IMG/VR virus record: IMGVR_UViG_3300036800_000168
Span: 1 to 58,088 of that record
Source of the DNA: a virus
Reading direction: 5' to 3' (one strand)
DNA length: 58,088 bases
The notes under the pieces are model-generated. The model did not search any database. It worked only from the letters and a program-made list of their open reading frames with translations, and was not told where the DNA came from. Below, in pieces: positions 1 through 58,088 of this stretch. The position numbers were made by a program, and so were the translations under genes. How positions within the stretch are numbered: position 1 is the stretch's first letter; each line of letters starts with the position of its first letter.

Positions 1-714
1 GTTGATCAGGAGCCGCGCGCTGGGCAGCTCGTGCAGGTCGGTCATGGCGACCGCGCTGTAGAGCGAGCCCGGGGTCAGGTACCCGCTGGCCTCGGTGATG
101 TTGTGGTTGGGGGTGACCACGTGGTCGGGCCTGGTGGCGTAGTCGGTGATCGCCGCCTGGAGGAGGACCAGCAGCCGGGCGTCCTCCTGCTTGAGGATGG
201 CCTGCTTGGTCTCGTCCTGGGCCTGCTCGACCGCGTTGATCCGCAGGTAGAACAGGTCTTCCTTGCGGAGCGCCGGGCGCGACGCGATCCGGAAGAACCG
301 GACCGGGATCCGCTTGCCCTCGAACGGGGTGACCCGCACCTCGCCCTCGGTGCCGGACAGGATGTAGGCCTGGCCCAGGTCATCCCAGACGTCGTACTCC
401 ACCGGGGTACCCGGGGTGACCGGGTCCTCGACCAGCACGTTCCGGACGATGCCCTGGTACCGCAGCTTGAGCTGGATGGGGCCGACCATGCCGACGCCCA
501 GCCGGCGGAAGCCGTGCATCTCGTCGCTGAGGATCAGCGCCATCTTGCGGACCTTGGCCTCGCGGGTCAGCGAGACGCCGTTGCTCCGGTCCCTGCGCGC
601 CTGGATCTGCGCAACGTAGTCGTCGGACTTCCTGCTTGCCACACGGGGGCGCAGGCCGCCGCCGGGAGCCAGCGCCAGTTGCCCGCCGGCTGAAGTGGTC
701 GCCAGCTCGGTCAT
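1..714 (-). CDS. Major capsid-like protein, N-terminal part (runs off left edge)
   Basis: This gene is open at the left edge; 238 codons are visible from the ATG at 714. The segment has a basic, flexible N-terminus (residues 1-45), then a mixed alpha/beta region with VEYDVWDDLG near residue 105, a lysine/arginine-rich strand region, and a long charged helix near residues 165-190 (INAVEQAQDETKQ). This resembles the N-terminal half of HK97-fold capsid proteins of large actinophages. Position supports it: transcription runs from portal and protease/scaffold towards this gene, the usual head order. The ribosome site is GGAAAGGGA about 8 bases upstream. The identification rests on pattern and context, not a search; another virion protein is possible. 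Confidence 0.65.
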   Translation of the reverse strand, partial: MTELATTSAGGQLALAPGGGLRPRVASRKSDDYVAQIQARRDRSNGVSLTREAKVRKMALILSDEMHGFRRLGVGMVGPIQLKLRYQGIVRNVLVEDPVTPGTPVEYDVWDDLGQAYILSGTEGEVRVTPFEGKRIPVRFFRIASRPALRKEDLFYLRINAVEQAQDETKQAILKQEDARLLVLLQAAITDYATRPDHVVTPNHNITEASGYLTPGSLYSAVAMTDLHELPSARLLIN

Positions 715-773
715 TTGGTGTTCCCTTTCCTGCGTTCCCGCGCGTGTTTCTTTATGTCTTCTCGGTCGAACAG

Positions 774-1121
774 CTAGGTCGGCGTGACATCGGAGGTCTG
801 TTCTCCCGTGACCAGAAGGACCTGCACGCTCTTGGTAGTGACTCCGGGAGCCCAGGTCTGCGCCTCGGCCCACGTCTTGATGGCACTGAGCAGAGAGGGA
901 ACGGCGTCTGGGTAATCAGAAAGCTGACCGCCCTGGCTGATGAGGGCGTTGTTGCCTGTCCCTGATGCTGGTAGGTAAGAAGCCTCACCAACCGAGTCCT
1001 GCACCTGGCCGATGGCAGCCAGCCAGAAGTTCACAGGTGCCGGGTCGCTCGATCCGTTGAAACTCACGGAAACGAGGTACGCCGGGTAGTTGACCTGCTG
1101 TCCGGTCTGGAAGAGCGCCAC
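774..1121 (-). CDS. Small virion-region protein, 115 aa
   Basis: A GTG start follows an AGAGGGA ribosome site. The protein is rich in Ser, Thr, Gly and hydrophobic residues with no charged clusters, like many phage head-completion or decoration proteins. No domain was recognised. It lies between the putative decoration-like gene (1142-1789) and the capsid-like gene, with only 59 bases to the latter, so it is probably co-transcribed with the head genes and may be a virion component. The opposite-strand frame here has no coherent protein character. Confidence 0.6.
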   Translation of the reverse strand: MALFQTGQQVNYPAYLVSVSFNGSSDPAPVNFWLAAIGQVQDSVGEASYLPASGTGNNALISQGGQLSDYPDAVPSLLSAIKTWAEAQTWAPGVTTKSVQVLLVTGEQTSDVTPT

Positions 1122-1141
1122 GGTGGATTCCCTCTTCCGGC

Positions 1142-1789
1142 TTAGTTCCGGCCCGCGTTGGTGTTGGCGGTCAGTTCGGCCGCCGCGTACGGGGAAAGGC
1201 CGCCGATCGTGATCTTGGTGGAGCTGTTAACCTTCAGCAGCTTCGCCACCGGGGCGGTCGCCGTGGCAGAGCCCGCGCCCGTCACGGGAATGAGCATCCC
1301 CTGGTTGGACCCGGAGGTGGAGACGGCCACCAGAGCCGCGCCGGAGCCGTCAGTCGGGTCTGTCCACGTGGCCGTGGCGTCGAATGCCGGAGCGAGGATC
1401 TCGAACTCGGCATCGGGACCGAGGACCCACACGGCGAACGCGTTGATCCCCGCGTAGAGCAGCTCGTCGATACCGTCGCCGCCGACGTACAGCGCGCCCA
1501 GGCCGTAGACCGGGACTGAGTTCGGCGTCAGCGATCCCGTACCCGTAACGCCTGCCGGGCTGCCGGTGCCGGTACCCGTCATGGTCTTGCCGCCCATCTG
1601 GCCAGCACCTGCGCCCGCCAGGGTCACCAGGTCGCCGCCCGTGCGGACGAAGCCCATTCCGGGCCAGATCGGCACCGCGCGGGTCCACGCCGGGTCCAGG
1701 AAGCACGACTTGGGAGTGGCCTGCGTCCAGGAGTACAGAGGCCTGATCGTGCGCTTGACATAATCGTTGCTCAGGTAAGTGCGGATCAT
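1142..1789 (-). CDS. Probable virion structural protein, 215 aa
   Basis: ATG start at 1789. The N-terminal 45 residues are charged/aromatic (YLSNDYVKRTIRPLYSW); the rest is a Gly/Thr/Ala/Ser-rich, beta-prone chain with short GTGTG-type runs near residues 70-90 and a YVGGDGIDELLYAG segment near 110. Such composition and its place between the protease/scaffold and capsid-like genes fit a head decoration or head-tail structural protein, but no family was recognised. It sits within the minus-strand head operon, separated by 82 bases from the upstream 116-residue gene. Confidence 0.6.
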   Translation of the reverse strand: MIRTYLSNDYVKRTIRPLYSWTQATPKSCFLDPAWTRAVPIWPGMGFVRTGGDLVTLAGAGAGQMGGKTMTGTGTGSPAGVTGTGSLTPNSVPVYGLGALYVGGDGIDELLYAGINAFAVWVLGPDAEFEILAPAFDATATWTDPTDGSGAALVAVSTSGSNQGMLIPVTGAGSATATAPVAKLLKVNSSTKITIGGLSPYAAAELTANTNAGRN

Positions 1790-1871
1790 CGGCCTTTACT
1801 CCGTGTCTGGTCGGCCGGGCCGTGAGGCCCTCCTGCTATTCCTTCTGGGGCTGCGCGCGGAAAAGGAGTCG

Positions 1872-2222
1872 TCATGTCAGCGATGTGGTGTCCGAGGAGA
1901 AAAGCGAGCTGAGCGCCCCGGCGGGAATGAGGCCGTACTCGGCGTCCGACAGCACCGTCACGTCCCCGGCCGTGTAGCGCAGGCCGTTGGGCAGCACCAC
2001 GTTGCCCAGGCCGTCGGCGATCGTCACCTGATGGCTCACGGTCCCTCCCAGGGAGCCGGTGGAAGTACCTCCGTCGCCCGCCGTGAGCAGTGTCTTCGCC
2101 CCGGCCGTCAGCAGCCCGAAGTCGTCGTCGGTGAGCGTGAGGGCGCTCCCCGCCGCGTACCGGATGCCGTCCGGCATGACGACCGGGCCGGTGCCGGAGT
2201 TGACGGTCAGGGCGTAGGTCAT
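1872..2222 (-). CDS. Two-copy repeat protein of the head operon, 116 aa
   Basis: The ATG at 2222 overlaps the stop of the giant protease gene (ATGA), so translation is probably coupled. The chain has two copies of one unit: VVMPDGIRYAAGSALTLTDD with FGLL in the N-terminal half, and VVLPNGLRYTAGDVTVLSD with YGLIPAG in the C-terminal half. Each unit reads as beta-strand, turn, beta-strand. Small duplicated beta proteins next to capsid genes are often decoration or accessory virion proteins; that role here is inferred from position only. Confidence 0.65.
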   Translation of the reverse strand: MTYALTVNSGTGPVVMPDGIRYAAGSALTLTDDDFGLLTAGAKTLLTAGDGGTSTGSLGGTVSHQVTIADGLGNVVLPNGLRYTAGDVTVLSDAEYGLIPAGALSSLFSSDTTSLT

Positions 2223-5200
2223 CAGTCGAACAGGTCCGAGGCGTCGAGGTCGTCGGTGACAGCCGGCGCGTACTGGGACGAGGCCCCCACCGACGCGAGC
2301 GACGGGACGGACCGGGACGCGGTGCGCTGCACCGGGCGTGCCGCCATCCGCTGATCGGTCACGGGCATGCGGGACAGGACCCCGATCTCGTGCTCGATGA
2401 CCGGGGTCGCCAGCGAGGCGTCGCGCTCGATCCGCTCAGCTACCGCCAGCTCGTCGCCCTGGGCGAGGCCCGCCAGCACCCGCAGCTTCGCCAGCCGGAT
2501 GGAGGCGAACGTGCGACGGGATGCGTCCGCCTCGCCGAGGGAGGCTGCCCGCTGGCCCTGCTGCGGCGACTGGCCGCCCTGCTGGCCACCCTGCTGGCCG
2601 GGGGCCTGCGCGTCGAGGATCCACGGGAAGGCCGAGCCGTTGTCGCCCTGGCCGCCGATCCCCGGGCCCTGCGCCTTCAGCGGGTCCGGGTCGATGCGGA
2701 CGTCGGTCTCGATCCGGCGCTGCTCCAGCGGCACCCCGCCGTCCTGCGACGGGTTGGTGCCCTGGACGGGGGCGGTCACGTCGATCAGGTTGGTCGCCGG
2801 GGGCGTCTGCATCTCCACGCCCGGGGTGATCGCGGTGGTGGTCTGCTGGGCGGGCACCCGTGAGTTCGCGCCCGGGGTCGTCCCGGGGCGCCCGGCGTTG
2901 TCCATGGTCTCCGGCTGGAGCGCCTGCTCGGTGGTCTCCGTCGGCGGGCCCTGCGGCGGGTCCGGCACGGGGCTCGCCGGGTTGAGGACGTCCGCGCGAC
3001 GCCGCATCACCCGCCGGCCGACCTCGGCCAGCTCGCGGTCGATCCCCGCAGCGGAGGCGAGGAACCGGAGCTGGGCCGAGAGGACCTCGTTCTGCGCGCT
3101 CAGCTCGGCGATCCGGTGCGCCTGGGCCTGCGCGAGAGCGGCGGCCGTCTTGCTTGCTGGCATGTCCTTGTCCTCTTCCTCGTCCTCTTCGTCCCCGGGC
3201 TCCTCGTCCGGGTCAGACGGGTCTTCTGCTCCTTCCGGGGGTACCGCCCCCGGGTCCTGCTCTTCCTCGTCCTCTTCGTCCCCGGGCTCCTCGTCCACCG
3301 GGTGGAGCGCGGCCATCCCGCAGGCAGGGCACGGGACCCCCGGCTGGGCGGCGGCGTCAGCCTCGAAGGTCGTCCCGCACGCGGGGCAGATCAGCTCCTC
3401 GGCGAACATCTCCTCGCCCTCGTCGCCCGTGTCCTCCATCTCGGCCTCGTCGGGCGGCACGTCGCCCACCGGGACGGCGCCCTCGGGATCCTCGGGGTCC
3501 TCCTCGCCCTCCGGCGGCAGCCCGTCGGTGTTCGCCGGGTCGTCGCCGCCCTGGACGGTCGGCACCCCGTCAGGGGCGATCTGGTCGGGGTGGACAAGCT
3601 GGTCGTCGGCGTCGTCCCCGCTGCCCATCTGCGCCTGGCCCTGGGCATCGGGCTGGCCAGCGTCCGGCTGGTCCGGCGGGACATCGACCTCGCCGGCGGA
3701 GTCGAGCTGCTCGCGCACTTCCTTCGCCTTGTCGGTGTCCGGGTCCCGGAAGACCGACGGGGGCACCACGAAGCCGCAGACAGGACAGCGGGAGCCGGAC
3801 CAGACATTGTGCTCGCCGCAGACGGGGCACTCGTCCATCCGGAGGGTGTCCACCTGCGGCGGCACCCGCGTCTCCCCGTACGCCTGCTTGCGCACCGACA
3901 TGGAGCTGCGCAGCCGGTCGCCGAGCGGGTCCCAGGGGCGCGAGTCCTGCACGGTCTCCCGTGCGCGGCCGGGGGTCATGTAGCCGGGCAGGCCGGTGTC
4001 GGCCCCGTGTCCCTGGACGCGGCCCGAGCAGTCCTGGCACATCATCGGCATGGACCGGCTGACTGGCTTCCCGCCCGGGTTGCCCGGGTGGGCGAGGGAT
4101 CCGCCGCACATCGCGCAGTGGGTACCGCCTACTGGCCACGGGGCCTGCGGCGGCGGCTGGTCCGTCGATCCGTGAACATGCATGTTCTCCTCCGGGATCT
4201 GGCCCGGGTGGTGCTCGTGGTGGTGCTCCACCCAGCGGCGGCGGCTGTTGTCGCCGAGCTGGACGCGCCCCTTGCCGCCCGCGCCCCTGGCGCCCGAGGA
4301 GTCCTCCTCGGTGTTCTTCCGGATCTGGCGCAGCCACGTGGCCGCCTGGACCTGGTGCGGGCTGATCTTCCGGCCGTGCTGCTCCGACAGGGTGCGCGCC
4401 GCCTCGCGGTAGGCGTCGGAGACGTGCTCGTAGTGCTGGGACTGGCCGACCGGCATCTTGTCCGTGTCGGCGTCGGTCAGCCGGCGCCCGGTGGCGACGG
4501 ACATGGCGTGCCGGTCGATGACGACCCGCTCGCGTCCGCTCTTCACGTCATCGGGGCTGTCGCCGCCGTGCTCGATCAGGTGCGCGAAGGCGGCCGTCTT
4601 CGGCGCGGTGAGGACCTTGGAGTGGTGCTCCCCGGCGAGAATGCGGATCGCCTTGCGCTGGTGGTCGCCGAGGGCGCCGCTGCCGGGTCCGGGCGGGTCC
4701 CCCTGGGCAGCGCGGCTGGCGTTGAACATGTTGACCGGCCACATCGTGCGGGGACTGTAGGCCGACAGCAGCCCGGCGCCGAGCGCGGAGTCTCCCTTGC
4801 CGATGACCTTGGCGACGTGGTGGGCGTCGGAGTACCAGCGGTCGCCCAGCGCCCGCTCGTCGTCGCTGGAGTCGTTGTAGGCGGCGGTGACGTGGTGCGC
4901 GGAGACCGGGTGGTTCATGAACCAGGGGTGGTCTCCGCCCTGCGCCTTCGCCCCGGTGGACCGGATGTAGTCGATGTCCTTGTCCGGGATGTCATCGACC
5001 GTGGGGTAGCTGTCGCTCCTCGACCTGTGAGTGTGCACGTAGAACCCGTTGCGGTCCTGCTTGAGGGCCACGCCGTCGAACTTCGGGTCCCGGCCGTAGC
5101 CGCGCACGGGCTTGTCCTTCGGCTTCTTCTTGCGGGCGGCGGTGAACGGGTCTGGGGGCATCTGCCTCTCGTCGCCGCGCGGCGCTCGCGGCAGCGGGCG

Positions 5201-6739
5201 GCCCTCAAGCTGCTCGAACAGGCCGTGCATGTGATCACTCATCTGCCTGCGGGCCTGCTCGCGGGCCGCCTTCTGGGCCGTGACCGAGTCGTATGCCCCC
5301 TGCTCGTCGGCCGGGACCGCAAGGTGGTCGCGCTTCATGCCGTCGCCGTGGTGAAAGCCGCCGCCGGGCTTGTCGAGGGCGTTCAGGTTGATGCTCACCG
5401 GGTCACCGCACACGAGGCAGTGGCCGGCGCTGAACGTCGGGTTCTGCGACGGCCGCTTGTCCGACGGGTCCGCAGGCAGCGCGTCGTGGTCCGCGAGGCT
5501 CTGGTGCCGGTGCTGCCACGGGTACCGGCCCCGCTTTCCCAGCCCGGCGGCGTAGTGCACCGGCTGCCCGCACGTAGTGCAGGTGTTGCCCAGGTGGTCC
5601 CGGAAGTCGGGGTCTCCTGCCGCTCCTGCGGTCCTGGGGTGCATCCTGACCGTGGGAATATGAGTAGCGCCGTCCCGCATGTACGAGTGCATCCGGTGGT
5701 ACCCGTCATCGACGTAGTTGGGGTTTTCGTCGTTGACGATCAGCGGCCAGCGATTGCCCTCGGGGTAGCGGGGAACCGGGTGCGTGGCCAGGGTCTCCTG
5801 GTGGTGCGCCTCCCAGTCGCCTGGCCCGTACTCCTTCTTGAACTCCTCGTCCGCGTCCATGTAGCGGTCCAGGAATTCGTCTTTCGGCTCCTGGCGCGAC
5901 TCGTAGAGGTAGTCGCGCGGCGCGCTGCCGGGAGGCGCGTTACCCTCTTCGACCATCTGCGGGTGGTACTGCGCCACTGACTGCTGCTCGTGCGGCTGGA
6001 GCTGGTCGAATGACCTGAGGGGGTCCCCGGCGGCCGTCTTCGCGGCGGCCTTCGCCATGCCCCGGGCGTCTGGCTCGCCGATCACGTAAGCCGTCGGGTC
6101 GGCGGGGTCCTCGACCAGCAGGGAGTTCTCGAAGAACGACAGGCCGGCGCAGACCTCGTGGATCAGCTTCTCCTCGACCTTGCCGGTGACCTTGTTGCGC
6201 TGCCGGATCTTCTTGCCCTTCAGCGCGGGCAGGTGCTTGCAGTACTCGGCGGGGCTGGTGGCCTTGTTGCCGCAGGCCGAGCAGGTGGACCAGTCCACGT
6301 CCACGCCCATCGAGGTGCGGTTGACCCGCCCTGCCAGGATCGCCTTGCACAGCTTCGGGAACCTGACCGCGTCAATCTCGTGCAGGCCCTCGACCCAGGT
6401 GTCGGGACTGCCGTCCGGGTTCCTGTCACGGTGCAGCGCGACGGCGACGATGACGCCACGGGCGCGGCGGTGGTTGGCGTTGTGGTGGTTGACGAAGGCC
6501 GGCTTGCCGAGGAAGGTCTTGTAGCCCTTTTCGATCTCGTCAGCCGGGAACGTGTCGTGGTTGTCGTTGGTCCGGCTGGAGATCATCCGGGCCCGGACGT
6601 ACAGGTAGCCCTGGCGCGGCTCGTAGTCGAACGCCACCCGGTGGGCAGCCTTGACGATCCTCCGGGCGCCGTTCCCCGGGTCACCGGGCGCAGCCTGACG
6701 CCAGGCCTCCAGCACCTCCAGCGACGCATACTTGCGCAC
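2222..6739 (-). CDS. Giant prohead protease/scaffold-like polyprotein with extra domains, 1505 aa
   Basis: The GTG start at 6739 follows GGGAGGG. Residues ~30-215 resemble T4-type prohead proteases of large phages: histidine cluster NHHNANH at 84-90, RTSMGVDVD at 141-149 (candidate nucleophile Ser143), then a CxxCG...C-x-H zinc-like insert at 153-169. After this come a ParB/sulfiredoxin-like segment (VDDGYHRMHSYMRDGATHIP, 343-362), cysteine pairs near 387/390 and 441/444, a 620-815 region with LLSAYSPRTMWPVN and VIDRHAMSVATG resembling phage domains with a possible helix-hairpin-helix glycosylase fold, more CxxC ribbons (875-904, 971-988), a strongly acidic stretch (~1010-1215), a coiled segment (~1215-1260) and a Pro/Gln-rich to helical tail. 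The acidic and helical C-terminal third fits a scaffold. It is far longer than ordinary prohead proteases. Protease and scaffold roles are inferred; the internal domains are tentative. Confidence 0.7.
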   Translation of the reverse strand: MRKYASLEVLEAWRQAAPGDPGNGARRIVKAAHRVAFDYEPRQGYLYVRARMISSRTNDNHDTFPADEIEKGYKTFLGKPAFVNHHNANHRRARGVIVAVALHRDRNPDGSPDTWVEGLHEIDAVRFPKLCKAILAGRVNRTSMGVDVDWSTCSACGNKATSPAEYCKHLPALKGKKIRQRNKVTGKVEEKLIHEVCAGLSFFENSLLVEDPADPTAYVIGEPDARGMAKAAAKTAAGDPLRSFDQLQPHEQQSVAQYHPQMVEEGNAPPGSAPRDYLYESRQEPKDEFLDRYMDADEEFKKEYGPGDWEAHHQETLATHPVPRYPEGNRWPLIVNDENPNYVDDGYHRMHSYMRDGATHIPTVRMHPRTAGAAGDPDFRDHLGNTCTTCGQPVHYAAGLGKRGRYPWQHRHQSLADHDALPADPSDKRPSQNPTFSAGHCLVCGDPVSINLNALDKPGGGFHHGDGMKRDHLAVPADEQGAYDSVTAQKAAREQARRQMSDHMHGLFEQLEGRPLPRAPRGDERQMPPDPFTAARKKKPKDKPVRGYGRDPKFDGVALKQDRNGFYVHTHRSRSDSYPTVDDIPDKDIDYIRSTGAKAQGGDHPWFMNHPVSAHHVTAAYNDSSDDERALGDRWYSDAHHVAKVIGKGDSALGAGLLSAYSPRTMWPVNMFNASRAAQGDPPGPGSGALGDHQRKAIRILAGEHHSKVLTAPKTAAFAHLIEHGGDSPDDVKSGRERVVIDRHAMSVATGRRLTDADTDKMPVGQSQHYEHVSDAYREAARTLSEQHGRKISPHQVQAATWLRQIRKNTEEDSSGARGAGGKGRVQLGDNSRRRWVEHHHEHHPGQIPEENMHVHGSTDQPPPQAPWPVGGTHCAMCGGSLAHPGNPGGKPVSRSMPMMCQDCSGRVQGHGADTGLPGYMTPGRARETVQDSRPWDPLGDRLRSSMSVRKQAYGETRVPPQVDTLRMDECPVCGEHNVWSGSRCPVCGFVVPPSVFRDPDTDKAKEVREQLDSAGEVDVPPDQPDAGQPDAQGQAQMGSGDDADDQLVHPDQIAPDGVPTVQGGDDPANTDGLPPEGEEDPEDPEGAVPVGDVPPDEAEMEDTGDEGEEMFAEELICPACGTTFEADAAAQPGVPCPACGMAALHPVDEEPGDEEDEEEQDPGAVPPEGAEDPSDPDEEPGDEEDEEEDKDMPASKTAAALAQAQAHRIAELSAQNEVLSAQLRFLASAAGIDRELAEVGRRVMRRRADVLNPASPVPDPPQGPPTETTEQALQPETMDNAGRPGTTPGANSRVPAQQTTTAITPGVEMQTPPATNLIDVTAPVQGTNPSQDGGVPLEQRRIETDVRIDPDPLKAQGPGIGGQGDNGSAFPWILDAQAPGQQGGQQGGQSPQQGQRAASLGEADASRRTFASIRLAKLRVLAGLAQGDELAVAERIERDASLATPVIEHEIGVLSRMPVTDQRMAARPVQRTASRSVPSLASVGASSQYAPAVTDDLDASDLFD

Positions 6740-6789
6740 GGGCCCTCCCGGTCTGCTCTCCTCTCTTCCGGGGAACCAGCGGAACCCTG

Positions 6790-6818
6790 TTGAGCAATAC
6801 AGCTTTTCTTGCTATTGT
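6790..6818 (+). promoter_or_regulatory. Shared 19-bp element with promoter, copy 1 (divergent region)
   Basis: The element AATACAGCTTTTCTTGCTA spans 6796-6814. TTGAGC (6790-6795) lies 17 bases before TATTGT (6813-6818), so it reads as a sigma70-type promoter for the plus-strand gene at 6873, with about 48 bases of leader. The site lies between divergent genes: read the other way, TGTATTGC sits at its opposite edge, facing the 6739 gene, so minus-strand activity is also possible. Confidence 0.75.
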
Positions 6819-6872
6819 CGTGTCCAGCGAACGCAGAGCAGAGACTACGCAGGGATGACCAGGGAGAAGACG

Positions 6873-7460
6873 ATGGGTCTAGTACTAGGTTCGGACATGA
6901 CCGGCGAGCAGATGGCCGAGAGGATCGCCGCGACTGCGGCGCACAAGAACCACAAGATCGCCCGCTACCTGGTAGACGGGCAGCACCCGGTCAACCCGGC
7001 GCAGTACGACGGGATCATGAGGCACCTCAGCGGGTGCCCCGACCTTCCCCGCCAGCGGACCGCAGAGGAGAACATGGCACCCAGCACGGCGGCCCAGCCG
7101 GCGCAGGAGCCCCGGGCGGTCATCGCGGACATCCTGGCGGGTTTCTACGCCACCCCGTCCCGGACCGGGAACAATGACTTCGACTTCTGGAAGGTTACCG
7201 TCGTCCAGGACGGCCCTTACAAGGGATACCGCAAGGCCAAGCGGGTGGTCGGCGGCGGCGACGCCAGGACGCCGCGCCTGATCGAGGTAAGCAAGCCGGA
7301 ACAGAGGGCTGCACTCAGCGCTATCCTCCGGACGGGCATCACGAAGGCGCAGGAAGACTACGCCGACAAGGAGGCGCGGTGCATGAAGTGCGGTCGCCAG
7401 CTAACCGACGAGGACTCACGCCTACGCCGGATGGGCGACTGGTGCGCGGGCAAGGAGTGA
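6873..7460 (+). CDS. DUF6011-like zinc-ribbon protein, 195 aa
   Basis: First gene of a two-gene plus-strand island inside the minus-strand structural region. Start chosen at ATG 6873 because GGGAGAAG lies 4 bases before it; ATG 6855 is possible but less well placed. The C-terminus carries RCMKCGRQLTDEDSRLRRMG-x2-C, a CxxC...C pattern like the short DUF6011 zinc module of actinophage proteins. The middle (NDFDFWKVTVVQDGPYKGYR) looks like a small beta domain that often precedes it. A nucleic-acid-binding role is plausible but unproven. Confidence 0.65.
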   Translation: MGLVLGSDMTGEQMAERIAATAAHKNHKIARYLVDGQHPVNPAQYDGIMRHLSGCPDLPRQRTAEENMAPSTAAQPAQEPRAVIADILAGFYATPSRTGNNDFDFWKVTVVQDGPYKGYRKAKRVVGGGDARTPRLIEVSKPEQRAALSAILRTGITKAQEDYADKEARCMKCGRQLTDEDSRLRRMGDWCAGKE

Positions 7461-8068
7461 GTAACTGGACGGCGGCAGAGATCCTGCTCGCCGCAGCCGT
7501 CCTCGTGCTGGCCATGCCGCGCGAGGACGGCTTCATACTGCCCGAGCGCAGGGACTGGCTCGGGTGGCTGCGCAGGCTCCGCCCCCGGGTGCGCCGCCAG
7601 CGGGAAGACGACGCCGGCCGCGAGGCCGACCAGTACGTCACCGACCTGCGGGCCGACCGGGACCAGGACCCGATGACGGTCCGGCAGGACCAGCTCCCCA
7701 GTGCGCACCGGAGGTTCGCCTCCCCGCTGGTGACCGACCCGACGCCGGGCCAGAAGCCGCCGTGGAAGACCGCCGAGAACCCCGCCTGGGACGTGCCCGC
7801 GCAGGTCATTCCCCCCGAGAAGCGCCGCAGGCGCGCCCCGGGGGACCCGCCGACCATCGTCATCGAGATCATGCGGCCTGCCATGGACGGCGACCTGCGG
7901 CGTTACCTGGAGAAGCTGCCCTCCTACCCGGACCTCGACGAATCAGGCGACGTGTTCTTCGTGCCGCGCAGTTCCCTCGCGCCGGGCGTGCCGGGCGGAA
8001 ACGAAGCGCCGCAGACTGCCGGTGACGGCGAGGCCGGGAGAGAACAGGGAGGCGACCCGGGCAGCTAG
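7457..8068 (+). CDS. Membrane-anchored protein of unknown function, 203 aa
   Basis: GTG 7457 overlaps the stop of the preceding gene (GTGA), suggesting coupled translation. Residues ~5-21 (AEILLAAAVLVLAM) form one hydrophobic segment, followed by an Arg-rich, probably cytoplasmic region and a Pro-rich linker. A conserved-looking C-terminal part includes IVIEIMRPAMDGDLRRYLEK. The stop (TAG 8066-8068) overlaps the stop of the convergent minus-strand gene as CTAG, so the two operons meet with no spacer. No family recognised. Confidence 0.55.
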   Translation: MSNWTAAEILLAAAVLVLAMPREDGFILPERRDWLGWLRRLRPRVRRQREDDAGREADQYVTDLRADRDQDPMTVRQDQLPSAHRRFASPLVTDPTPGQKPPWKTAENPAWDVPAQVIPPEKRRRRAPGDPPTIVIEIMRPAMDGDLRRYLEKLPSYPDLDESGDVFFVPRSSLAPGVPGGNEAPQTAGDGEAGREQGGDPGS

Positions 8069-8334
8069 CCGCCCGTGCAGTGGTACTTGCGGCTGGCGTA
8101 GACGAACGCCTCGTAGAACTTGTACGAGGTCACCCGCGACGGGTTCTTCGCCGGATTTGCCGGGTACGCCACTGGCGATGCCGTCACCAGGTCGATAAGC
8201 GGGCACAGTACCTGGTCAGACTGGTTAACGGCAGCCTGGACAGACTGCCGGACAACCTGGTCAGCACGCCACTGGGCGACGAAGTAGTTGCCGACCTCCC
8301 CGGCCGCGATCACGAGGATGAGCACGCCGGTCAC
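8065..8334 (-). CDS. Small membrane protein, 89 aa
   Basis: One N-terminal transmembrane segment (VLILVIAAGEVGNYFVA) is followed by a short soluble domain with two cysteines and aromatic residues near the C-terminus. The GTG start at 8334 is uncertain: the open frame continues upstream through SPAARAVIV, which would lengthen the membrane segment, but has no ATG, GTG or TTG there. Its neighbour (8378-8623) is also a membrane protein with a coil; such pairs are seen in phage lysis modules, but no endolysin is present in this window to support that. Confidence 0.5.
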   Translation of the reverse strand: MTGVLILVIAAGEVGNYFVAQWRADQVVRQSVQAAVNQSDQVLCPLIDLVTASPVAYPANPAKNPSRVTSYKFYEAFVYASRKYHCTGG

Positions 8335-8377
8335 GATGACCGCCCTGGCCGCCGGGCTCAGGTTGACGAGAGGTAGC

Positions 8378-8623
8378 TTACGGATGGGGTCTCACCCCGT
8401 TCCTGCGGTCTTTGTCGTGGTCCTCAAGGATCGTGACCCTGGTATCCAGCCGCCCGAACTTAGCCGAAAGGCTGCCGACTTTCTCCGTCAGGTCTTCCGT
8501 GGCCGTGGTGTTCTTCTCAGTAGCGTTCACCTGCTTGAAAATCGCCCTCAAGATTAGCGTCACCCCGGTGATGAAGGCGGTAAACCCGCCAAGCGCCCCC
8601 AGTACGGACAGCGCCGTCGTCAT
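8378..8623 (-). CDS. Holin-like / DUF2746-like membrane protein, 81 aa
   Basis: ATG 8623 follows a GGAGGGGGGG ribosome site. A glycine-rich hydrophobic helix (residues ~5-27, LGALGGFTAFITGVTLIL) is followed by a heptad-patterned coil (residues ~32-68, with TATEDLTEKVGSLSAKFG) and a short charged tail. This one-helix-plus-coil layout matches small actinophage membrane proteins of the DUF2746 type, sometimes found near lysis genes. The family link is from memory of the pattern and not verified. Confidence 0.55.
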   Translation of the reverse strand: MTTALSVLGALGGFTAFITGVTLILRAIFKQVNATEKNTTATEDLTEKVGSLSAKFGRLDTRVTILEDHDKDRRNGVRPHP

Positions 8624-8666
8624 CCGGCCCCCCCCCTCCAGTCGTCAGTCAAAACGGGCACAGCAG

Positions 8667-8924
8667 TTACGGGGACGTCGCACTCCACCTGGACTCCAGC
8701 TCCTGAGCGGTCATCCCGGGCACGCCCCCGAGGTCAACCCACGCGCCGATGCCGTCCCAGGTGACAGCCGGCACGATCATCCCCAGGCGCTCCGCGAGCT
8801 TCCCTGTGATCGCGTCGAGGTCCGTCCCGGGCGCGGCGAGGAACACCCCGCGCCCCATGTAGGGGTCAGCGGAGGCAATCTCCTCACGGCGTAGCTGATC
8901 CATCCGGTACGCGAGCCCGCTCAC
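8667..8924 (-). CDS. Small protein following the SWIM-domain gene, 85 aa
   Basis: The GTG start at 8924 overlaps the stop of the 1142-residue gene (GTGA). The chain is soluble and mixed-charge: an N-terminal helical part (YRMDQLRREEIASADPYMG) followed by a Gly/Trp-containing segment. No cysteine pairs, signal peptide or membrane helix are visible. Coupling suggests it works with, or is made in proportion to, its large upstream partner. Confidence 0.55.
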   Translation of the reverse strand: MSGLAYRMDQLRREEIASADPYMGRGVFLAAPGTDLDAITGKLAERLGMIVPAVTWDGIGAWVDLGGVPGMTAQELESRWSATSP

Positions 8925-11900
8925 GCGAACATCACGTCGTCGTCGTAGTCGTCCAAGCTGATGCCCCTCCTGGCCAGGTCGTCGTCCTCGTCCTCGTAGT
9001 GCGTTCCCTCCAGGCGGAGCAGGTCCAGGTTCCTGGCCCGGCTGCCCGCGCCCTCCCTGACCAGCTCGTCGGCCTCCGCCTTCGGCAGCGCGTCGGCGGT
9101 CCTGGTCAGGTACTGCCGGGCCGCCACCGCGATGTCGCCGTCAGCCGGCCCCGGCGCCGATCCGCCCGAGTAGCCCTTCGCCGCCGCCGACCGCTGGAAG
9201 GAGGCCACGATGTCCTCGATGCCGCCCTGCGGCTGCCCGGCGGGCACTGCCGTCTCGTCGGAGTCGGCCCCGCCGCCGGACCACTGCTGGTTGCCGGTCG
9301 TCTGGATCGACGGGTCGTCCGGGGACAGGGCGTCGTCCATTGACCCCAGGCCGGGCTCCTGCCCCACCGGAGACGGCTGCTGCGCCTGCGGGGAGGTCTC
9401 CCGGCCCAGGTCGCCCATCGGGGTGCCGCCGAGCATCTGCCGGAGCCTGGCGCTGGCGGACGCGCCGAACTCGCCTAGCTTCGCCTCGTCGAGCGCAGCC
9501 CCCTGGCCTGTGCCGGTCCCGGCGTCCCCGCCGCCGATCGTCCCGTCAGCGGCGGCCGTCGCCTCGATCTCGTCATCCCCGGTGGTCGAGGGAAGCGCGG
9601 GCTCCGGGTTGTCGTGCAGCTCGGCCCGGGACTCCTCCATCCGGATGCCGTTCGGGTCCCTGGGGGTCATCGCCGTCGATGGCCCGGCGGTGCTCGCGCG
9701 GTCGGTGTAGCCGAACGTCCCCTGGTCCTCGGCCTGCCAGCCGTTCACGTCCGGCCAGTGCAGGTCCCCCGGCACCGGGTGCGGCGCGCCGGGGGCCAGC
9801 ACCTGGTGCCCGGAGGCGGTGTTGGACAAAGGCATCTGGAGGACGCTGCCGTCCTGGATGCCTCCCCAGTTCTCCGGGTCGGGCCCGGCGAGGGGGCCGT
9901 AGCTGCCCGGGTCCTGGTCCTTGTTCGGCGGGGAGGTCGCCCCGTAGGGCTTCTGCGGCGGGTGCTGGGTGACGTTGTCCGATCCCCACGGGGAGTTCGC
10001 CTGGTCGGCGGTGGCGCGCATCCCGGCCAGGAGCTGGAGCGCGCCAACTTCCTCCGGGTCTTCCCCGGCGCGCACCAGCGCGGCGATGGCGCGCCAGGCG
10101 GGCGTATCCGGCGCGCTGGCGCTCTCCTGGTGCGCGCGCCGGCGCGCCAGTGGCGCGCGCCATTCCTCGCGCCACCTGCCCGCGTGCGGCTCTCCCTCGT
10201 ACGGCGGCCAGGACTTCACCACGACGCTCGGGGGCGACCAGCCGGGCACCTCGGCATCGGAGCTGAAGCTGCGGCCGAACATGCCGCGTGCCTGGGCCTC
10301 GAACTGGAGGGCCATCACGTGCGAGCAGGGACGGCCCGCGTACCGGGTGCCGGCCGTCTTGTCCTGGTGGAACGACGCCCACGGGCAGCCGCACGCCCAG
10401 TGCTGGATGGTGAGCTGCTTGCCGACCGGCCGCTGGATGCCGGACTCGTAGGTGTCGTGGTCGCCGCGCACCTCTCCGACGACGACGCCAGCCGAGGCGT
10501 GCACGATGCGGACGTGGCCCTCGGCCCTGATCCGCTTCGCCTTGGCGACGACGTCATTCCAGGCGGCGGTGAATTCGAAGCGGAACGCCGGACTCGCGGC
10601 GGAAGCGGTGAACATCGCTAGCGCGCCGTCCTTGCTGAACGGCGTGCTCTCGTCATCGCTGCCGCTGGCGTCGTCCGGGTCATCGCCGAGGCTCTCCTCC
10701 TGGCTACCCGGGGGAGGCGGCGCGCCATCCTGCGCCGGCGCGCCGCTGAACTCCCCTGGCGCGCCGCGCGTCACCTGGCCGTCGCCGCTGCCCTGGGTGT
10801 AGGCGCGGGAGGTCTCGTTCACCTGGGCCCCGGCCGGGGGCCAGGACGCAGGGTCGGCCGTCGGGTCGTCCGCGTCCTTGTCCTGTGCCCCGGGCTGTGG
10901 ACTGGCCTGTGGACCGTCCTGCGGGGTGTCCAGCGAGTCGGTGTCGTCTACCTGCGAGGACTCGCTACCCGGGTCGTTCCTGTCCTGTGGACTGTCCTGT
11001 GGACTGTCCGGCTTCTTGTCCTTGCCGGCGTCCAGGGAGTTGCCCGGGTCGTCGTGCTCGTGCAGCTCCTTGCCGTCGATCCGCACGTGGACGTTGAGCG
11101 CGTTCATCATCCGCAGGAACCGGGCCGGGTCACGCTCCCGGATGTCCTCCTGCGGGCGCGGGCGGAAGTCCCGCGAGTCGGTGACCGACCTCTCCGGGTC
11201 GCCGTCGGCCGAGCCGCCGTGCTCGGGCAGCGCCAGCGGGTAGCCGGACGGGTCCCGCATGGCCGGCCCTAGCGAGGTGATATCCGGGCCGAACTTGTCG
11301 TCCAGGCCGCCCGCGCCCTCGACCGGGCCGATGCCCTCGCCCTGGTCCTCGTGGCTGACGTGCTCACCCGGGCCGAGCAGGGGGAACTCTGACGACGGCA
11401 CGAAGTCGCCCCAGGTGGCGCCCTCCGGGTTCTCCTGCCAGCGGTGCAGGCTGCCGCGCTCCTTGCCGGTCCACGGCACCCGGGCGGTCCGGCGGGAGCC
11501 GGTGAACTCGTGGTAGCCGCCCGCGTCACGGCCTTCCCAGGCTGGGTCGGCCTCATAGCCGCCCTCGTGGTCGTGCCCGGCTCGCCCGGACATGTGCAGC
11601 CCGTCATGGATGGCGGCCAGCGCGGTGTCCCCGTAGTCATCCTGAACGGGGAACCCGTGGTCCCCGCCGACGTGCCTGCGCAGCTCGTGCAGCTCGGCCG
11701 GGCTCAGGGCGGCGGTGAACGCGCCGATCTCCAGTCCGGGGCCGCCCCCGGCCGACATCCCCTCGGGGTACATCCCGACGGTCGCGCCGTTCTCGTCCTT
11801 CTTGCTGCCTGACGGGAGCGCCTGGTTCCACCGGGGGTCGCCGTGGCCCTCGGTGGAGCGGTCGTCGTAGCCGTTCGGCTCGCTGGCGCGGGGGACGGTG

Positions 11901-12349
11901 CCGTGCGCCGGCGCGTCCCCCGCGCCGTCGATCTGCGTGCCGTTGATGGTGGTGGCGTGGTGGCGCGCGCCGATCAGCGCGCCAGCCTCCTCGATCTGCG
12001 CCAGGCGCGCCATCACGGGGCTCATGTCCGGGTCGTAGACGGGTGGCGGGGCCTCTTCCTGCGGGCCGAGGTGCTCGTGCACCCACTCCTGCTGGCCGGG
12101 CTCAGCCCAGTGCATGCCGAGGTCGCCTTCGCCGCCGTTGTAGTCCTGGTCGCGGGCGTCCTCGGGGGTGCCGTAGGCGTCGGCCTGGCGGCGCGTCCCG
12201 ATGACGGTGATCTGCCGTCCCGGGTCGGGCCGGTCAGTCAGGACGGTCCCCATCTCCGGGTAGTCGTGGGCGGCGGTGCGCTGCCCCTGGTCGTCTTCAG
12301 GCTCCTCGTCGTGCACCTGGGACAGCCTTGTTGAGTGCCTCCGCATCAT
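8921..12349 (-). CDS. Large low-complexity protein with SWIM zinc finger and four-His motif, 1142 aa
   Basis: The start is ATG 12349 (a second ATG follows) after GAGGAGG. Most of the chain is Asp/Gly/Pro/Gln-rich and probably disordered. Two ordered modules stand out. Residues 222-252 (ELRRHVGGDH...AAIHDGLH) fit H-x4-H-x16-H-x3-H exactly, a motif shared with three other proteins here. Near residues 625-720 is a SWIM-type zinc finger: WACGCPWASF, then GRPCSHVMALQFEAQARG (CxC...CxH), preceded by a beta region. SWIM fingers bind DNA or proteins. Size, composition and location among virion genes suggest a head-associated or co-injected protein; this is inference. The DNA is locally rich in GGCGCGCC-type clusters. 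Confidence 0.7.
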   Translation of the reverse strand: MMRRHSTRLSQVHDEEPEDDQGQRTAAHDYPEMGTVLTDRPDPGRQITVIGTRRQADAYGTPEDARDQDYNGGEGDLGMHWAEPGQQEWVHEHLGPQEEAPPPVYDPDMSPVMARLAQIEEAGALIGARHHATTINGTQIDGAGDAPAHGTVPRASEPNGYDDRSTEGHGDPRWNQALPSGSKKDENGATVGMYPEGMSAGGGPGLEIGAFTAALSPAELHELRRHVGGDHGFPVQDDYGDTALAAIHDGLHMSGRAGHDHEGGYEADPAWEGRDAGGYHEFTGSRRTARVPWTGKERGSLHRWQENPEGATWGDFVPSSEFPLLGPGEHVSHEDQGEGIGPVEGAGGLDDKFGPDITSLGPAMRDPSGYPLALPEHGGSADGDPERSVTDSRDFRPRPQEDIRERDPARFLRMMNALNVHVRIDGKELHEHDDPGNSLDAGKDKKPDSPQDSPQDRNDPGSESSQVDDTDSLDTPQDGPQASPQPGAQDKDADDPTADPASWPPAGAQVNETSRAYTQGSGDGQVTRGAPGEFSGAPAQDGAPPPPGSQEESLGDDPDDASGSDDESTPFSKDGALAMFTASAASPAFRFEFTAAWNDVVAKAKRIRAEGHVRIVHASAGVVVGEVRGDHDTYESGIQRPVGKQLTIQHWACGCPWASFHQDKTAGTRYAGRPCSHVMALQFEAQARGMFGRSFSSDAEVPGWSPPSVVVKSWPPYEGEPHAGRWREEWRAPLARRRAHQESASAPDTPAWRAIAALVRAGEDPEEVGALQLLAGMRATADQANSPWGSDNVTQHPPQKPYGATSPPNKDQDPGSYGPLAGPDPENWGGIQDGSVLQMPLSNTASGHQVLAPGAPHPVPGDLHWPDVNGWQAEDQGTFGYTDRASTAGPSTAMTPRDPNGIRMEESRAELHDNPEPALPSTTGDDEIEATAAADGTIGGGDAGTGTGQGAALDEAKLGEFGASASARLRQMLGGTPMGDLGRETSPQAQQPSPVGQEPGLGSMDDALSPDDPSIQTTGNQQWSGGGADSDETAVPAGQPQGGIEDIVASFQRSAAAKGYSGGSAPGPADGDIAVAARQYLTRTADALPKAEADELVREGAGSRARNLDLLRLEGTHYEDEDDDLARRGISLDDYDDDVMFA
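10136..10170. repeat. 35-bp inverted partner of a sequence at 43389-43423
   Basis: Bases 10136-10170, read on the minus strand, match 43389-43423 on the plus strand without mismatch over 35 bases. Both places are dense in GGCGCGCC and TGGCGCGC words. The copy lies inside the SWIM-protein gene, where it encodes an Arg/Ala/Trp-rich stretch; the partner lies in the small gene just upstream of whiB. Confidence 0.75.
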
Positions 12350-12389
12350 GCCGCCTCCTCACCCCTTCTGGCGGCAAGGCCGGAAAACG

Positions 12390-12418
12390 TTGAGAAATAC
12401 AGCTTTCCTTGATATTGT
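12390..12418 (+). promoter_or_regulatory. Shared 19-bp element with promoter, copy 2 (divergent region)
   Basis: AATACAGCTTTCCTTGATA spans 12396-12414. TTGAGA (12390-12395) and TATTGT (12413-12418) are separated by 17 bases. Counting six bases on, the first transcribed base would be the A of an ATG at 12425, so the transcript is predicted to be leaderless. The opposite edge (TGTATTTC on the minus strand) faces the divergent gene at 12349. Confidence 0.8.
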
Positions 12419-12424
12419 CTCGCT

Positions 12425-12451
12425 ATGAACCCAATTAACGAGGCGACCTGA
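12425..12451 (+). CDS. Putative leaderless leader peptide MNPINEAT
   Basis: An eight-codon frame starts at the predicted first base of the transcript (ATG 12425) and ends in TGA at 12449-12451, overlapping the ATG of the next gene as TGATG. This layout would let ribosomes that load on the 5' end terminate and restart on the downstream gene. It is too short for protein-level support; the case rests on the fit of the -10 box, ATG and TGATG. Confidence 0.45.
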   Translation: MNPINEAT

Positions 12452-12732
12452 TGGTCAGGGAGTGGCCCCTCACCGAGGAGTTCGACGGGCTGCGCAAGCA
12501 CCTGATCACCGAGCACGGAGTACTGGACGCCGATGAGCTGGGCGACTCCCTGGCTGTCGCCGAGCACTACGCCCAGCACTTCTCCCCCGACGGGGGCCGT
12601 ACCCCGGCGAAGGGGACCTGGGGACACCGCTTTGACGACCTGTCCTACAACCAGGACATCGACCTGGATGTCGTCGAAGATCCGTTCACTGTCCGAGGCA
12701 ACGACTTGTTCGGCACAAAGGGGTTCCGGTGA
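12451..12732 (+). CDS. Four-histidine motif protein, 93 aa
   Basis: First full gene of a five-gene plus-strand island. ATG 12451 overlaps the stop of an eight-codon leader frame; a GAGG ribosome site lies about 8 bases upstream. Residues 14-43 (LRKHLITEH...VAEHYAQH) give His17, His22, His39 and His43 with spacing x4, x16, x3, the same as in three minus-strand proteins. The four His residues could bind one zinc ion. The remainder is short and polar. Function unknown; a small nucleic-acid- or protein-binding zinc module is a reasonable guess. Confidence 0.65.
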   Translation: MVREWPLTEEFDGLRKHLITEHGVLDADELGDSLAVAEHYAQHFSPDGGRTPAKGTWGHRFDDLSYNQDIDLDVVEDPFTVRGNDLFGTKGFR

Positions 12733-13055
12733 GCGATGAGCTTGAGCTAAGGATCTACGACAAGTCGATCACCGTGGGCGAGCACCGGAAGCTGCGCAAC
12801 GCCGCCTCCTGCGCCGCCAGGACAGGAGAGGTCACCTACCTGGACTTCCCCGGCGGCCGGGCCGCGATCGTTCCCGAGGAGGCCGCCCGGTGGTGGGAGG
12901 CGTACGTCGCTGAACTCTGCCCAGGGTGCGCTGTCGGGAGGCACATTCAGTGCTTCAGGTACGTCGGCCAGGCCTGTAGCTGCATCAACGCCGCCGTGCA
13001 CGACGAGTACGAGATGGCACGGTCGATCCAGTCCGGCTTGCTGAGGAGGCAGTAG
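12729..13055 (+). CDS. Cysteine-containing unknown protein, 108 aa
   Basis: GTG 12729 overlaps the preceding stop (GTGA). The N-terminal half is a soluble alpha/beta region (ELRIYDKSITVGEHRKLRNA). The C-terminal half carries CPGCAVG, CFRYVG and CSC, which may bind a metal. Second gene of the island; no family recognised. Confidence 0.6.
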   Translation: MSDELELRIYDKSITVGEHRKLRNAASCAARTGEVTYLDFPGGRAAIVPEEAARWWEAYVAELCPGCAVGRHIQCFRYVGQACSCINAAVHDEYEMARSIQSGLLRRQ

Positions 13056-13357
13056 TGAGCGGCGTCATCAACATCGAGGACTACACCGGGGACGGCGCAG
13101 TGGGCGACGCGCTCCGGATGTGGGATGTCGTGCAGGCGGCTTTCGCCCGCGCCCTGGTCGGCTCCGTCACCTACGTCTACCTCGACGGGAACCTGATTGC
13201 CACAGTCACCCCGCCTGAGGCGGGCGAGCGGTACGAGCACGCGAACGCGGTCATGGCCCAGCCGAGGGAGCACGAGGCGACAGTCCCGGTCGTGGTCCGC
13301 GCCCAGCGGCGCCGCCGCAGGCTCCGAGGCTGGAGTCCGTTCGAGGGCCTTTTCTGA
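13055..13357 (+). CDS. Unknown protein with basic C-terminus, 100 aa
   Basis: GTG 13055 shares one base with the previous stop (TAGTG). The body is soluble, with a beta-hairpin-like stretch (TYVYLDGNLIATVTPP), and the C-terminus has an arginine run (RAQRRRRRLRG) that could contact nucleic acid. It is followed after 9 bases by a 50-codon gene. No family recognised. Confidence 0.6.
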   Translation: MSGVINIEDYTGDGAVGDALRMWDVVQAAFARALVGSVTYVYLDGNLIATVTPPEAGERYEHANAVMAQPREHEATVPVVVRAQRRRRRLRGWSPFEGLF

Positions 13358-13366
13358 GGAGGAGCC

Positions 13367-13519
13367 GTGGAGATCAGCCTCGGTGATGACGTCTGGGACC
13401 TCGGTACCGCATTCCTGGAGGCCACCAGGGCGGCTACCTTCAGCGGCACCACCACCCCGGTTTACGACGAGGAAGGCCGCCGCGTCGCCACGATCGTCCC
13501 GTACAAGGAGGAAGGGTAA
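13367..13519 (+). CDS. Small unknown protein, 50 aa
   Basis: GTG 13367 lies 3 bases after GAGGAGGA. The acidic/hydrophobic protein begins MEISLGDDVWDLGTAFLEA and ends with a beta hairpin (VYDEEGRRVATIVPYK). Its stop shares a base with the ATG of the next gene (TAATG), which, with consistently G/C third positions, supports it as a real gene. Confidence 0.6.
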   Translation: MEISLGDDVWDLGTAFLEATRAATFSGTTTPVYDEEGRRVATIVPYKEEG

Positions 13520-13938
13520 TGCCGCTGCTGGCTGTCGCCGCCATCGTCGCGATGCTGCTGCTCGCCTGGGCCGGCGTGGAGCTGAACGACTTCATCCGCG
13601 CCTATCCGGGGCAGTTCTACATGGCCGTCTTCGCCGCCTGCTTCATCGCCGTCGCGGTAGGGATCGGCCGGATTCACCACGCGGTGCGCGACCAGGTGCC
13701 GCTCGCGCCTCCTCCCCCGCCGCTTCCTGCGGCGATCAGGGCGGTACCCGTCCTGCTGGCGGTCGCAGCGCCCGGAGCGGAAGAGGACGCCCCCGGCTGC
13801 GAGGGACTCTCCTGCGCCCGCAAGGTGAGCATGGACCCGTGGACCGCCCGGGTGGAAGGCGACGAGGACGATCACCTGTTCTGCTCGCAGGAGTGCGCGC
13901 AGGAGTGGAAGGACGTCAGGGCGGCCCCGTCCCTGTAG
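13519..13938 (+). CDS. Two-helix membrane protein with C-terminal cysteine motif, 139 aa
   Basis: ATG 13519. Two transmembrane helices (residues ~3-20 and ~34-50), a proline-rich linker (PPPPPLP), then a C-terminal domain with CEGLSCARK and LFCSQECAQEW (CxxxxC...CxxxC), which looks like a small zinc module facing the cytoplasm. Last gene of the island; 52 bases separate it from the convergent gene at 13991. The membrane-plus-zinc layout hints at a host-envelope role, but no family was recognised. Confidence 0.6.
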   Translation: MPLLAVAAIVAMLLLAWAGVELNDFIRAYPGQFYMAVFAACFIAVAVGIGRIHHAVRDQVPLAPPPPPLPAAIRAVPVLLAVAAPGAEEDAPGCEGLSCARKVSMDPWTARVEGDEDDHLFCSQECAQEWKDVRAAPSL

Positions 13939-13990
13939 GACCCGCAGGCGGGCGTCGGAGCGGCGTCGAGCGCGAAGCCGCTCACCTTCG

Positions 13991-14236
13991 TCACAGCGGC
14001 TGCCTCCACCAGATGTGAGCCGTGATCACGACAACGAACAGGAGCCACGCCAGGAGGGAATTCCACCAGGCGAGGCCGTGGATGCTGGGCGAGAGCGCGA
14101 TGTCGATGTGCAGCTCGTGCCAGCAGTAGTAACTCAGCGTGTTCTTGACGTTGGTGAACAGCGCGAACAGCTCGGGGCCGAGGAACGCGACAGCCACCAT
14201 GACCAGGCCCCAGGGCCAGTAGACGTAACCCCACAC
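13991..14236 (-). CDS. Aromatic-rich membrane protein, 81 aa
   Basis: The GTG start at 14236 has GGGAGG 6 bases upstream. Two strongly hydrophobic segments (residues ~5-28 and ~58-75) flank a Tyr/His/Trp-containing loop (YYCWHELHID). It follows the fibre gene on the minus strand. A holin or small virion/membrane role is possible, but nothing decides it. Confidence 0.55.
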   Translation of the reverse strand: MWGYVYWPWGLVMVAVAFLGPELFALFTNVKNTLSYYCWHELHIDIALSPSIHGLAWWNSLLAWLLFVVVITAHIWWRQPL

Positions 14237-14266
14237 GGAAGACCTCCCAGGTCTTCCGGGCTGCCG

Positions 14267-16468
14267 TCAGCAGGTGACCTGCGTGAAGGTGACGTCGGCG
14301 CTGGTGAACGTCATCTTGACGTACCATCCCTTCGGCACCAGGACGCTGTAAAGGTTGGTTATGGGGGCGGTAGCGCTCGCCACGATGGTGTTAGCCGCAG
14401 AGGACGTCGGCCCCATCGCCAGGGAGAAGGTCGCCGTTGCCGTGTGAGTGTTGACGTAGAGCATCACGTCCTGCACGGTGCTCAACTGCTTCGCGGTACC
14501 GGAGGTGAACGTCGGCGTGCTGGCTGTCGCGGTGCCGCTGGTGTCGGTGCCGCCGTTGACCGGCAGCACCGACTGGACGGCGCCGTTGAGCAGGGTGGCG
14601 GTCCCTGCCAGTGAAGCCCCCGGCGCGAGGAGGCCCTGCTCGGTGCCGTCGGTGGCAAGCGTGATGTTAGACCTGGACGACCCGGTGGCGTACAGGCCGT
14701 AGGCGATGCCGCCGAAGGTGGACAGGGCAATGTCAATGTTGCAGCCGTTGATGCCGTTGAGGTAGACCGCCGAGTAGCCGTTCGGGTTGCTGGTGTTCTG
14801 GAGCCCGGTACCGGGATTGTCAAAATTAACGGTCGCGCCGATGCCGCTGATCGTGCAGCCGGCGCAGCCGTTGAGCCAGTAGGAGCCGATCGACGGCTCC
14901 TGGGAGTCCAGTCCGGTCCAGGCCGACCCGGAGGCCAGGCCGTCGAAGGCGTAGTCCCAGCCCCACACCTGCGGCGACGTCGCCGCGTTCAGCGGCAGCC
15001 AGTGGGCCGCGTCTGAGGACGGCACGGTGGAGCCGGTGACGGAGGCGAGGCAGTAGTACATCGTCCCCGCGTAGGCAATGCACACGCCGGCCGTGTAGGC
15101 GGTCCCGGACACCCACGCCGGGGTGGGGGCCGACCAGTGGGAGGCGTCCGAGGACGGGGCGGTGGTGCCGGTGACGGAGGCGGTGCAGATGTACGTCCCG
15201 GTGCCGGAGGTGACGACGTTGCCGACGGCATAGGACGTGCCGGACACCCACGCGCCGTCGGCGCTGACCAGGGCAACCCAGTGGGTCCCGTCGGAGCTGG
15301 GGGCGGTCGTGCCGGAGTTGGCCGAGATGCAGAAGTAGAGGTTGCCTCCGTACACGGCCCCGTTCCCGGCCGACCATGCCTGCCCCGAGGTCCACACGGG
15401 GTTGCACCCGTTGTTGTAGCTCTTGATGGACGCGCCGTTGGTCGCGCCGTGGTCCACGTAGACGCCGGCGACCCCGTTGAACCCGAGGTTGCAGTTGGCG
15501 AAGAGGGTGTCGAACGAGCTAGTTGCCCCGTTGCCCCGGCACGCCTCCACCCAGACGTTGGTCAGGGTGCACGCCGACCGGCCGGAGTGGAAGTAGCCGT
15601 CCCCGGTGCAGGCCTGGACGTAGACGTCATCGAAGACGTGCGACGGGTCGAACGCAGGGTCTGATCCTGCCTGTGACGTGGATGGATTAGTGGTGACGTT
15701 GATCCCGTGAGAGTAGCTGGGGATCGTCGTGTAGTACGAGTTCCCGTGGATGCCCAGGGACTTGACCCCGCTGTAGAAAGCGTTGACCAGGTCGGCCTGG
15801 GCGGGGGCCGACCCTCCCACTGTCGCCGCGAGGATCGCCGCCTGGGACGCCGAGTTGTAAATCTCCATCTGGATGACGTCAGCGGCGACTGCCGTTGCCA
15901 TGGTGATCATCGTCACGTTCCGCCCGGCACCCCGGAGGATGACGCCCGGCGGGATGATCAGCGTGTTCGAGATGTGGAAGCTTCCCGGCCCAAGGTCGAC
16001 AATGCCGCCTTCTCCCTGGAGCCACCCGGTCGCGGTGCCGAAGCTGAGCAGCGCCATCTGGATGGCTGTCGTCGAGTCAGCGCCGCCGGTCGGGTCCGCG
16101 CCGAACCTGGTCACGGCGTTCACCGATTCGCCCGAGGACTGGCCGAGCCCCTCAAGGGACGCTGCGGTGGTCACGTTCTGGACGGTGAACCCGCCGACGT
16201 GGACGACCGGGGTGGTGCCCTCCGTGCCCCGGGTCACCGTCCAGGTGGTCCCGCTGACGTTGGTGACGATCATCTTCTCGCCCGACGTACCGGGGTTCAC
16301 GTCGGTGACCCGGAAGAACGTCGGCGTGGAGGCGGACGAGGTGGCCGCCGGGAACGCGGTGGACGACGCGACCGTCCACGTCTCGGACGTCCCGGACGCC
16401 GGCGCGGTGGTGCCGCCGCTGCTGACAGTCGTCTGCGCCTGGTTGGCGAAAAGTTCAAGGCCGGCCAA
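14267..16468 (-). CDS. Beta-helix tail fibre/tailspike with three carbohydrate-binding-like repeats, 733 aa
   Basis: TTG start at 16468, supported by GGAGGATCCC. The N-terminal ~110 residues are a Thr/Ser-rich beta domain as in fibre attachment regions. VTRFGADPTGGADSTTAIQ at 119-137 is the typical entry of the pectate-lyase-like right-handed beta-helix; short strand/Gly/Asn turns follow to ~350. Three tandem ~45-residue units then occur (each with W-x-S/A-G, a Tyr/Cys strand near YxC, and a PSSDxxHW end), resembling chitin/cellulose-binding CBM5/12 modules. The beta-helix resumes and a ~90-residue beta C-terminal domain ends the chain. Likely role: binding or degrading a cell-surface polysaccharide. 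Enzyme activity cannot be judged from the sequence alone. Confidence 0.8.
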   Translation of the reverse strand: MAGLELFANQAQTTVSSGGTTAPASGTSETWTVASSTAFPAATSSASTPTFFRVTDVNPGTSGEKMIVTNVSGTTWTVTRGTEGTTPVVHVGGFTVQNVTTAASLEGLGQSSGESVNAVTRFGADPTGGADSTTAIQMALLSFGTATGWLQGEGGIVDLGPGSFHISNTLIIPPGVILRGAGRNVTMITMATAVAADVIQMEIYNSASQAAILAATVGGSAPAQADLVNAFYSGVKSLGIHGNSYYTTIPSYSHGINVTTNPSTSQAGSDPAFDPSHVFDDVYVQACTGDGYFHSGRSACTLTNVWVEACRGNGATSSFDTLFANCNLGFNGVAGVYVDHGATNGASIKSYNNGCNPVWTSGQAWSAGNGAVYGGNLYFCISANSGTTAPSSDGTHWVALVSADGAWVSGTSYAVGNVVTSGTGTYICTASVTGTTAPSSDASHWSAPTPAWVSGTAYTAGVCIAYAGTMYYCLASVTGSTVPSSDAAHWLPLNAATSPQVWGWDYAFDGLASGSAWTGLDSQEPSIGSYWLNGCAGCTISGIGATVNFDNPGTGLQNTSNPNGYSAVYLNGINGCNIDIALSTFGGIAYGLYATGSSRSNITLATDGTEQGLLAPGASLAGTATLLNGAVQSVLPVNGGTDTSGTATASTPTFTSGTAKQLSTVQDVMLYVNTHTATATFSLAMGPTSSAANTIVASATAPITNLYSVLVPKGWYVKMTFTSADVTFTQVTC

Positions 16469-16506
16469 GGGATCCTCCGGGTGTAGTGCTCAGGGCTTCC
16501 GTGGGC

Positions 16507-19500
16507 TCAGCCGGTCACCCCGGCGAAGACGCGCTTCTGCGCCGCCTGGAAGGCCTTGTAGGCGAGGTCGGCCTGCCGCTCGGCCTCGTACGCCTTCGCG
16601 TAGAGGAACCCGGCCGTCCCGTCGGTGCCGCCCGCCTGCCGCATCATGTGCCAGTTCTCGAAGGCCCGGTTCTCCCGGTGCCGCGCCTGCTGGTAGGCGG
16701 CCCACAGGGCTTCGAGGTCAGGCCCGGCGGTCGCCAGCACGGCCAGCCGGGTCCCGGCGGACAGGGCGGCAGCGCCGAGTACGTTGACGCCGGAGGCGAA
16801 CAGCACCGGGTGCGCGGCCAGGGCCGCCTGCCCCCGCTGCGGGATGACCCCGGCGGCGGAGAACCCGCCCGGCGCCGACAGGTGAGCGGCGCCTGGTCGC
16901 GCGAGCGCCGCCAGGGCATGCAGGCTCGACTGGGCGGCGAGCGCGGCGAGCGCGTGGACGCTGCGGTGAGCGGTGCCGCCGGCGCTGCCGGATCCCGACA
17001 GGGCAGCCGCCCCGAGGATGAACGGGGTGGCGGCGGCAGTAAGGCCTCCCGATCCTGACAGGGCGGCTGCCGCGTGCACGCTGAGCGTCCACGAGGCGGT
17101 CGCGGCCCCCAGGCCGGACAAGGCGGCGGCGCCGGGGACTTTCTTCTGCCCGGTACCGCCAAGGGCGCCCAGGCCGCCGAGCGCGGCTGCCCCGGGGATC
17201 GTCTTGCCAGCCGTGCCGCTGGCCGTGCCCAGCCCGGAGAGCGCCGCTGCCCCCGGGATCGTCTTCTGGCCTGCGGAGGACGCCGAGCCGCTGCCGGAGA
17301 GCGCTGCGGCGCCCGGGAGTGCCTTCTGGCCCGTGCCGCCCGCAGTGCCGAGGCCCGAGAGGGCGACTGCGGCGGAGTAGGCGACCTGAGGTGAGGCAGC
17401 GGCCGTTCCCAGTCCGCTGAGCGCTGCCGCCCCGCTGACCTGCTTGTGCCCGGTGCCAGAGGCGGTCCCCGTCCCCGACAGGGACGCGGAGCCGGGGAAG
17501 AACCCGCCAGCCGAGCCGGACAGGATGCCGAGGCCAGCCAGGACGGCGGCAGCTAGCAACGCTTCCGTGGCGGTCCCGCCGGCGGTACCAGAGCCCGAGA
17601 GCGGGGCCGCTGCGGGAACCTGCTTGTGCGCCGTTCCCGCCAGGGTGCCCGTGCCAGCGAGGAGGGCGGCGCCGACGCGGGTCGCCTGGCTGGTGCCGCC
17701 GGCCGTCCCCGTGCCAGAGAGGGACACGGCGCCAGGGAGCCTCTTCTGCCCGGTGGCCCCGGCGGTGCCCGAGCCCGATAGCAGGGCCGCTGCGGGGATG
17801 ACTGCCGTGCCCGTGGCCCCGGCCGTTCCCGTCCCGGACAGGGCTGCCGCGCCCGGCACCGCCTTGCGGGCCGTCCCCCCGAGGGAACCCGTCCCGGACA
17901 GGGCGGCTGCGGCGCTTACCGCCTGCGCCAGCGGCATGCCCGGGACCATGCTGCCGGGCAGCGCCAGCCCGGGGACGGCGGCGGTGAGGAAGGGCAGCGG
18001 GACGTACCCGGTCATGGTCCCCGAGCCGGACATCGCCACGGCCGCGTGCCTCGGGAAGTGCGCCCCGGCGCTGAGGGTGCCGGACCCCGACATCGTCACG
18101 CCCAGCGGCGGGAGGTTGAAAGAGGCGACGTAGCTGGTGCCGTCAGTGCCGCCCTCGCCGCTGAAGTAGCCGGTGAAGACGCTGGCGTACACGCTGCTGA
18201 TGTCGGTGGGCGACTCGTCGGAGGTGCTGAACTGGTTCGTCCAGGTCAGCCCGTCGGGGGCCGTGTCGAAGTAGATGGTGCCTGAATTTTCACGGATGCG
18301 GACCCAGGCGTGCGCGACCGGGTCGTAGGTGACCGGCGAGCCGATGACCGTGGTGCTGTTGCCCACCCACTGCCACGCCAGGAGGAGGCCCCGGTCCTCG
18401 AAGCCGAATGACCAGCCGTTGTCCTCGGCGGCGTCGCCGATGAACAGGCTGCACTCGTAGTTGACGCCGGGGACGCCCTGGTCCGGGGTGAGCTTGCAGA
18501 GCGCGTAGCTGCCGGCGAGGGAGTAGGCCGAGGCGGAGACGATCTCGGTGTAGCCGGTGGTGCAGGGCATCGCGCACTGGCCGCCCGCGATGGTAACGGT
18601 GCCCTGGGGGTTGGTCCACAAGGCGGACAGGGTGGTGCCGGGGAAGGAGTCCCGCAGCGTCTGGAGGAGGGGCGTCAGCGGGGTGATGCTCCCGCCGAGG
18701 GTGCCTGTCCCGGACATGGCTGCCGCGCTGATCCTCGTCCCCGTGGCGGTGCCCCCGGCGGTGCCCGACCCTGACAGGGGCGCTGACCCGAAGGTCCCCG
18801 CGTTACCTGTCCCGCTGAGGGCGCCCGTCCCGGAGAGAGCAGCGCTCCCGGCCAGGTGGCCGGCCCCGGACGCGGTCCCGGACCCGGACAGGGCCGCAGC
18901 TCCCGGGACTGTCTTTTGGGCGGTCCCCCCGAGGGCACCGGTCCCGGACAGGGCGGCTGCGTTCAGCGTGCCGGAAGTCGGCACGATCTCCAGGACGGCC
19001 GCCTGCCAGCCTTGACCGCCGCTCAAGGACGGCTGCGACCATCCGACCGTCGTTGACGTCAGCGACGAGACCGTACTGCTGGACTTGCCCGCGTCGAGCG
19101 TGCCGCCGTCAGCCACATCCAGCGCTGACGATATTGAAGTCGTTCCGCTCAAGGCGGTGTCTGCGGCATAGTTAGATGCGTGGCCGCCGACCACGTACAG
19201 CAGCGACCCGAGCACAGTCGGCGTTACCGCGACACCTATGCTCGTGCCGGTGGTACCTGATGCCGTGTTGCTCGCGCCTTGCGGGCTGGAGACGTTCGCG
19301 CCGTTAACGACCCGGACGGCGAGCATGAGTTCAGCGGCACTGCTGTCGCTGCCGCGAGAGTACGTAACGGTGATGCTGCCCGGTGCGGTCGTTACGGGCC
19401 GGGTGAATATCTGCGAGTGCTGATAGGCGGGCCCCGTAACGATGACCGGGCCAGGCGTCCATGTCCCGACAGCCGAGTCACTGGCAGCCCCGGTAAACGT

Positions 19501-20433
19501 AACGGGAGCGCCAGCCCAGTTGACGTTGCAAAGCGCCACCAGGACGGACCCGGCAGGCGGAGAGAACGACGCGGAGACCAGCGAGGTCGCGGTGGAGCCG
19601 CCTGCGGTCGTCGCGACTGCCGGGGTAGAGGCATCCTCGGTGACGACCATCCTCCCGGCGCCTGCGAGCGTCCCCGTCCCCGCCAGGGAGGCCGCCCCCG
19701 GGACTGCCTTGTGCCCCGCTCCGCCGAGGGAGCCGGTCCCGGACATGGCCGCTGCCCCCGGGACCGTCTTGTGCGCTGTCCCCCCGAGGGCGCCCGTCCC
19801 GGACAGGGCGGCAGCGCCGGAGATGACGGGGAGGACGTTGAAGTCCTGGAAGCCGCCGGTCCCGCTGGGCGACGCGGAGCCGCTGGCACTTCCGTAGTAC
19901 ATCTGCACGTAGGAGGTGGCGGCGGTCCAGGTGCCGATCGTCTCAGTCGTGGTCGTGTACCGGCTGGTCCACGTGACCGCATCGGGGGACGTCGAGAACG
20001 TGATGGTCCCGGCGGCCTCCGAGACCCTGATCCACTTGTGGTTCGTCGCGCTGTAGGCAAGCGTGAACAAGGTGGAGAAGGTACCGGAGGCCTGCTTCTG
20101 GACGTAGAAGTTACCGCCCGTGACGCCGGTCAGGTAGCCATCGACGATGGTCGCTGAGGTAAGGGCGAAGCCGGTGTCGTAGTCGCTGTTGCCGGTGTTG
20201 GGGACGACCCGCGCGAACACTGACGAGCTGGTCAGGTCGTAGGCGTTCTGGCTGTTGACGGACGTGTAGTAGCCGGTGTCCGCGTAGGTGCCGCCGCTCA
20301 GGCTGAGCTGGCCGCCCGAGACAGCCTCCGGGCCGGACGGGAGCCCGGTCCCGGAGTCCGGCTCGACGTACCAGTTGGTGGCGTTGAGGGTGGACCCGGG
20401 GAAGGCGTCGGTAAGCGTCGCCAGCTTCGCCAT
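16507..20433 (-). CDS. Giant repetitive fibre protein with two lectin-like domains, 1308 aa
   Basis: ATG start at 20433. Two related beta-sandwich-like domains occur near residues 10-205 and 590-770; both have an FPGxTL opening and a later HxWxR...GTIxFxTxPDxxTWT core, as in concanavalin/LamG-like adhesion domains. A third beta domain lies between them near residues 270-490. The rest is made of about 25 copies of a ~19-21-residue Ala/Gly/Ser/Thr unit typified by PGAAALSGTGTAGGTGQK, grouped in three blocks. The last ~70 residues are helical and charged (YQQARHRENRAFENWHMM). A long flexible virion fibre displaying adhesion domains is the most likely role. Confidence 0.75.
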   Translation of the reverse strand: MAKLATLTDAFPGSTLNATNWYVEPDSGTGLPSGPEAVSGGQLSLSGGTYADTGYYTSVNSQNAYDLTSSSVFARVVPNTGNSDYDTGFALTSATIVDGYLTGVTGGNFYVQKQASGTFSTLFTLAYSATNHKWIRVSEAAGTITFSTSPDAVTWTSRYTTTTETIGTWTAATSYVQMYYGSASGSASPSGTGGFQDFNVLPVISGAAALSGTGALGGTAHKTVPGAAAMSGTGSLGGAGHKAVPGAASLAGTGTLAGAGRMVVTEDASTPAVATTAGGSTATSLVSASFSPPAGSVLVALCNVNWAGAPVTFTGAASDSAVGTWTPGPVIVTGPAYQHSQIFTRPVTTAPGSITVTYSRGSDSSAAELMLAVRVVNGANVSSPQGASNTASGTTGTSIGVAVTPTVLGSLLYVVGGHASNYAADTALSGTTSISSALDVADGGTLDAGKSSSTVSSLTSTTVGWSQPSLSGGQGWQAAVLEIVPTSGTLNAAALSGTGALGGTAQKTVPGAAALSGSGTASGAGHLAGSAALSGTGALSGTGNAGTFGSAPLSGSGTAGGTATGTRISAAAMSGTGTLGGSITPLTPLLQTLRDSFPGTTLSALWTNPQGTVTIAGGQCAMPCTTGYTEIVSASAYSLAGSYALCKLTPDQGVPGVNYECSLFIGDAAEDNGWSFGFEDRGLLLAWQWVGNSTTVIGSPVTYDPVAHAWVRIRENSGTIYFDTAPDGLTWTNQFSTSDESPTDISSVYASVFTGYFSGEGGTDGTSYVASFNLPPLGVTMSGSGTLSAGAHFPRHAAVAMSGSGTMTGYVPLPFLTAAVPGLALPGSMVPGMPLAQAVSAAAALSGTGSLGGTARKAVPGAAALSGTGTAGATGTAVIPAAALLSGSGTAGATGQKRLPGAVSLSGTGTAGGTSQATRVGAALLAGTGTLAGTAHKQVPAAAPLSGSGTAGGTATEALLAAAVLAGLGILSGSAGGFFPGSASLSGTGTASGTGHKQVSGAAALSGLGTAAASPQVAYSAAVALSGLGTAGGTGQKALPGAAALSGSGSASSAGQKTIPGAAALSGLGTASGTAGKTIPGAAALGGLGALGGTGQKKVPGAAALSGLGAATASWTLSVHAAAALSGSGGLTAAATPFILGAAALSGSGSAGGTAHRSVHALAALAAQSSLHALAALARPGAAHLSAPGGFSAAGVIPQRGQAALAAHPVLFASGVNVLGAAALSAGTRLAVLATAGPDLEALWAAYQQARHRENRAFENWHMMRQAGGTDGTAGFLYAKAYEAERQADLAYKAFQAAQKRVFAGVTG
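16920..17930 (-). repeat. Coding tandem array of ~20-codon Ala/Gly/Ser units
   Basis: About 16 successive units of roughly 57-63 bases encode variants of GAAALSGxGTAGGTGxKxxP. Units differ at synonymous positions and in the last third, so this is an old, diverged protein repeat, not a fresh DNA duplication. Smaller blocks of the same unit lie near 18700-18960 and 19660-19830 in the same gene. Confidence 0.8.
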
Positions 20434-20482
20434 CGGTTCTCCCGGGTAACGTCATCGGGCTGTCCGGGTTACCTCCCGGGCG

Positions 20483-20932
20483 TCACCACTGGGAGGCGTT
20501 CACCGTGACGGAGGCCGCCGCGAACTGGACCGTGTCACCGGAGGTCACCCCGGTGATGTTGGCGGTCAGCGCGCCCCACAGGTGCCGGACGGGGGTGCCG
20601 GAGGTATCCCAGACCTCGACCGCGACGGCGGTCGTCCAGGAGCCCGTCGCCGTCCAGGAGACCGCGTTGGCGTTGGAGAACTGGCCGCCGGAGACAGTGC
20701 CCGCGAAGACCGTGCCGAGCGACGCGCCGCCAGCGGTATACCCGTTGGAGGTAGTCAGCTCCGTGCCGGTGGCCGTCTCCGTGCCGATCACCGAGTAGAG
20801 CCGCAGGTGGTACGGCAGGGTGATGGCGAGGGCGGTGCCGCCGGTACCAGGGGCGAAAGTGGTCGCCGTGGACGTCTTGTAGAGGTTGGTCAGCAGCGTG
20901 TTGACCAGCGTCTGGTCCATCATCCCGGGCAT
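20483..20932 (-). CDS. Small virion/tail-type beta protein, 149 aa
   Basis: ATG 20932 overlaps the stop of the preceding gene. A short helix (LVNTLLTNLYK) is followed by a Thr/Ala/Gly-rich all-beta chain with GTVFAGTVSGGQFSNANAV and VEVWDTSGTP. Many actinophages have proteins of this length and character beside fibre genes, probably minor virion components. It lies directly upstream of the giant fibre gene in the same operon. Confidence 0.65.
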   Translation of the reverse strand: MPGMMDQTLVNTLLTNLYKTSTATTFAPGTGGTALAITLPYHLRLYSVIGTETATGTELTTSNGYTAGGASLGTVFAGTVSGGQFSNANAVSWTATGSWTTAVAVEVWDTSGTPVRHLWGALTANITGVTSGDTVQFAAASVTVNASQW

Positions 20933-21168
20933 CAGGCACCGCCTGCCGGCAGGACGTCAGCGGACCCGGGGAGCAGGGTGATGGTCACCGGGCGGCACGG
21001 GGCGCCGCTGGCGGTGGCCGCCTCCCCGTGGTGGTGGTCCTGCGGGCAGCACGTGCACCCCGCCGCGTCGAGCGCCGTGTGGACGTCCACGTCGTGCGCG
21101 GTGATGGTGGCTACTGCCGTGCAGTCCTTGTTCTTGCACTGGACCAGGTGCACTTGGCCCCTCCTCAT
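20932..21168 (-). CDS. Cys/His-rich zinc-binding-like protein, 78 aa
   Basis: ATG 21168 overlaps the stop of the portal gene. The sequence has CKNKDC near residue 11 and CTCCPQDHHHG near residue 38, enough ligands for one or two zinc ions, and a beta-rich C-terminus. It is placed between portal and virion genes. Role unknown. Confidence 0.6.
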   Translation of the reverse strand: MRRGQVHLVQCKNKDCTAVATITAHDVDVHTALDAAGCTCCPQDHHHGEAATASGAPCRPVTITLLPGSADVLPAGGA

Positions 21169-23447
21169 CCCCGTCCAGGGGCGTAGCGGTCGTAGTCGAG
21201 CAGCTCGGTGTCGTCCTCCGTCACGCCGAGGCGCGAGCGGATGCCGACGTGGGCCGGGTCCTGGTAGCCGCGAATCGGCTGACCGGAGAACCAGGTGCCC
21301 TGTCCCTTCTGGGCCTGGGCCTCGGTTTCCGGCAGGTGCGCGGTGAGGATGAAGCCGCCGTCCCCGGCGACGGCCGCCATGTCGCCCTCACGGGCTGCCT
21401 CGTCCACCGCCCGGGACAGCGCCGCCATCTTGCGGACGCGCTCGGTGCGGCTCAGCAGCGCGCCCTTCTTCGGCATGCCGCCGCGCTTGCGGCCGGCCTT
21501 CGGCATGGTGCCGCGCTGCTCGTCGGACTCCGGGGGCCGCGCGCCCTCGCCGCCCGCGTCCTCGCCGGCTTCCTCGCCCTCCGGCGGCGCGTTGAGGGGG
21601 CCGCCCGCCTGGGCTTCCATCTGCTCGGCCATGGCGGCGTCGTCGGGGGTGGGGGCGAGGTCGGGCAGCGGGACGGGCTGCGTGCCCATCCGGTCGATCA
21701 TCACCGCCTCGCCGGCGACGGCGGGCGGCACGCCCTCAACCTGGGCGACCGGGGCGAAGTCGGCGGCGAGGTCCATCGGGATGGGCAGCCCCTGGTTGCG
21801 CAGCTCGATGTAGGCCTGCCTGCGGGTGCGCGCCTGGCCGATGATGTCGGCGACCGCCTCGTCCTGCGACCGCTCGCGCTCCTCGTCCAGGTCGATGCCG
21901 AGGCCCCGGGTGCGGGTGCGCTGGGAGACGGGGATGCCGGACGCGCGGATCGCCTCGACGAACTGGCGGGTGGTGTCCTCGTCGCGGAAGTTGAGGACGG
22001 CGCACTTCAGCTCGGGCACCAGGAGCTTGGGCTGCTCGGTGATCCGCTTCTCGCCGGTTTCCTCGTCGGTTTCGAGGACCTCTTCCATGATCACGAAGCG
22101 GCGGCCGTTGCGCTCCTCGTAGTCGTAGTGCTCCTGGGCCTCCGCGCAGATGAGCATCCGCTGGCGCATGTGCTTCGTCAGCATCTTCTGGTAGGACTGC
22201 ATGAGCTGCTCGACGAGCTGCTTGTTGAGCGCGTCGGCCGCGTAGGTCTGGCCTTCCCCGGCGCCCATCAGGAAGGTGCGCGAGAGGCCGAACACCTGGA
22301 GGACCCGGTCCTCGATGCGCTCGAAGTCGGCGCTCAGGTCGGGCATGTTCTCCCGGCCGAACACGGACTCCAGCTCGACGGCGAAGTTGTGGATGAGCAC
22401 GCGGAAGTCGCCGGCGAGGGCGGCGTCCAGGGCCAGCTCGAAGTTCTCCAGGTCGTCGTCGGTGGGGATCCAGGGGACGGACGTGCCGAGGTCGGTGGCG
22501 CTCGCGCCGAGCTTGGCGAGCAGCAGCGGGGTGTAGAGCCGGTCGGCGATCGAGTCGAGCGCGGTGTTGAGCATCTCCTGCTGGAGCATCGAGCGCATCG
22601 CCCGGGTCAGCAGCGGGAGCCCCCTGAGGTTGAAGGTGTCGCCCTTGAACCTGAGCTGCCGCAGCAGCACCGAGGAGACCGGCATGAACGCGTTCTCCGC
22701 CGTGTAGGCGGCCAGCTCGGGGTACTCCTGGATCATCTTGTTGTACTCCCAGGCGGGCTGCCTGGTGGTGAGGACCTGCCGGATCGTCCACGGCAGCCGG
22801 GTGAAGTAGCGGGGCTCCTTGAGGAACGGGCTGCGCTCGACCTTGATGTCGTCGGGGTTGAGCAGTTCCTCGTCGTCCCAGATGCCGAGGTCCTCATTGA
22901 ATGTCGCGAATGGCCACGCTTCGCCCGTTATGTAATACTCTCGCCCGATATCGACCAGGAACTCCGAGTAGTCCAGTCCCTCGTCGCCGAAGAACAGGTC
23001 CTCGTAGAAGTCGGTCAGCCGCTGGTCCTTGCACTCCAGGTGCGCGCCGACCACCGGGAACTTGCTGAAGATGTCCACGCAGGAGCCGACGATCGGGTCG
23101 GTCTGGTACAGCAGGCGGCAGAACGCCCGGACCTTCGCAAGCTCCTCGTTCTGGCTGAAGTCGTACGGGAGGTTGTTCTGCCGCCAGTAGAACAGCGGGT
23201 CCCTGGGGCGGCCGGTGGCGAACTGGATATCGGAGAAGCCGGATCCCCCCGACCCGCCACTGGAGTAGGCGGTGCGGCGGCCGAGGCTCCCCTGCCGGGC
23301 GTTGACCCGCCGGTTCTTGCGGGCCTCGGCGACCTCAGGGCTCATCTGCTCAACGGCGACTGCCCCGGCGCCCACCGTCCGGCTGAGCTGCCGGGTAACC
23401 GACGCCTGGCGGGCAGCACCTGACCCCGGCTTGTACGCGACTCGCAT
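21165..23447 (-). CDS. Portal protein, 760 aa
   Basis: ATG start at 23447. After ~75 flexible residues comes a region typical of portals of large phages: FYWRQNNLPYDFSQNEELAK, then FCRLLYQTDPIVGSCVDIFS (109-128) and a helix/strand core with LTRAMRSMLQQEMLNTALDS. Later parts carry the charged stem-like region (ITEQPKLLVPELKCAVLNFR) and RASGIPVSQRTRTRGLGIDL. The C-terminal ~200 residues are a low-complexity tail with a basic segment (KAGRKRGGMPKKGALLSR). Twelve copies would form the head-vertex ring through which DNA is packaged. It heads the run of minus-strand virion genes 23447-13991. Confidence 0.85.
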   Translation of the reverse strand: MRVAYKPGSGAARQASVTRQLSRTVGAGAVAVEQMSPEVAEARKNRRVNARQGSLGRRTAYSSGGSGGSGFSDIQFATGRPRDPLFYWRQNNLPYDFSQNEELAKVRAFCRLLYQTDPIVGSCVDIFSKFPVVGAHLECKDQRLTDFYEDLFFGDEGLDYSEFLVDIGREYYITGEAWPFATFNEDLGIWDDEELLNPDDIKVERSPFLKEPRYFTRLPWTIRQVLTTRQPAWEYNKMIQEYPELAAYTAENAFMPVSSVLLRQLRFKGDTFNLRGLPLLTRAMRSMLQQEMLNTALDSIADRLYTPLLLAKLGASATDLGTSVPWIPTDDDLENFELALDAALAGDFRVLIHNFAVELESVFGRENMPDLSADFERIEDRVLQVFGLSRTFLMGAGEGQTYAADALNKQLVEQLMQSYQKMLTKHMRQRMLICAEAQEHYDYEERNGRRFVIMEEVLETDEETGEKRITEQPKLLVPELKCAVLNFRDEDTTRQFVEAIRASGIPVSQRTRTRGLGIDLDEERERSQDEAVADIIGQARTRRQAYIELRNQGLPIPMDLAADFAPVAQVEGVPPAVAGEAVMIDRMGTQPVPLPDLAPTPDDAAMAEQMEAQAGGPLNAPPEGEEAGEDAGGEGARPPESDEQRGTMPKAGRKRGGMPKKGALLSRTERVRKMAALSRAVDEAAREGDMAAVAGDGGFILTAHLPETEAQAQKGQGTWFSGQPIRGYQDPAHVGIRSRLGVTEDDTELLDYDRYAPGRG

Positions 23448-23485
23448 CTGGCCTCCTAACCCTTCCGGGGCAGGAGGCCAGGCGG

Positions 23486-23662
23486 CTACTCAGGCGGGAC
23501 GGCCGCCAGGATCAGGTGAGCGAACTGGCGCCACTCGTCCCAGGTGCGGGACGGGCGCAGGATGATCCACCCGGACACCCCGTGCTCGGTCAGCTCAGGC
23601 CCGGAGGCGGACCCGACGACGCGGCGCCCGGGCTCGCCGGCTACCGACAACGGCTCACTCAT
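23486..23662 (-). CDS. Small unknown protein upstream of portal, 58 aa
   Basis: ATG 23662 overlaps the end of the preceding gene by 8 bases; the stop is 38 bases before the portal start. It contains a beta segment then an amphipathic helix (WIILRPSRTWDEWRQFAHLI). Third positions are nearly all G/C, which supports coding. No family recognised. Confidence 0.5.
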   Translation of the reverse strand: MSEPLSVAGEPGRRVVGSASGPELTEHGVSGWIILRPSRTWDEWRQFAHLILAAVPPE

Positions 23663-24029
23663 CGCCGTACGGCCCGTTCATCTGCTCGCGCATCTGGCTC
23701 ATTACGCTCCGGTCGTTCAGGTGCTTCACCAGGTTGGGGAACCACTGGCGCGGGTCGTGCCCGAGCGGCAGGGAAAACGGCCTGTCCGGGTCGTTGCGGT
23801 GCTGGACTATCACCTGCGGGCCCCTCACGTTCCCGGGGCCGACGGCATCGGGATGAGATATGGGGAGCAGCGTGTGCCCGGTCTCCATCCGGACGTTGTG
23901 CGGCCCGTGCGGCTGGAACACCGAGGCGAGCTGCTGCCGGAGCCTGACCTCGTTCTGGTGCTGCTCCGTAGTCCACCCGGGGGTCATGGCCGGGCTGGTG
24001 AAGTGCGTGTCGTTGTAGCCCACGGTCAC
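23655..24029 (-). CDS. Unknown head-region protein, 124 aa
   Basis: The GTG at 24029 overlaps the previous stop (GTGA). The chain is polar and His/Asn/Gln-rich, with HPHGPHNVRMETG-like and QVIVQHRNDPDRPF segments and a C-terminal helix (WFPNLVKHLNDRSVMSQMRE). It belongs to a block of small His-rich genes between 26138 and 23486 just upstream of portal. Role unknown. Confidence 0.55.
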   Translation of the reverse strand: MTVGYNDTHFTSPAMTPGWTTEQHQNEVRLRQQLASVFQPHGPHNVRMETGHTLLPISHPDAVGPGNVRGPQVIVQHRNDPDRPFSLPLGHDPRQWFPNLVKHLNDRSVMSQMREQMNGPYGDE

Positions 24030-24430
24030 GGGCTCCTGTCCATGAATACGTCAGTGTCCGGTGAGCGGTGGGTGATCACCCGCTGAGCGTCGTGGTCGTA
24101 GCCGGTCGGGTTATTGTTGAGCCGCGCCCGGTTGTACTGATCGCCCAGGTGCCCCATGAACTCGCGGTCCCGGAACACCCGGCTGACCCGGGCGCCGACG
24201 TCGTCGTCCCCGGTGCCGAGGTGCACGTGCACCAGGGACAGGTCCGGGTCCCCGGCGTGGCCGCCGCTCAGGTTCCAGTTGCCCTCGGGGTCCCGGTCCA
24301 CCATGAAGTGGTGGCCGGTCTCCGTCTCCCAGAAGCCCGAGCTGCCGTGGACGGGGAAGCCGTGCCCGGCCAGGTCCTGCGAGGCCCGGTCGATCGCCTG
24401 GGCGTGGTCGCCGAGGTTCCAGTCGCCCAT
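24026..24430 (-). CDS. His-rich unknown protein, 134 aa
   Basis: ATG 24430 is chosen because GAGGAGG lies 4 bases upstream and the ATG overlaps the previous stop (ATGA); the open frame extends further but without support. It begins MGDWNLGDHAQAIDRASQDL and carries many His/Asp/Gly pairs (HHFMVDRDPEGNWNL, SLVHVHLGTGDDD), like a small metal- or nucleotide-binding fold. A similar HVHLxDLGH-type stretch occurs in the neighbour at 24669-25856. Confidence 0.6.
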   Translation of the reverse strand: MGDWNLGDHAQAIDRASQDLAGHGFPVHGSSGFWETETGHHFMVDRDPEGNWNLSGGHAGDPDLSLVHVHLGTGDDDVGARVSRVFRDREFMGHLGDQYNRARLNNNPTGYDHDAQRVITHRSPDTDVFMDRSP

Positions 24431-24672
24431 CAGCTCCTCCTCGCGGTGAACCGGGGACTGCGGGAGGCGTCGGCCGACCCGTCCCACTGCGGGTCGGCGG
24501 CGGCGTGGTCCTGCTCATGCAGGTGCAGCAGGGTGCGCAGGGGCAGCAGGTACGCGACGTCCTGGTTGTGGGTGCCGTACATGTGACCGCGCAGGTCCTC
24601 CAGGCTGTGCAGCGGCTCGTGTCCCTCGGGGGTCGCCGCGCGGGTGAATGCCTCCGCCAGCCGCAGGCTCAC
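24430..24672 (-). CDS. Four-histidine motif protein, 80 aa
   Basis: GTG 24672 overlaps the previous stop (GTGA); GTG 24675 is an equal alternative. Residues 27-56 (LRGHMYGTH...LLHLHEQDH) give His30, His35, His52 and His56 with exact spacing x4, x16, x3, as in proteins at 8921, 12451 and 24669. It is adjacent to one of these paralogous motifs, which suggests local duplication of the module. Likely a compact zinc-binding protein of unknown role. Confidence 0.65.
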   Translation of the reverse strand: MSLRLAEAFTRAATPEGHEPLHSLEDLRGHMYGTHNQDVAYLLPLRTLLHLHEQDHAAADPQWDGSADASRSPRFTARRS

Positions 24673-25856
24673 CACTGGCTCCTCGGGGGATCGATGCCGT
24701 TCTGGCGCATCCAGTCCTGGTCGCCGAGGTGGATGTCCTCGCCGTACTCGTCCTCCAGGTCCGGGTGCACGTGCTCCAGGGGAGCGTCGGCGTGCTCGTT
24801 CCGGTGCGTCTCTTCGATCACCCAGTCCGGGTCGTCAGGGGTGTCGATGAACCCGTGCCGATCCCTCATGTGATGCCGCAGGGCCTGCTCGGGCATGTCC
24901 TCGTGGTTATGCTCGACGCGCACGGCCGTTCTCCCGAAAGGGCGGCGGCGCCGGGACCCCTGGGCGGGACGCCACTCCGACGGGGCGGTGCCCGCGCCCG
25001 GTCCCCGGTGCCACTCGGGGGACTGGTAGCGGCTGCTCGGCTCGCCGAGGTCGCTGGTGGTGGCGCGCACGAAGTCGCGGGCAGGACCGCGCCCCAGGTG
25101 CGCCTCGGCCATCTTGCAGGCGTCGTCGCGGGTCCCCGAGTGGCCCAGGTCCATGAGGTGCACGTGCCGGGAGTGGGGCTCCGGCGGGCTGATCATCCCG
25201 TACCAGCCGGCCCCGTGGCGGCCGACGGTCACCTGGTGGCCGCTGCCGAGGGTGCGGTAGGGCAGCGGCGCGCCGTCGTCGGCGGTGACCCTCCGGCGTC
25301 CCTCGGCGCGGAGCACGGCCATCACCTTCGGGCTGGCGCCGGACGCCCGGACGGCGACGTGCCGCAGGAGCTGCTCCTCGGTGAGGGGCTGCCCTTCGAG
25401 GCCGTTGTACCGGCGCACGGCGATCCCGTGGAGGCCGGCCTTCTTCTTCGACTTCGGGGGCGGCCCGGCATCCTCGTCCTCGTCACCGTCTCCTGACGGC
25501 GGGGCGTCCTCGTCCGGCGGCGCGTCGCCTGCCCCGTCGTCTTCCCCGGGGGGCAGCCCGCCCTCGTCGTCCATCGGCATGCCGTCGGGACCGACCATGC
25601 CGGGGTCCACCAGTCCGCCGTCAGGCCCGACGTCCGAGGGAGCGCCCGGCCCCATGGGCATCTGCGGCATGCCGGGGAACGCGGGCTGTACCCGCACGAT
25701 GTAGTTCTGGCCGCAGAAGTAGCAGCCGATCGTGCCGTCGGAGCGGCCGACCACCTGGCCGGCGCCGCAGAACGGGCAGTGGCTGGTGACCAGCGGGTCG
25801 CCGGGGTCATGCGCTACCTTGCGGCCGACGCCGCGCGGCCGGGTCATCGTCGTCAT
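24669..25856 (-). CDS. Zinc-ribbon and four-histidine motif protein, 395 aa
   Basis: ATG 25856 after AGGAGG. N-terminal zinc ribbon CPFCG-x17-CYFCG (near residues 27-49), then a Pro/Gly/Asp-rich acidic linker, a basic PPKSKKK patch, and a helical region with LTEEQLLRHVAVRASGASPK. A middle domain has GSGHQVTVGRHGAGWYGMIS and SRHVHLMDLGHSGTRDDAC. The C-terminus carries LRHHMRDRH...THRNEH: His329, His334, His351 and His355 fit the four-His motif. Position upstream of portal suggests a virion or head-assembly link, but the zinc modules would also fit nucleic-acid binding. Confidence 0.65.
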   Translation of the reverse strand: MTTMTRPRGVGRKVAHDPGDPLVTSHCPFCGAGQVVGRSDGTIGCYFCGQNYIVRVQPAFPGMPQMPMGPGAPSDVGPDGGLVDPGMVGPDGMPMDDEGGLPPGEDDGAGDAPPDEDAPPSGDGDEDEDAGPPPKSKKKAGLHGIAVRRYNGLEGQPLTEEQLLRHVAVRASGASPKVMAVLRAEGRRRVTADDGAPLPYRTLGSGHQVTVGRHGAGWYGMISPPEPHSRHVHLMDLGHSGTRDDACKMAEAHLGRGPARDFVRATTSDLGEPSSRYQSPEWHRGPGAGTAPSEWRPAQGSRRRRPFGRTAVRVEHNHEDMPEQALRHHMRDRHGFIDTPDDPDWVIEETHRNEHADAPLEHVHPDLEDEYGEDIHLGDQDWMRQNGIDPPRSQW

Positions 25857-25880
25857 CAGGGGCCTCCTAGTACTTCCGCG

Positions 25881-26138
25881 TCAGAAAACCGCGCGAGTAC
25901 CGAACTCGTCGATGCCATAATCGGCGGCCCGCGCCTCGACGTCTGCCTTGCGGAGCTTGCGGGCGTTCCTGGCAGCGTCGCGGTACGCGTCGGCGACGAA
26001 CAGGAACCAGTCCGACAGCTCCTTCCTGGCCTCGGTGAAAGTGGCAAAGACCTCGCTGTCGTCCACCGGGTCGGTAGTGGGGAAGATGCTGCCGTGCTGG
26101 CCGTCGGCCGTGAACCCCCAGTTGACCTTCTCTGCCAT
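25881..26138 (-). CDS. Unknown helical protein, 85 aa
   Basis: First gene of the minus-strand operon running towards portal. ATG 26138. An N-terminal aromatic/Gly part is followed by a long charged helix (SDWFLFVADAYRDAARNARK...VEARAADYG). It is divergent from the leaderless plus gene at 26198; a copy of the shared 19-bp element lies between them and could serve both. A separate TAGAAT about 10 bases upstream of the start may be its own -10 box. Confidence 0.6.
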   Translation of the reverse strand: MAEKVNWGFTADGQHGSIFPTTDPVDDSEVFATFTEARKELSDWFLFVADAYRDAARNARKLRKADVEARAADYGIDEFGTRAVF

Positions 26139-26167
26139 GTGGCGATTCTACGCTTAGTCGGTAGTGG

Positions 26168-26190
26168 ATTACAGCTTTCCTTGATAAGAT
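26168..26190 (+). promoter_or_regulatory. Shared 19-bp element with promoter, copy 3 (divergent region)
   Basis: ATTACAGCTTTCCTTGATA spans 26168-26186 and TAAGAT (26185-26190) is the -10 box. Only seven bases separate TAAGAT from the ATG at 26198, so the transcript should start at or next to the A of ATG, a leaderless message. It lies between divergent genes; the minus-strand edge reads TGTAATCC. Confidence 0.8.
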
Positions 26191-26197
26191 CTGGGTC

Positions 26198-26509
26198 ATG
26201 GAAACTACCGACCAAGCCGGGACCGCCATCGAGGCCGACGCCCGGGTCCTGGAGGCCGCAGCGGACGTCCTGAAGCGCCGCTTCGGCATGCTGACCGCAG
26301 GGGACCTGATCTCCGGGCTCACCGGGGCCGCCGTGAGCATCCGCGCCCGGGGCGGGATCATCAAGCCGGTCATCCCGGGGACGACCGGGAGCAACAAGCC
26401 CCGGCTCCGCCGGCTGAATGAGCCGCGCAACGGCACCCTGGAGCGGAAGCTCGACGAGCCATGGAACGACGAGCCGGGCCACGGCTACCACGAGGCAGGA
26501 AACCACTAA
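26198..26509 (+). CDS. First gene of accessory operon A, 103 aa, predicted leaderless
   Basis: ATG 26198 lies seven bases after a TAAGAT -10 box and has no ribosome site. The N-terminal half is an Ala-rich helix (AIEADARVLEAAADVLKRRF); the middle is a Gly/Ile-rich turn region; the C-terminus is polar and His-containing. No family recognised. Its stop overlaps the next ATG (TAATG). Confidence 0.6.
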   Translation: METTDQAGTAIEADARVLEAAADVLKRRFGMLTAGDLISGLTGAAVSIRARGGIIKPVIPGTTGSNKPRLRRLNEPRNGTLERKLDEPWNDEPGHGYHEAGNH

Positions 26510-26983
26510 ATGAGGATGCTAGACAGCCTGACGCCAGCCGAGATCAAGGCGGCCATTCCGATGGTGTTCCCGGAGGACGGGCACGCCGAGTCCCACCATC
26601 TCCTGGATGCCGTAGCGGAGAAGCTCGACTCCAGCCGGAACGCTACCCCTGGCGGCTTCCAGCACACCCGGGACCTCGAACGCTACTTCGCCCGGGTGAA
26701 GCGGGCGCTCGACGCCCTCGCCGCCGAGGGGACCCTGATCCGGGTCGGATCGAAGGAGCGTCCCCCGGACGGCACCAGCCCCGGCAGCGTGCACTACTAC
26801 ACCCCGGAGGCGTTTGCCGCCGCGAAGGCCAGGAGCGAGCAGCGCGAGGCCGGGGCCCTGACGGAGAAGGTGCGCTGGGAGCGGATCGCCGTGCGGCTGC
26901 TCGCGGCGGACGTCACGCTGCGCAGGGACGGCTCCCTGTCCGCCGAGTCCTGGGAGCGCCTGCTGGAGGTGACCGGGCTGTGA
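26510..26983 (+). CDS. Probable winged-helix-type protein, 157 aa
   Basis: ATG 26510 overlaps the previous stop. The region HHLLDAVAEKLDSSRNATPG with YFARVKRALDALAAEGTLIR has the helix-turn-helix then wing rhythm of small winged-helix DNA-binding domains, followed by a short hairpin (GSVHYYTPEAF) and a charged helical tail. It could be a regulator of the accessory operons, but the assignment is from pattern only. Confidence 0.55.
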   Translation: MRMLDSLTPAEIKAAIPMVFPEDGHAESHHLLDAVAEKLDSSRNATPGGFQHTRDLERYFARVKRALDALAAEGTLIRVGSKERPPDGTSPGSVHYYTPEAFAAAKARSEQREAGALTEKVRWERIAVRLLAADVTLRRDGSLSAESWERLLEVTGL

Positions 26984-27300
26984 CGACCGAAGAGGATGCG
27001 CTCCCTCCTGTCACAGAGGAACTGCTGAGGGGAATGGAGTGGCGCTACGCCGTCCCCCGGTGCTGCCGGGTGTGCGGTGCCGCGCTCCAGGTGTCGGACT
27101 CGCGCGGCATGAAGATGACCTGCACGTCCGACGCCGCCTCCCCGCTGCGGGGCAAGCACGAGGCTGCCGGCGCTACCTGGAAGCAAGCCATGGACCACTG
27201 GCAGGACTCCACCCTTTACGACCCGCCCGAGGGAGACCTTCGCGTCCTCGCGCTGGTCGCCGAGGTGCGGCGGCTCCGGAAGGAGGAAGCAGGCAAGTGA
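26980..27300 (+). CDS. Cysteine-containing unknown protein, 106 aa
   Basis: GTG 26980 overlaps the previous stop (GTGA). Near residue 28 CCRVCGAALQVSDSRGMKMT precedes a third cysteine (TC), a small metal-site pattern; the C-terminus is helical and basic. This looks like the single-zinc-ribbon proteins common in actinophage accessory regions (substrate unknown). Confidence 0.6.
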   Translation: MTTEEDALPPVTEELLRGMEWRYAVPRCCRVCGAALQVSDSRGMKMTCTSDAASPLRGKHEAAGATWKQAMDHWQDSTLYDPPEGDLRVLALVAEVRRLRKEEAGK

Positions 27301-27908
27301 AGGTAGCAGACGCGCGCCGCATGCTGGAGGCAGCAGGCGGCATCGCAGGCCTCGAAAAGCTTCTCGAAGTCCCGCTCAGCAGCTTCCACCACGGATGTCA
27401 CGCGGGGTCCCTGCTCGTGCTCCGCACCGGGGTCTTCGGTCCTGGCCGGGTTGCCCGGGGGTTCGCCGACGGCGTCAGGGGCCAGCACTCCTGGATCGTC
27501 CTCGGCGGCAGCCCGTACGACACCGACGCGGTGATCGCCGACCCCACGCTGTGGAGCTACCAGGGCGCCGAGCCGTACATCCACTTCGCCCGGAACTCGA
27601 TGCGGACCCACGTCCCGCACGGGACAGGGAGCATCTGGGCGACCGGCGCGCCGCCTGAGCCCCAGGGCAAGACCATCGCGCTGGACTGGCAGGACCCCCC
27701 GTCCGGGGCGGCGCAGGCGTTCCTAGAGGTCTGCGGACCGCTGGACCTGCGGGGGTGGATGTTCCTCGCCAACTCCCCCGTCATCGGGTGGCCGGCCGGG
27801 GAGATCCTCTCCGCCGTCGCCGACACTCCGGGACTGGGCCAGTCGCTGATCCCGATCGACATCCTCGGCATGGTCACCGACCGCAACCCGAAGGGACTGT
27901 ACTGGTGA
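27297..27908 (+). CDS. Transglutaminase-like cysteine-protease-fold protein, 203 aa
   Basis: GTG 27297 overlaps the previous stop. The order Cys-His-Asp is seen as GCHAGSLLVLRTG (Cys near residue 38), QHSWIVLG (His near 65) and ADPTLWSY (Asp near 81), with ARGFADGVRG between. In transglutaminase-like enzymes the same order (C...R-x-V-x-G...H-x-W...D-P-T) forms the triad. It could cleave or crosslink a host protein. No signal peptide is seen, so it would act in the cytoplasm. The motif spacing is plausible but shorter than in classical enzymes, so the call is tentative. Confidence 0.45.
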   Translation: MKVADARRMLEAAGGIAGLEKLLEVPLSSFHHGCHAGSLLVLRTGVFGPGRVARGFADGVRGQHSWIVLGGSPYDTDAVIADPTLWSYQGAEPYIHFARNSMRTHVPHGTGSIWATGAPPEPQGKTIALDWQDPPSGAAQAFLEVCGPLDLRGWMFLANSPVIGWPAGEILSAVADTPGLGQSLIPIDILGMVTDRNPKGLYW

Positions 27909-28048
27909 GCCGGTGGGACACGACCATCAGCGCCGCCGCCTGGAACGACCTGGTGGCGCGCTACCGGGACGTCGGCGGCGAGAAGGCCAGCGACTTCGAG
28001 CTGGCGGAGCTGCTCCGGCAGAAGGTAACGGAGGTGGAAGGCGAGTGA
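27905..28048 (+). CDS. Small unknown protein, 47 aa
   Basis: GTG 27905 overlaps the previous stop (GTGA), and its own stop overlaps the next GTG. The short chain is helical and charged (SAAAWNDLVARYRDVGGEKA). The tight overlaps on both sides are the main evidence for a real gene. Confidence 0.5.
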   Translation: MSRWDTTISAAAWNDLVARYRDVGGEKASDFELAELLRQKVTEVEGE

Positions 28049-28194
28049 AGCACGCGTGCGTTAGCTGCGGCAAGCCCGGCGGTGACCCGCGCAACGGGGG
28101 GCTCTGCCCGTCCTGCCAGGTGTTTACCCGGCCGAGGAGCCTGGGCAGGCGGACCTACCTGCTGCCCATGCTGGCGGAGCGGAAGGGAACGTGA
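28045..28194 (+). CDS. Small zinc-ribbon protein, 49 aa
   Basis: GTG 28045. CVSCGKPGGDPRNGGLCPSC places two CxxC pairs 12 residues apart, a classic one-zinc ribbon, followed by a basic tail. Probably a nucleic-acid- or protein-binding adapter; no partner is evident. Confidence 0.6.
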   Translation: MKHACVSCGKPGGDPRNGGLCPSCQVFTRPRSLGRRTYLLPMLAERKGT

Positions 28195-28640
28195 GCGGCG
28201 CCCCTCTCAACTACACCACGGCCGTCGCAGCGGACAATACCGCGCACGAGTGCCTGGTGATCCTCGGGAAGTACGGCGCGAGGCGGGCCGGGCTCGCCTA
28301 CGGGAAGGACCGGGTGCCGATGGGCATCACCTTCGTCCTGGGCACCCGGTGGGGCGAGCGCGGCTACGAGATCGCCATCGACTTCGACGGCACGCGCGGG
28401 GTCCTGGAGCGCGCCTACAAGGACCGGAAGGTCGAGCGGCGCCACACCGAGCACGCCCACGCGCAGAGGGTCGCCTGGCGGGTGCTGAAGATGTGGCTGG
28501 AGTCGAGCCTCGCCATGGTCGAGGCTGGCCTGGCGGAGCCGGAGAAGGCCCTGTTCCCCTACATGCTCCTCGCCCCGGAGCACACCCTGTTCGACGAGTA
28601 CGACCAGCAGCAGCCCTCCATCACGGCAGGCGAGCGGTGA
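28191..28640 (+). CDS. Phage protein of unknown function, 149 aa
   Basis: GTG 28191 overlaps the previous stop. The protein has an alpha/beta N-terminal part with VPMGITFVLGTRWGERGYEI and a helical C-terminal part (AWRVLKMWLESSLAMVEAGL then EKALFPYMLL). Proteins with this ending are frequent in phages of soil bacteria, but their function is not known to me. Confidence 0.65.
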   Translation: MSGAPLNYTTAVAADNTAHECLVILGKYGARRAGLAYGKDRVPMGITFVLGTRWGERGYEIAIDFDGTRGVLERAYKDRKVERRHTEHAHAQRVAWRVLKMWLESSLAMVEAGLAEPEKALFPYMLLAPEHTLFDEYDQQQPSITAGER

Positions 28641-28963
28641 GCGGCGAGCAGGAGCAGTCGTACCTGCCCCGGGGCGGCGGCCTGCCGCGCCTGCTCAGCG
28701 AGCAGTGCGCGACGTGCGTCCTGCGGCCGGGTAACCCGATGGACCTGCGCCCCGGGCGGCTGCGGCAGATGATCCAGGCCGGGGTGCAGGGCCAGGGATT
28801 CGCCTGCCACGACACCCTCACCTACGGGCCGCACCCGGACTTCGGACCGGCGCTGTGCCGTGGCTTCTACGATCACTACGGTCACGCGACCAACCTGATC
28901 CGGATCTACGAGCGGCTCGGCGGGTTCGACGAGGTTGACCCGCCCGGCAAGGAGGACGAGTGA
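28637..28963 (+). CDS. Four-cysteine metal-site protein, 108 aa
   Basis: GTG 28637 overlaps the previous stop. CATCVLRPGNPMDLRPGRL, then FACHDTL and LCRGFYDHYG give the order CxxC...C...C with a short aromatic tail. This pattern recurs in actinophage proteins and could hold zinc or an iron-sulfur cluster. Function unknown. Confidence 0.65.
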   Translation: MSGEQEQSYLPRGGGLPRLLSEQCATCVLRPGNPMDLRPGRLRQMIQAGVQGQGFACHDTLTYGPHPDFGPALCRGFYDHYGHATNLIRIYERLGGFDEVDPPGKEDE

Positions 28964-29208
28964 CGCTCGAAGAAGCCCGCGAGCATACCGGGGAGAAGGT
29001 CGTCTACTCGACGCGCCCCGGCGAGGCAGACGAAGGTCTCATCGACTCCGTGAGCGACAGGTACGTGTTCGTCTGCTACGGCCGGCATAACCCCCGGGCA
29101 ACGTATGCGCACAACCTGACCCTGATGCGGGGCAGAAGCCTGGCGGAGCACATCCGGCTGGGCATGGAAGAAGCCGGGTTCGGCCTAGCGACCGAGGAGG
29201 ACGAGTGA
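28960..29208 (+). CDS. Small beta-barrel-like unknown protein, 82 aa
   Basis: GTG 28960 overlaps the previous stop. The pattern GEKVVYSTRPGEADEGLIDS then YVFVCYGRHNPRATY reads as a small beta-barrel of the kind that binds nucleic acid or protein tails, ending in an acidic helix. No family assigned. Confidence 0.55.
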   Translation: MTLEEAREHTGEKVVYSTRPGEADEGLIDSVSDRYVFVCYGRHNPRATYAHNLTLMRGRSLAEHIRLGMEEAGFGLATEEDE

Positions 29209-29501
29209 CAACCGGAAAGCCCCCGTGCCCGACCGCAGAAGACGCCCTGACCCAGGCCATGGTCGCCGCAGTCGAGACGGTCCGCGACGGCTGGCTGTCC
29301 GAGGCGGACTTCGGCCAGTTCTCCGACGTGAACGCCGGCTGGTACTGGACACTGAAGATCACCCGGGAAGTTACCTCCGAGCACCCGAACCTGCGGCCCG
29401 GGGACGACACCCTGGCACGGCGCACCCGGGTCGTCATCGAGTCGTGGCAGCGCCGCGTCGCCTACTACCGGCAGGACTTCACCCCGGCGGACGACCAGTG
29501 A
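29205..29501 (+). CDS. Unknown helical protein, 98 aa
   Basis: GTG 29205 overlaps the previous stop. The chain is mostly helical with aromatic residues (GQFSDVNAGWYWTLKITREV) and a charged C-terminal helix (VVIESWQRRVAYYRQDF). No cysteine, signal or membrane segment. Function unknown. Confidence 0.55.
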   Translation: MTTGKPPCPTAEDALTQAMVAAVETVRDGWLSEADFGQFSDVNAGWYWTLKITREVTSEHPNLRPGDDTLARRTRVVIESWQRRVAYYRQDFTPADDQ

Positions 29502-29896
29502 GCGCGCGAGCAGCTAAGGACGATCCCTGGGAGGACATGACGCCGCTCCAGGCGCTCGTCACCGAGGTCCTGGTGGCGCGGCTGCGCCTCGGGGAGCAGT
29601 CCTGGCCGTTCCCGGTGCGGTGCCGCCAAGCCCTGGAGGCCCTGATGGAGCAAGGGCTGCTGACCTACGACCGGGGGTTCCAGCCCCGGACCCTCCAGGC
29701 GCGGCTGACGGACGAGGGACGCCGGAAGCTGATGTCCGGCCCGTACACGTCGCCGCTCACCCGGCTGGCTGAGGAGGCTATGTTCCTCCGCCAGAACGGC
29801 GAGCGCCCGCCGGGCGGAGTGGAGAACTGGCGCGACTGGGACGCCAGGGCGGAAGCGCTCCTGCGCAGTACCCTGCCGCCGGAGGAGACCAGGTGA
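29498..29896 (+). CDS. Possible winged-helix protein, 132 aa
   Basis: GTG 29498 overlaps the previous stop. MTPLQALVTEVLVARLRLG followed by RCRQALEALMEQGLLTYDRG and a beta-like LQARLTDEGRRKLM resembles a helix-turn-helix plus wing. The C-terminal helical part is charged. A DNA-binding role is possible but weakly supported. Confidence 0.5.
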   Translation: MSARAAKDDPWEDMTPLQALVTEVLVARLRLGEQSWPFPVRCRQALEALMEQGLLTYDRGFQPRTLQARLTDEGRRKLMSGPYTSPLTRLAEEAMFLRQNGERPPGGVENWRDWDARAEALLRSTLPPEETR

Positions 29897-30054
29897 AGGT
29901 CCGCAAGCAGGACGTCCCCATCACGCGCGTCTACGAGATCGACTGCAAGGTCTGCCAGGAGGCTGTTTACCCGGACGACCGGGTGACCGACCCGGAAGAG
30001 GCCCGCCGGGTGAGGGACGCTCACATAGCCGAGCACGAGCGGGGAGAGCTGTGA
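29893..30054 (+). CDS. Small Cys/His protein, 53 aa
   Basis: GTG 29893 overlaps both neighbours' codons (GTGA at each side). YEIDCKVCQEAVYPDD then ARRVRDAHIAEHERGE gives CxxC-x25-H-x3-H, the ligand order of a small C2H2-type zinc module. Probably a zinc-binding adapter. Confidence 0.6.
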   Translation: MKVRKQDVPITRVYEIDCKVCQEAVYPDDRVTDPEEARRVRDAHIAEHERGEL

Positions 30055-30902
30055 AGCGGGCGCTGGTCGGCTGCGAGTGCTCCGGGCAGGTACGGGACGC
30101 GCTGATCGCCACCGGCTACTGGGACGAGGTGTGGTCGGCGGACATCCAGCCGAGCGAGACCCCGGCCCGGACGTTCATCGCGGCGGAAAACCGCTGGGAG
30201 ATCCCCGACGGGCAGTTCACCGAGGCGCGTCACTACCTGGGCGACGTCCGAGACCTGTTCAGGATCACGAGTCCTGTTAACCGAATCCGGGGTTATGAGA
30301 TCTTGCACCGGCACGCGGGCAACATCGGCGGGCCGTGGCAGGACCTGTGGGATGCGGCGTTCCTGTTTCCGCCGTGCACGCACCTGTCCCTGGCCGGGGC
30401 GGTGTGGTGGAAGGAGAAGCGGAAGCCCCGCTACGACGAGAACTTCGAGGAGACCTGGTCAGTCCAGGACGAGGCCGCCAGCTTCTTCATGGAGATGGTG
30501 CACGCCCCCGCGCCTCTGGTGGCGGTGGAGAACCCGCGCGGCGACATGACCCGCCGCTACCGGCCGCCGGACCAGTACGTGCAGCCGCACATGTTCGGCG
30601 ACCCGCTGGTCAAGGCGACCGGGCTATGGCTGAGGGGCCTGCCCCTCCTGTACGCCGACGACCCGGTCGAGCCCCTCCCGGGCGGCCGGGTGGCGACCGG
30701 CGGCGGGAGCTGGCGCACCGACCAGAAGCACGGCAGGGGCGCGAACAACGGCCACGAGGACGCTAAGGGCCGCGTCAACCGGCAGCGTGAGCGCAACCGG
30801 ACCTTGCCGGGGCTGGCGAGGGCCATGGCATCACAGTGGACAAGGTTCGTCGAAGAGCAGGAAGGGGCACGCGATGGCGCTGCGGCGCATGGGAGCGGAT
30901 GA
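30051..30902 (+). CDS. C5-cytosine methyltransferase-like protein, 283 aa
   Basis: GTG 30051. An SAM-binding start is seen in LVGCECSGQVRDA (residues 5-17), similar to the FxGxGG loop of cytosine methylases. FLFPPCTHLS (105-114) carries the PC dipeptide with the candidate catalytic Cys109, and LVAVENPRGDM (156-166) resembles the ENP/ENV motif. MFGDPLVKATGLWLRGLP is a stretch common to phage proteins of this group. The variable target-recognition region is short or absent, so DNA specificity and activity are uncertain. Possible roles are protecting phage DNA from host restriction or base modification. It is the largest gene of operon A. Confidence 0.65.
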   Translation: MKRALVGCECSGQVRDALIATGYWDEVWSADIQPSETPARTFIAAENRWEIPDGQFTEARHYLGDVRDLFRITSPVNRIRGYEILHRHAGNIGGPWQDLWDAAFLFPPCTHLSLAGAVWWKEKRKPRYDENFEETWSVQDEAASFFMEMVHAPAPLVAVENPRGDMTRRYRPPDQYVQPHMFGDPLVKATGLWLRGLPLLYADDPVEPLPGGRVATGGGSWRTDQKHGRGANNGHEDAKGRVNRQRERNRTLPGLARAMASQWTRFVEEQEGARDGAAAHGSG

Positions 30903-31152
30903 GCCGCTGTACGCCGGGATGCCGGTCGTGATCTCCTCGGGCTGCTGCGAGACGGCCGTCTTCGCGGACAGGTCGGCCTCCCCTGCCAGGGTCCGGTGCA
31001 CTGAGTGCCTCCGGGAGTGCGAGCCGGTCCGCTACCAGGTGACGGAGGACCTGTCAGCCTGCTGCAAGGCCCCGGTCACCGTGGAGGGCAGGACGACGCG
31101 GTACTGGAAGTGCTCAGGCTGCGGGCAGGCGTGTGACCTAACGGCTTCCTGA
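30874..31152 (+). CDS. Multi-cysteine zinc-binding-like protein, 92 aa
   Basis: ATG 30874 is preferred because GGAAGGGG lies ~7 bases upstream; it overlaps the end of the methylase gene by 29 bases. The order SGCCETA, RCTECLREC, SACCKAP and KCSGCGQAC provides ligands for two zinc ions. Last gene of operon A; the next promoter element starts at its stop codon. Confidence 0.6.
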   Translation: MALRRMGADEPLYAGMPVVISSGCCETAVFADRSASPARVRCTECLRECEPVRYQVTEDLSACCKAPVTVEGRTTRYWKCSGCGQACDLTAS

Positions 31153-31174
31153 ATACAACTTTTATTGATAAAGT
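31152..31174 (+). promoter_or_regulatory. Shared 19-bp element with promoter, copy 4
   Basis: AATACAACTTTTATTGATA spans 31152-31170, with TAAAGT (31169-31174) as -10 box. The ATG at 31181 is six bases further on, so a leaderless transcript is predicted. The element overlaps the stop codon of the preceding gene, leaving no room for a separate terminator. Confidence 0.75.
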
Positions 31175-31180
31175 CATGTC

Positions 31181-31468
31181 ATGCCAAGAAGAGAGCCCAG
31201 GAAGGGCACCGAGGCGACCGGGGTCATCGACCTGACCGGGGGCGACACCCCGTTCCGCTACGCCGAGATCCTCACCGACGCCGGCGTCATCCGGGTGAAC
31301 GCCGGGCTCGTGACCACCTACAAGCCGCACCTGTCCAGCGTCGTCATCGAGATCGAGGTGAACACCCCCTACCGCAGGAGCAGGTCCGGCGAGGGCAACT
31401 GGTGGGTCAGTGAGGTCAAGGGCACCGCCAGCCGCCCCGAGGTCAGGATCACCAGGAAGAGCCGGTGA
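31181..31468 (+). CDS. First gene of operon B, predicted leaderless, 95 aa
   Basis: ATG 31181 is placed at the predicted first transcribed base. The N-terminus is basic (PRREPRKG), followed by an all-beta chain (FRYAEILTDAGVIRVNAG, VVIEIEV) and a basic C-terminus. A small beta-sandwich that binds nucleic acid is plausible. Its stop overlaps the next GTG. Confidence 0.6.
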   Translation: MPRREPRKGTEATGVIDLTGGDTPFRYAEILTDAGVIRVNAGLVTTYKPHLSSVVIEIEVNTPYRRSRSGEGNWWVSEVKGTASRPEVRITRKSR

Positions 31469-31712
31469 ACGAGCCGTCTGTCAGGATCACCACGGGCGAG
31501 ACCGTCACCGTCGGCGGCGTCCCCGTCACCGTGGAGGTAGACGACGGGGAGCTGGTCATCCGGGTCGGCCGGTGCGACTCCTCGGCCGAGGGAGCGCCGG
31601 CCCTCAGCTACTGGCTCGGCCGGCTCCACGGGAACGTCACCGACGGGTGGCGGGCAAGGATCCCGGCGGCACCCAGCAGGAGCGGTTCAACCTGTACGCG
31701 AAGGAGGACTGA
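31465..31712 (+). CDS. Small beta protein with an apparent internal frame shift
   Basis: GTG 31465 opens a well-behaved frame (MNEPSVRITTGETVTVGG ... ALSYWLGRLHGN) up to about 31640. After that the coding signal (G/C third positions) moves to another frame that ends QQERFNLYAKED at TGA 31710-31712, just before a good ribosome site for the next gene. The original frame instead runs without a stop into the next gene, with atypical codons in between. So either one or two bases are lost/gained near 31635-31660 or ribosomes shift there. The natural product is probably ~82 residues. Function unknown. Confidence 0.5.
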
Positions 31713-31713
31713 G

Positions 31714-32046
31714 ATGACGCCCGAGCAGAAGGCCCTGTTCCACGCAGCGGTCACCGACGCGATCACCGCGAAGGGCACCCCGGCGGAGGATAACCCGGGC
31801 CGTTACGGCTGGATCGCCGGCGACTACGCGGAACTGCGCATCCACATGGCCGGGTGCAGGCCCGCCTACGAGGCGTGCACGTGGGAGGACGCGACCTGGT
31901 CCGAGTTCGTCTCCACCTTCGACCCGGACGAGCGGTGTACCGGGCTCGACGCGGTCGTCTCCTGCAAGTGCGGCACCGTGCAGGGGCGCACCTGGCGCTA
32001 CACGGGCGGCTACGCGGAGCTGATCCGCGAGATCACGGGCGGCTGA
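31714..32046 (+). CDS. Unknown protein, 110 aa
   Basis: ATG 31714 has AAGGAGGA 5 bases upstream. The chain opens with a helix (PEQKALFHAAVTDAITAKG), has several cysteines (GCRPAYEACTW; CTGLDAVVSCKCG) and ends in a beta/aromatic part (TWRYTGGYAELI). Although in frame with the 31465 frame, the ribosome site and codon pattern mark it as a separate gene. Confidence 0.65.
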   Translation: MTPEQKALFHAAVTDAITAKGTPAEDNPGRYGWIAGDYAELRIHMAGCRPAYEACTWEDATWSEFVSTFDPDERCTGLDAVVSCKCGTVQGRTWRYTGGYAELIREITGG

Positions 32047-32047
32047 G

Positions 32048-32452
32048 GTGAACCACGAGGGGGACGCGGGCAGGATGAGCACCGTCGAGGTACGCAGCAC
32101 GGTCCGGGCCGGCCGGCTGATCCGGCAGGAGCGGCTGGAAGACGACGGCCGCATCCAGAGCTGGGTGGTGGCCGGGGAGCACGGCGTGGTGGAGGCGCGC
32201 GGCGCGCGATCGGACGAGATCTACTACCTGGTGCACAGGCCGGCGCTAGCGGGTGAGTTCAGCGGCGGCCACAGCCTCCTCGTGCTGGTGGACGCTGCCG
32301 TCTTCCCGGAGGACCAATGCACGGTGCTCGAAGGGCCGTGCAACGTGATCCTGCTGACGGACCACGGGCCGCATGAGTGCAGCCGCTTCTGCGGCCCGGA
32401 GCCGTGGCCGGCCCTGGAGGAGCTGTACCGCAGGCACCTGGGCAGGCCGTGA
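32048..32452 (+). CDS. Unknown protein, 134 aa
   Basis: GTG 32048 is taken; ATG 32075 (MSTVEVRSTVRAG) is a possible alternative start. The first half is beta-rich and charged (RLIRQERLEDDGRIQSWVV), the C-terminus has CSRFCGPEPWPALEELYRRH. No family recognised; co-transcribed with its neighbours in operon B. Confidence 0.55.
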   Translation: MNHEGDAGRMSTVEVRSTVRAGRLIRQERLEDDGRIQSWVVAGEHGVVEARGARSDEIYYLVHRPALAGEFSGGHSLLVLVDAAVFPEDQCTVLEGPCNVILLTDHGPHECSRFCGPEPWPALEELYRRHLGRP

Positions 32453-32850
32453 ACAGGCTCGCGGTCCCGCTCCCGGTGCCGGGCCAGGCGTGGCGGGGGA
32501 AGAAGCCGATCGAGGGGCGCATGATCCGCGTCACGGGCGTTGACGGGAAGTACGTCCGGTATGAGGTGCTGGCCGGCACGTGGGGCGGCAGGTCCCCCAG
32601 GCAGATCCAGCTCAGCACCCTCCGCAAGGACTACGAGCTTGTCCGCGAGGGCGGCGGCCCGGCCGTCAACGGATTCCCCCTGGACACTTACGAGGCCCAG
32701 GTCATCGCCAGCCTCCGGCGTATCTCGGAGAGGTGGCCGGGGACGCTGAAGGTCGTGATCATGAACGGCGAGCTTGCCGTCATGCGGGCGGGCAGCGAGC
32801 TGCGGACCGGGAACGTCATCGAGGTCATGAGGGGGGTGCGGGCAGAGTGA
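32449..32850 (+). CDS. Unknown alpha/beta protein, 133 aa
   Basis: GTG 32449 overlaps the previous stop. Basic residues (QAWRGKKPIEGRMIR), a beta-rich middle (GKYVRYEVLAGTWGG) and a helix (YEAQVIASLRRISERW) are followed by two more strands. It may be a small RNA- or DNA-binding fold; unproven. Confidence 0.55.
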   Translation: MNRLAVPLPVPGQAWRGKKPIEGRMIRVTGVDGKYVRYEVLAGTWGGRSPRQIQLSTLRKDYELVREGGGPAVNGFPLDTYEAQVIASLRRISERWPGTLKVVIMNGELAVMRAGSELRTGNVIEVMRGVRAE

Positions 32851-33164
32851 GCCGCCTGGTGCGGGCCGTACGGCAGGACGTGGCGGCCGAGGTGAAGATG
32901 CTGCTCGGCGGGGAGGACGGCCTCGTCGCGCTTCACCTGCTCTACGACGAGCCGGCCGCCATGGTCCTGCACTCGCCCCGGGAGCTGCCAGACCCCGCGT
33001 GGCAGCATCCCTGCGCGTACCTGGAAACGAGCTGCTGGTGCCTCAACAGCGTCGTCGGCGCCGAGCTGGCCGCGCTGATGCCGGCTGACGGCGGCCCGGA
33101 CTGCGAGGCCACGTGGGCGGCGATGGAGCAGGTCTACCACCTGTACCTGGGGAGGCGAAGGTGA
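32847..33164 (+). CDS. Unknown protein, 105 aa
   Basis: GTG 32847 overlaps the previous stop. It opens with a helix (VRAVRQDVAAEVKMLLGG), has a core with HPCAYLETSCWCLNSVVGAE and ends in a helix (WAAMEQVYHLYLGRRR) much like the end of the protein at 32048 (EELYRRHLGRP), so the two may share a C-terminal element. Confidence 0.55.
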   Translation: MSRLVRAVRQDVAAEVKMLLGGEDGLVALHLLYDEPAAMVLHSPRELPDPAWQHPCAYLETSCWCLNSVVGAELAALMPADGGPDCEATWAAMEQVYHLYLGRRR

Positions 33165-33298
33165 GCGACGAGGACGAGGAGTCTCAGGTCATCTACATCA
33201 TCGACGAGATGGCGGAGCTGATGGACGGCGAGTGGGAGCCGCCGGAGGCAATCCGGGCCTGGTTCCAGAAGATCGTGCACGAGGGCCGTCATGAGTGA
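33161..33298 (+). CDS. Small acidic protein, 45 aa
   Basis: GTG 33161 overlaps the previous stop. The chain is acidic (SDEDEESQ; DEMAELMDGEWEPPEA) with a short aromatic helix. It overlaps the next ATG by 8 bases. Small acidic phage proteins are often inhibitors of host factors, but no evidence goes beyond composition. Confidence 0.45.
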   Translation: MSDEDEESQVIYIIDEMAELMDGEWEPPEAIRAWFQKIVHEGRHE

Positions 33299-33812
33299 CG
33301 CCCGGCCGCTGGTGCTGCTCGACGTGGACGGGGTGCTGAACCTCGCCCGCTTCCTGTCGTCCAGGCAGCGGGACAGGCTGCTGCACGGGCGGCCGTACGG
33401 GACCAACAAGAGCACGGAGCGGGGATGGGTGCACCGCTGGTCCGCAGAGCGGCACTACAGCAGCCGGATCGTGACGCACCCGAAGTACGGGGAGTGGCTG
33501 CGTCCCCTGGCGGAGCATGCCGAGCTGGCCTGGGCGACCACCTGGATGGCGGAGGCCAACTGGCACATCGGCCCGCTGCTCGGGCTGCCGGAGCTGCGCT
33601 ACGCGCCCGCGCCGTACGGCAGCAAGGCGGTGCACGTCGTCGCCTGGACGCAGGGCCGCCCCTGGGCGTGGCTGGACGACCAGGCCGAAGAGCTGGACAT
33701 GGCCTCGGCCCTGTCGAAGGGCAGGCCGCACTTGCCGGTGCTGGTGAACCGGGCGGACGGCCTGACAGAGGAGAACGTCAGCCAGGTGCACGACTGGCTG
33801 AAGAGCCTGTAA
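33291..33812 (+). CDS. HAD-like hydrolase, 173 aa
   Basis: ATG 33291. LVLLDVDGVLNLARF (7-21) is the HAD motif I with Asp11 and Asp13; LAWATTWMAEAN fits motif II (T/S after a strand) and PWAWLDDQAEE fits motif IV (Asp pair). Lys in PYGSKAVHV may be motif III. The fold suggests a Mg-dependent phosphatase or nucleotidase acting in the cytoplasm on nucleotides or phosphorylated nucleic-acid ends. Last gene of operon B, 22 bases before the next promoter element. Confidence 0.7.
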   Translation: MSDARPLVLLDVDGVLNLARFLSSRQRDRLLHGRPYGTNKSTERGWVHRWSAERHYSSRIVTHPKYGEWLRPLAEHAELAWATTWMAEANWHIGPLLGLPELRYAPAPYGSKAVHVVAWTQGRPWAWLDDQAEELDMASALSKGRPHLPVLVNRADGLTEENVSQVHDWLKSL

Positions 33813-33834
33813 TTCCGCCTAACCCCTTTGGCTT

Positions 33835-33855
33835 TATCAAGGAAAGCTGTATCCT
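33835..33855 (+). promoter_or_regulatory. Shared element, copy 5, reversed orientation, with promoter
   Basis: TATCAAGGAAAGCTGTATC (33835-33853) is the element in reverse. TATCCT (33850-33855) at its edge is the -10 box for the plus strand; a weak TTTGGC lies about 17 bases before it. Transcription is predicted to start at or near 33862, with the leader sequence GCAAGGGA, as in three other operons. Confidence 0.7.
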
Positions 33856-33891
33856 GGGCGTGCAAGGGAAACGAGCGCCGAGGAGGCACCG

Positions 33892-34125
33892 ATGCCAAGC
33901 CAGGTCATGGAGCTGAAGAGCGACAAGGGCACCGCCGAGATCGAGGCCGGGGGCAGCACGGTCTGCATGAGCCTTCCCCTCAGCTTCAAGAGCTGGAGCA
34001 TCAGCGAGCTGCTCGCCGGCAACAGGACCCAGCCGGCCGTCGTCATCTCCGCCGACGGGGACTACTTCATCGGCGAGGTCACCGGAGTAGACGAGGACTG
34101 CGTCCTGACGGTGGAGCTGAGATGA
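33892..34125 (+). CDS. First gene of operon C, 77 aa
   Basis: ATG 33892 follows GAGGAGG at ~6 bases. The short chain is mostly beta (TAEIEAGGSTVCMSLPL; AVVISADGDYFIGEVTGV) with one cysteine. A small Sm/SH3-like barrel is possible. No family recognised. Confidence 0.6.
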   Translation: MPSQVMELKSDKGTAEIEAGGSTVCMSLPLSFKSWSISELLAGNRTQPAVVISADGDYFIGEVTGVDEDCVLTVELR

Positions 34126-34385
34126 TGGAAGCCGCAGCAGCGCCGGTCCCCGTTCACGTCTCCGTAGCCGACGCGATGATCATGATGACCTGGGACAGCC
34201 AGGGACTCCCCGGCCAGTGGGACGTCCCCGTCTACCCGGCACACTGGCGGACGGTAGTTGCCATGATCCGGGAGGGCGACGTGATCGCCGTCGTCGCCGA
34301 AATGGACGGCCAGCCGGTGATCACGATCCCGGCCGTGGTCGTGGCGCTCAACGCGAGCGTCCCGTGCATCGAGGTGATCGCGTGA
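34122..34385 (+). CDS. Unknown beta protein, 87 aa
   Basis: ATG 34122 overlaps the previous stop (ATGATG); the second ATG (34125) is equivalent. The chain is hydrophobic beta (VHVSVADAMIMMTWDS; VIAVVAEMDGQPVITIP) without signal or metal site. Function unknown. Confidence 0.55.
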   Translation: MMEAAAAPVPVHVSVADAMIMMTWDSQGLPGQWDVPVYPAHWRTVVAMIREGDVIAVVAEMDGQPVITIPAVVVALNASVPCIEVIA

Positions 34386-34561
34386 CCCCCGGCACGGAGG
34401 ACGGCAGTGAGGCCGTCGTGGTGCACGAGAGGTGCGGGTTCCCGGTCGTGCCAGACGAGGGCGGCAACTGGCACCACGTGAACCCGCTCGACGACGTGTT
34501 CTGCGACCTGCTGTTCAGCGGCGGGAGCATGCTCGACGCCCTGCTCGAAGGAGATGACTGA
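34382..34561 (+). CDS. Small acidic protein, 59 aa
   Basis: GTG 34382 overlaps the previous stop. Contains RCGFPVV and FCDLLFSGG segments with two cysteines and His pairs (GNWHHVNP), perhaps a metal site. Strongly acidic C-terminus. Confidence 0.5.
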   Translation: MTPGTEDGSEAVVVHERCGFPVVPDEGGNWHHVNPLDDVFCDLLFSGGSMLDALLEGDD

Positions 34562-34562
34562 C

Positions 34563-34817
34563 ATGGCCGCACGCGATCTCGCAGACGACCCGGAAGACCT
34601 TGAGCCCGTTGCCAAGATCAGGTACGCCGAGGCGCTGATCCGCGCCGAGCACCGGGTCCTAGACGACGACTGGCTGTTCTGGGGCAACCTCGCCGATCAC
34701 CTCAACGACATCGCGAACCTGCCGGAGAAGACCGGGCTCCGCGCGTCGGACTGGCGCGAGTTCAATCGCGCCCAGGACATGGCCACAGGACTCATCCGCA
34801 TGGCCCGGGAGGACTGA
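34563..34817 (+). CDS. Unknown helical protein, 84 aa
   Basis: ATG 34563 is chosen because AAGGAG lies 7-8 bases upstream; the in-frame ATG 34554 sits on that ribosome site. The protein is helical and acidic (PVAKIRYAEALIRAEHRVLD; WLFWGNLADHLNDIANL). Function unknown. Confidence 0.55.
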   Translation: MAARDLADDPEDLEPVAKIRYAEALIRAEHRVLDDDWLFWGNLADHLNDIANLPEKTGLRASDWREFNRAQDMATGLIRMARED

Positions 34818-34818
34818 C

Positions 34819-35028
34819 ATGCACGAGGTACTCGACTACACGGGCAAGCCGCTCGCCCTCGGCGACCACGTGGAGGCGTGGTCAGGCGGCCACAGGTTCA
34901 CCGCCACGGTGACGGAGATCCTGCCGCGCGACCCGGGGTGCGGGAACCACAGCCACCTGGTCCTCGCGGCCGACGAGGGCGGCACGGAAGGCCGGCGGTG
35001 CTCCGACCAGGTGGTAGTGATCACGTGA
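34819..35028 (+). CDS. Small beta-barrel-like protein, 69 aa
   Basis: ATG 34819. GKPLALGDHVEAWSGGHRFT and VTEILPRDPGCGNHSH resemble KOW/Tudor-like barrels of small phage proteins. Possible nucleic-acid contact; no family assigned. Confidence 0.55.
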   Translation: MHEVLDYTGKPLALGDHVEAWSGGHRFTATVTEILPRDPGCGNHSHLVLAADEGGTEGRRCSDQVVVIT

Positions 35029-35255
35029 GCGACTACAGCAGGGGCTACTCACCGAAGGCACTCGCCTGCACAGACAAGGACCACCAGGGCACCTGGGCAG
35101 TCATCGTGCGCAACGGCAACTACAGCGCGTTCAACGGCTACCGCTTCACGCCCAGCGACTACTCGCTGGTGAAGTGCCGGTCCTGCGGCGCGCACTGGCG
35201 CACCAGGGCGGGCTACGTGGCGACCCTGCCCGACGCGAGAGACGGCGAGGTATGA
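35025..35255 (+). CDS. Zinc-ribbon-like protein, 76 aa
   Basis: GTG 35025 overlaps the previous stop. ACTDKDHQGTW (single C and H), RNGNYSAFNGYRFTPSDYS and KCRSCGAHWRTRAGYVAT give a C...H...CxxC ligand set with many aromatic residues. Probably one zinc; role unknown. Confidence 0.6.
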   Translation: MSDYSRGYSPKALACTDKDHQGTWAVIVRNGNYSAFNGYRFTPSDYSLVKCRSCGAHWRTRAGYVATLPDARDGEV

Positions 35256-35497
35256 GCATGAGCCTCTGGGTATTCGGGCAGCGCGGAATGATCGTCGAGC
35301 ACGACCCGGCGACGCGCGAGCCCCTCGACGGCGGCATCGTCACCGGGTGCACCGCCGTGCAGTTCACCATGAGCGGCATTACCGAGGTCATCGCCGACCA
35401 GATGCTGCCGGGCGCGCTCGCCGAGTTCTGGCCGGACGGCTGGGTCACCGACGGGTCGCACCGCTTCCGGCTGGTGCACGAGAACGGGGAGACATGA
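35252..35497 (+). CDS. Unknown beta protein, 81 aa
   Basis: ATG 35252 overlaps the previous stop (ATGA); ATG 35258 is an alternative. The chain is beta-rich (SLWVFGQRGMIVEHDP; GCTAVQFTMSGITEVI) with an aromatic end (GWVTDGSHRFRLVHE). Function unknown. Confidence 0.55.
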   Translation: MSMSLWVFGQRGMIVEHDPATREPLDGGIVTGCTAVQFTMSGITEVIADQMLPGALAEFWPDGWVTDGSHRFRLVHENGET

Positions 35498-35907
35498 GCG
35501 ACGGGGACGGCGTCACCAGCGCCGAGCGCAACATGCTGCGCGTAGTCGAACGGTACAGCGGCCCCGACGGCGCCCCGGTCACGTCAGGGGACGCCGCCCG
35601 GGGACTCGGCACCAGCCGCCAGGCAGTCTCGGCCATGGCCGCGACCCTGGAGCGGGCCGGCTACCTGGCCGTCACGCGGCTGCCCAAGGCGATCACCTAC
35701 GCGGTCACCGCCCCGGGGCTCAGCTACCTGGGGGCGCACCAGTCGTCCTTCCTGCTGGTCGAAGTTGACGACCGGATGGCGGACGACGTCGCCTACTACC
35801 TGGCGCAGGGCGTCAACGGCGTCCAGGACGTCGCCGTGCACAACGAGGAGTACCCGCGCGGGTGCTGCTGCCAGCACTGCCCGCACAACGGAAACTGCCG
35901 GGACTAG
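35494..35907 (+). CDS. Winged helix-turn-helix protein with C-terminal cysteine cluster, 137 aa
   Basis: ATG 35494 overlaps the previous stop. Residues ~8-70 form a winged-helix domain: SAERNMLRVVERYSG, then VTSGDAARGLGTSRQAVSAM (helix-turn-recognition helix) and LERAGYLAVTRLPKAITYAV (helix and wing), like MarR/LexA-type DNA-binding domains. The C-terminus carries CCCQHCPHNGNC, a likely metal or redox site. It is the clearest DNA-binding regulator candidate in the accessory block besides WhiB and could act on the shared promoter element; this is inference. Confidence 0.65.
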   Translation: MSDGDGVTSAERNMLRVVERYSGPDGAPVTSGDAARGLGTSRQAVSAMAATLERAGYLAVTRLPKAITYAVTAPGLSYLGAHQSSFLLVEVDDRMADDVAYYLAQGVNGVQDVAVHNEEYPRGCCCQHCPHNGNCRD

Positions 35908-35909
35908 CC

Positions 35910-36146
35910 GTGGACGAGGTAATGGAGTACGTCGAGGAACTACTGGCCGAGGCCGAGAGGCGGCTAGACCTGGCGGACGAGGCGCTGCGGCTGGCCGCGC
36001 TGGTCCCCGGGGGAGGCCGTGAGCGGAGCGGGCTCATGATGCAGGCAGCCCGGCAGCGCGTGATGGCGGAGGCGGCGGTGGACGAGGCGGCGCGGCTGCG
36101 AACCGCCGCCGCGATGCGGGAGGCGGGCGCCTATGGCCAGGGGTGA
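35910..36146 (+). CDS. Coiled-coil protein, 78 aa
   Basis: GTG 35910 just after the regulator gene. Almost entirely Ala/Glu/Arg/Leu helix with heptad rhythm (VEELLAEAERRLDLADEALR), so probably oligomeric. It could pair with the neighbouring helix-turn-helix protein. Overlaps the next gene by 14 bases. Confidence 0.6.
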   Translation: MDEVMEYVEELLAEAERRLDLADEALRLAALVPGGGRERSGLMMQAARQRVMAEAAVDEAARLRTAAAMREAGAYGQG

Positions 36147-36537
36147 CGGGCCGGCGTGCGACTTCTGCCACTCGGGGGCACTGTACCTGGTGACCCGGGA
36201 CGTCCCGGATGCCCCGGCCGCGCACGCGTGCAGGCCGCACGTGAGCGTGGCGGCCGACAAGATCGCCGAGCGGGCAGGCGGCGGCTCGGTGACCGTCTAC
36301 CTGCTGTCGGGGGGCAACTCCCTCGGCGACGGGGCGGCGCTGGTGAAGCACGTGCAGGAGATGGTACGCAGGCTCGGGGCGCACTCGGTGAAGGACCCGG
36401 AGCTTGCCCTCGCGATGGAAGGCGAACTGTACCGGGCGGTACTCGCGCTGATCGCCCAGGGGGCGCAGAACGCCGCCGGGCTGGCGGCTGCGGCGCTCCA
36501 GAGCCAGAACTACGAGATGGGAAGGGAAACTACATGA
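36133..36537 (+). CDS. Unknown protein with N-terminal Cys/His site, 134 aa
   Basis: ATG 36133. CDFCHSGALYLVTRD then HACRPHVSVAADKIAER gives CxxCH...C-x2-H, a small zinc module like those of actinophage proteins, followed by a helical domain (LVKHVQEMVRRLGAHSV). Function unknown. Confidence 0.6.
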   Translation: MARGDGPACDFCHSGALYLVTRDVPDAPAAHACRPHVSVAADKIAERAGGGSVTVYLLSGGNSLGDGAALVKHVQEMVRRLGAHSVKDPELALAMEGELYRAVLALIAQGAQNAAGLAAAALQSQNYEMGRETT

Positions 36538-36812
36538 CCGAGTCACCGACAGGGCAGGCGCAGCAGCAGGCGCAGGCGCCCGTGTCGTTCCGGCTGAGTA
36601 TCTACTGGAAGCTGCTGAAGGGGCAGGCGGGCATTACCCGCAGGGACAGCAGGCGGCTGGCCCTGTCGGAGGTGCTCGACTTCCTGCTGACCCAGCTCTC
36701 CGGCGAGGAGGCCACGGTCCAGGACGACGGAGCCCGCACGGTCATCACGATCGACTGGAGGAAGGTGCCGATGGAGATCCGCGACCCGTTCAGCTTCGGG
36801 GTACGGCGTTGA
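36534..36812 (+). CDS. Unknown protein, 92 aa
   Basis: ATG 36534 overlaps the previous stop (ATGA). Gln-rich N-terminus (GQAQQQAQAPV), then a compact part with KLLKGQAGITRRDSRRLALS and TVQDDGARTVITIDW. Function unknown. Confidence 0.55.
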   Translation: MTESPTGQAQQQAQAPVSFRLSIYWKLLKGQAGITRRDSRRLALSEVLDFLLTQLSGEEATVQDDGARTVITIDWRKVPMEIRDPFSFGVRR

Positions 36813-37018
36813 ACCCGGACGGCTTCTCACTGAGCATGTTCGAGGTGGACTGCGACGGCTCGGCCTGCGGCTCCGGCCCCGCCCCGGGGCTGCACGTGCA
36901 CCCGCCCCAGGGCGGGTGGCCTGCCATCGGCCGGGTCACGGTACGCGACGGCCAGCGGGCCGGCTACAGCGGCGCGCAGGGCATCACCAGGCTGGTCATG
37001 CCCGGGGAGTACCCGTGA
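36809..37018 (+). CDS. Small unknown protein, 69 aa, TTG start
   Basis: TTG 36809 overlaps the previous stop (TTGA). It contains DCDGSACGSGP and a Gly/Pro-rich beta chain ending in AGYSGAQGITRLVMPGEYP. Coding is supported by overlaps at both ends; function unknown. Confidence 0.5.
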   Translation: MNPDGFSLSMFEVDCDGSACGSGPAPGLHVHPPQGGWPAIGRVTVRDGQRAGYSGAQGITRLVMPGEYP

Positions 37019-37407
37019 GCGGCGAGCCGAGGGCCAGGATCAGGCAGGGCCTGCGGGTGGTATACGCCGGGCAGCTCCACGGCGAGGTCCTCGCGGTGAA
37101 CCCCGAGGCCTTCCGGGCGAGGCTGCGGCTCGACAACGGGACCACCGACTGGTTCAGGACGGACCTGATGGTCCCCGAGGGGGAGCACGACCCGCAGGAG
37201 GCGACCCCGGGCGTGTGGACGGACCGGGCCGGGTTCGTGTGGCTGGAGACCGAGCCGGGCAGCGGGCGGGTGTTCTGCTACGACGCCCCGGTGCGGCGGC
37301 GGATGGGCGACAAGTGGCCCACCCAGCCGCTGGGGGAGGCCGAGCGGGAGTTCGGCCCGATGGACCGCATGGCGCCGGAGCCGCGCGAGGCGCCGGAGGG
37401 GCAGTAA
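37015..37407 (+). CDS. Unknown beta protein, last gene of operon C, 130 aa
   Basis: GTG 37015 overlaps the previous stop. LRVVYAGQLHGEVLAVNPEA and RLRLDNGTTDWFRTDLMV suggest a KOW-like barrel that can bind nucleic acid; then GFVWLETEPGSGRVFCYD and a polar tail. The next promoter element follows 18 bases after the stop. Confidence 0.55.
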   Translation: MSGEPRARIRQGLRVVYAGQLHGEVLAVNPEAFRARLRLDNGTTDWFRTDLMVPEGEHDPQEATPGVWTDRAGFVWLETEPGSGRVFCYDAPVRRRMGDKWPTQPLGEAEREFGPMDRMAPEPREAPEGQ

Positions 37408-37425
37408 CGCGAAGAGCATGGCTGC

Positions 37426-37448
37426 AATACAGGGTTTATTGGTATTGT
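37426..37448 (+). promoter_or_regulatory. Shared 19-bp element with promoter, copy 6
   Basis: AATACAGGGTTTATTGGTA spans 37426-37444, with TATTGT (37443-37448) as -10 box. The ATG is 51 bases downstream, so this transcript has a leader with a ribosome site (AAGGGAGAAG). The middle of the element (GGG for GCT) deviates from the consensus. Confidence 0.65.
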
Positions 37449-37499
37449 CGCCGGAGGGACGGGCGCAGGCGATGCACCCGGGGAACAAGGGAGAAGCGG

Positions 37500-37715
37500 A
37501 TGGCCGCTGACGTACGCAACAGGATGCACAAGTGTCCGGGACCTGAGTGCGAGGCCAAGCTCCCGGCGGCGAAGCTGATGTGCCCGCCGCACTGGGGACA
37601 GGTGCCGAAGCCACTCCAGGCCGAGGTCTACAGCGCCTGGGACCACGGCAAGGGCCGTGGCACCCTGCGGCACCTGCGGGCTGTGCGGGCGGCCGTCGAG
37701 GCGGTGACCCCCTGA
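37500..37715 (+). CDS. Small actinophage-type protein, first gene of operon D, 71 aa
   Basis: ATG 37500. KCPGPECEAKLPAAKLMCPP has C-x4-C...C, followed by HWGQVPKPLQAEVYSAW and a helical end (LRHLRAVRAAVEAV). This MCxxCWxxxPxxLxxxVWxAW-type pattern is common in actinophage small proteins; function unknown. Confidence 0.65.
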   Translation: MAADVRNRMHKCPGPECEAKLPAAKLMCPPHWGQVPKPLQAEVYSAWDHGKGRGTLRHLRAVRAAVEAVTP

Positions 37716-38311
37716 TGGAGGCGGAAGAGGCCGAGACGAGCCCGGAGGTGCTGGCTGACATCCTCAGCCTGGTGACGAACGTGATGATCCCGGCCGGGGT
37801 GATCGCCACCTGGACGGTGCGCGAGCGCGAGCAGGCCGTGAAGTGGGCTGCGGCCGAGCACCTGAGCGCCTCCGACAACGACGACGTGAAGCGGGCGCCG
37901 CAGCCGCCGTTCGTGGCGCGGGCCGCCGAGCTGGCCGCGAGCCCGGCCCTGGCGCAGCTCGCGGTCGAGGCGTGGACGCAGTACCGGGAGCAGGGGGAGT
38001 TCTCCTCCGGCTGGGAAGACGTCTACGAGATGGCCCAGGGTGCCGTCACCGGGCTGCTGGTGCTGCTCGGCGGCAGGCAGCCCTCTGCTGCCACGGCATG
38101 GCAGCAGAAGGCGCTCAGCGCCCTCGCGCAGCATCCCGGCGGCCTGGCCTCAGCCGACCTGATGGCGCTGTCCGGCCAGCACGGGCCGTCCAGGGAGGCG
38201 CTCCACGCCTGGCTCAGGGACGGCGAGGCCAGCGGGACGCTGGAGCACTACGGCTACGCGACGTGGAAGCTGAGCGGGCCGGCGCTCTCCAGGGGAGCGG
38301 GCAGGCCATGA
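37715..38311 (+). CDS. Unknown helical protein with possible HTH C-terminus, 198 aa
   Basis: ATG 37715 overlaps the previous stop (TGATG). An N-terminal helical region (VLADILSLVTNVMIPAGVIA, WTVREREQAVKWAA) is joined to a C-terminal domain, WQQKALSALAQHPGGLASAD with SREALHAWLRDGEASGTLEH, that looks like a winged helix. Function unknown. Confidence 0.5.
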   Translation: MEAEEAETSPEVLADILSLVTNVMIPAGVIATWTVREREQAVKWAAAEHLSASDNDDVKRAPQPPFVARAAELAASPALAQLAVEAWTQYREQGEFSSGWEDVYEMAQGAVTGLLVLLGGRQPSAATAWQQKALSALAQHPGGLASADLMALSGQHGPSREALHAWLRDGEASGTLEHYGYATWKLSGPALSRGAGRP

Positions 38312-38538
38312 ACCCGGTCAGCGCGGAGAGGGACCTCGGCGACTACACGATCGGCGAGGTGCTGGCGGACATCAGGGGCTCCGATCCCGCGCTGGTGCTG
38401 ACCGGGGGCGGCAGCCTTCTCGCCTACATCGGGGCGGCGGTGCTGGAGCGGCTTGGCCTGAAGCCGGAGGGTATGGCCGAGGTCACCGCCACGATCGACA
38501 GCGTCACCGAGATCACGATCCGGTGGCTCAGGGAGTGA
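38308..38538 (+). CDS. Unknown protein, 76 aa
   Basis: ATG 38308 overlaps the previous stop. Gly-rich beta turn (LVLTGGGSLLAYIGAAVLE) in a mainly helical chain, and an end TATIDSVTEITIRWL. No motif recognised. Confidence 0.5.
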   Translation: MNPVSAERDLGDYTIGEVLADIRGSDPALVLTGGGSLLAYIGAAVLERLGLKPEGMAEVTATIDSVTEITIRWLRE

Positions 38539-38711
38539 GTAAGACGTGGCGGCAAGTGACACTAGGAGACGTCACCGACCTGGCCGCCTGCGGGGCTGCG
38601 ATGGCCGCTGCGGTACTCACTGTCCAGCCGGACGGCTTCAAGGGGGCCCGTGAGGCTGCCGGGGACGTCGTAAAGCGGATCAGGAAGCGCGGGAAGAAAG
38701 GCACGCCGTGA
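38535..38711 (+). CDS. Small protein with hydrophobic middle, 58 aa
   Basis: GTG 38535 overlaps the previous stop. A short hydrophobic stretch (AACGAAMAAAVLTV) and a strongly basic C-terminus (VVKRIRKRGKKG) could make a membrane-surface peptide. Length and overlaps support coding; role unknown. Confidence 0.45.
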   Translation: MSKTWRQVTLGDVTDLAACGAAMAAAVLTVQPDGFKGAREAAGDVVKRIRKRGKKGTP

Positions 38712-39280
38712 GTGAGGTGAAGGGCCGCATGCTGCTGACCGCCGTCACCAGGACGCTCCAGCTCGCGGTGGCGCTGGCGGCGCTGGACGTGGTGGCCGGC
38801 GCGTTCCTCGGCATCGACCTGTCGTCCGTCGTGGTGCCCGTGATGCGGGCGCTGTGGGCGGTGCTGGTCACGCAGGGGACGGTGTTCCTCGCCTGGAACG
38901 CCGTCTCCGGCGCGGCGGCCGTGCGCGGGGACGCCGTGGAGCGCCGGTACCAGGAGGACACCGCTCAGCTTGAGCGGCACATGCGCGCTGAGCGGGTGCA
39001 CCCGGCGTACGTGGCGATGCGGCGGGCGGCGATGGCGGGCACGTACAGCGTGAACGGGGTGCGCCAGGAAAGCGCTCACCTCAGCGGCCCCGGCTCTCTT
39101 TCCAGCGCGGGCGGGCGCACGCTCCCGGCCGGGCTGGCTGCGCCGGGCCGTATCTCGAAGTCGGGGTGCGACTGGTGCGGGGTCCCGCTGGACGTCGCCT
39201 GGTGCGTTACCTGGACGCCCTACCTCTGCCCTCCCTGTCGTGAACAGGAAATCCTCTCGTGGACCCACGAGCAGGTTTAA
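38708..39280 (+). CDS. Membrane protein with C-terminal zinc ribbon, 190 aa
   Basis: GTG 38708 overlaps the previous stop. Two transmembrane helices (residues ~14-36 and ~42-66), a charged helix (VERRYQEDTAQLERHMRAER), then a Gly/Ser linker and a zinc ribbon, CDWCGVPL...LCPPCREQ, near the C-terminus. The ribbon probably lies in the cytoplasm. The design recalls the membrane-plus-zinc protein at 13519. Function unknown. Confidence 0.6.
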   Translation: MSEVKGRMLLTAVTRTLQLAVALAALDVVAGAFLGIDLSSVVVPVMRALWAVLVTQGTVFLAWNAVSGAAAVRGDAVERRYQEDTAQLERHMRAERVHPAYVAMRRAAMAGTYSVNGVRQESAHLSGPGSLSSAGGRTLPAGLAAPGRISKSGCDWCGVPLDVAWCVTWTPYLCPPCREQEILSWTHEQV

Positions 39281-39330
39281 CACTTCATCCCGTCAGAAGC
39301 AGATAACAGCGAAGATCTTCCGGAGGAAAC

Positions 39331-39606
39331 ATGACTATGCAGGAAGTTGAGATCATCGAAGTGCCCGAGGGCCACGGCCTCATGAGCACGATGCGGGCCG
39401 ACGCCGGGGACGTCCGGCACATGTGGGACAAGAACAACGCGGACGAGGTAGAGGCGGCCAGGGTGCTGTTCGACAAGCTCACCGGGGGCGGCGGCCACAT
39501 CGCCTACCGGGCCGTCGGCAAGCGCGGCTCGCAGGGCGAGGTCATCCGCGCATTCGACCCGGAAGCTGAGCGGATCATCCTCGTCAAGCAGCTCGGCGGC
39601 GGCTGA
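39331..39606 (+). CDS. Actinophage-type unknown protein, 91 aa
   Basis: ATG 39331 with CCGGAGGA 4 bases upstream. DEVEAARVLFDKLTGGGGHI then AYRAVGKRGSQGEVIRAFDP and RIILVKQLGGG is a pattern seen in many phages just before a gene like the next one. Small alpha-beta protein; the pair may work together. The 50-base gap before it has no copy of the shared element. Confidence 0.65.
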   Translation: MTMQEVEIIEVPEGHGLMSTMRADAGDVRHMWDKNNADEVEAARVLFDKLTGGGGHIAYRAVGKRGSQGEVIRAFDPEAERIILVKQLGGG

Positions 39607-39608
39607 GC

Positions 39609-40403
39609 GTGCCAGCGCGCTGGCTAGCCACGGACGACCTTGAGCGCCTGGCAGGCGAGCAGGAGGCGAAGCGCGAGGCATTCGAAGCCGGGGCATCCTG
39701 GTGGACCGCCTGGAACAGCGGTTACAGCATGAACCTCAGCACCACGACATCGAGCACCATGGGCATCGAGCCGACATGGGGCGCGTGGAACGTCACCTTC
39801 ACGAGCACCACCGGCAGCACGGTGCTCTACGACGCTAGCTCGAACAACGCGATGATCCCGGGTACCACTCCCCAGTGGACGTACTGGAACACGGACTACC
39901 AGGAGACCGAGGACCAGCGCGCCGAGCGGGAGCGCCTCCAGGCGGAGCGCGAGGCGGACTGGCGCCGCCGTCACGAGGAGCAGCAGCGGGAGCGCGACAC
40001 CGCGCGGGCACGGGCCGAGGAGCTGCTGCGGTCACTGCTCAGCGACGACCAGTGGGCCAGCTACCAGGAGAACGGCTGGTTCGAAGTCAGGGGATCGTCC
40101 GGGCGCAGGTGGCGGATCAGGAACCGTGGCCAGTCCGGCAACGTGGACCTCATGCCCGAGATCGGCGAGGAGCGCGAAGCCACCTACTGCGCCCACCCGC
40201 CGGGCGGCCTGCCCGACGCGGACGCGCACGCCGCGCAGATGCTCGCGCTGGTCACCGACGAGGAGGCGTTCACGCGCGTCGCGAACGTCCACTACCGGAA
40301 CCCTGCGAGAGAGGCGGAGCGGGCCGAGAGGCTTCGCGCTACCCAGCACGAGCGCGTCCACGTGGGCCGCGAGCCCTGGGGCGAAGTGCGGCCGGCCGCC
40401 TGA
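39609..40403 (+). CDS. Phage protein with coiled and conserved C-terminal domain, 264 aa
   Basis: GTG 39609. A Ser/Thr/Trp-rich N-terminal part (STTTSSTMGIEPTWGAWNV) is followed by a charged coil (ERLQAEREADWRRRHEEQQR) and a C-terminal domain: LLSDDQWASYQENGWFEVRG, WRIRNRGQSGNVDLM, YCAHPPGGLPDADAHAAQML. The C-terminal pattern recurs in uncharacterised proteins of environmental phages. Pairs with the gene at 39331. Last gene of operon D. Confidence 0.6.
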   Translation: MPARWLATDDLERLAGEQEAKREAFEAGASWWTAWNSGYSMNLSTTTSSTMGIEPTWGAWNVTFTSTTGSTVLYDASSNNAMIPGTTPQWTYWNTDYQETEDQRAERERLQAEREADWRRRHEEQQRERDTARARAEELLRSLLSDDQWASYQENGWFEVRGSSGRRWRIRNRGQSGNVDLMPEIGEEREATYCAHPPGGLPDADAHAAQMLALVTDEEAFTRVANVHYRNPAREAERAERLRATQHERVHVGREPWGEVRPAA

Positions 40404-40428
40404 GGTGCCCGGGGGAAATCCTTCCGCA

Positions 40429-40451
40429 AATACAGCATTTATTGATAAGCT
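40429..40451 (+). promoter_or_regulatory. Shared 19-bp element with promoter, copy 7
   Basis: AATACAGCATTTATTGATA spans 40429-40447, with TAAGCT (40446-40451) as -10 box. The ATG at 40459 follows seven bases later, so the message is predicted to be leaderless, as for copies 3 and 4. Confidence 0.75.
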
Positions 40452-40458
40452 CACGGTC

Positions 40459-40770
40459 ATGGGCACCACTGAGAACTCCGTTGCCGCCAGGGCGACCGTA
40501 TGGCGCAAGAAGCCAGTCTCCGTCCGGATGATCCGCTGGACCGGGAACAACCTGGAGGCAGTCCAGGCGTTCACCAGCCACTTCCGCCTCCCCTACGCCG
40601 AGGAGCTGGCAGAGGACCCGGCGATGACAGCGGCCGTCTACGACGTGCTGCACCGCACCTGGGTGCACGTCTACGCCGGCCACTGGGTCGTCCAGGGCGT
40701 CCAGGGCGAGAACTACCCCATCGACGACGACGTCCTGCACGCCACCTACGACTGCCTCGGCTTCGAGTAG
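40459..40770 (+). CDS. Actinophage-type unknown protein, predicted leaderless, 103 aa
   Basis: ATG 40459 lies seven bases after the -10 box and has no ribosome site. RKKPVSVRMIRWTGNNLEAV followed by a helix and HVYAGHWVVQGVQGENYPID matches a small protein family of many actinophages (function not known). Predicted leaderless expression makes it a likely early, independently translated gene of operon E. Confidence 0.65.
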   Translation: MGTTENSVAARATVWRKKPVSVRMIRWTGNNLEAVQAFTSHFRLPYAEELAEDPAMTAAVYDVLHRTWVHVYAGHWVVQGVQGENYPIDDDVLHATYDCLGFE

Positions 40771-40875
40771 CCCCCGCGCGCGTTAGACGCCCGGCGCGAC
40801 TGATCCCGGAAGGACAAACGGCGATGCACGGGACATTCCCTAGCAATCGCCCCGGCAAGGAGAGAGGCGGAGGGC

Positions 40876-41085
40876 ATGGACTACAGGCACGCGGACAACC
40901 CGGTGCCGTTCTCGTCTTACCCGGACGAGGCGCACCGGGCGGCGCTCCACAGCCACGTGCACATCGGCCTCACGGGCGAACACGCCCACGTTCATACCCA
41001 CGGCGACATGGAGCACGGCGGAATCGAGCACTCCCATATGCACGTGCACGCGGGTACCGAGGGCAATGAGGAGGAAGAACAGTGA
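40876..41085 (+). CDS. Histidine-rich small protein, 69 aa
   Basis: ATG 40876 with AGGAGAGGCGG upstream. His makes up about a fifth of the residues (HSHVHIGLTGEHAHVHTHGD, IEHSHMHVHAG), with an acidic tail. It could buffer or bind metal ions such as Ni, Zn or Co. Function in the phage unknown. A 105-base gap upstream holds no clear gene. Confidence 0.6.
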   Translation: MDYRHADNPVPFSSYPDEAHRAALHSHVHIGLTGEHAHVHTHGDMEHGGIEHSHMHVHAGTEGNEEEEQ

Positions 41086-41573
41086 TCAAGCGGATTCCCA
41101 GGCGCAAGCAGGTGCGGGACCTGCGCGAGGGTGACCGGGTGCGCCTGTACGGCACCATCGTGGACATCATCGGCACCCCGGGCCCGGGAGCTTCTCCTCA
41201 CGGCACCGTCAGGCCGGCCCTGATCCCCGGGTGGGTGTACGTGCCAATGGTGTGGGACGGCATCAGGTGCGCGCCGCCTGAGCAGGGCGAGTACTACGCG
41301 GAGATGGCGTTCCCCGGTGAGGAGGCCCCCGAGGTCACCCCGGAGGACAGGGTCACCGAGCCGATCTACGCGCCCACCCTGGAAATGGACGTCCTCGCAG
41401 GATGGCGGAACAGCCTCGCCCAGGCGAGCGACTGGAAGTGCGCCCGGTGCGGGCAGTCCATCGAGGGACTCAGCACCGGGCACTACTTCGGCGCATGCCT
41501 GCTCACCGGGCAGGAGGGGGAGTTCCACTACTGCTGCCCCGGTAGCTGCGAGCTGCACGAGAGGAGAGCCTGA
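41082..41573 (+). CDS. KOW-like/zinc-module protein, 163 aa
   Basis: GTG 41082 overlaps the previous stop. N-terminal barrel-like part (VRDLREGDRVRLYGTIVDII) and a C-terminal metal module: WKCARCGQSIEGLSTGHYFG, then CLLTG...FHYCCPGSCEL. The gene at 42033 ends with the same module, so this is a duplicated domain used twice in one operon. Function unknown. Confidence 0.6.
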   Translation: MIKRIPRRKQVRDLREGDRVRLYGTIVDIIGTPGPGASPHGTVRPALIPGWVYVPMVWDGIRCAPPEQGEYYAEMAFPGEEAPEVTPEDRVTEPIYAPTLEMDVLAGWRNSLAQASDWKCARCGQSIEGLSTGHYFGACLLTGQEGEFHYCCPGSCELHERRA

Positions 41574-42043
41574 TGGGACGGAACTGGAGCCTGTTCAGCG
41601 GCATCGACATCGGCGCTGACGGCGACCCCTACATCGACCGGCTGCGCCTCCTGGAGACCCCCTGGCTGTCGGTGTACCTGCACCACATCCACCGGGAGGA
41701 CCAGGAGGCGGACCCGCACGATCACCCGTGGGCGTTCGCCTCGCTGGTGCTGTGCGGCTCTTACCGGGAGGTCGTGTGGCCTGACAAGGCTGACGACGGC
41801 TACCGCTACTCCAGGGCGCGCAGCCGCTGGACGGCGCGCAGGACCCCGAGGCGCGCCGCCCACATGATCACCGGGGTGACGGGACCCCTGTGGACCCTGG
41901 TGGTCACCGGCCGGGACCACGGCGAGTGGGGCTTCTACCGGCGGGGTGAGTACTCCCCCTGGCGCGAGTACCTCGGGGAGTCCTACGCCAGCGAGTTCGA
42001 GCAGCGCAAGGCAGCGGGGAGATCGCAGGCCGGTGGCGAGTGA
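41573..42043 (+). CDS. Cupin-like protein, 156 aa
   Basis: ATG 41573 overlaps the previous stop. LSVYLHHIHREDQEADPHDH followed by PWAFASLVLCGSYREV has the HxH...H and glycine-bearing strand pattern of metal-binding cupins; RRAAHMITGVTGPLWTLVVTG supplies the second cupin strand pair with another His. Small phage cupins of this type have unknown substrates. It lies between the two genes that share the Cys module. Confidence 0.6.
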   Translation: MGRNWSLFSGIDIGADGDPYIDRLRLLETPWLSVYLHHIHREDQEADPHDHPWAFASLVLCGSYREVVWPDKADDGYRYSRARSRWTARRTPRRAAHMITGVTGPLWTLVVTGRDHGEWGFYRRGEYSPWREYLGESYASEFEQRKAAGRSQAGGE

Positions 42044-42263
42044 CGCAGAGCGCCCCACGGAGCCGCTCAGGAGGGCCACCAGGCCCCTGGAGCAGGTTCC
42101 CGGGGGTAATGACCCCGGCTGGGAGTGCGGGCGCTGCAAAGGGCCCGTGGAAGAGTTCAGCCAGGGCCACTACATGAGCCTGTGCCGCCTCACGATGACG
42201 GATCGGGGATTTCACTTCTGCTGCCCGGGCCACGTGCTCGGCTGCGAGCTGCAAGCCCCCTGA
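42033..42263 (+). CDS. Cys-module protein paralogous to 41082 gene, 76 aa
   Basis: GTG 42033 overlaps the cupin-like gene by 11 bases. The C-terminal ~45 residues, WECGRCKGPVEEFSQGHYMS then CRLTM...FHFCCPGHVLGCEL, align with the end of the 41082 protein (same Cys, His and Gly positions). The N-terminal 30 residues are polar and unrelated. Probably binds zinc. Confidence 0.6.
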   Translation: MASDAERPTEPLRRATRPLEQVPGGNDPGWECGRCKGPVEEFSQGHYMSLCRLTMTDRGFHFCCPGHVLGCELQAP

Positions 42264-42344
42264 CGGGTGCCGGGTAAGGGCACGCGCCAGGACATCAGTA
42301 AACAACAAGGAACACAGCGGAACAGGAAGAAGGATTCAGCCACA

Positions 42345-43265
42345 ATGTTCAGCCAGTGGGAAGATATCACGCCCGCCACCGCCCGCGAGGCACTGAAGAC
42401 GGCCAGGTGCGGCAGGAACCCGTCCCCGACGGTCGTCCAGCGCTACTCGCGCGACATGCAGGCCGGACGGTGGGTGAAGAGCCCCGAGCCCGTCATCTAC
42501 GACGGGGAGGACACCGGCATCCCCGTGCTGCGCGACGGGCAGCAGCGCTCCCTCGCGATCATCGACGCGGCCATGAGGCTCACCGAGGCAGGGAAGATCA
42601 CCCACCCCGACGACTTCAGCCTGATGTTGTGGGTGACGAGGGGAACCACGGAGGAGATCGACGCGGCGTTCCCCTACATCAACATCGGCAAGCCCAGGAC
42701 CGGCAACGACTACCTGGCCATGAGCGGGCGCAAGGACCCCACCCTGCTCTACACCGTCGGCCGCCGGATCGTGCTGTGGCAGGCGGAGCGCATCACCGGC
42801 AACAGCTACAAGCCCACCCGCGCCGAGGTCCTCGCCGTCCTGGAGCCGCAGGAGGGCGAGGACCCGCAGGCGGAGGCGGAGCGCGTCGCCTACGTCGAGG
42901 CGGCCACCGGGTTCGCCGCCAACTGGAAGATCAAGCCCCCCGTCGTGCCCGCCGGGGTGGCGGGCTTCCTGTGGTGGCTCCTCGGCCAGAAGAGCCCGGA
43001 GCAGCGCGACGTGTTCCTGGAGTACCTGCGCAGCGGCAGCGGCCTGACCGACGAGGTACCCGGCCGCCAGCACCCGCTTCCGCTGCTCCGCTCCCGGCTC
43101 GCCCGGGACCAGTACGAGGCCCAGCGGCACGGCACCAGGGTCAAGCAGGAGACGGTGCTGTTCCTGTGCCTGCGCGCCTGGAACGCCTGGCGCAAGGGCG
43201 AGGACCCCTCCAAGCTCCAGATGCCCAAGAGGCTCGGCGACAGCAGCTTCAAGGCGCCCCGCTAG
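42345..43265 (+). CDS. ParB/sulfiredoxin-fold-like phage protein, 306 aa
   Basis: ATG 42345 with AGAAGGA upstream is preferred over GTG 42267. ITPATAREALKTARCGRNPS, VVQRYSRDMQAGRWVKSPEP and IPVLRDGQQRSLAII follow the order of actinophage proteins usually called ParB-like nuclease-domain proteins, where the RDGQQR/DGQHR loop is a nucleotide or nucleic-acid site. A mainly helical C-terminal half follows (LWWLLGQKSPEQRDVFLEYL). Likely role: DNA binding or DNA-metabolism accessory. It is preceded by an 81-base A-rich gap with no copy of the shared element. Confidence 0.65.
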   Translation: MFSQWEDITPATAREALKTARCGRNPSPTVVQRYSRDMQAGRWVKSPEPVIYDGEDTGIPVLRDGQQRSLAIIDAAMRLTEAGKITHPDDFSLMLWVTRGTTEEIDAAFPYINIGKPRTGNDYLAMSGRKDPTLLYTVGRRIVLWQAERITGNSYKPTRAEVLAVLEPQEGEDPQAEAERVAYVEAATGFAANWKIKPPVVPAGVAGFLWWLLGQKSPEQRDVFLEYLRSGSGLTDEVPGRQHPLPLLRSRLARDQYEAQRHGTRVKQETVLFLCLRAWNAWRKGEDPSKLQMPKRLGDSSFKAPR

Positions 43266-43275
43266 CGTTATGAGC

Positions 43276-43307
43276 GCGCGCCCCTTTCAAGAGGGGGAGG
43301 GGCGCGC
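43276..43307 (+). terminator. GC-rich hairpin after the ParB-like gene
   Basis: GCGCGCCCCT (43276-43285) pairs with AGGGGCGCGC (43298-43307) across a 12-base loop. No T tract follows, as is usual in high-GC actinobacteria. It would end operon E before whiB. Confidence 0.6.
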
Positions 43308-43308
43308 T

Positions 43309-43342
43309 GCGGGGCCTCGCGGACGCCATTCCGGGGCCCCGC
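43309..43342 (+). terminator. Second hairpin in the ParB-whiB gap
   Basis: GCGGGGCC (43309-43316) pairs with GGCCCCGC (43335-43342). Immediately follows the first hairpin; together they may form a tandem terminator or an attenuator upstream of the small gene and whiB. Confidence 0.45.
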
Positions 43343-43382
43343 TCCACTTTCGGGGCAAGCAGGGAACAGAGAGGGCCGTCAC

Positions 43383-43463
43383 ATGAAGGCGAGGAATGGC
43401 GCGCGCCACTGGCGCGCCGGCGCACCGCGCCAGGCGGCGCGGTGCAGGGGGCGGCGCAGGTGA
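43383..43463 (+). CDS. Arg-rich 26-residue peptide gene overlapping whiB
   Basis: ATG 43383 follows GAGAGGG. The frame encodes a highly basic peptide (MKARNGARHWRAGAPRQAAR...) and its TGA (43461-43463) overlaps the GTG proposed for whiB (GTGA). Most of it lies in the GGCGCGCC-rich segment that matches 10136-10170 on the other strand. It may be a leader that couples translation to whiB. Confidence 0.45.
   Translation: MKARNGARHWRAGAPRQAARCRGRRR
43389..43423. repeat. 35-bp sequence matching 10136-10170 in reverse
   Basis: All 35 bases match the reverse complement of 10136-10170. The unit contains GCGAGGAATGGCGCGCGCC and ends in GGCGCGCCGGCGC. It lies inside the small basic gene upstream of whiB; further GGCGCGCC clusters follow at 43500-43610. 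Confidence 0.75.
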
Positions 43464-43816
43464 GCCGCGCCGGCCCACGGGCGGCGCAGTGGCGCAAGCA
43501 GGCCGTGCCGATCTGGCGCGCGCCAGGCGCGGTGGCGTGCCGGGGCGAGGACACGGGCCTGTTCTACAAGGCCGAGCAGGAGCGCCCCGAGGCGCGCCAG
43601 GCACGCGCCGAGAAGGCGAAGGGGCTGTGCGCCGGGTGCTGCGCCAGGACTGAGTGCCTGGAGGCGGCGATGGCCGAGGAGCAGCCGGGCGGCGGCCGGT
43701 ACGGCATCAGGGGCGGCCTCACTGAGGAGGAGCGCAAGGACCTCCAGGTGAGCCGCACCCTGAGGGCGAGGAACGAGCGCAAGCGGACGGAAAAGGCAGC
43801 GGAGGAGGCTGCCTAA
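43460..43816 (+). CDS. WhiB-family transcriptional regulator, 118 aa
   Basis: GTG 43460 is chosen for its overlap with the upstream peptide gene and because it leaves a normal WhiB length; the frame is open further 5'. The four cluster ligands are Cys27 (VACRGEDTGLFY), Cys57, Cys60 and Cys66 (GLCAGCCARTEC), the WhiB order C-xn-C-x2-C-x5-C that holds a [4Fe-4S] cluster. RYGIRGGLTEEERKDL (80-95) is the family's Gly-rich turn, and the C-terminus is a basic DNA-binding tail (RNERKRTEK). Phage WhiB proteins can bind the host primary sigma factor and change host or phage transcription. It could act on the TAnnnT promoters here; that is inference. Confidence 0.85.
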   Translation: MSRAGPRAAQWRKQAVPIWRAPGAVACRGEDTGLFYKAEQERPEARQARAEKAKGLCAGCCARTECLEAAMAEEQPGGGRYGIRGGLTEEERKDLQVSRTLRARNERKRTEKAAEEAA

Positions 43817-43827
43817 ACACTTCCCCG

Positions 43828-43850
43828 AATACAAGGTTTATTGATAACGT
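43828..43850 (+). promoter_or_regulatory. Shared 19-bp element with promoter, copy 8
   Basis: AATACAAGGTTTATTGATA spans 43828-43846; TAACGT (43845-43850) is the -10 box. The predicted transcript would begin inside a 13-bp stem, so the leader of this operon would be highly structured, unlike those of the other copies. Confidence 0.7.
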
Positions 43851-43884
43851 CTGAAGGGCGGTCCACACGGGCCGCCCTTCAGAC
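43849..43884 (+). promoter_or_regulatory. Strong hairpin overlapping the -10 box and leader
   Basis: GTCTGAAGGGCGG (43849-43861) pairs perfectly with CCGCCCTTCAGAC (43872-43884) around a 10-base loop; the stem begins in the -10 box itself. It may be a DNA-level palindrome for a regulator, an RNA-stabilising 5' hairpin, or a terminator for readthrough from whiB. Confidence 0.6.
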
Positions 43885-43897
43885 ATGAGGAGAGCCG

Positions 43898-44776
43898 ATG
43901 CCCGAGCAGCCGGATACTGACTACATCACCCGCGAGGCACCCCGGCCAGGCGCGATCCCCGTGCACGTCAAGGGAGACCTCCTCGACCTCACGATAATCC
44001 CCAGCCCTCGCCTCGCGACGGCCGCCGTGCACCTCTCCGGTCCAGGCGCGGACGAGGCAAGAGCGCACTGGGAGAAGGACGGCTGGCACATCGACTGGCC
44101 GGAGATCCCGCCCGCCGTCATCTCGGGCAGGGGCGTCACCGTCGTCCAGGGCGGCCGGGGCGGCGTGACAGTGGCCGGCGGCGATGTCTACGTCAGCGGC
44201 CGTGGCCGGAGCGTCCACGTCCGGGGCGGGAGCGGCGTGACCATCGGGAACGGCAACGTGCAGTTCAGCAGCTTCGGCTCGGGGGGCAGCTTCAGCGTCG
44301 TCAACGTCGGCGGGGGCGTGGTGATCGGGGACGGCGAGGCCGGGGAGATGCCCACGGCGGTCCTTTACGTGCCCGCAGACTCCCAGGTTCACGCCCTCGT
44401 CGAGGACGGCGAGATCACCGCATCCGGGGCGGCCGGAGCCGGCCTGACGCTGCTCGCCTACCAGGGGCACAACGCCAACGTCACCGCCCACTGCCCGCTA
44501 GGGCACCTCGCCTCCCAGTCGCACAACGGCAACCTGTACGCCGACGGGCCGACCGGGAGCGTCCAGGTCTCCACCCACAACGGCCACACGACGATCGCCC
44601 AGGCCCTGGGGCAGACCACCGTCCAGTCGCACAACGGCGGCGTCGAGGTCCACGCGATGGACTCGGTAATGATCCAGGCGGTCACCCACAACGGCAGCGT
44701 GGACGTCACCGCCGAGCCGGGGGCGACTCCCATGGTGCAGGCCAGCTCCTACAACGGAAGGGTCCGCAAGCCGTGA
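43898..44776 (+). CDS. DUF4097/bactofilin-like beta-solenoid protein, 292 aa
   Basis: ATG 43898 with GAGGAGAG upstream. After an N-terminal beta region, the chain is a regular ladder of short strands: GVTVVQGG, VTVAGGDVYVSG, GVTIGNGNVQF, then repeated HNGNL, HNGHT, HNGGV, HNGSV and YNGRV turns about 18-20 residues apart. This is typical of a beta-solenoid such as DUF4097-type proteins. No signal peptide, so it is cytoplasmic or on virions. The gene pairs with a NUDIX gene in a two-gene operon. Confidence 0.6.
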   Translation: MPEQPDTDYITREAPRPGAIPVHVKGDLLDLTIIPSPRLATAAVHLSGPGADEARAHWEKDGWHIDWPEIPPAVISGRGVTVVQGGRGGVTVAGGDVYVSGRGRSVHVRGGSGVTIGNGNVQFSSFGSGGSFSVVNVGGGVVIGDGEAGEMPTAVLYVPADSQVHALVEDGEITASGAAGAGLTLLAYQGHNANVTAHCPLGHLASQSHNGNLYADGPTGSVQVSTHNGHTTIAQALGQTTVQSHNGGVEVHAMDSVMIQAVTHNGSVDVTAEPGATPMVQASSYNGRVRKP

Positions 44777-45318
44777 GCGCCGCCAGGACGGTGAAGCAGT
44801 GTGACAACGCCAGCGTCGGCGTGCTGATCGAGCAGAAGGGCCGCTGGCTGCTCACCTGGCGGGCCAACTTCCCCGTGGGCGTCGCCCCGGTGGCCGGGCA
44901 CGTCTTCGACGACCACAAGGACTACCAGGACGCGGCCCGCGCCGAGGTGACCGAGGAGACGGGCCTGGCCGTCGAGGAGCTGCACCCCACCGGGGTCGGC
45001 GGCTGGCGGCCCAACAGGTGCCGCCGCGAGCCCGGCGCGAAGGGCACCGGGCACCTGTGGGAGGTCTTCACCGCCACGGTGAGCGGCGACCTGAAGCCGT
45101 CGGAGCGCGAGGTCACGAGGGCGCGCTGGCTGCGCAGGCCGGAGATCCAGCTCCTGGCCAACCGAACCATGCTGTACGCCCAGGCCAGGATCGGCGAGAG
45201 CGACTTCGGCGAGTACCCGGGAATCGAGCCCGTGTGGGTCAGCTTCCTGGCGGCCCTGGACGTCATCAGCGTGAGGGTCGCGGACCTGGAGCTGATCGAG
45301 CGGCTCGCAGGTTCCTGA
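44773..45318 (+). CDS. NUDIX-family hydrolase, 181 aa
   Basis: GTG 44773 overlaps the previous stop. GHVFDDHKDYQDAARAEVTE then ETGL is a divergent NUDIX box: the usual G-x5-E is replaced by a His at the Glu place, an extra residue is present, and the REx2EE core reads AEVTEE. The fold pattern (VGVLIEQKGRWLLTWR, HLWEVFTATVSGD, RWLRRPEIQLL) fits. It may clean up modified nucleotides or act on nucleoside-diphosphate derivatives; the altered box means activity is not certain. Confidence 0.7.
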   Translation: MSAARTVKQCDNASVGVLIEQKGRWLLTWRANFPVGVAPVAGHVFDDHKDYQDAARAEVTEETGLAVEELHPTGVGGWRPNRCRREPGAKGTGHLWEVFTATVSGDLKPSEREVTRARWLRRPEIQLLANRTMLYAQARIGESDFGEYPGIEPVWVSFLAALDVISVRVADLELIERLAGS

Positions 45319-45324
45319 ATGCCG

Positions 45325-45353
45325 TTGCCAGTTATCAAGAAAACCTGTAATGT
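45325..45353 (+). promoter_or_regulatory. Shared element, copy 9, reversed, with strong promoter
   Basis: TATCAAGAAAACCTGTAAT (45333-45351) is the reversed element. TTGCCA (45325-45330), 17-base spacer, TAATGT (45348-45353) is the best sigma70-type promoter of the set. Transcription would start about 45360-45361, giving a leader GCAAGGGA shared with copies 5, 10 and 12. Confidence 0.8.
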
Positions 45354-45391
45354 CAGTTCTGCAAGGGACGAGCGCTACAGGAGGACCTGAG

Positions 45392-45673
45392 ATGGCTTAC
45401 CAGATGGTACGAGACGGAGACTACGAGGGCACCGACCTGCCCGTGTTCAAGGTCTTCGACGCGGACGAGTACAACGACACCAGCGTGAAGCACCCGCGCC
45501 CCATCGGCGAGGTCTGGGGCACCGGGGTACGCGGCGTAACCGGGCGGTTCGTCCCCACGGGCGTCCGGTGGGAGATTGCCGGCCGCATGACCCTTGATGA
45601 CTCCAACCTACTGCCGGCCGGCGCCTACGCAGACGCGGCACGGGCCATGATCGCAGCGCACGAGGGAATCTGA
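45392..45673 (+). CDS. Unknown protein, first gene of operon G, 93 aa
   Basis: ATG 45392 with AGGAGGA 7 bases upstream. The chain has acidic and aromatic parts (DADEYNDTSVKHPRPIGEVW) and a C-terminal helix. The frame is open upstream, but the ribosome site fixes this start. Function unknown. Confidence 0.6.
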   Translation: MAYQMVRDGDYEGTDLPVFKVFDADEYNDTSVKHPRPIGEVWGTGVRGVTGRFVPTGVRWEIAGRMTLDDSNLLPAGAYADAARAMIAAHEGI

Positions 45674-45981
45674 TGATCTACAGGCTGATCGCCGTCACGG
45701 CCGACGGGACCGGCTACGACCACTCGTGGGGCGACTCCTACGAGGTGGAGGCCGCCAGCTACCTCGCGGCCGAGGCGGACGTCCTCGGCCGCGAGGGAAC
45801 TGAGGGCACCCAGCCCTACACCCGGATCGTGAAGGGCTGGGTGAAGGAGGGCTGGCGCTGGACCCAGCTCCCTGCCTGCGAGTGCTGCGGGAACGCCATC
45901 GCCATGACCCAGTGGGCGGGCACCGGCCAGATGATCTGCTGGACGTGCTGCGAGGTCAAGCAGGCGGGGAGCCCCGGGTGA
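45673..45981 (+). CDS. Zinc-ribbon protein, 102 aa
   Basis: ATG 45673 overlaps the previous stop (TGATG). Aromatic/beta N-terminal half (YDHSWGDSYEVEAASYLAAE) and a C-terminal ribbon, CECCGNAIAM...ICWTCCEVK (two CxxC pairs about 22 residues apart). Probably binds zinc; role unknown. Confidence 0.6.
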   Translation: MIYRLIAVTADGTGYDHSWGDSYEVEAASYLAAEADVLGREGTEGTQPYTRIVKGWVKEGWRWTQLPACECCGNAIAMTQWAGTGQMICWTCCEVKQAGSPG

Positions 45982-46271
45982 GTACTAGCCTGATCAGCCC
46001 CGAGATCATGAAGGCCCACCGTGCCGCCTGGTACGTGTGGGCCGGGGGCGTGAAGATCCGCCACCAGGCGACGATGCGCGGGTTCTGGGGTTACGACGTC
46101 ACCTGCTCATGCGGCGAGTTCGACAGCCGCACGGGCGGGGCAACGCGCAGCTACGTCTCGAACGAGCTGTGGTTCCACAGATACCAGGCGCAGGAAGCCG
46201 CTGCTCCGTCACCATTCCCTGGTGACGAAGAAGAGTCCGCCGCGCTGCCCGCTGTGCCAGAAGTCCTTTAA
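45978..46271 (+). CDS. Unknown protein with one Cys pair, 97 aa
   Basis: GTG 45978 overlaps the previous stop. It contains AWYVWAGGVKIRHQATMRG and CSCGEFDSRTGGATRSYVSN with HRYQA at the end, giving CxC...H ligands. Its last 50 bases overlap the C2H2 zinc-finger gene in another frame. Confidence 0.55.
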   Translation: MSTSLISPEIMKAHRAAWYVWAGGVKIRHQATMRGFWGYDVTCSCGEFDSRTGGATRSYVSNELWFHRYQAQEAAAPSPFPGDEEESAALPAVPEVL

Positions 46272-46434
46272 AGGGTGGATTAGCACCACTTTGCACTTTT
46301 ACCTCATTCACTACTACGAGTACCAGGTCAGCGGAAAGGAGGGACTGAGGGAAGATGCCACGACTCGCAGGCCCGTTCGAGCGGAACGGGGTGAAGCCCC
46401 GGATCCTGGACGTGTCCCGCGTCGCCAGGACTGA
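46222..46434 (+). CDS. C2H2 zinc-finger protein in an overlapping frame, 70 aa
   Basis: GTG 46222. Residues 9-30 give a classical C2H2 finger: CPLCQKSFKG with Cys9 and Cys12, then LHFYLIH with His25 and His30 (C-x2-C-x12-H-x4-H), and hydrophobic residues at the usual places (Phe16, Leu24). Such fingers are rare in bacterial viruses. The gene overlaps its upstream neighbour by 50 bases and its downstream neighbour by 80, and its central part is noticeably AT-richer than the surroundings. The C-terminal third (Arg-rich) may be only the shadow of the next gene. Likely DNA binding. Confidence 0.6.
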   Translation: MTKKSPPRCPLCQKSFKGWISTTLHFYLIHYYEYQVSGKEGLREDATTRRPVRAERGEAPDPGRVPRRQD

Positions 46435-46747
46435 GGGCACGCGGGAGGTTGTCGCCTACCTGTCGCAGAACGGCTGCCTGGGCGACGGCCTTGACTGGGA
46501 TTCCATGACTGACGCAGTGCGCGAGAACTGGGTCAAGTCGATCACCGAGGTATTCACCGGGCGCAGCCGGGAGGCGGCGAAGGCGGCGCTCGCTGAGCTG
46601 GCCGAGGAGGAGGAGCTGGCTCTGCTCCTGGAGTGCCGGCGTTGCGGGGCCGACGAGGAAGAGCCGTGCCGGGACCTGCGGCGCAACGTCATCACCCACA
46701 CCAGGCACCCGCACGCCGAGCGCATGAGCGACATGGAGGCAGACTGA
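46355..46747 (+). CDS. Zinc-module protein, 130 aa
   Basis: ATG 46355 with GGAGGGACTGAGGGAAG upstream. N-terminal helical part (VAYLSQNGCLGDGLDWDSMT, VKSITEVFTGRSREAAKAAL) and C-terminal CRRCGADEEEPCRDLRRNVI then THTRHPHAERM. The pattern C-x2-CGA-x4-PC-xn-HxxxHxxR is the small zinc module common in actinophages. It overlaps the C2H2 gene by 80 bases. Confidence 0.65.
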   Translation: MPRLAGPFERNGVKPRILDVSRVARTEGTREVVAYLSQNGCLGDGLDWDSMTDAVRENWVKSITEVFTGRSREAAKAALAELAEEEELALLLECRRCGADEEEPCRDLRRNVITHTRHPHAERMSDMEAD

Positions 46748-47193
46748 TGGCAAGGGAGTTCAAGGGGCTCAGGCCCGGCGAGAAGTACGAGGGCGTCCGG
46801 TACGAGGACCTGACAGACGAGCAGCGGCAGATGCTCGGCACGATGGCCGTCGGGGCTACGGCTGCGGGCAACGTCTCGATGGCGGCCACGCCGCACGACC
46901 CGGCGTTCTGGATGCTCCTCGACGACTTCACGACCACCCCGGTCGTGCACCTCGACGGCTGCTACATCTGCGAAGACCCCGAGTACGCCCAGATGGGCAT
47001 GCCGCTGTGCTACCCGTGTCCCAACTGCCTGCGCAACGGCACCGGCATGGGGCACATCGCCGCCGACGACACCAAGTGCGACGAGTGCGGCTACGAGCAC
47101 GGCCCCGACGACTACAACGAAGAGGGCCTGATCACCGGGATTCCCCGGGAGAAGGCCCTGTCCATCAAGGAAGCCCGGCACCCGCGCCGGTAA
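46747..47193 (+). CDS. Multi-cysteine phage protein, 148 aa
   Basis: ATG 46747 overlaps the previous stop (TGATG). Two metal sites are likely: GCYICEDPEYAQ with CYPCPNCLRNG, and TKCDECGYEH. The first half is polar/helical (ARAEFKGL-type start, EDLTDEQRQMLGTMAVGATA). Last gene of operon G; the hairpin at 47216 follows. Function unknown. Confidence 0.65.
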   Translation: MAREFKGLRPGEKYEGVRYEDLTDEQRQMLGTMAVGATAAGNVSMAATPHDPAFWMLLDDFTTTPVVHLDGCYICEDPEYAQMGMPLCYPCPNCLRNGTGMGHIAADDTKCDECGYEHGPDDYNEEGLITGIPREKALSIKEARHPRR

Positions 47194-47215
47194 GCCTGGT
47201 CCTCCTCCAGGGCGG

Positions 47216-47243
47216 GGGCCGCACGGGTGATCCCGTGCGGCCC
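47216..47243 (+). terminator. Rho-independent-like hairpin, end of operon G
   Basis: GGGCCGCACGGG (47216-47227) pairs with CCCGTGCGGCCC (47232-47243) around TGAT. A 12-bp perfect stem, followed by a weakly T-rich tract (TTCGCATTT). Position between the stop at 47193 and the next promoter element (47263) is ideal for a terminator. Confidence 0.8.
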
Positions 47244-47262
47244 TTCGCATTTCCCCTATGCC

Positions 47263-47285
47263 AATACAGCTTTCCTTGATAAGCT
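47263..47285 (+). promoter_or_regulatory. Shared 19-bp element with promoter, copy 10
   Basis: AATACAGCTTTCCTTGATA spans 47263-47281, with TAAGCT (47280-47285) as -10. Predicted start near 47292, leader GCAAGGAAC... to a GAGGAG ribosome site. The leader is very similar to those of copies 5, 9 and 12. Confidence 0.75.
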
Positions 47286-47318
47286 CCTCTTGCAAGGAAC
47301 ACTAGCGAGGAGAACCTG

Positions 47319-48245
47319 ATGACGCAGACCATGGGGCCCGCCGAGTTCGATGCCGCCGAGCTGGGCCTGATGCAGGAGCTGGCCAAGTGCGAAGCCGAGC
47401 TGGACCAGGTTATCGCCGCCGCCCACCGCCAGGCCGGAGACACCCGGAGCTACAGCGGGTGGGGCCGCAACCGGGTAGTGAGCTGGCAGCTCACCGACGA
47501 CGAGGCCATACAGCGGTCCGGTGCAGCCGAGCGGGTTGCAAACGCCAGTTACCGGATCTCCAGCTTCCGGACTCACATCGATGACATGGAAGCCGTTTAC
47601 CGCGCCGCCCCCTGGACCCGCTGGTACCCGTGCCTCAACGCCGACGGGCACATCCACTCCGACGACCGGGCCTGCCCCACCCTGCACCGCAACAGCCAGC
47701 AGACCCTGATGGGCTGGGAGACGCGCCTGTCCGGCCAGCCGGTCGAGGTCGTCATCGCGGACCTCGGCCCGCGCCTGTGCAGCGTGTGCTTCCCCGGTGC
47801 CCCCGCTGAGCACTGCCAGTCGCTCAGCGATATCACCCGTGCCGACCGGGATGCCGCAAGGGCAGCGAAGAACGCCGCCCGGGACGCCGCCCTCGCCGTC
47901 AAGAACCTGACCGGGCCGTTCATCACCCACGACGGCGACCGGATCACCACCGTGGCCGCCCTCAAGGCCGTCGTGCGCAAGCCGGCCGAGACCGTCGTCG
48001 AGATCGAGTACTACAAGACCAGCGAGGATGCCAGCGAGGCGTACAAGGACATGCCCGAGCGGCTGGCCGAGTACATCGCCCGCGCCGAGGCCCGGCTGGA
48101 GGGCGAGAAGGCCGACATGAACCGGGCCTGCGAGATCCTGGCCGCCCGCGAGGCCGCCGCCCCCGGCAGCGGCTGGAGCCAGGCGGACATCGACAAGGCG
48201 GTCGCCGCCGCCGTCAAGCGCACCCGCAAGGCCTACTTCGGCTAG
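47319..48245 (+). CDS. Actinophage-type protein with central Cys/His region, 308 aa
   Basis: ATG 47319 with GAGGAG upstream. N-terminal coil (LMQELAKCEAELDQVIAAAH), then a middle part TRWYPCLNADGHIHSDDRAC with PTLHRN, and LCSVCFPGAP (Cys/His positions suited to zinc), then a helical C-terminal half with an Ala-rich coiled segment (RDAARAAKNAARDAALAVKN). Similar proteins are common in actinophages and their function is unknown. It is a single-gene operon between a promoter element and a terminator. Confidence 0.65.
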   Translation: MTQTMGPAEFDAAELGLMQELAKCEAELDQVIAAAHRQAGDTRSYSGWGRNRVVSWQLTDDEAIQRSGAAERVANASYRISSFRTHIDDMEAVYRAAPWTRWYPCLNADGHIHSDDRACPTLHRNSQQTLMGWETRLSGQPVEVVIADLGPRLCSVCFPGAPAEHCQSLSDITRADRDAARAAKNAARDAALAVKNLTGPFITHDGDRITTVAALKAVVRKPAETVVEIEYYKTSEDASEAYKDMPERLAEYIARAEARLEGEKADMNRACEILAAREAAAPGSGWSQADIDKAVAAAVKRTRKAYFG

Positions 48246-48248
48246 GCC

Positions 48249-48284
48249 AGGAGGCCCGGCTCCCCACCCGGGGCCGGGCCTCCT
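48249..48284 (+). terminator. Rho-independent-like hairpin, end of operon H
   Basis: AGGAGGCCCGGC (48249-48260) pairs with GCCGGGCCTCCT (48273-48284) around a 12-base loop that can partly pair itself (CCCC/GGG). It lies 4 bases after the stop. No long T tract. Confidence 0.8.
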
Positions 48285-48301
48285 GCTCATTACGTAGTCA
48301 A

Positions 48302-48322
48302 TATCAAGAAAACCTGTATCAT
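48302..48322 (+). promoter_or_regulatory. Shared element, copy 11, reversed, with promoter
   Basis: TATCAAGAAAACCTGTATC (48302-48320) is the reversed element; TATCAT (48317-48322) is the -10 box. The ATG at 48321 would lie inside the -10 box, so the gene must start at ATG 48333; transcription would begin near 48329-48330, giving only a 3-4-base leader. Confidence 0.7.
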
Positions 48323-48332
48323 GAGAGGGATC

Positions 48333-48653
48333 ATGAGCGACCACTACCACCACGCCAGCGAAGTCCAGGGCGCAGCCGACGACCACCACAGTCACAGCGC
48401 GCGTGACATCGGCGCGGCCGAGGAGCACGACCTGAACATGCTCGAACGGCGCGTCCAGACCCTGGAGCAGGACGTCAACGCGCTGGAGCGGGACAAGGCA
48501 GCCCGGGACCGGAGAATCTCTGACCTCCAGGGCGACGTGCTCACCGCCAGCAGCTCAATCGCCCAGCTCCAGGGCCGGCTACTCGAAGTAGCCGATCAGT
48601 TCAACAGCTTCGTAAGACTCGTCGAGAACGCTATCAATCAAGGGAGTCTCTAA
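48333..48653 (+). CDS. His-rich coiled-coil protein, 106 aa
   Basis: ATG 48333, chosen because the upstream ATG falls inside the -10 box. Begins SDHYHHASEV and ADDHHSHSAR (His-rich), then a long heptad coil (LERRVQTLEQDVNALERDKA, ISDLQGDVLTASSSIAQLQG). Its stop overlaps the ATG of a membrane-protein gene (TAATG). It may form a rod attached to that membrane neighbour; unproven. Confidence 0.6.
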   Translation: MSDHYHHASEVQGAADDHHSHSARDIGAAEEHDLNMLERRVQTLEQDVNALERDKAARDRRISDLQGDVLTASSSIAQLQGRLLEVADQFNSFVRLVENAINQGSL

Positions 48654-48820
48654 TGCCAGGATGGATTCCGCGCTGGCACCCGTTCGTGTGGGCGTTCGTC
48701 ATCATCATGATCTACATGATCTGGACGGACCCGGCCACCTGGGGCCACAAGGCCGCCGGCCTACTTCACCTGATCCCCGAGGCGGCCAACCGCGTCGGGA
48801 TCTTCGCCCAGAACCTGTAG
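48653..48820 (+). CDS. Small membrane protein, 55 aa
   Basis: ATG 48653. One strong transmembrane helix (residues ~11-24, FVWAFVIIMIYMIW), followed by a short amphipathic tail (LLHLIPEAANRVGIF). It sits between the coiled-coil gene and the membrane-anchored HNH gene. A holin-like or superinfection-related role is conceivable. Confidence 0.6.
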   Translation: MPGWIPRWHPFVWAFVIIMIYMIWTDPATWGHKAAGLLHLIPEAANRVGIFAQNL

Positions 48821-48822
48821 CC

Positions 48823-49410
48823 GTGACGACGAGCAGTGCCGCCAGGCACCGCGCTCCCGCGCGCACCCTCGGCCGCTGGGCGCTGCCCGGGGTACTCGCG
48901 TTCTTCGCCTGGCTGGCGGAGAACACCCCCGGCGGCGTGCTGGGCTTCGCCGGCCTGATCGCCACCGGGCTACTGGTCAGCCTCTTCTACCCGCTGGTCG
49001 TCCTCATGGCGATCGAGGCCCCGGGCGGCCTGGTGCCGTGCTCCTGGCGCACCTGGTGGCGCAGGGGCCAGGAACGCCGCCCGGCTATCAGCAAGCGGCT
49101 GCGGAGGATCGTCTACGCGGCCGACAGGCACATGTGCTGCCTGTCGTGGTGCCGCAGCAGCGCCGACCTCAACCTCGACCACGTGCGCCCCTGGTCGCTC
49201 GGCGGGCGCACGTCGTTCTGGAACTTCTGCACCCTGTGCGGCCACCATAACCGGGTGAAGTCGAATTACTGGGCATTCAAGGGCGGGCGCTATACCTACC
49301 GCCCGTTCGAGGGTTACGGCAATGCCCGCGAGGCTGCCGCGATCCTCGCCTTCGAGCTGCGGTACCGCCGGAGCCTCTGGCGGTTCATCCGCGCGGCGAT
49401 CTCCCTGTAG
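48823..49410 (+). CDS. Membrane-anchored HNH-type nuclease, 195 aa
   Basis: GTG 48823. Two transmembrane helices (residues ~18-33 and ~38-64) precede a soluble C-terminal domain with HNH features: CCLSWCRSSADLNLDHVRPW (Cys pair, His120), then WNFCTLCGHHNRVKSNYW with a CxxC pair and the His/Asn of the third motif. HNH nucleases are usually soluble; a membrane anchor would place the nuclease at the cell envelope, where incoming DNA enters. Hypothesis: defence against superinfecting phage DNA or degradation of host DNA at the membrane. Nicking activity cannot be inferred. Confidence 0.65.
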   Translation: MTTSSAARHRAPARTLGRWALPGVLAFFAWLAENTPGGVLGFAGLIATGLLVSLFYPLVVLMAIEAPGGLVPCSWRTWWRRGQERRPAISKRLRRIVYAADRHMCCLSWCRSSADLNLDHVRPWSLGGRTSFWNFCTLCGHHNRVKSNYWAFKGGRYTYRPFEGYGNAREAAAILAFELRYRRSLWRFIRAAISL

Positions 49411-49460
49411 CAGGTAACGACTGAGGCGCTTAACGCGCTTTAGGCAGGCGAGAGTGCTTC

Positions 49461-49489
49461 TGTGACGCTATGGTCTTTCTTGCCATTAA
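49461..49489 (+). promoter_or_regulatory. Degenerate copy of the shared promoter element
   Basis: TGTGAC (49461-49466), 17 bases, CATTAA (49484-49489). The spacer GCTATGGTCTTTCTTGC keeps the TTTCTTG part; 11 of 19 positions match the consensus. The next ATG (49510) has an AAGGAAGGA ribosome site. The copy may be diverged, or the gene may be expressed differently from the other operons. Confidence 0.45.
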
Positions 49490-49509
49490 TGGACTAAGGA
49501 AGGAACTGC

Positions 49510-50382
49510 ATGAAGCTGAACCGCAGGGGCATTCTGGGCCTCGCGGCACTGGCGCTTGCCGTAGCGGCCGGAGGCACTGCCTTCGCCGCTACGAGCCAGC
49601 CTGGCGCCGCCCACGTCCAGTACGCGAAGGGCGTAGCCAACGGAGCTGGTGCTTCAGCCGCCTACAACGCCGGGACCTGGACGCTCGACTCAGGTCACGG
49701 TACCGGCGGCAGCGCCCAGGTTGACCTCGTGAAGCCTGGTACGGCCACGATCGCGCCGACGTTCACCGCCGACCACGAGGGCGCTGGCAACCCGCGCTGG
49801 GTCATCGAGTTCCACAACGGCGACTACATCTTCGGGTACCCCGCCTCCGGAGCGGGCCAGGGCGTCTCCACCTGGACGCTGGAGCCCAGCGGTAAGGCCG
49901 AGGCGAGCTACGCTGCGGCGCTGGCCGACGCTCAGGCCGGCGGCTCTGACGACCAGGTGACGGCCGCCTTCATCGTGAACGACACCGGGACCACGGACAC
50001 CACGGTCAACCTCACCGACGTGACGTATAACGGCAACGAAGTCGTTCCGCAGCCCGTGATCCCGTACGTCTACGCCGGCCACGTCGTGAACGTCACCTCG
50101 CACACGGCCGTAGTCGGCTGGTCGGAGTCGGCCAAGGGCTGGCCGTCGGACAACCACTGCGTCGAGGTCTACATGTACGGGTTCGACACCCCGGCGGGCA
50201 CCGCCCACGTGGGCTTCACCTGCGACAACGGCAACCGCGCGGCTGACCTCGGGTACATGACGAACCTGCCGGCGGGCCACAGCGTCTCGCTGTTCATCCG
50301 CCCGGCGGTCGGCACCTACGCCAGCCACCACCCGATCGCGGGCACGGACGCCAAGGCGCACGTCTACGTCGTGACCCCGTAG
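49510..50382 (+). CDS. Secreted protein with Sec signal peptide, 290 aa
   Basis: ATG 49510. Residues 1-26 form a signal peptide: basic MKLNRRG, hydrophobic ILGLAALALAVAAGG, and an AxA-type cleavage site (AFA|AT). The mature part (~264 residues) is a Thr/Gly/Val-rich beta protein with YNGNEVVPQPVIPYVYAGHV and two cysteines (HCVEVYMYGF; FTCDNGN) that could form a disulfide. Exported phage proteins can exclude competing phages or alter the host surface; here the role is unknown. Single-gene unit, followed by the terminator at 50398. Confidence 0.75.
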   Translation: MKLNRRGILGLAALALAVAAGGTAFAATSQPGAAHVQYAKGVANGAGASAAYNAGTWTLDSGHGTGGSAQVDLVKPGTATIAPTFTADHEGAGNPRWVIEFHNGDYIFGYPASGAGQGVSTWTLEPSGKAEASYAAALADAQAGGSDDQVTAAFIVNDTGTTDTTVNLTDVTYNGNEVVPQPVIPYVYAGHVVNVTSHTAVVGWSESAKGWPSDNHCVEVYMYGFDTPAGTAHVGFTCDNGNRAADLGYMTNLPAGHSVSLFIRPAVGTYASHHPIAGTDAKAHVYVVTP

Positions 50383-50397
50383 TACCGCCGCATCGCC

Positions 50398-50429
50398 GAG
50401 GGCCCGGGTCAACGGCGACCCGGGCCCTC
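50398..50429 (+). terminator. Rho-independent-like hairpin after the secreted-protein gene
   Basis: GAGGGCCCGGGT (50398-50409) pairs with ACCCGGGCCCTC (50418-50429), a perfect 12-bp stem around an 8-base loop. It lies 16 bases after the stop and 24 before the next promoter element. Confidence 0.8.
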
Positions 50430-50452
50430 GTGCTTGGCAAACCCCTTGTGGC

Positions 50453-50475
50453 AATACAGCTTTTCTTGATAAACT
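50453..50475 (+). promoter_or_regulatory. Shared 19-bp element with promoter, copy 12
   Basis: AATACAGCTTTTCTTGATA (50453-50471) is the exact consensus. TAAACT (50470-50475) is the -10; TTGTGG lies 18 bases before it. Predicted start near 50482 with leader GCAAGGGAT to GAGGAGGA before ATG 50511. Confidence 0.8.
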
Positions 50476-50510
50476 CCTCGTGCAAGGGATGAAGCACCGA
50501 GGAGGAACTG

Positions 50511-51035
50511 ATGAGCCGGAGCCAGAAGACATTCGTCGCCTACACCGCCGCCGGCGACGAGGCGACCTTCCAGACGGCCAGCGACAAGTACGACTACGCT
50601 GGCCTCGTCAACCCGCTCGACGGCAGCGGCCAGTGGCGCGTCGTCGCCCTCGGCTACTCGTACGAGTCGGTGACCAGGCGGACCAGGGATGCCGCCCGCC
50701 GGATTCTCGCCCCCAACTACAGCGACGATTGGGGCATCCGCGCCTACTCGTGCACGGCGCAGGCGTGGGAGGTCAGCGCCCCGGTTATCGGCGCTTACTT
50801 CGGCCACCACCGGCTCCGCGTCACGGCGGTCTTCCTCGACGGCAGGTGGCAGGAAGTCAACTACCATGCCGGGCGCTCGCTCCTGCGCACGCTGGCGAAG
50901 GAGGGAGTCGAAGCGGTCCAGGTACGCGGAACGGGCAGCCGGCACTGCCTGAGCGAGCGCCAGGGCCTCCACGAGGCCGACTTCCAGATGACCGAGCTGC
51001 TCAAGTCGATGAACACCAGGAGGAGGACCGCGTAA
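50511..51035 (+). CDS. Unknown protein, first gene of operon K, 174 aa
   Basis: ATG 50511 with GAGGAGGA upstream. Contains TFVAYTAAGDEATFQTASDK, a Gly-rich loop, and YFGHHRLRVTAVFLDGRWQE. Looks like a small alpha/beta domain with a His/Arg loop; no family was recognised. Coupled to the next gene (TAATG). Confidence 0.55.
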   Translation: MSRSQKTFVAYTAAGDEATFQTASDKYDYAGLVNPLDGSGQWRVVALGYSYESVTRRTRDAARRILAPNYSDDWGIRAYSCTAQAWEVSAPVIGAYFGHHRLRVTAVFLDGRWQEVNYHAGRSLLRTLAKEGVEAVQVRGTGSRHCLSERQGLHEADFQMTELLKSMNTRRRTA

Positions 51036-51349
51036 TGGAGCGCATCAGGCAGGACCGGACGGCGAGCACCCTGCTCGCCGTCCTCGGTGAAAGAGGCGCG
51101 ATCACCCTGGAGGCCTGGGAGTCCGCCGGCCGCCAGGGCGGAGTCATCGGCCTCCACTACGCCGCGCCCATGTACGAGGGACAGGAGGGCACTGAATGCG
51201 ACCTGCTGCCCCAGGGGTTCTGCTACCTGGACTCCTCGCACTCACACGGGGCGCAGGCCGCCCCGCTGGTCCTATCCGGGGACGAAGAGGCCGCCTGGGC
51301 GGTCGCCGAAGAGTGGTACCGCTCGCACATCGAGGGAGCCGGCGAATGA
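51035..51349 (+). CDS. Unknown protein, 104 aa
   Basis: ATG 51035 overlaps the previous stop. LLAVLGERGAITLEAWESAG and FCYLDSSHSHGAQAAPLVLS are the notable stretches; the latter has C/H residues that could bind metal. Soluble; function unknown. Confidence 0.55.
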   Translation: MERIRQDRTASTLLAVLGERGAITLEAWESAGRQGGVIGLHYAAPMYEGQEGTECDLLPQGFCYLDSSHSHGAQAAPLVLSGDEEAAWAVAEEWYRSHIEGAGE

Positions 51350-51687
51350 CTGACATCAGCGACCTGCCGCTGCCCTACTACCTGGACCGCAGCCGCAAGG
51401 GGCCCGTGACGATCACCGCGATCGGCGAGAACCGGCTGGTGCTGTCCGGGCGGAGCAACTACGGCACGCCGTGCCAGGACTGGGCCGACCGCTTGGCGCC
51501 CATGACCGACGAGGAGTTCACGAACGAGGCGGCCGAAGCCGTCTACTGGTCCGCCTGGGCGGACAACAACCCCACGTCGGACTACCACTGGCAGGCCAGC
51601 GCCTGCTACTACGAGGCTCAGCGCCGGGGAGACCCGGGCCTGTACCAGCGGGCCTACGACCAGGCGAAGAGGCACGCCGGGCTGTAA
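51346..51687 (+). CDS. Unknown protein, last plus-strand gene, 113 aa
   Basis: ATG 51346 overlaps the previous stop. Mixed beta/helix with YYLDRSRKGPVTITAIGENR and aromatic helices (AVYWSAWADNNPTSDYHWQA). Ends the accessory block; the minus-strand large-protein genes begin on the other side of the terminator. Function unknown. Confidence 0.55.
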   Translation: MTDISDLPLPYYLDRSRKGPVTITAIGENRLVLSGRSNYGTPCQDWADRLAPMTDEEFTNEAAEAVYWSAWADNNPTSDYHWQASACYYEAQRRGDPGLYQRAYDQAKRHAGL

Positions 51688-51696
51688 CGGGCCGCA

Positions 51697-51715
51697 GCGG
51701 GCTATAGTGGCCCGC
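51697..51715 (+). terminator. Small hairpin after the last plus-strand gene
   Basis: GCGGGC (51697-51702) pairs with GCCCGC (51710-51715) across a 7-base loop, ten bases after the stop. Probably helps end operon K together with the stronger hairpin at 51763. Confidence 0.4.
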
Positions 51716-51762
51716 AGAGGCACAAACGGCTCCCCGGTTAGTAGTGCCCTCTTCACGGAGAC

Positions 51763-51790
51763 TGAGGCCGCCGGGATCCCGGCGGCCTCA
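51763..51790. terminator. Bidirectional terminator between converging operons
   Basis: TGAGGCCGCCGGGA (51763-51776) is followed directly by its exact reverse complement (51777-51790). The 14-bp palindrome lies between the stop at 51687 (plus) and the stop at 51797 (minus), so it can end transcription from both sides; realistic RNA needs 3-4 unpaired bases at the tip. Confidence 0.85.
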
Positions 51791-51796
51791 GGCGTC

Positions 51797-52813
51797 TTAC
51801 AGGGCCAGCAGCGGTGCCATCTCGGCCAGCTCGCCGGCCGCCCCGGCTCCGGCGGCCTCACCGCCGCCGCCGCTGATCATGCTCCTGATGCCCTGCCCCT
51901 CCAGCATGTGCCCGGCCAGGCCGGTGCCGCCGCCCGAGGATGAGCCGCCGTCACCGCCGCCGCTCGCCGGGCCGTTGCCCATCACCGAGTCGGTCAGGTC
52001 CGCCTCGCGCAGGTAACGGGCCACCACCTTGCGGCCCAGCCGCTCGCACTCAGCCTGCGGCAGCCCCGGGTTCGCCTGGGCGATCATCGCGGTCGCCCGC
52101 AGCACCCGCGAGCGCACCGGGTCCCTGCTGGCCGTCGAGGATACCCCCGGGCTGCTGGTCGGCTGGCCGACGGGGGCGGTGCCGCCGCCGCCCTGGGTCC
52201 CGGCGGGGAGGCTCGGCGCCAGCCCGGCCGACCCGCCGCCCGGCACCCCCATGTCAACCGAGCCGTCCCCGGTACCTGTGTCCGGCGGCGTGTACGGGCT
52301 CATCATCATCGAACCCGGGTCAGCGTCCGCCCGCCTGCGCAGCGAGCCCGTCGCCTGGGCCACCTGGCCCGGCACCTCCGGCCGCACCTGGGTCACCTGC
52401 GGGTCCGGGCCACCGGGAGCGCCCGCCGGCACCTCGGAGTAGCCGCCGGAGAAATCAGGCCCCTCGGTATGACTGTCGGCCCGCTCCGGCCCCGTCCCGT
52501 AGCCGCCGCCGTTCAGCAGCGGCTCCAGCGGGGTCACCGGGTCCACGCCCTCGGCAAGGGCCTCGCGGTACAGGTCGTAGCGGCGCCGGGCAATCGCCAT
52601 CAGGTCGCCCAGGTACAGGTCGTTGCGCGCCGCGATGGCCACGAGCGACTCCTCGGCCAGTGACGCCCGGTGCCCGAACTCGTCCTCGCTGCGGGAGGCG
52701 AGCAGGAACGGCATCACGCTCTCCAGCTCGGCGTCTGCCCTGGCAAGGGCAGCCTCCCTGGTGAAGTGCTCGTGGTCGCCGGAGGCGTCCTCCCACAGGT
52801 CGTCGTCCATCAC
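51797..52813 (-). CDS. Low-complexity protein with shared head-associated segments, 338 aa
   Basis: The start is GTG 52813 overlapping the previous stop (GTGA; the next codon is ATG). Helical N-terminal ~110 residues (ARADAELESVMPFLLASRSE) are followed by a Gly/Pro linker with GYGTGPERADSHTEGPDFSG and YSEVPAGAPG, a segment also found in the 507-residue protein. QATGSLRRRADADPG matches TASLRR sites in the 580-residue protein. Then a helical region (RSRVLRATAMIAQANPGLPQ) and a Gly-rich tail. Its gene neighbourhood and shared segments suggest a virion-associated or packaged protein. Confidence 0.6.
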   Translation of the reverse strand: MMDDDLWEDASGDHEHFTREAALARADAELESVMPFLLASRSEDEFGHRASLAEESLVAIAARNDLYLGDLMAIARRRYDLYREALAEGVDPVTPLEPLLNGGGYGTGPERADSHTEGPDFSGGYSEVPAGAPGGPDPQVTQVRPEVPGQVAQATGSLRRRADADPGSMMMSPYTPPDTGTGDGSVDMGVPGGGSAGLAPSLPAGTQGGGGTAPVGQPTSSPGVSSTASRDPVRSRVLRATAMIAQANPGLPQAECERLGRKVVARYLREADLTDSVMGNGPASGGGDGGSSSGGGTGLAGHMLEGQGIRSMISGGGGEAAGAGAAGELAEMAPLLAL

Positions 52814-54552
52814 CGTGCTCCCATCTGAGCGAGTCCTGCCTCTACGCGCCTGCGGAAGGCCGCCAGGCGGTCGTTGCCGCGCGGGTCCCCCCGGTAGGCG
52901 TCCCGGTTCGTGTAGCCGCTCTGGTCGGCGCTGTTAGGCGCGACGGGGGCAAGCTGGGCGTTCTCCGGGTGCATCCCCGAGAAGGTCTGCACCGTCGGCC
53001 CGTCCGGCTGCGGCGGCTGCTGCGGCTGGCCCATGACGTCGTCGGGGACGACGGGGCCGCCGGGCAGCGGCGGCGCTCCCTGGTACGGCGGGGCACCGCC
53101 AGCGGCGGCCGGGTCGGACAGGCCGCCCATCGGCGGCGGCGCGCCCGGCCCGTTCAGCGGGGTCGAGCCCATCGGGTCCGGGGAGGTGCCCGGCCCGTCG
53201 GTGACCAGGTCCGTGCTGGTGCCCGCCTGGCGCACCAGGTAGGCGCCCCGGCACTTCGCCCCGGTCCTGGCCGCGTGCTTGTGACTGAACGAGGCGTGCA
53301 GCCCCAGGCGCCTGGCCAGGTCAGGATGACGGTAGGCCTGCTCGCCGTGAGCTGCCGCCCATGCCTGCTGCACCACGGGCGCGCTGTCGGTCATCCCCGC
53401 GTACAGGCCCGCCTCGAACCGGGCCGAGCCCTTCCCCGCCAGCCGCGAGGTAGGCCGCCACTTGCTGGCGAACAGGTAGCCCTTGCGGAACTCCGGGTCG
53501 CGCATCAGCGCGTCGGGGGCGAACGAGGCCGACACGCGGCGTAGCGACGCGGTACGCGACGCGCGTGCCACCTGGAAGGCCCGCTGAGCCTCCTGGGCGT
53601 TGGCGCCCTGCCCGGAGTCGCCGCCCATCGAGCGCGGCACGTCCTGCGGCCCTGCGGGGGCCTGGGAGCCCCCGTAGCCCTGGGCGTAGCCCTTGACGTA
53701 CGGCGAGACCCCCGAGCTGTTGTCGGCGAACAGGGGCCGCTCCCCGGCAGCCAGGTCCGACTGCCCGGCACTCAGGCCGGCCTGGAAGTCCCCGCCGGCC
53801 TCGTTCTGCGACCAGGGGTCCGGGGAGGTAGCCGCCGAGTTGAACGGCGGGGTGATGTCGTCGGTGGTGGCGTGCGGCTGGCTCCAGGTATCGGCCTGGC
53901 GGCGCAGCGACGCGGTGGCCTGACCCTGGTCGTCCGCCCGGTACAGCGCGGAGGAGTCGGAGTTCATCCGCCGGCCCTGGGCGTAGGCGGCGAGGTACTG
54001 CGGGTGCAGGTCGCCGCGCCCGGTGTGCCGCTCGTACTCCGAGCGGCTCATCGCCGCCCGGCCGACGGCGCCGTGCATCAGCCCGGCCGTCTCGTTCCAC
54101 GCGGACAGGTAGCGGCCGTGCTGGATGGCGCTGTGCGGGAACTTCTGCTTGTGCTGCGGGTGCTCCCCCCGGGTGGCCGCCGCCTTACCGAGCGCCTCGG
54201 CGTCTCCGGCCGCCAGCCCGGACGCTGCCGTGCGCGGCTGCGGTCCGTCCGGCCCGGTGGACCACTCCTGGCGGAACGTGGAGCTGGGCGAGTTATCGCC
54301 CAGCGGGAACGCCACGCCCACCGGCAGCTCGTCGTCCTCGGGCACCGGCTGGTTGTTCGGGTCGGTGTGCTGCTCGACCTGCGGCAGCCCCGAGGCGGCC
54401 TGCGAGCGCATCGGGCGGCCGTCGGCGGACCACCAGTCGTGGTCGGTATCGCCCTGCGGCGTCGAGTCGTCGTCACCGTCCCCGTCAGGGTCAGAGGCGG
54501 TAACCCACATGAGTCCCCTGCGGGACGGCAGGGAGTAGTCCGGCTGGGCCAT
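52810..54552 (-). CDS. Large low-complexity protein with repeated short motifs, 580 aa
   Basis: ATG 54552 with GGAAGGA upstream. It starts AQPDYSLPSRRGLMWVTASD (disordered, acidic), then has SQAASGLPQVEQHTDPNNQP, which recurs in the 507-residue protein. About five related short units follow, each with an aromatic-Gly-x2-Gly or F-x2-G core (QYLAAYAQGRRM, DFQAGLSAGQSDL, PYVKGYAQGYG, EFRKGYLFASKW, RFEAGLYAGMTD). TASLRR sites occur twice. The C-terminus is proline-rich. Not recognised as a known family; probably a packaged or head-interior protein. Confidence 0.6.
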   Translation of the reverse strand: MAQPDYSLPSRRGLMWVTASDPDGDGDDDSTPQGDTDHDWWSADGRPMRSQAASGLPQVEQHTDPNNQPVPEDDELPVGVAFPLGDNSPSSTFRQEWSTGPDGPQPRTAASGLAAGDAEALGKAAATRGEHPQHKQKFPHSAIQHGRYLSAWNETAGLMHGAVGRAAMSRSEYERHTGRGDLHPQYLAAYAQGRRMNSDSSALYRADDQGQATASLRRQADTWSQPHATTDDITPPFNSAATSPDPWSQNEAGGDFQAGLSAGQSDLAAGERPLFADNSSGVSPYVKGYAQGYGGSQAPAGPQDVPRSMGGDSGQGANAQEAQRAFQVARASRTASLRRVSASFAPDALMRDPEFRKGYLFASKWRPTSRLAGKGSARFEAGLYAGMTDSAPVVQQAWAAAHGEQAYRHPDLARRLGLHASFSHKHAARTGAKCRGAYLVRQAGTSTDLVTDGPGTSPDPMGSTPLNGPGAPPPMGGLSDPAAAGGAPPYQGAPPLPGGPVVPDDVMGQPQQPPQPDGPTVQTFSGMHPENAQLAPVAPNSADQSGYTNRDAYRGDPRGNDRLAAFRRRVEAGLAQMGAR

Positions 54553-54556
54553 CGCT

Positions 54557-56080
54557 CTAGTCCTTCCCGCCGACCGGGGCGACGTGGTACTCCTTGGCCA
54601 TCTGGTCGATGTAGTTGATGACCTTGGAGCGCGGCTCGCTGGTGCGGCCGATGTCGTGCTTGGCGTTCTCCACGTCGGCCGGGCCGTTGACCGGGAACTT
54701 ATCGGTGCCCGGCAGGTGGTGGGCGGCACTCTCGCGCTCGGACTCGGTAACTCCCCCGGCCGCCAGGCCCCTCGCGCCCATCCGGCTGCCGGTCCCCTTG
54801 GGGTGCCTCGCGCACGCGCAGTCCCGGTCGGCGCAGTTCCCGCAGTCGCCGCCCTTGCACCCGGTGCACGACAGCTCGGAGAGCACCGGGCGGACCACGG
54901 CCATGAAGCCGTGCAGCACGGCCGAGTCGTCGTCGGTACGGTCCGTCTGCCCCCACGCGGAGGTGAAGCGGTTGTGGGCCGCGCCCAGCTCCGCCGCAGA
55001 GTGCGAGGAGGTTATCGCGCGCAGCCCCTCCTGCACGCCGACGGCCTCGCACTGCGCCTGGCGGCGGGCCGCGTCGATGTCCATCAGGTAGCCGACGGCC
55101 ACGCTGGCGGTGTGCGAGCGGTCGGAGCAGTCCTCGTCCGGCCAGTGGCCGCTGCCGCACCGCTCGTGGAACGGGTGCATGACGTCAGGCTGCATCGCCC
55201 AGCGGTAGCCGAACGGGTCGGGCAGCGAGTACCCGGCGATCACGGCGGCGGTACGGCGCTCGGCCCCGGCGTCCTGCGGCACCCCGGCGACCGGGTTGGG
55301 GCTGCTGTAGCCCTGGGAGTCGGTTGCGGCCGGGGCGGTCGGGATCGTCCCCGGCGCCCCGAGGGGGACTTCCGCGTAGGAGTCGGCGGTGTCGAAGCTC
55401 GTGGTGTGCGCGTCGGGCCGCTCCGGGCCGCTGCCGTAGCCTGAGCCGCCGGCGTCCTGCTGCATCACCGTCTGGATCAGCGGCGCCTGCTGCGAGGAGA
55501 CCTGCGAGTCGTGGTTGAACCCCTCGACCTGGGCGTTGTACGGGTCCTGGTCGGGCGCGAAGGTGGGGAACACCTGCGTCGGGTACGGCGTCTGCTGCGG
55601 CTGGTTGTTCGGGTCGGTGATCTGGTCGATCTGCGGCAGGCCGCTGGCCGCCTGGCTGCCGTGCAGGTAGGCGACCACCGACATGAACTCGTTCCTGGCC
55701 GCGCCCATCTTCAGCCCGTACCCGGACGCCAGGGAGCGTGCCCGGCCGTCAGCCTGGGCGGCCAGCTCGGAGCTGTCGGCGCGGACCTCAGCGGGCAGGC
55801 CCCGGTACCAGACCGACGCCTCGGCGATCATCGCGGTGCGGTAGTCGCCAGGCGTCTCGTACTCGGCGATCCAGTCGGTGGCGGCCGTGTGGTGCTCGTG
55901 CGCCGTAAACGGCATGAGGCGCTGCGCGGCGATCCGCGCGCCCAGGTCGGTCTCCCTGTCCTGGTCGGCGAGCGCCGCCGCGCGGCGGTCGAAGTCGTCG
56001 AGGGCCGCGACAGCCTGAGCGGTCTCCTGGCCCGTGGACGCCTGGCGGATCATCCGCGTCAGGTCGCTGCGGTTCGTCAT
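54557..56080 (-). CDS. Large protein with metal-site C-terminus and shared linkers, 507 aa
   Basis: ATG 56080 (MTNRSDLTRMIRQAST) with GGGAGGG upstream is chosen over earlier in-frame codons. The helical N-terminal part (VAALDDFDRRAAALADQDRE, LMPFTAHEHHTAATDWIAEY) leads to GSQAASGLPQIDQITDPNNQ and then GYGSGPERPDAHTT with YAEVPLGAPG. Later LPDPFGYRWAMQPDVMHPFH, CGSGHWPDEDCSD, and near the C-terminus CTGCKGGDCGNCADRDCACA, enough cysteine for two zinc or iron-sulfur sites. Function unknown; shared segments link it to its two downstream neighbours. Confidence 0.6.
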   Translation of the reverse strand: MTNRSDLTRMIRQASTGQETAQAVAALDDFDRRAAALADQDRETDLGARIAAQRLMPFTAHEHHTAATDWIAEYETPGDYRTAMIAEASVWYRGLPAEVRADSSELAAQADGRARSLASGYGLKMGAARNEFMSVVAYLHGSQAASGLPQIDQITDPNNQPQQTPYPTQVFPTFAPDQDPYNAQVEGFNHDSQVSSQQAPLIQTVMQQDAGGSGYGSGPERPDAHTTSFDTADSYAEVPLGAPGTIPTAPAATDSQGYSSPNPVAGVPQDAGAERRTAAVIAGYSLPDPFGYRWAMQPDVMHPFHERCGSGHWPDEDCSDRSHTASVAVGYLMDIDAARRQAQCEAVGVQEGLRAITSSHSAAELGAAHNRFTSAWGQTDRTDDDSAVLHGFMAVVRPVLSELSCTGCKGGDCGNCADRDCACARHPKGTGSRMGARGLAAGGVTESERESAAHHLPGTDKFPVNGPADVENAKHDIGRTSEPRSKVINYIDQMAKEYHVAPVGGKD

Positions 56081-56118
56081 CAGCCCTCCCGTGGGTTCCT
56101 GTACCTTCTGCGGCCAGG

Positions 56119-56649
56119 TCACGGAAAGGGCATGAGGGACAGTAACGGCGTGGTAACGATCGAGGTCAGTGCGTCCTCGTGACCTTTCCGCAACCACTGG
56201 TCGCCGATGACGTCCATCACCGCCGCCAGGTCGGCGGTGCGCAGCGGCGGCATCCGCCCCGCGTCGAGGAAGTCCAGCCACATGCCCGCCGCCTCGGAGG
56301 CGGACAAGCCGGAGTTCACCCGGGCAGCCGCCCAGCCGGGCATCCGCCCGTACCACTGCTGCCTGCCGGAGTCCGGCTTGCGGACCGGCTCCATTCCCTG
56401 CCCGGCGGCGGCGGCCACCAGGGCACGAAGCTGCGAGCGGCTGAGCACCACGCGGGAGCCGGAGTCGAGGATGCCCCGCGCCGCCGTCACCGGGTCGTCG
56501 TCAGTCTCCCGGCGGGCCGCCGCGTCGTCTGACGCGCACCCCTGGTGCAGCTTGCGGCCGTAGTAGTAGAAGTACTCGTCACCGAGAATGAACTCATTCC
56601 CGCACTCGTCGCAGGTGATCCCGGTCTCCCGGGCCGTCGCTGTCGCCAC
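56119..56649 (-). CDS. Zinc-finger protein, 176 aa
   Basis: GTG 56649 with GGGAGG 5 bases upstream; it overlaps the preceding gene by 56 bases. An N-terminal finger, CDECGNEFILGDEYFYYYG with KLHQGC, gives CxxC...HxxC. A helical domain follows (LSRSQLRALVAAAAGQGMEP) and a C-terminal part with WYGRMPGWAAARVNSG. May be an adapter or DNA-binding protein of the packaging/head region. Confidence 0.6.
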   Translation of the reverse strand: MATATARETGITCDECGNEFILGDEYFYYYGRKLHQGCASDDAAARRETDDDPVTAARGILDSGSRVVLSRSQLRALVAAAAGQGMEPVRKPDSGRQQWYGRMPGWAAARVNSGLSASEAAGMWLDFLDAGRMPPLRTADLAAVMDVIGDQWLRKGHEDALTSIVTTPLLSLMPFP

Positions 56650-56956
56650 TGAAGCCTCCCACGGCTTCCGTGGGCGGCCCGGCGGGTTCCTCGGGCAGCG
56701 CGATCTTGTAGGCGTTCAGGAGCTGAAGGGCGAGGACCTCCCGCGCCTGGACGGTGACCGACTCCAGGAAGACCAGCGCCTCGGTGTAGCCGCGCGTCAT
56801 CTCCGGCCTCGGCCGGGTGCCCCGCAGCAGATCCAGCATGGCGTCGGCCGCGCGGACGTCCTCGGCCGCCATCGACAGCAGGGAGTTGCGCTCCCAGTCG
56901 CGGGGGTCCGGCCCGTCGTGGAGCGGGGTTTCCTCGTCCTCCGGGGCCTCGGTCAC
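56594..56956 (-). CDS. Unknown helical protein, 120 aa
   Basis: The GTG at 56956 overlaps the stop of the glycosylase gene (GTGA). After an acidic start (TEAPEDEETPLHDG), the chain is helical (SLLSMAAEDVRAADAMLDLL, YTEALVFLESVTVQAREVLA). No motif recognised; the terminal 56 bases are shared with the next gene. Confidence 0.55.
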   Translation of the reverse strand: MTEAPEDEETPLHDGPDPRDWERNSLLSMAAEDVRAADAMLDLLRGTRPRPEMTRGYTEALVFLESVTVQAREVLALQLLNAYKIALPEEPAGPPTEAVGGFSGDSDGPGDRDHLRRVRE

Positions 56957-57546
56957 GCCGTGGCCTTCTGCGGCAGCGCCAGCCGCAGCGCGTCCACCGT
57001 GGCCTTCTTCCACTCCGCCCGCTCGGCGTCGTCCTTCAGGTGCAGCAGGTAGGCCGGGTGCGGGACGGCGAGCAGGCGGCGCCCGTCCAGCTCGTGCCAC
57101 TTGAAGCGGGCGTCGGCGAACCTGCCCAGCGTGCCCCGGGTAAGTCCCCGCCAGGCGACGTCCCCGGCCGCGACGACCACCACCGGGTCAACCAGCGCGA
57201 CCTCGGCCGCCAGCCGGGCCTCGGACGCCTGGACCTCGAACGGGTACGGCGTGCGGTTGGCCGACGACGGCCGCCACGGCAGCACGTTGGTCGCGTAGCA
57301 GTACTCCCACGGGATCCCGGCCTGCCGGAACAGCTCCTGGAGCAGCGCGCCCGACCTCCCGGTGAACGGCCGACCCCTGCGGTCCTCCTCCTCGCCGGGC
57401 GCCTCGCCGACCGCCGCGATCGGCGCGCCGAGCATCCCGTGGCCGCGCACCATCCGCTTGCCCTCTGCCAGCTTCGCGAGGACCGGGGTCCGGGCGTACT
57501 CCTCGTACAGGGCCGCCATCGCCGCCTCGCGGCCTTCCTGCTCCAC
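56953..57546 (-). CDS. Uracil-DNA glycosylase, family 4/5 type, 197 aa
   Basis: GTG 57546 is chosen because GGAGGA lies 3-4 bases upstream; the frame is open for ~94 further codons with no protein-like content. GEAPGEEEDRRGRPFTGRSG (47-66) is the family-4/5 active-site/uracil-pocket motif, and VPHPAYLL (161-168) is the DNA-binding HPxxL loop. NVLPWRPSSANRTPY follows YCYAT near residue 85. Family-4 enzymes normally hold a [4Fe-4S] cluster with two N-terminal cysteines; here only Cys83 is visible, so the cluster appears to be missing. It removes uracil from DNA. It starts the operon after promoter copy 13. Confidence 0.85.
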   Translation of the reverse strand: MEQEGREAAMAALYEEYARTPVLAKLAEGKRMVRGHGMLGAPIAAVGEAPGEEEDRRGRPFTGRSGALLQELFRQAGIPWEYCYATNVLPWRPSSANRTPYPFEVQASEARLAAEVALVDPVVVVAAGDVAWRGLTRGTLGRFADARFKWHELDGRRLLAVPHPAYLLHLKDDAERAEWKKATVDALRLALPQKATA

Positions 57547-57628
57547 TAGTCCTCCTCCGGAAACGGCGAACCGGGCGACCCTAAGCCAGAGAGGGGGCCG
57601 CCCGGTCCGCGCGCAGGCCCATCGGTCC

Positions 57629-57682
57629 GGTCCTGCGTTGCAAGGAACAAGCACTTCCTCGCGGAAGCACCTGACTAGGACC
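57629..57682 (-). promoter_or_regulatory. Structured leader upstream of the glycosylase gene
   Basis: GGTCCT (57629-57634) can pair with AGGACC (57677-57682), and inside it CTTCC pairs with GGAAG around GCGA (near 57655-57666). On the plus strand this segment also contains TTGCAAGGAAC, the same leader word used by several promoter copies, but no good -10 box precedes it. It may be an RNA fold between promoter copy 13 and the glycosylase start. Confidence 0.35.
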
Positions 57683-57687
57683 AGGGT

Positions 57688-57706
57688 AATACAGCTTTTC
57701 TTGCTA
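57688..57706 (-). promoter_or_regulatory. Shared element, copy 13, facing the glycosylase gene
   Basis: AATACAGCTTTTCTTGCTA on the plus strand; read on the minus strand, TGTATTAC at its edge would be a weak -10 for the gene at 57546, with about 140 bases of leader. On the plus strand the -10 would be TAGACA, a poor match. The stop codon of the 57704 gene lies inside the element, so it overlaps coding sequence, unlike the other copies. Confidence 0.55.
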
Positions 57707-57985
57707 GACAACCCCATCAGGAACGGGAGGGCAATCGTCTGCTCCCTCACCCGGCTGCCTGCGGCTGTCCACGACGACGCAGCCGTCCACGTCCAGCAGC
57801 AGCCACTTTTCGAGAGAGTCGTACTCACCCGCCAGGAGCTTCCAGTCGGCCGGGCGCATTGCCGTCCGCCACAGCTCCCACCCGGAGACGCGGCAGCAGG
57901 TCACCTGGAGGCCGTAGGGCAGGTTGAAGATCGACGTGCGGGGGATCTCAGCGGTGGTGACGTGCAGGTCGTGGTACGAGGGCAC
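57704..57985 (-). CDS. Unknown protein, 93 aa
   Basis: The GTG at 57985 lies 5 bases after the stop of the partial gene at the right edge. The chain is beta-rich with two adjacent cysteines (LQVTCCRVSGWELW), then WKLLAGEYDSLEKWLLLDVD and a proline-rich acidic end. Its stop (57704-57706) overlaps promoter copy 13. Function unknown. Confidence 0.55.
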   Translation of the reverse strand: MPSYHDLHVTTAEIPRTSIFNLPYGLQVTCCRVSGWELWRTAMRPADWKLLAGEYDSLEKWLLLDVDGCVVVDSRRQPGEGADDCPPVPDGVV

Positions 57986-57990
57986 CTAGC

Positions 57991-58088
57991 TCACCCGGCT
58001 TCCCCGGCCTTGCGCGCCTCGTCCTTCCAGGTGATTCCCGCCTGGCCGGCCCACTGCATCATGCCGTGCAGGAACAGCTTGGCGGCCT
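57991..58088 (-). CDS. Partial gene at the right edge
   Basis: The last 32 residues of a minus-strand gene (AAKLFLHGMMQWAGQAGITW, then KDEARKAGEAG) and a TGA at 57991-57993 are visible. Clean G/C third positions support coding. The gene continues beyond 58088 and cannot be identified from this end. Confidence 0.5.
   Translation of the reverse strand, partial: AAKLFLHGMMQWAGQAGITWKDEARKAGEAG

Follow-up and report, generated by a model that had tools for sequence, protein, structure and literature searches.

A conserved phage operon pairing a predicted membrane-anchored HNH nuclease with a one-helix protein: a candidate superinfection exclusion system

The window analysed here is the entire 58,088-nucleotide stretch of the IMG/VR virus record IMGVR_UViG_3300036800_000168, and at positions 48333-49410 it carries an operon in which a coiled-coil gene is followed by a gene for a 55-residue one-helix protein and, last, by an HNH nuclease gene (Table 1). 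The 55-residue gene overlaps the coiled-coil stop codon by 1 nt (a junction of -1 nt) and the nuclease gene starts 2 nt past the stop of the 55-residue gene, so that, together with a gene order that recurs in relatives (see below), the proposal in a first-pass annotation that both small proteins share an operon with the nuclease is borne out. The coiled-coil protein begins with a His-rich repeat (HxH...GAA) that leads into the coiled coil, and its gene has a possible alternative start at 48321. By eye, this repeat of ~15 residues (48333-48440) resembles the metal-binding His repeats of phage tail fibres, and a weak tail-needle PHROG match (E 4e-4) was also seen; we drew no evidence from this match or from those of the coiled-coil protein to XhlA and SMC. 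Elsewhere in the window (40876-41085) lies another small, very His-rich protein (HSHVH...HAHVHTH...HSHMHVH).

Table 1. Features at and around the operon (window coordinates).
Feature	Position	Strand	Description	Basis
phrog_15500-like protein	47319..48245	+	upstream neighbour; synteny marker	PHROGs match
Repeated leader element ATACAGGTTTTCTTGATA	48302..48319	-	inverted here, directly before the operon	
Coiled-coil protein	48333..48653	+	106 aa	frame GC; homologues in L002, L007, L008, L038
55-aa membrane protein	48653..48820	+	one N-terminal helix, [DN]P turn, amphipathic C-terminal helix	
Membrane-anchored HNH nuclease (predicted)	48823..49410	+	195 aa, GTG start	Pfam HNH, PHROGs HNH, conservation, AlphaFold2
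Downstream gene	49510..50382	+	signal-peptide-like N-terminus, poorly conserved body	alignment of five copies

We compared the window with five contigs recovered by IMG/VR scans, L002 (161.7 kb), L007 (67.7 kb), L008 (162.4 kb), L011 (120.3 kb) and L038 (165.1 kb), giving a set of six sequences, all metagenomic. The phages are uncultured myoviruses of ~160 kb, probably of soil actinobacteria, the host assignment resting on high GC and on portal similarity, as the portal of the window shares 36-38% identity with its counterparts in Rhodococcus phage Finch and in Bxz1-type Mycobacterium phages. In the inventory of G003 (the contig of L008), a tail sheath and a baseplate, together with PolIII alpha, primase and helicase, mark a myovirus that encodes replication genes of its own; one of the 50 scanned G003 proteins matches the Arr-ms rifampin ADP-ribosyltransferase (E 2e-7). 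On the minus strand of the window we also observed a 1505-aa fusion (2222-6739) that combines head-maturation-protease-like and DUF7178 regions, and a tail-like protein (14267-16468) whose pectate-lyase-like and CBM_5_12 chitin-binding domains hint at a polysaccharide receptor.

The leader element directly before the operon reads TATCAAGAAAACCTGTATCATG on the plus strand and carries a TATCAT/TATAAT -10-like hexamer. The window holds 13 copies of the ATACAGNTTTTCTTGATA element against 0 expected by chance, located in gene leaders in both orientations (sites include 6797, 12397, 26169, 47264, 48302 and 50454), and the element is likewise found genome-wide in G003; it is probably a family of phage promoters or operators. 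Ahead of the operon, its plus-strand form TATCAAGAAAACCTGTATMATG is identical in the window, L002, L007, L008 and L011, with a single occurrence in the 160 kb of G003 examined; no copy was found ahead of the L038 operon. Homologues of the phrog_15500-like gene adjoin the operon in L002, L008, L011 and L038. On the other side, the downstream gene is probably a neighbour outside the operon, because it has its own separate leader. Its product diverges fast (relatives' copies are 25-29% identical to that of the window in the five-copy alignment) but, in the five contigs where it adjoins the operon, keeps an N-terminus that is signal-peptide-like (MKLNRRG...AFAATS).

Wherever the nuclease was found, namely in all six contigs, the one-helix gene precedes it in the same order, and the same arrangement in five further diverged contigs excludes a chance juxtaposition. 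The junction between these two genes measures -4 to +12 nt throughout, and the one-helix counterparts, 54-58 aa long and at the equivalent place, are 21-84% identical among the first five, too variable an alignment to serve as a scan profile. The coiled-coil gene is present in four of the five relatives (L002, L007, L008 and L038) and its junction with the one-helix gene spans -4 to 0 nt in four of the five contigs that have it, and 34 nt in L038. In L011 the coiled-coil gene is absent, a short leader ORF alone remaining at its place; this gene is thus dispensable, while the pair of one-helix protein and nuclease is constant. At the GC of these sequences dN/dS was uninformative. A tblastn search of INPHARED (50,697 phage records) returned nothing comparable, with weak HNH-domain matches for the nuclease, one weak match for the coiled-coil protein and none for the 55-residue protein. 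A single scan of a genome collection matched only a soluble Corynebacterium HNH protein, which is unrelated, and prophiGD02-2 gp35 was dismissed as a comparable protein for want of a TM helix.

The nuclease had originally been delimited as a 249-aa ORF from 48661, with two helices ahead of the HNH domain. The helices stand, being predicted in the window nuclease and conserved, but the start does not: the first 54 codons of that ORF overlap the 55-residue gene in another frame and the relatives start at the equivalent of GTG 48823, identifying the longer ORF as a mechanical artefact. The 195-aa protein comprises an Arg-rich N-tail, a helical hairpin (about residues 19-33 and 38-63), a predicted WRxWW cytosolic interface, the HNH domain (about 101-150) and two C-terminal helices. 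It matches PF01844 (HNH) at E=1.2e-4, exceeding the Pfam curated cut-off, and a PHROGs search likewise gave an HNH match; Pfam matched HNH in all six nucleases, with E-values as good as 2.3e-10 among the relatives. Identity to the window copy is 86, 68, 56 and 52% in four contigs, L038 being the most divergent. As the first-pass annotation had staked its reading on conserved catalytic residues, it is pertinent that D119-H120, N134, N143 and K146 (the DH...N...[HN]xxK motif) are invariant in all six sequences. All six also keep the zinc ligands, as CxxC plus CxxC in four and as CxxxC plus CxxH in the window and L002 (in the window, one Cys is replaced by His). With the HNH endonuclease motif and zinc knuckles in place, DNA cleavage is the predicted activity. 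No DNA- or tail-binding domain was recognised, and PADLOC assigned no known defence family beyond the HNH domain and no ZorA/B match to the partners, the PADLOC and NCBIfam matches having been set aside as generic HNH or coiled-coil cross-matches.

The helical hairpin ahead of the HNH domain persists at identities as low as about 50%. Across the nuclease sequences the N-tail carries a charge of +3 to +7, the loop 0 to -2 and the segment after TM2 a net +3 to +8, and because of this pattern the positive-inside rule predicts that both ends are cytoplasmic (N-in/C-in) and that the nuclease domain faces the cytoplasm. A soluble domain outside the cell, which would have spoken against the original proposal, is thus not what is predicted in silico. 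Two AlphaFold2 models show a hairpin, an HNH-like core and two C-terminal helices, and given their middling confidence (mean pLDDT 67 and 71) we used the overall plan alone; fold searches gave weak HNH-domain matches only, none significant. Helix 1 is short and just moderately hydrophobic, so it may be re-entrant or interfacial, in which case the protein would still be anchored, with a topology that need not be the same.

Taking together the operon, the HNH and zinc residues, the hairpin and the gene order, all of which are read from the sequences, we tentatively favour the view that the operon encodes a membrane-tethered DNA-entry nuclease that acts in superinfection exclusion. During the lytic cycle, the phage would make a zinc-stabilised HNH nuclease that its N-in/C-in hairpin holds at the cytoplasmic face of the inner membrane. 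Its most likely partner in the membrane is the one-helix protein, which would be co-translated with it; the His-rich coiled-coil protein, which one relative has lost, may act as an accessory sensor or scaffold. The tether would keep the nuclease off bulk DNA and at the site where the DNA of a second phage enters, such that incoming rival DNA would be nicked or cut. We rate DNA-entry cleavage as the most likely reading because the operon shares the plan of SNIPE, a single-TM nuclease of E. coli that cuts phage DNA during injection (Saxton et al. 2026, PMC13190303), with another nuclease and separate partners. With this mechanistic precedent by analogy, the earlier suggestion of superinfection exclusion is plausible. 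Several points count against it: neither a DNA- or tail-binding domain nor a defence family other than HNH was recognised, helix 1 is weak, the structural evidence is of middling confidence, and the phage would have to spare its own DNA while that DNA replicates.

The main rival to cleavage at DNA entry is degradation of host DNA at the membrane, whereby the tethered nuclease would degrade or nick the host chromosome early for shut-off and nucleotide recycling, under the control of the small proteins. Host DNA is often degraded by lytic phages, and these phages are large, encode their own PolIII alpha, primase and helicase, and gave no Phage_integrase (tyrosine integrase) match in five contigs, all in keeping with such a role. 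A tether is nevertheless a poor design for digesting a whole nucleoid, and that of SNIPE protects host DNA (PMC13190303), and we hold host-DNA degradation to be the less likely of the two. Less probable again is a self-directed role, in which the system would process the phage's own DNA, or attach it to the membrane, for replication, packaging or injection. HNH proteins do aid packaging in several phages, there next to the terminase, whereas the operon sits outside the structural block, in a separate non-structural gene block and not beside terminase or portal.

Free-standing phage HNH genes are often homing enzymes, and three other HNH matches occur in G001, so that the nuclease might be a homing endonuclease carrying hydrophobic helices by happenstance. 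However, its position, neighbours and partner gene are constant across six diverged contigs, and such conserved synteny speaks against a homing enzyme that roams, as do the conserved hairpin and the tightly coupled partner, and no intron or intein was seen. No phage lacking the gene at this locus was found in which an empty site could be looked for. We consider homing very improbable, and give equally little credence to a lysis role for the operon, in which the one-helix protein would be a holin or antiholin. That protein is indeed small, and sub-threshold matches to GTA_holin_3TM (E 0.12 and 0.06) and XhlA (E 0.004) were recorded, but the XhlA match falls on the coiled coil, which has no helix of its own, and the GH25 endolysin lies at least 50 kb from the operon in three contigs (51 kb in G003, where it matches phrog_3084 at E 6e-29, and about 56 kb in G001) and far from it in L038. 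No Amidase_2 match was obtained.

Returning to the DNA-entry nuclease, small phage membrane proteins of superinfection exclusion, such as HK97 gp15 and T4 Imm, block injection at DNA entry and, unlike the operon, to our knowledge carry no nuclease. A literature search for membrane-anchored HNH proteins under the phrases tried found none. A second, unrelated TM-anchored HNH gene of a phage, annotated just as an HNH endonuclease, is gp29 of the Mycobacterium abscessus prophage prophiGD13-2 (L004:3416-4444), which likewise joins an N-terminal TM to a C-terminal HNH domain but has a single TM (residues 29-51), 342 aa, an unrelated middle, similarity confined to the HNH and no recognised matching partner genes. 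Zorya type II (ZorAB plus ZorE) also combines an HNH nuclease with a membrane protein, there in a complex, yet the nuclease of that system, ZorE, is a soluble nickase that the MotAB-like ZorAB motor recruits (PMC11890865), and no motor is found here. By domain content the operon is excluded from both Zorya and SNIPE, as the ZorA/ZorB motor, GIY-YIG and DUF4041 are all missing and, in the window as in the relatives, HNH matches alone were obtained.

SNIPE nonetheless offers the closest plan, in which an N-terminal helix anchors the nuclease in the inner membrane and the catalytic domain is cytoplasmic (as predicted here), and 7% of its homologues have two TM helices (PMC13190303). SNIPE lacking its TM is toxic, the anchor protecting the host chromosome, and bacteria thereby tell phage DNA from their own by its entry site (PMC13190303). 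A fuller version of our reading, somewhat more doubtful than DNA-entry cleavage as such, is that a three-part HNH membrane system (one-helix partner, coiled-coil sensor and hairpin-anchored nuclease) destroys rival phage DNA at entry as a convergent viral counterpart of SNIPE. If true, it would provide an operon small enough to test readily and would assign a role to HNH genes that otherwise lack annotation, and the SNIPE principle would have arisen independently in a phage version used between competing viruses: whereas SNIPE is a bacterial defence gene that unites GIY-YIG and DUF4041 in one protein, the operon is phage-encoded, relies on HNH without DUF4041 and adds two small partners.
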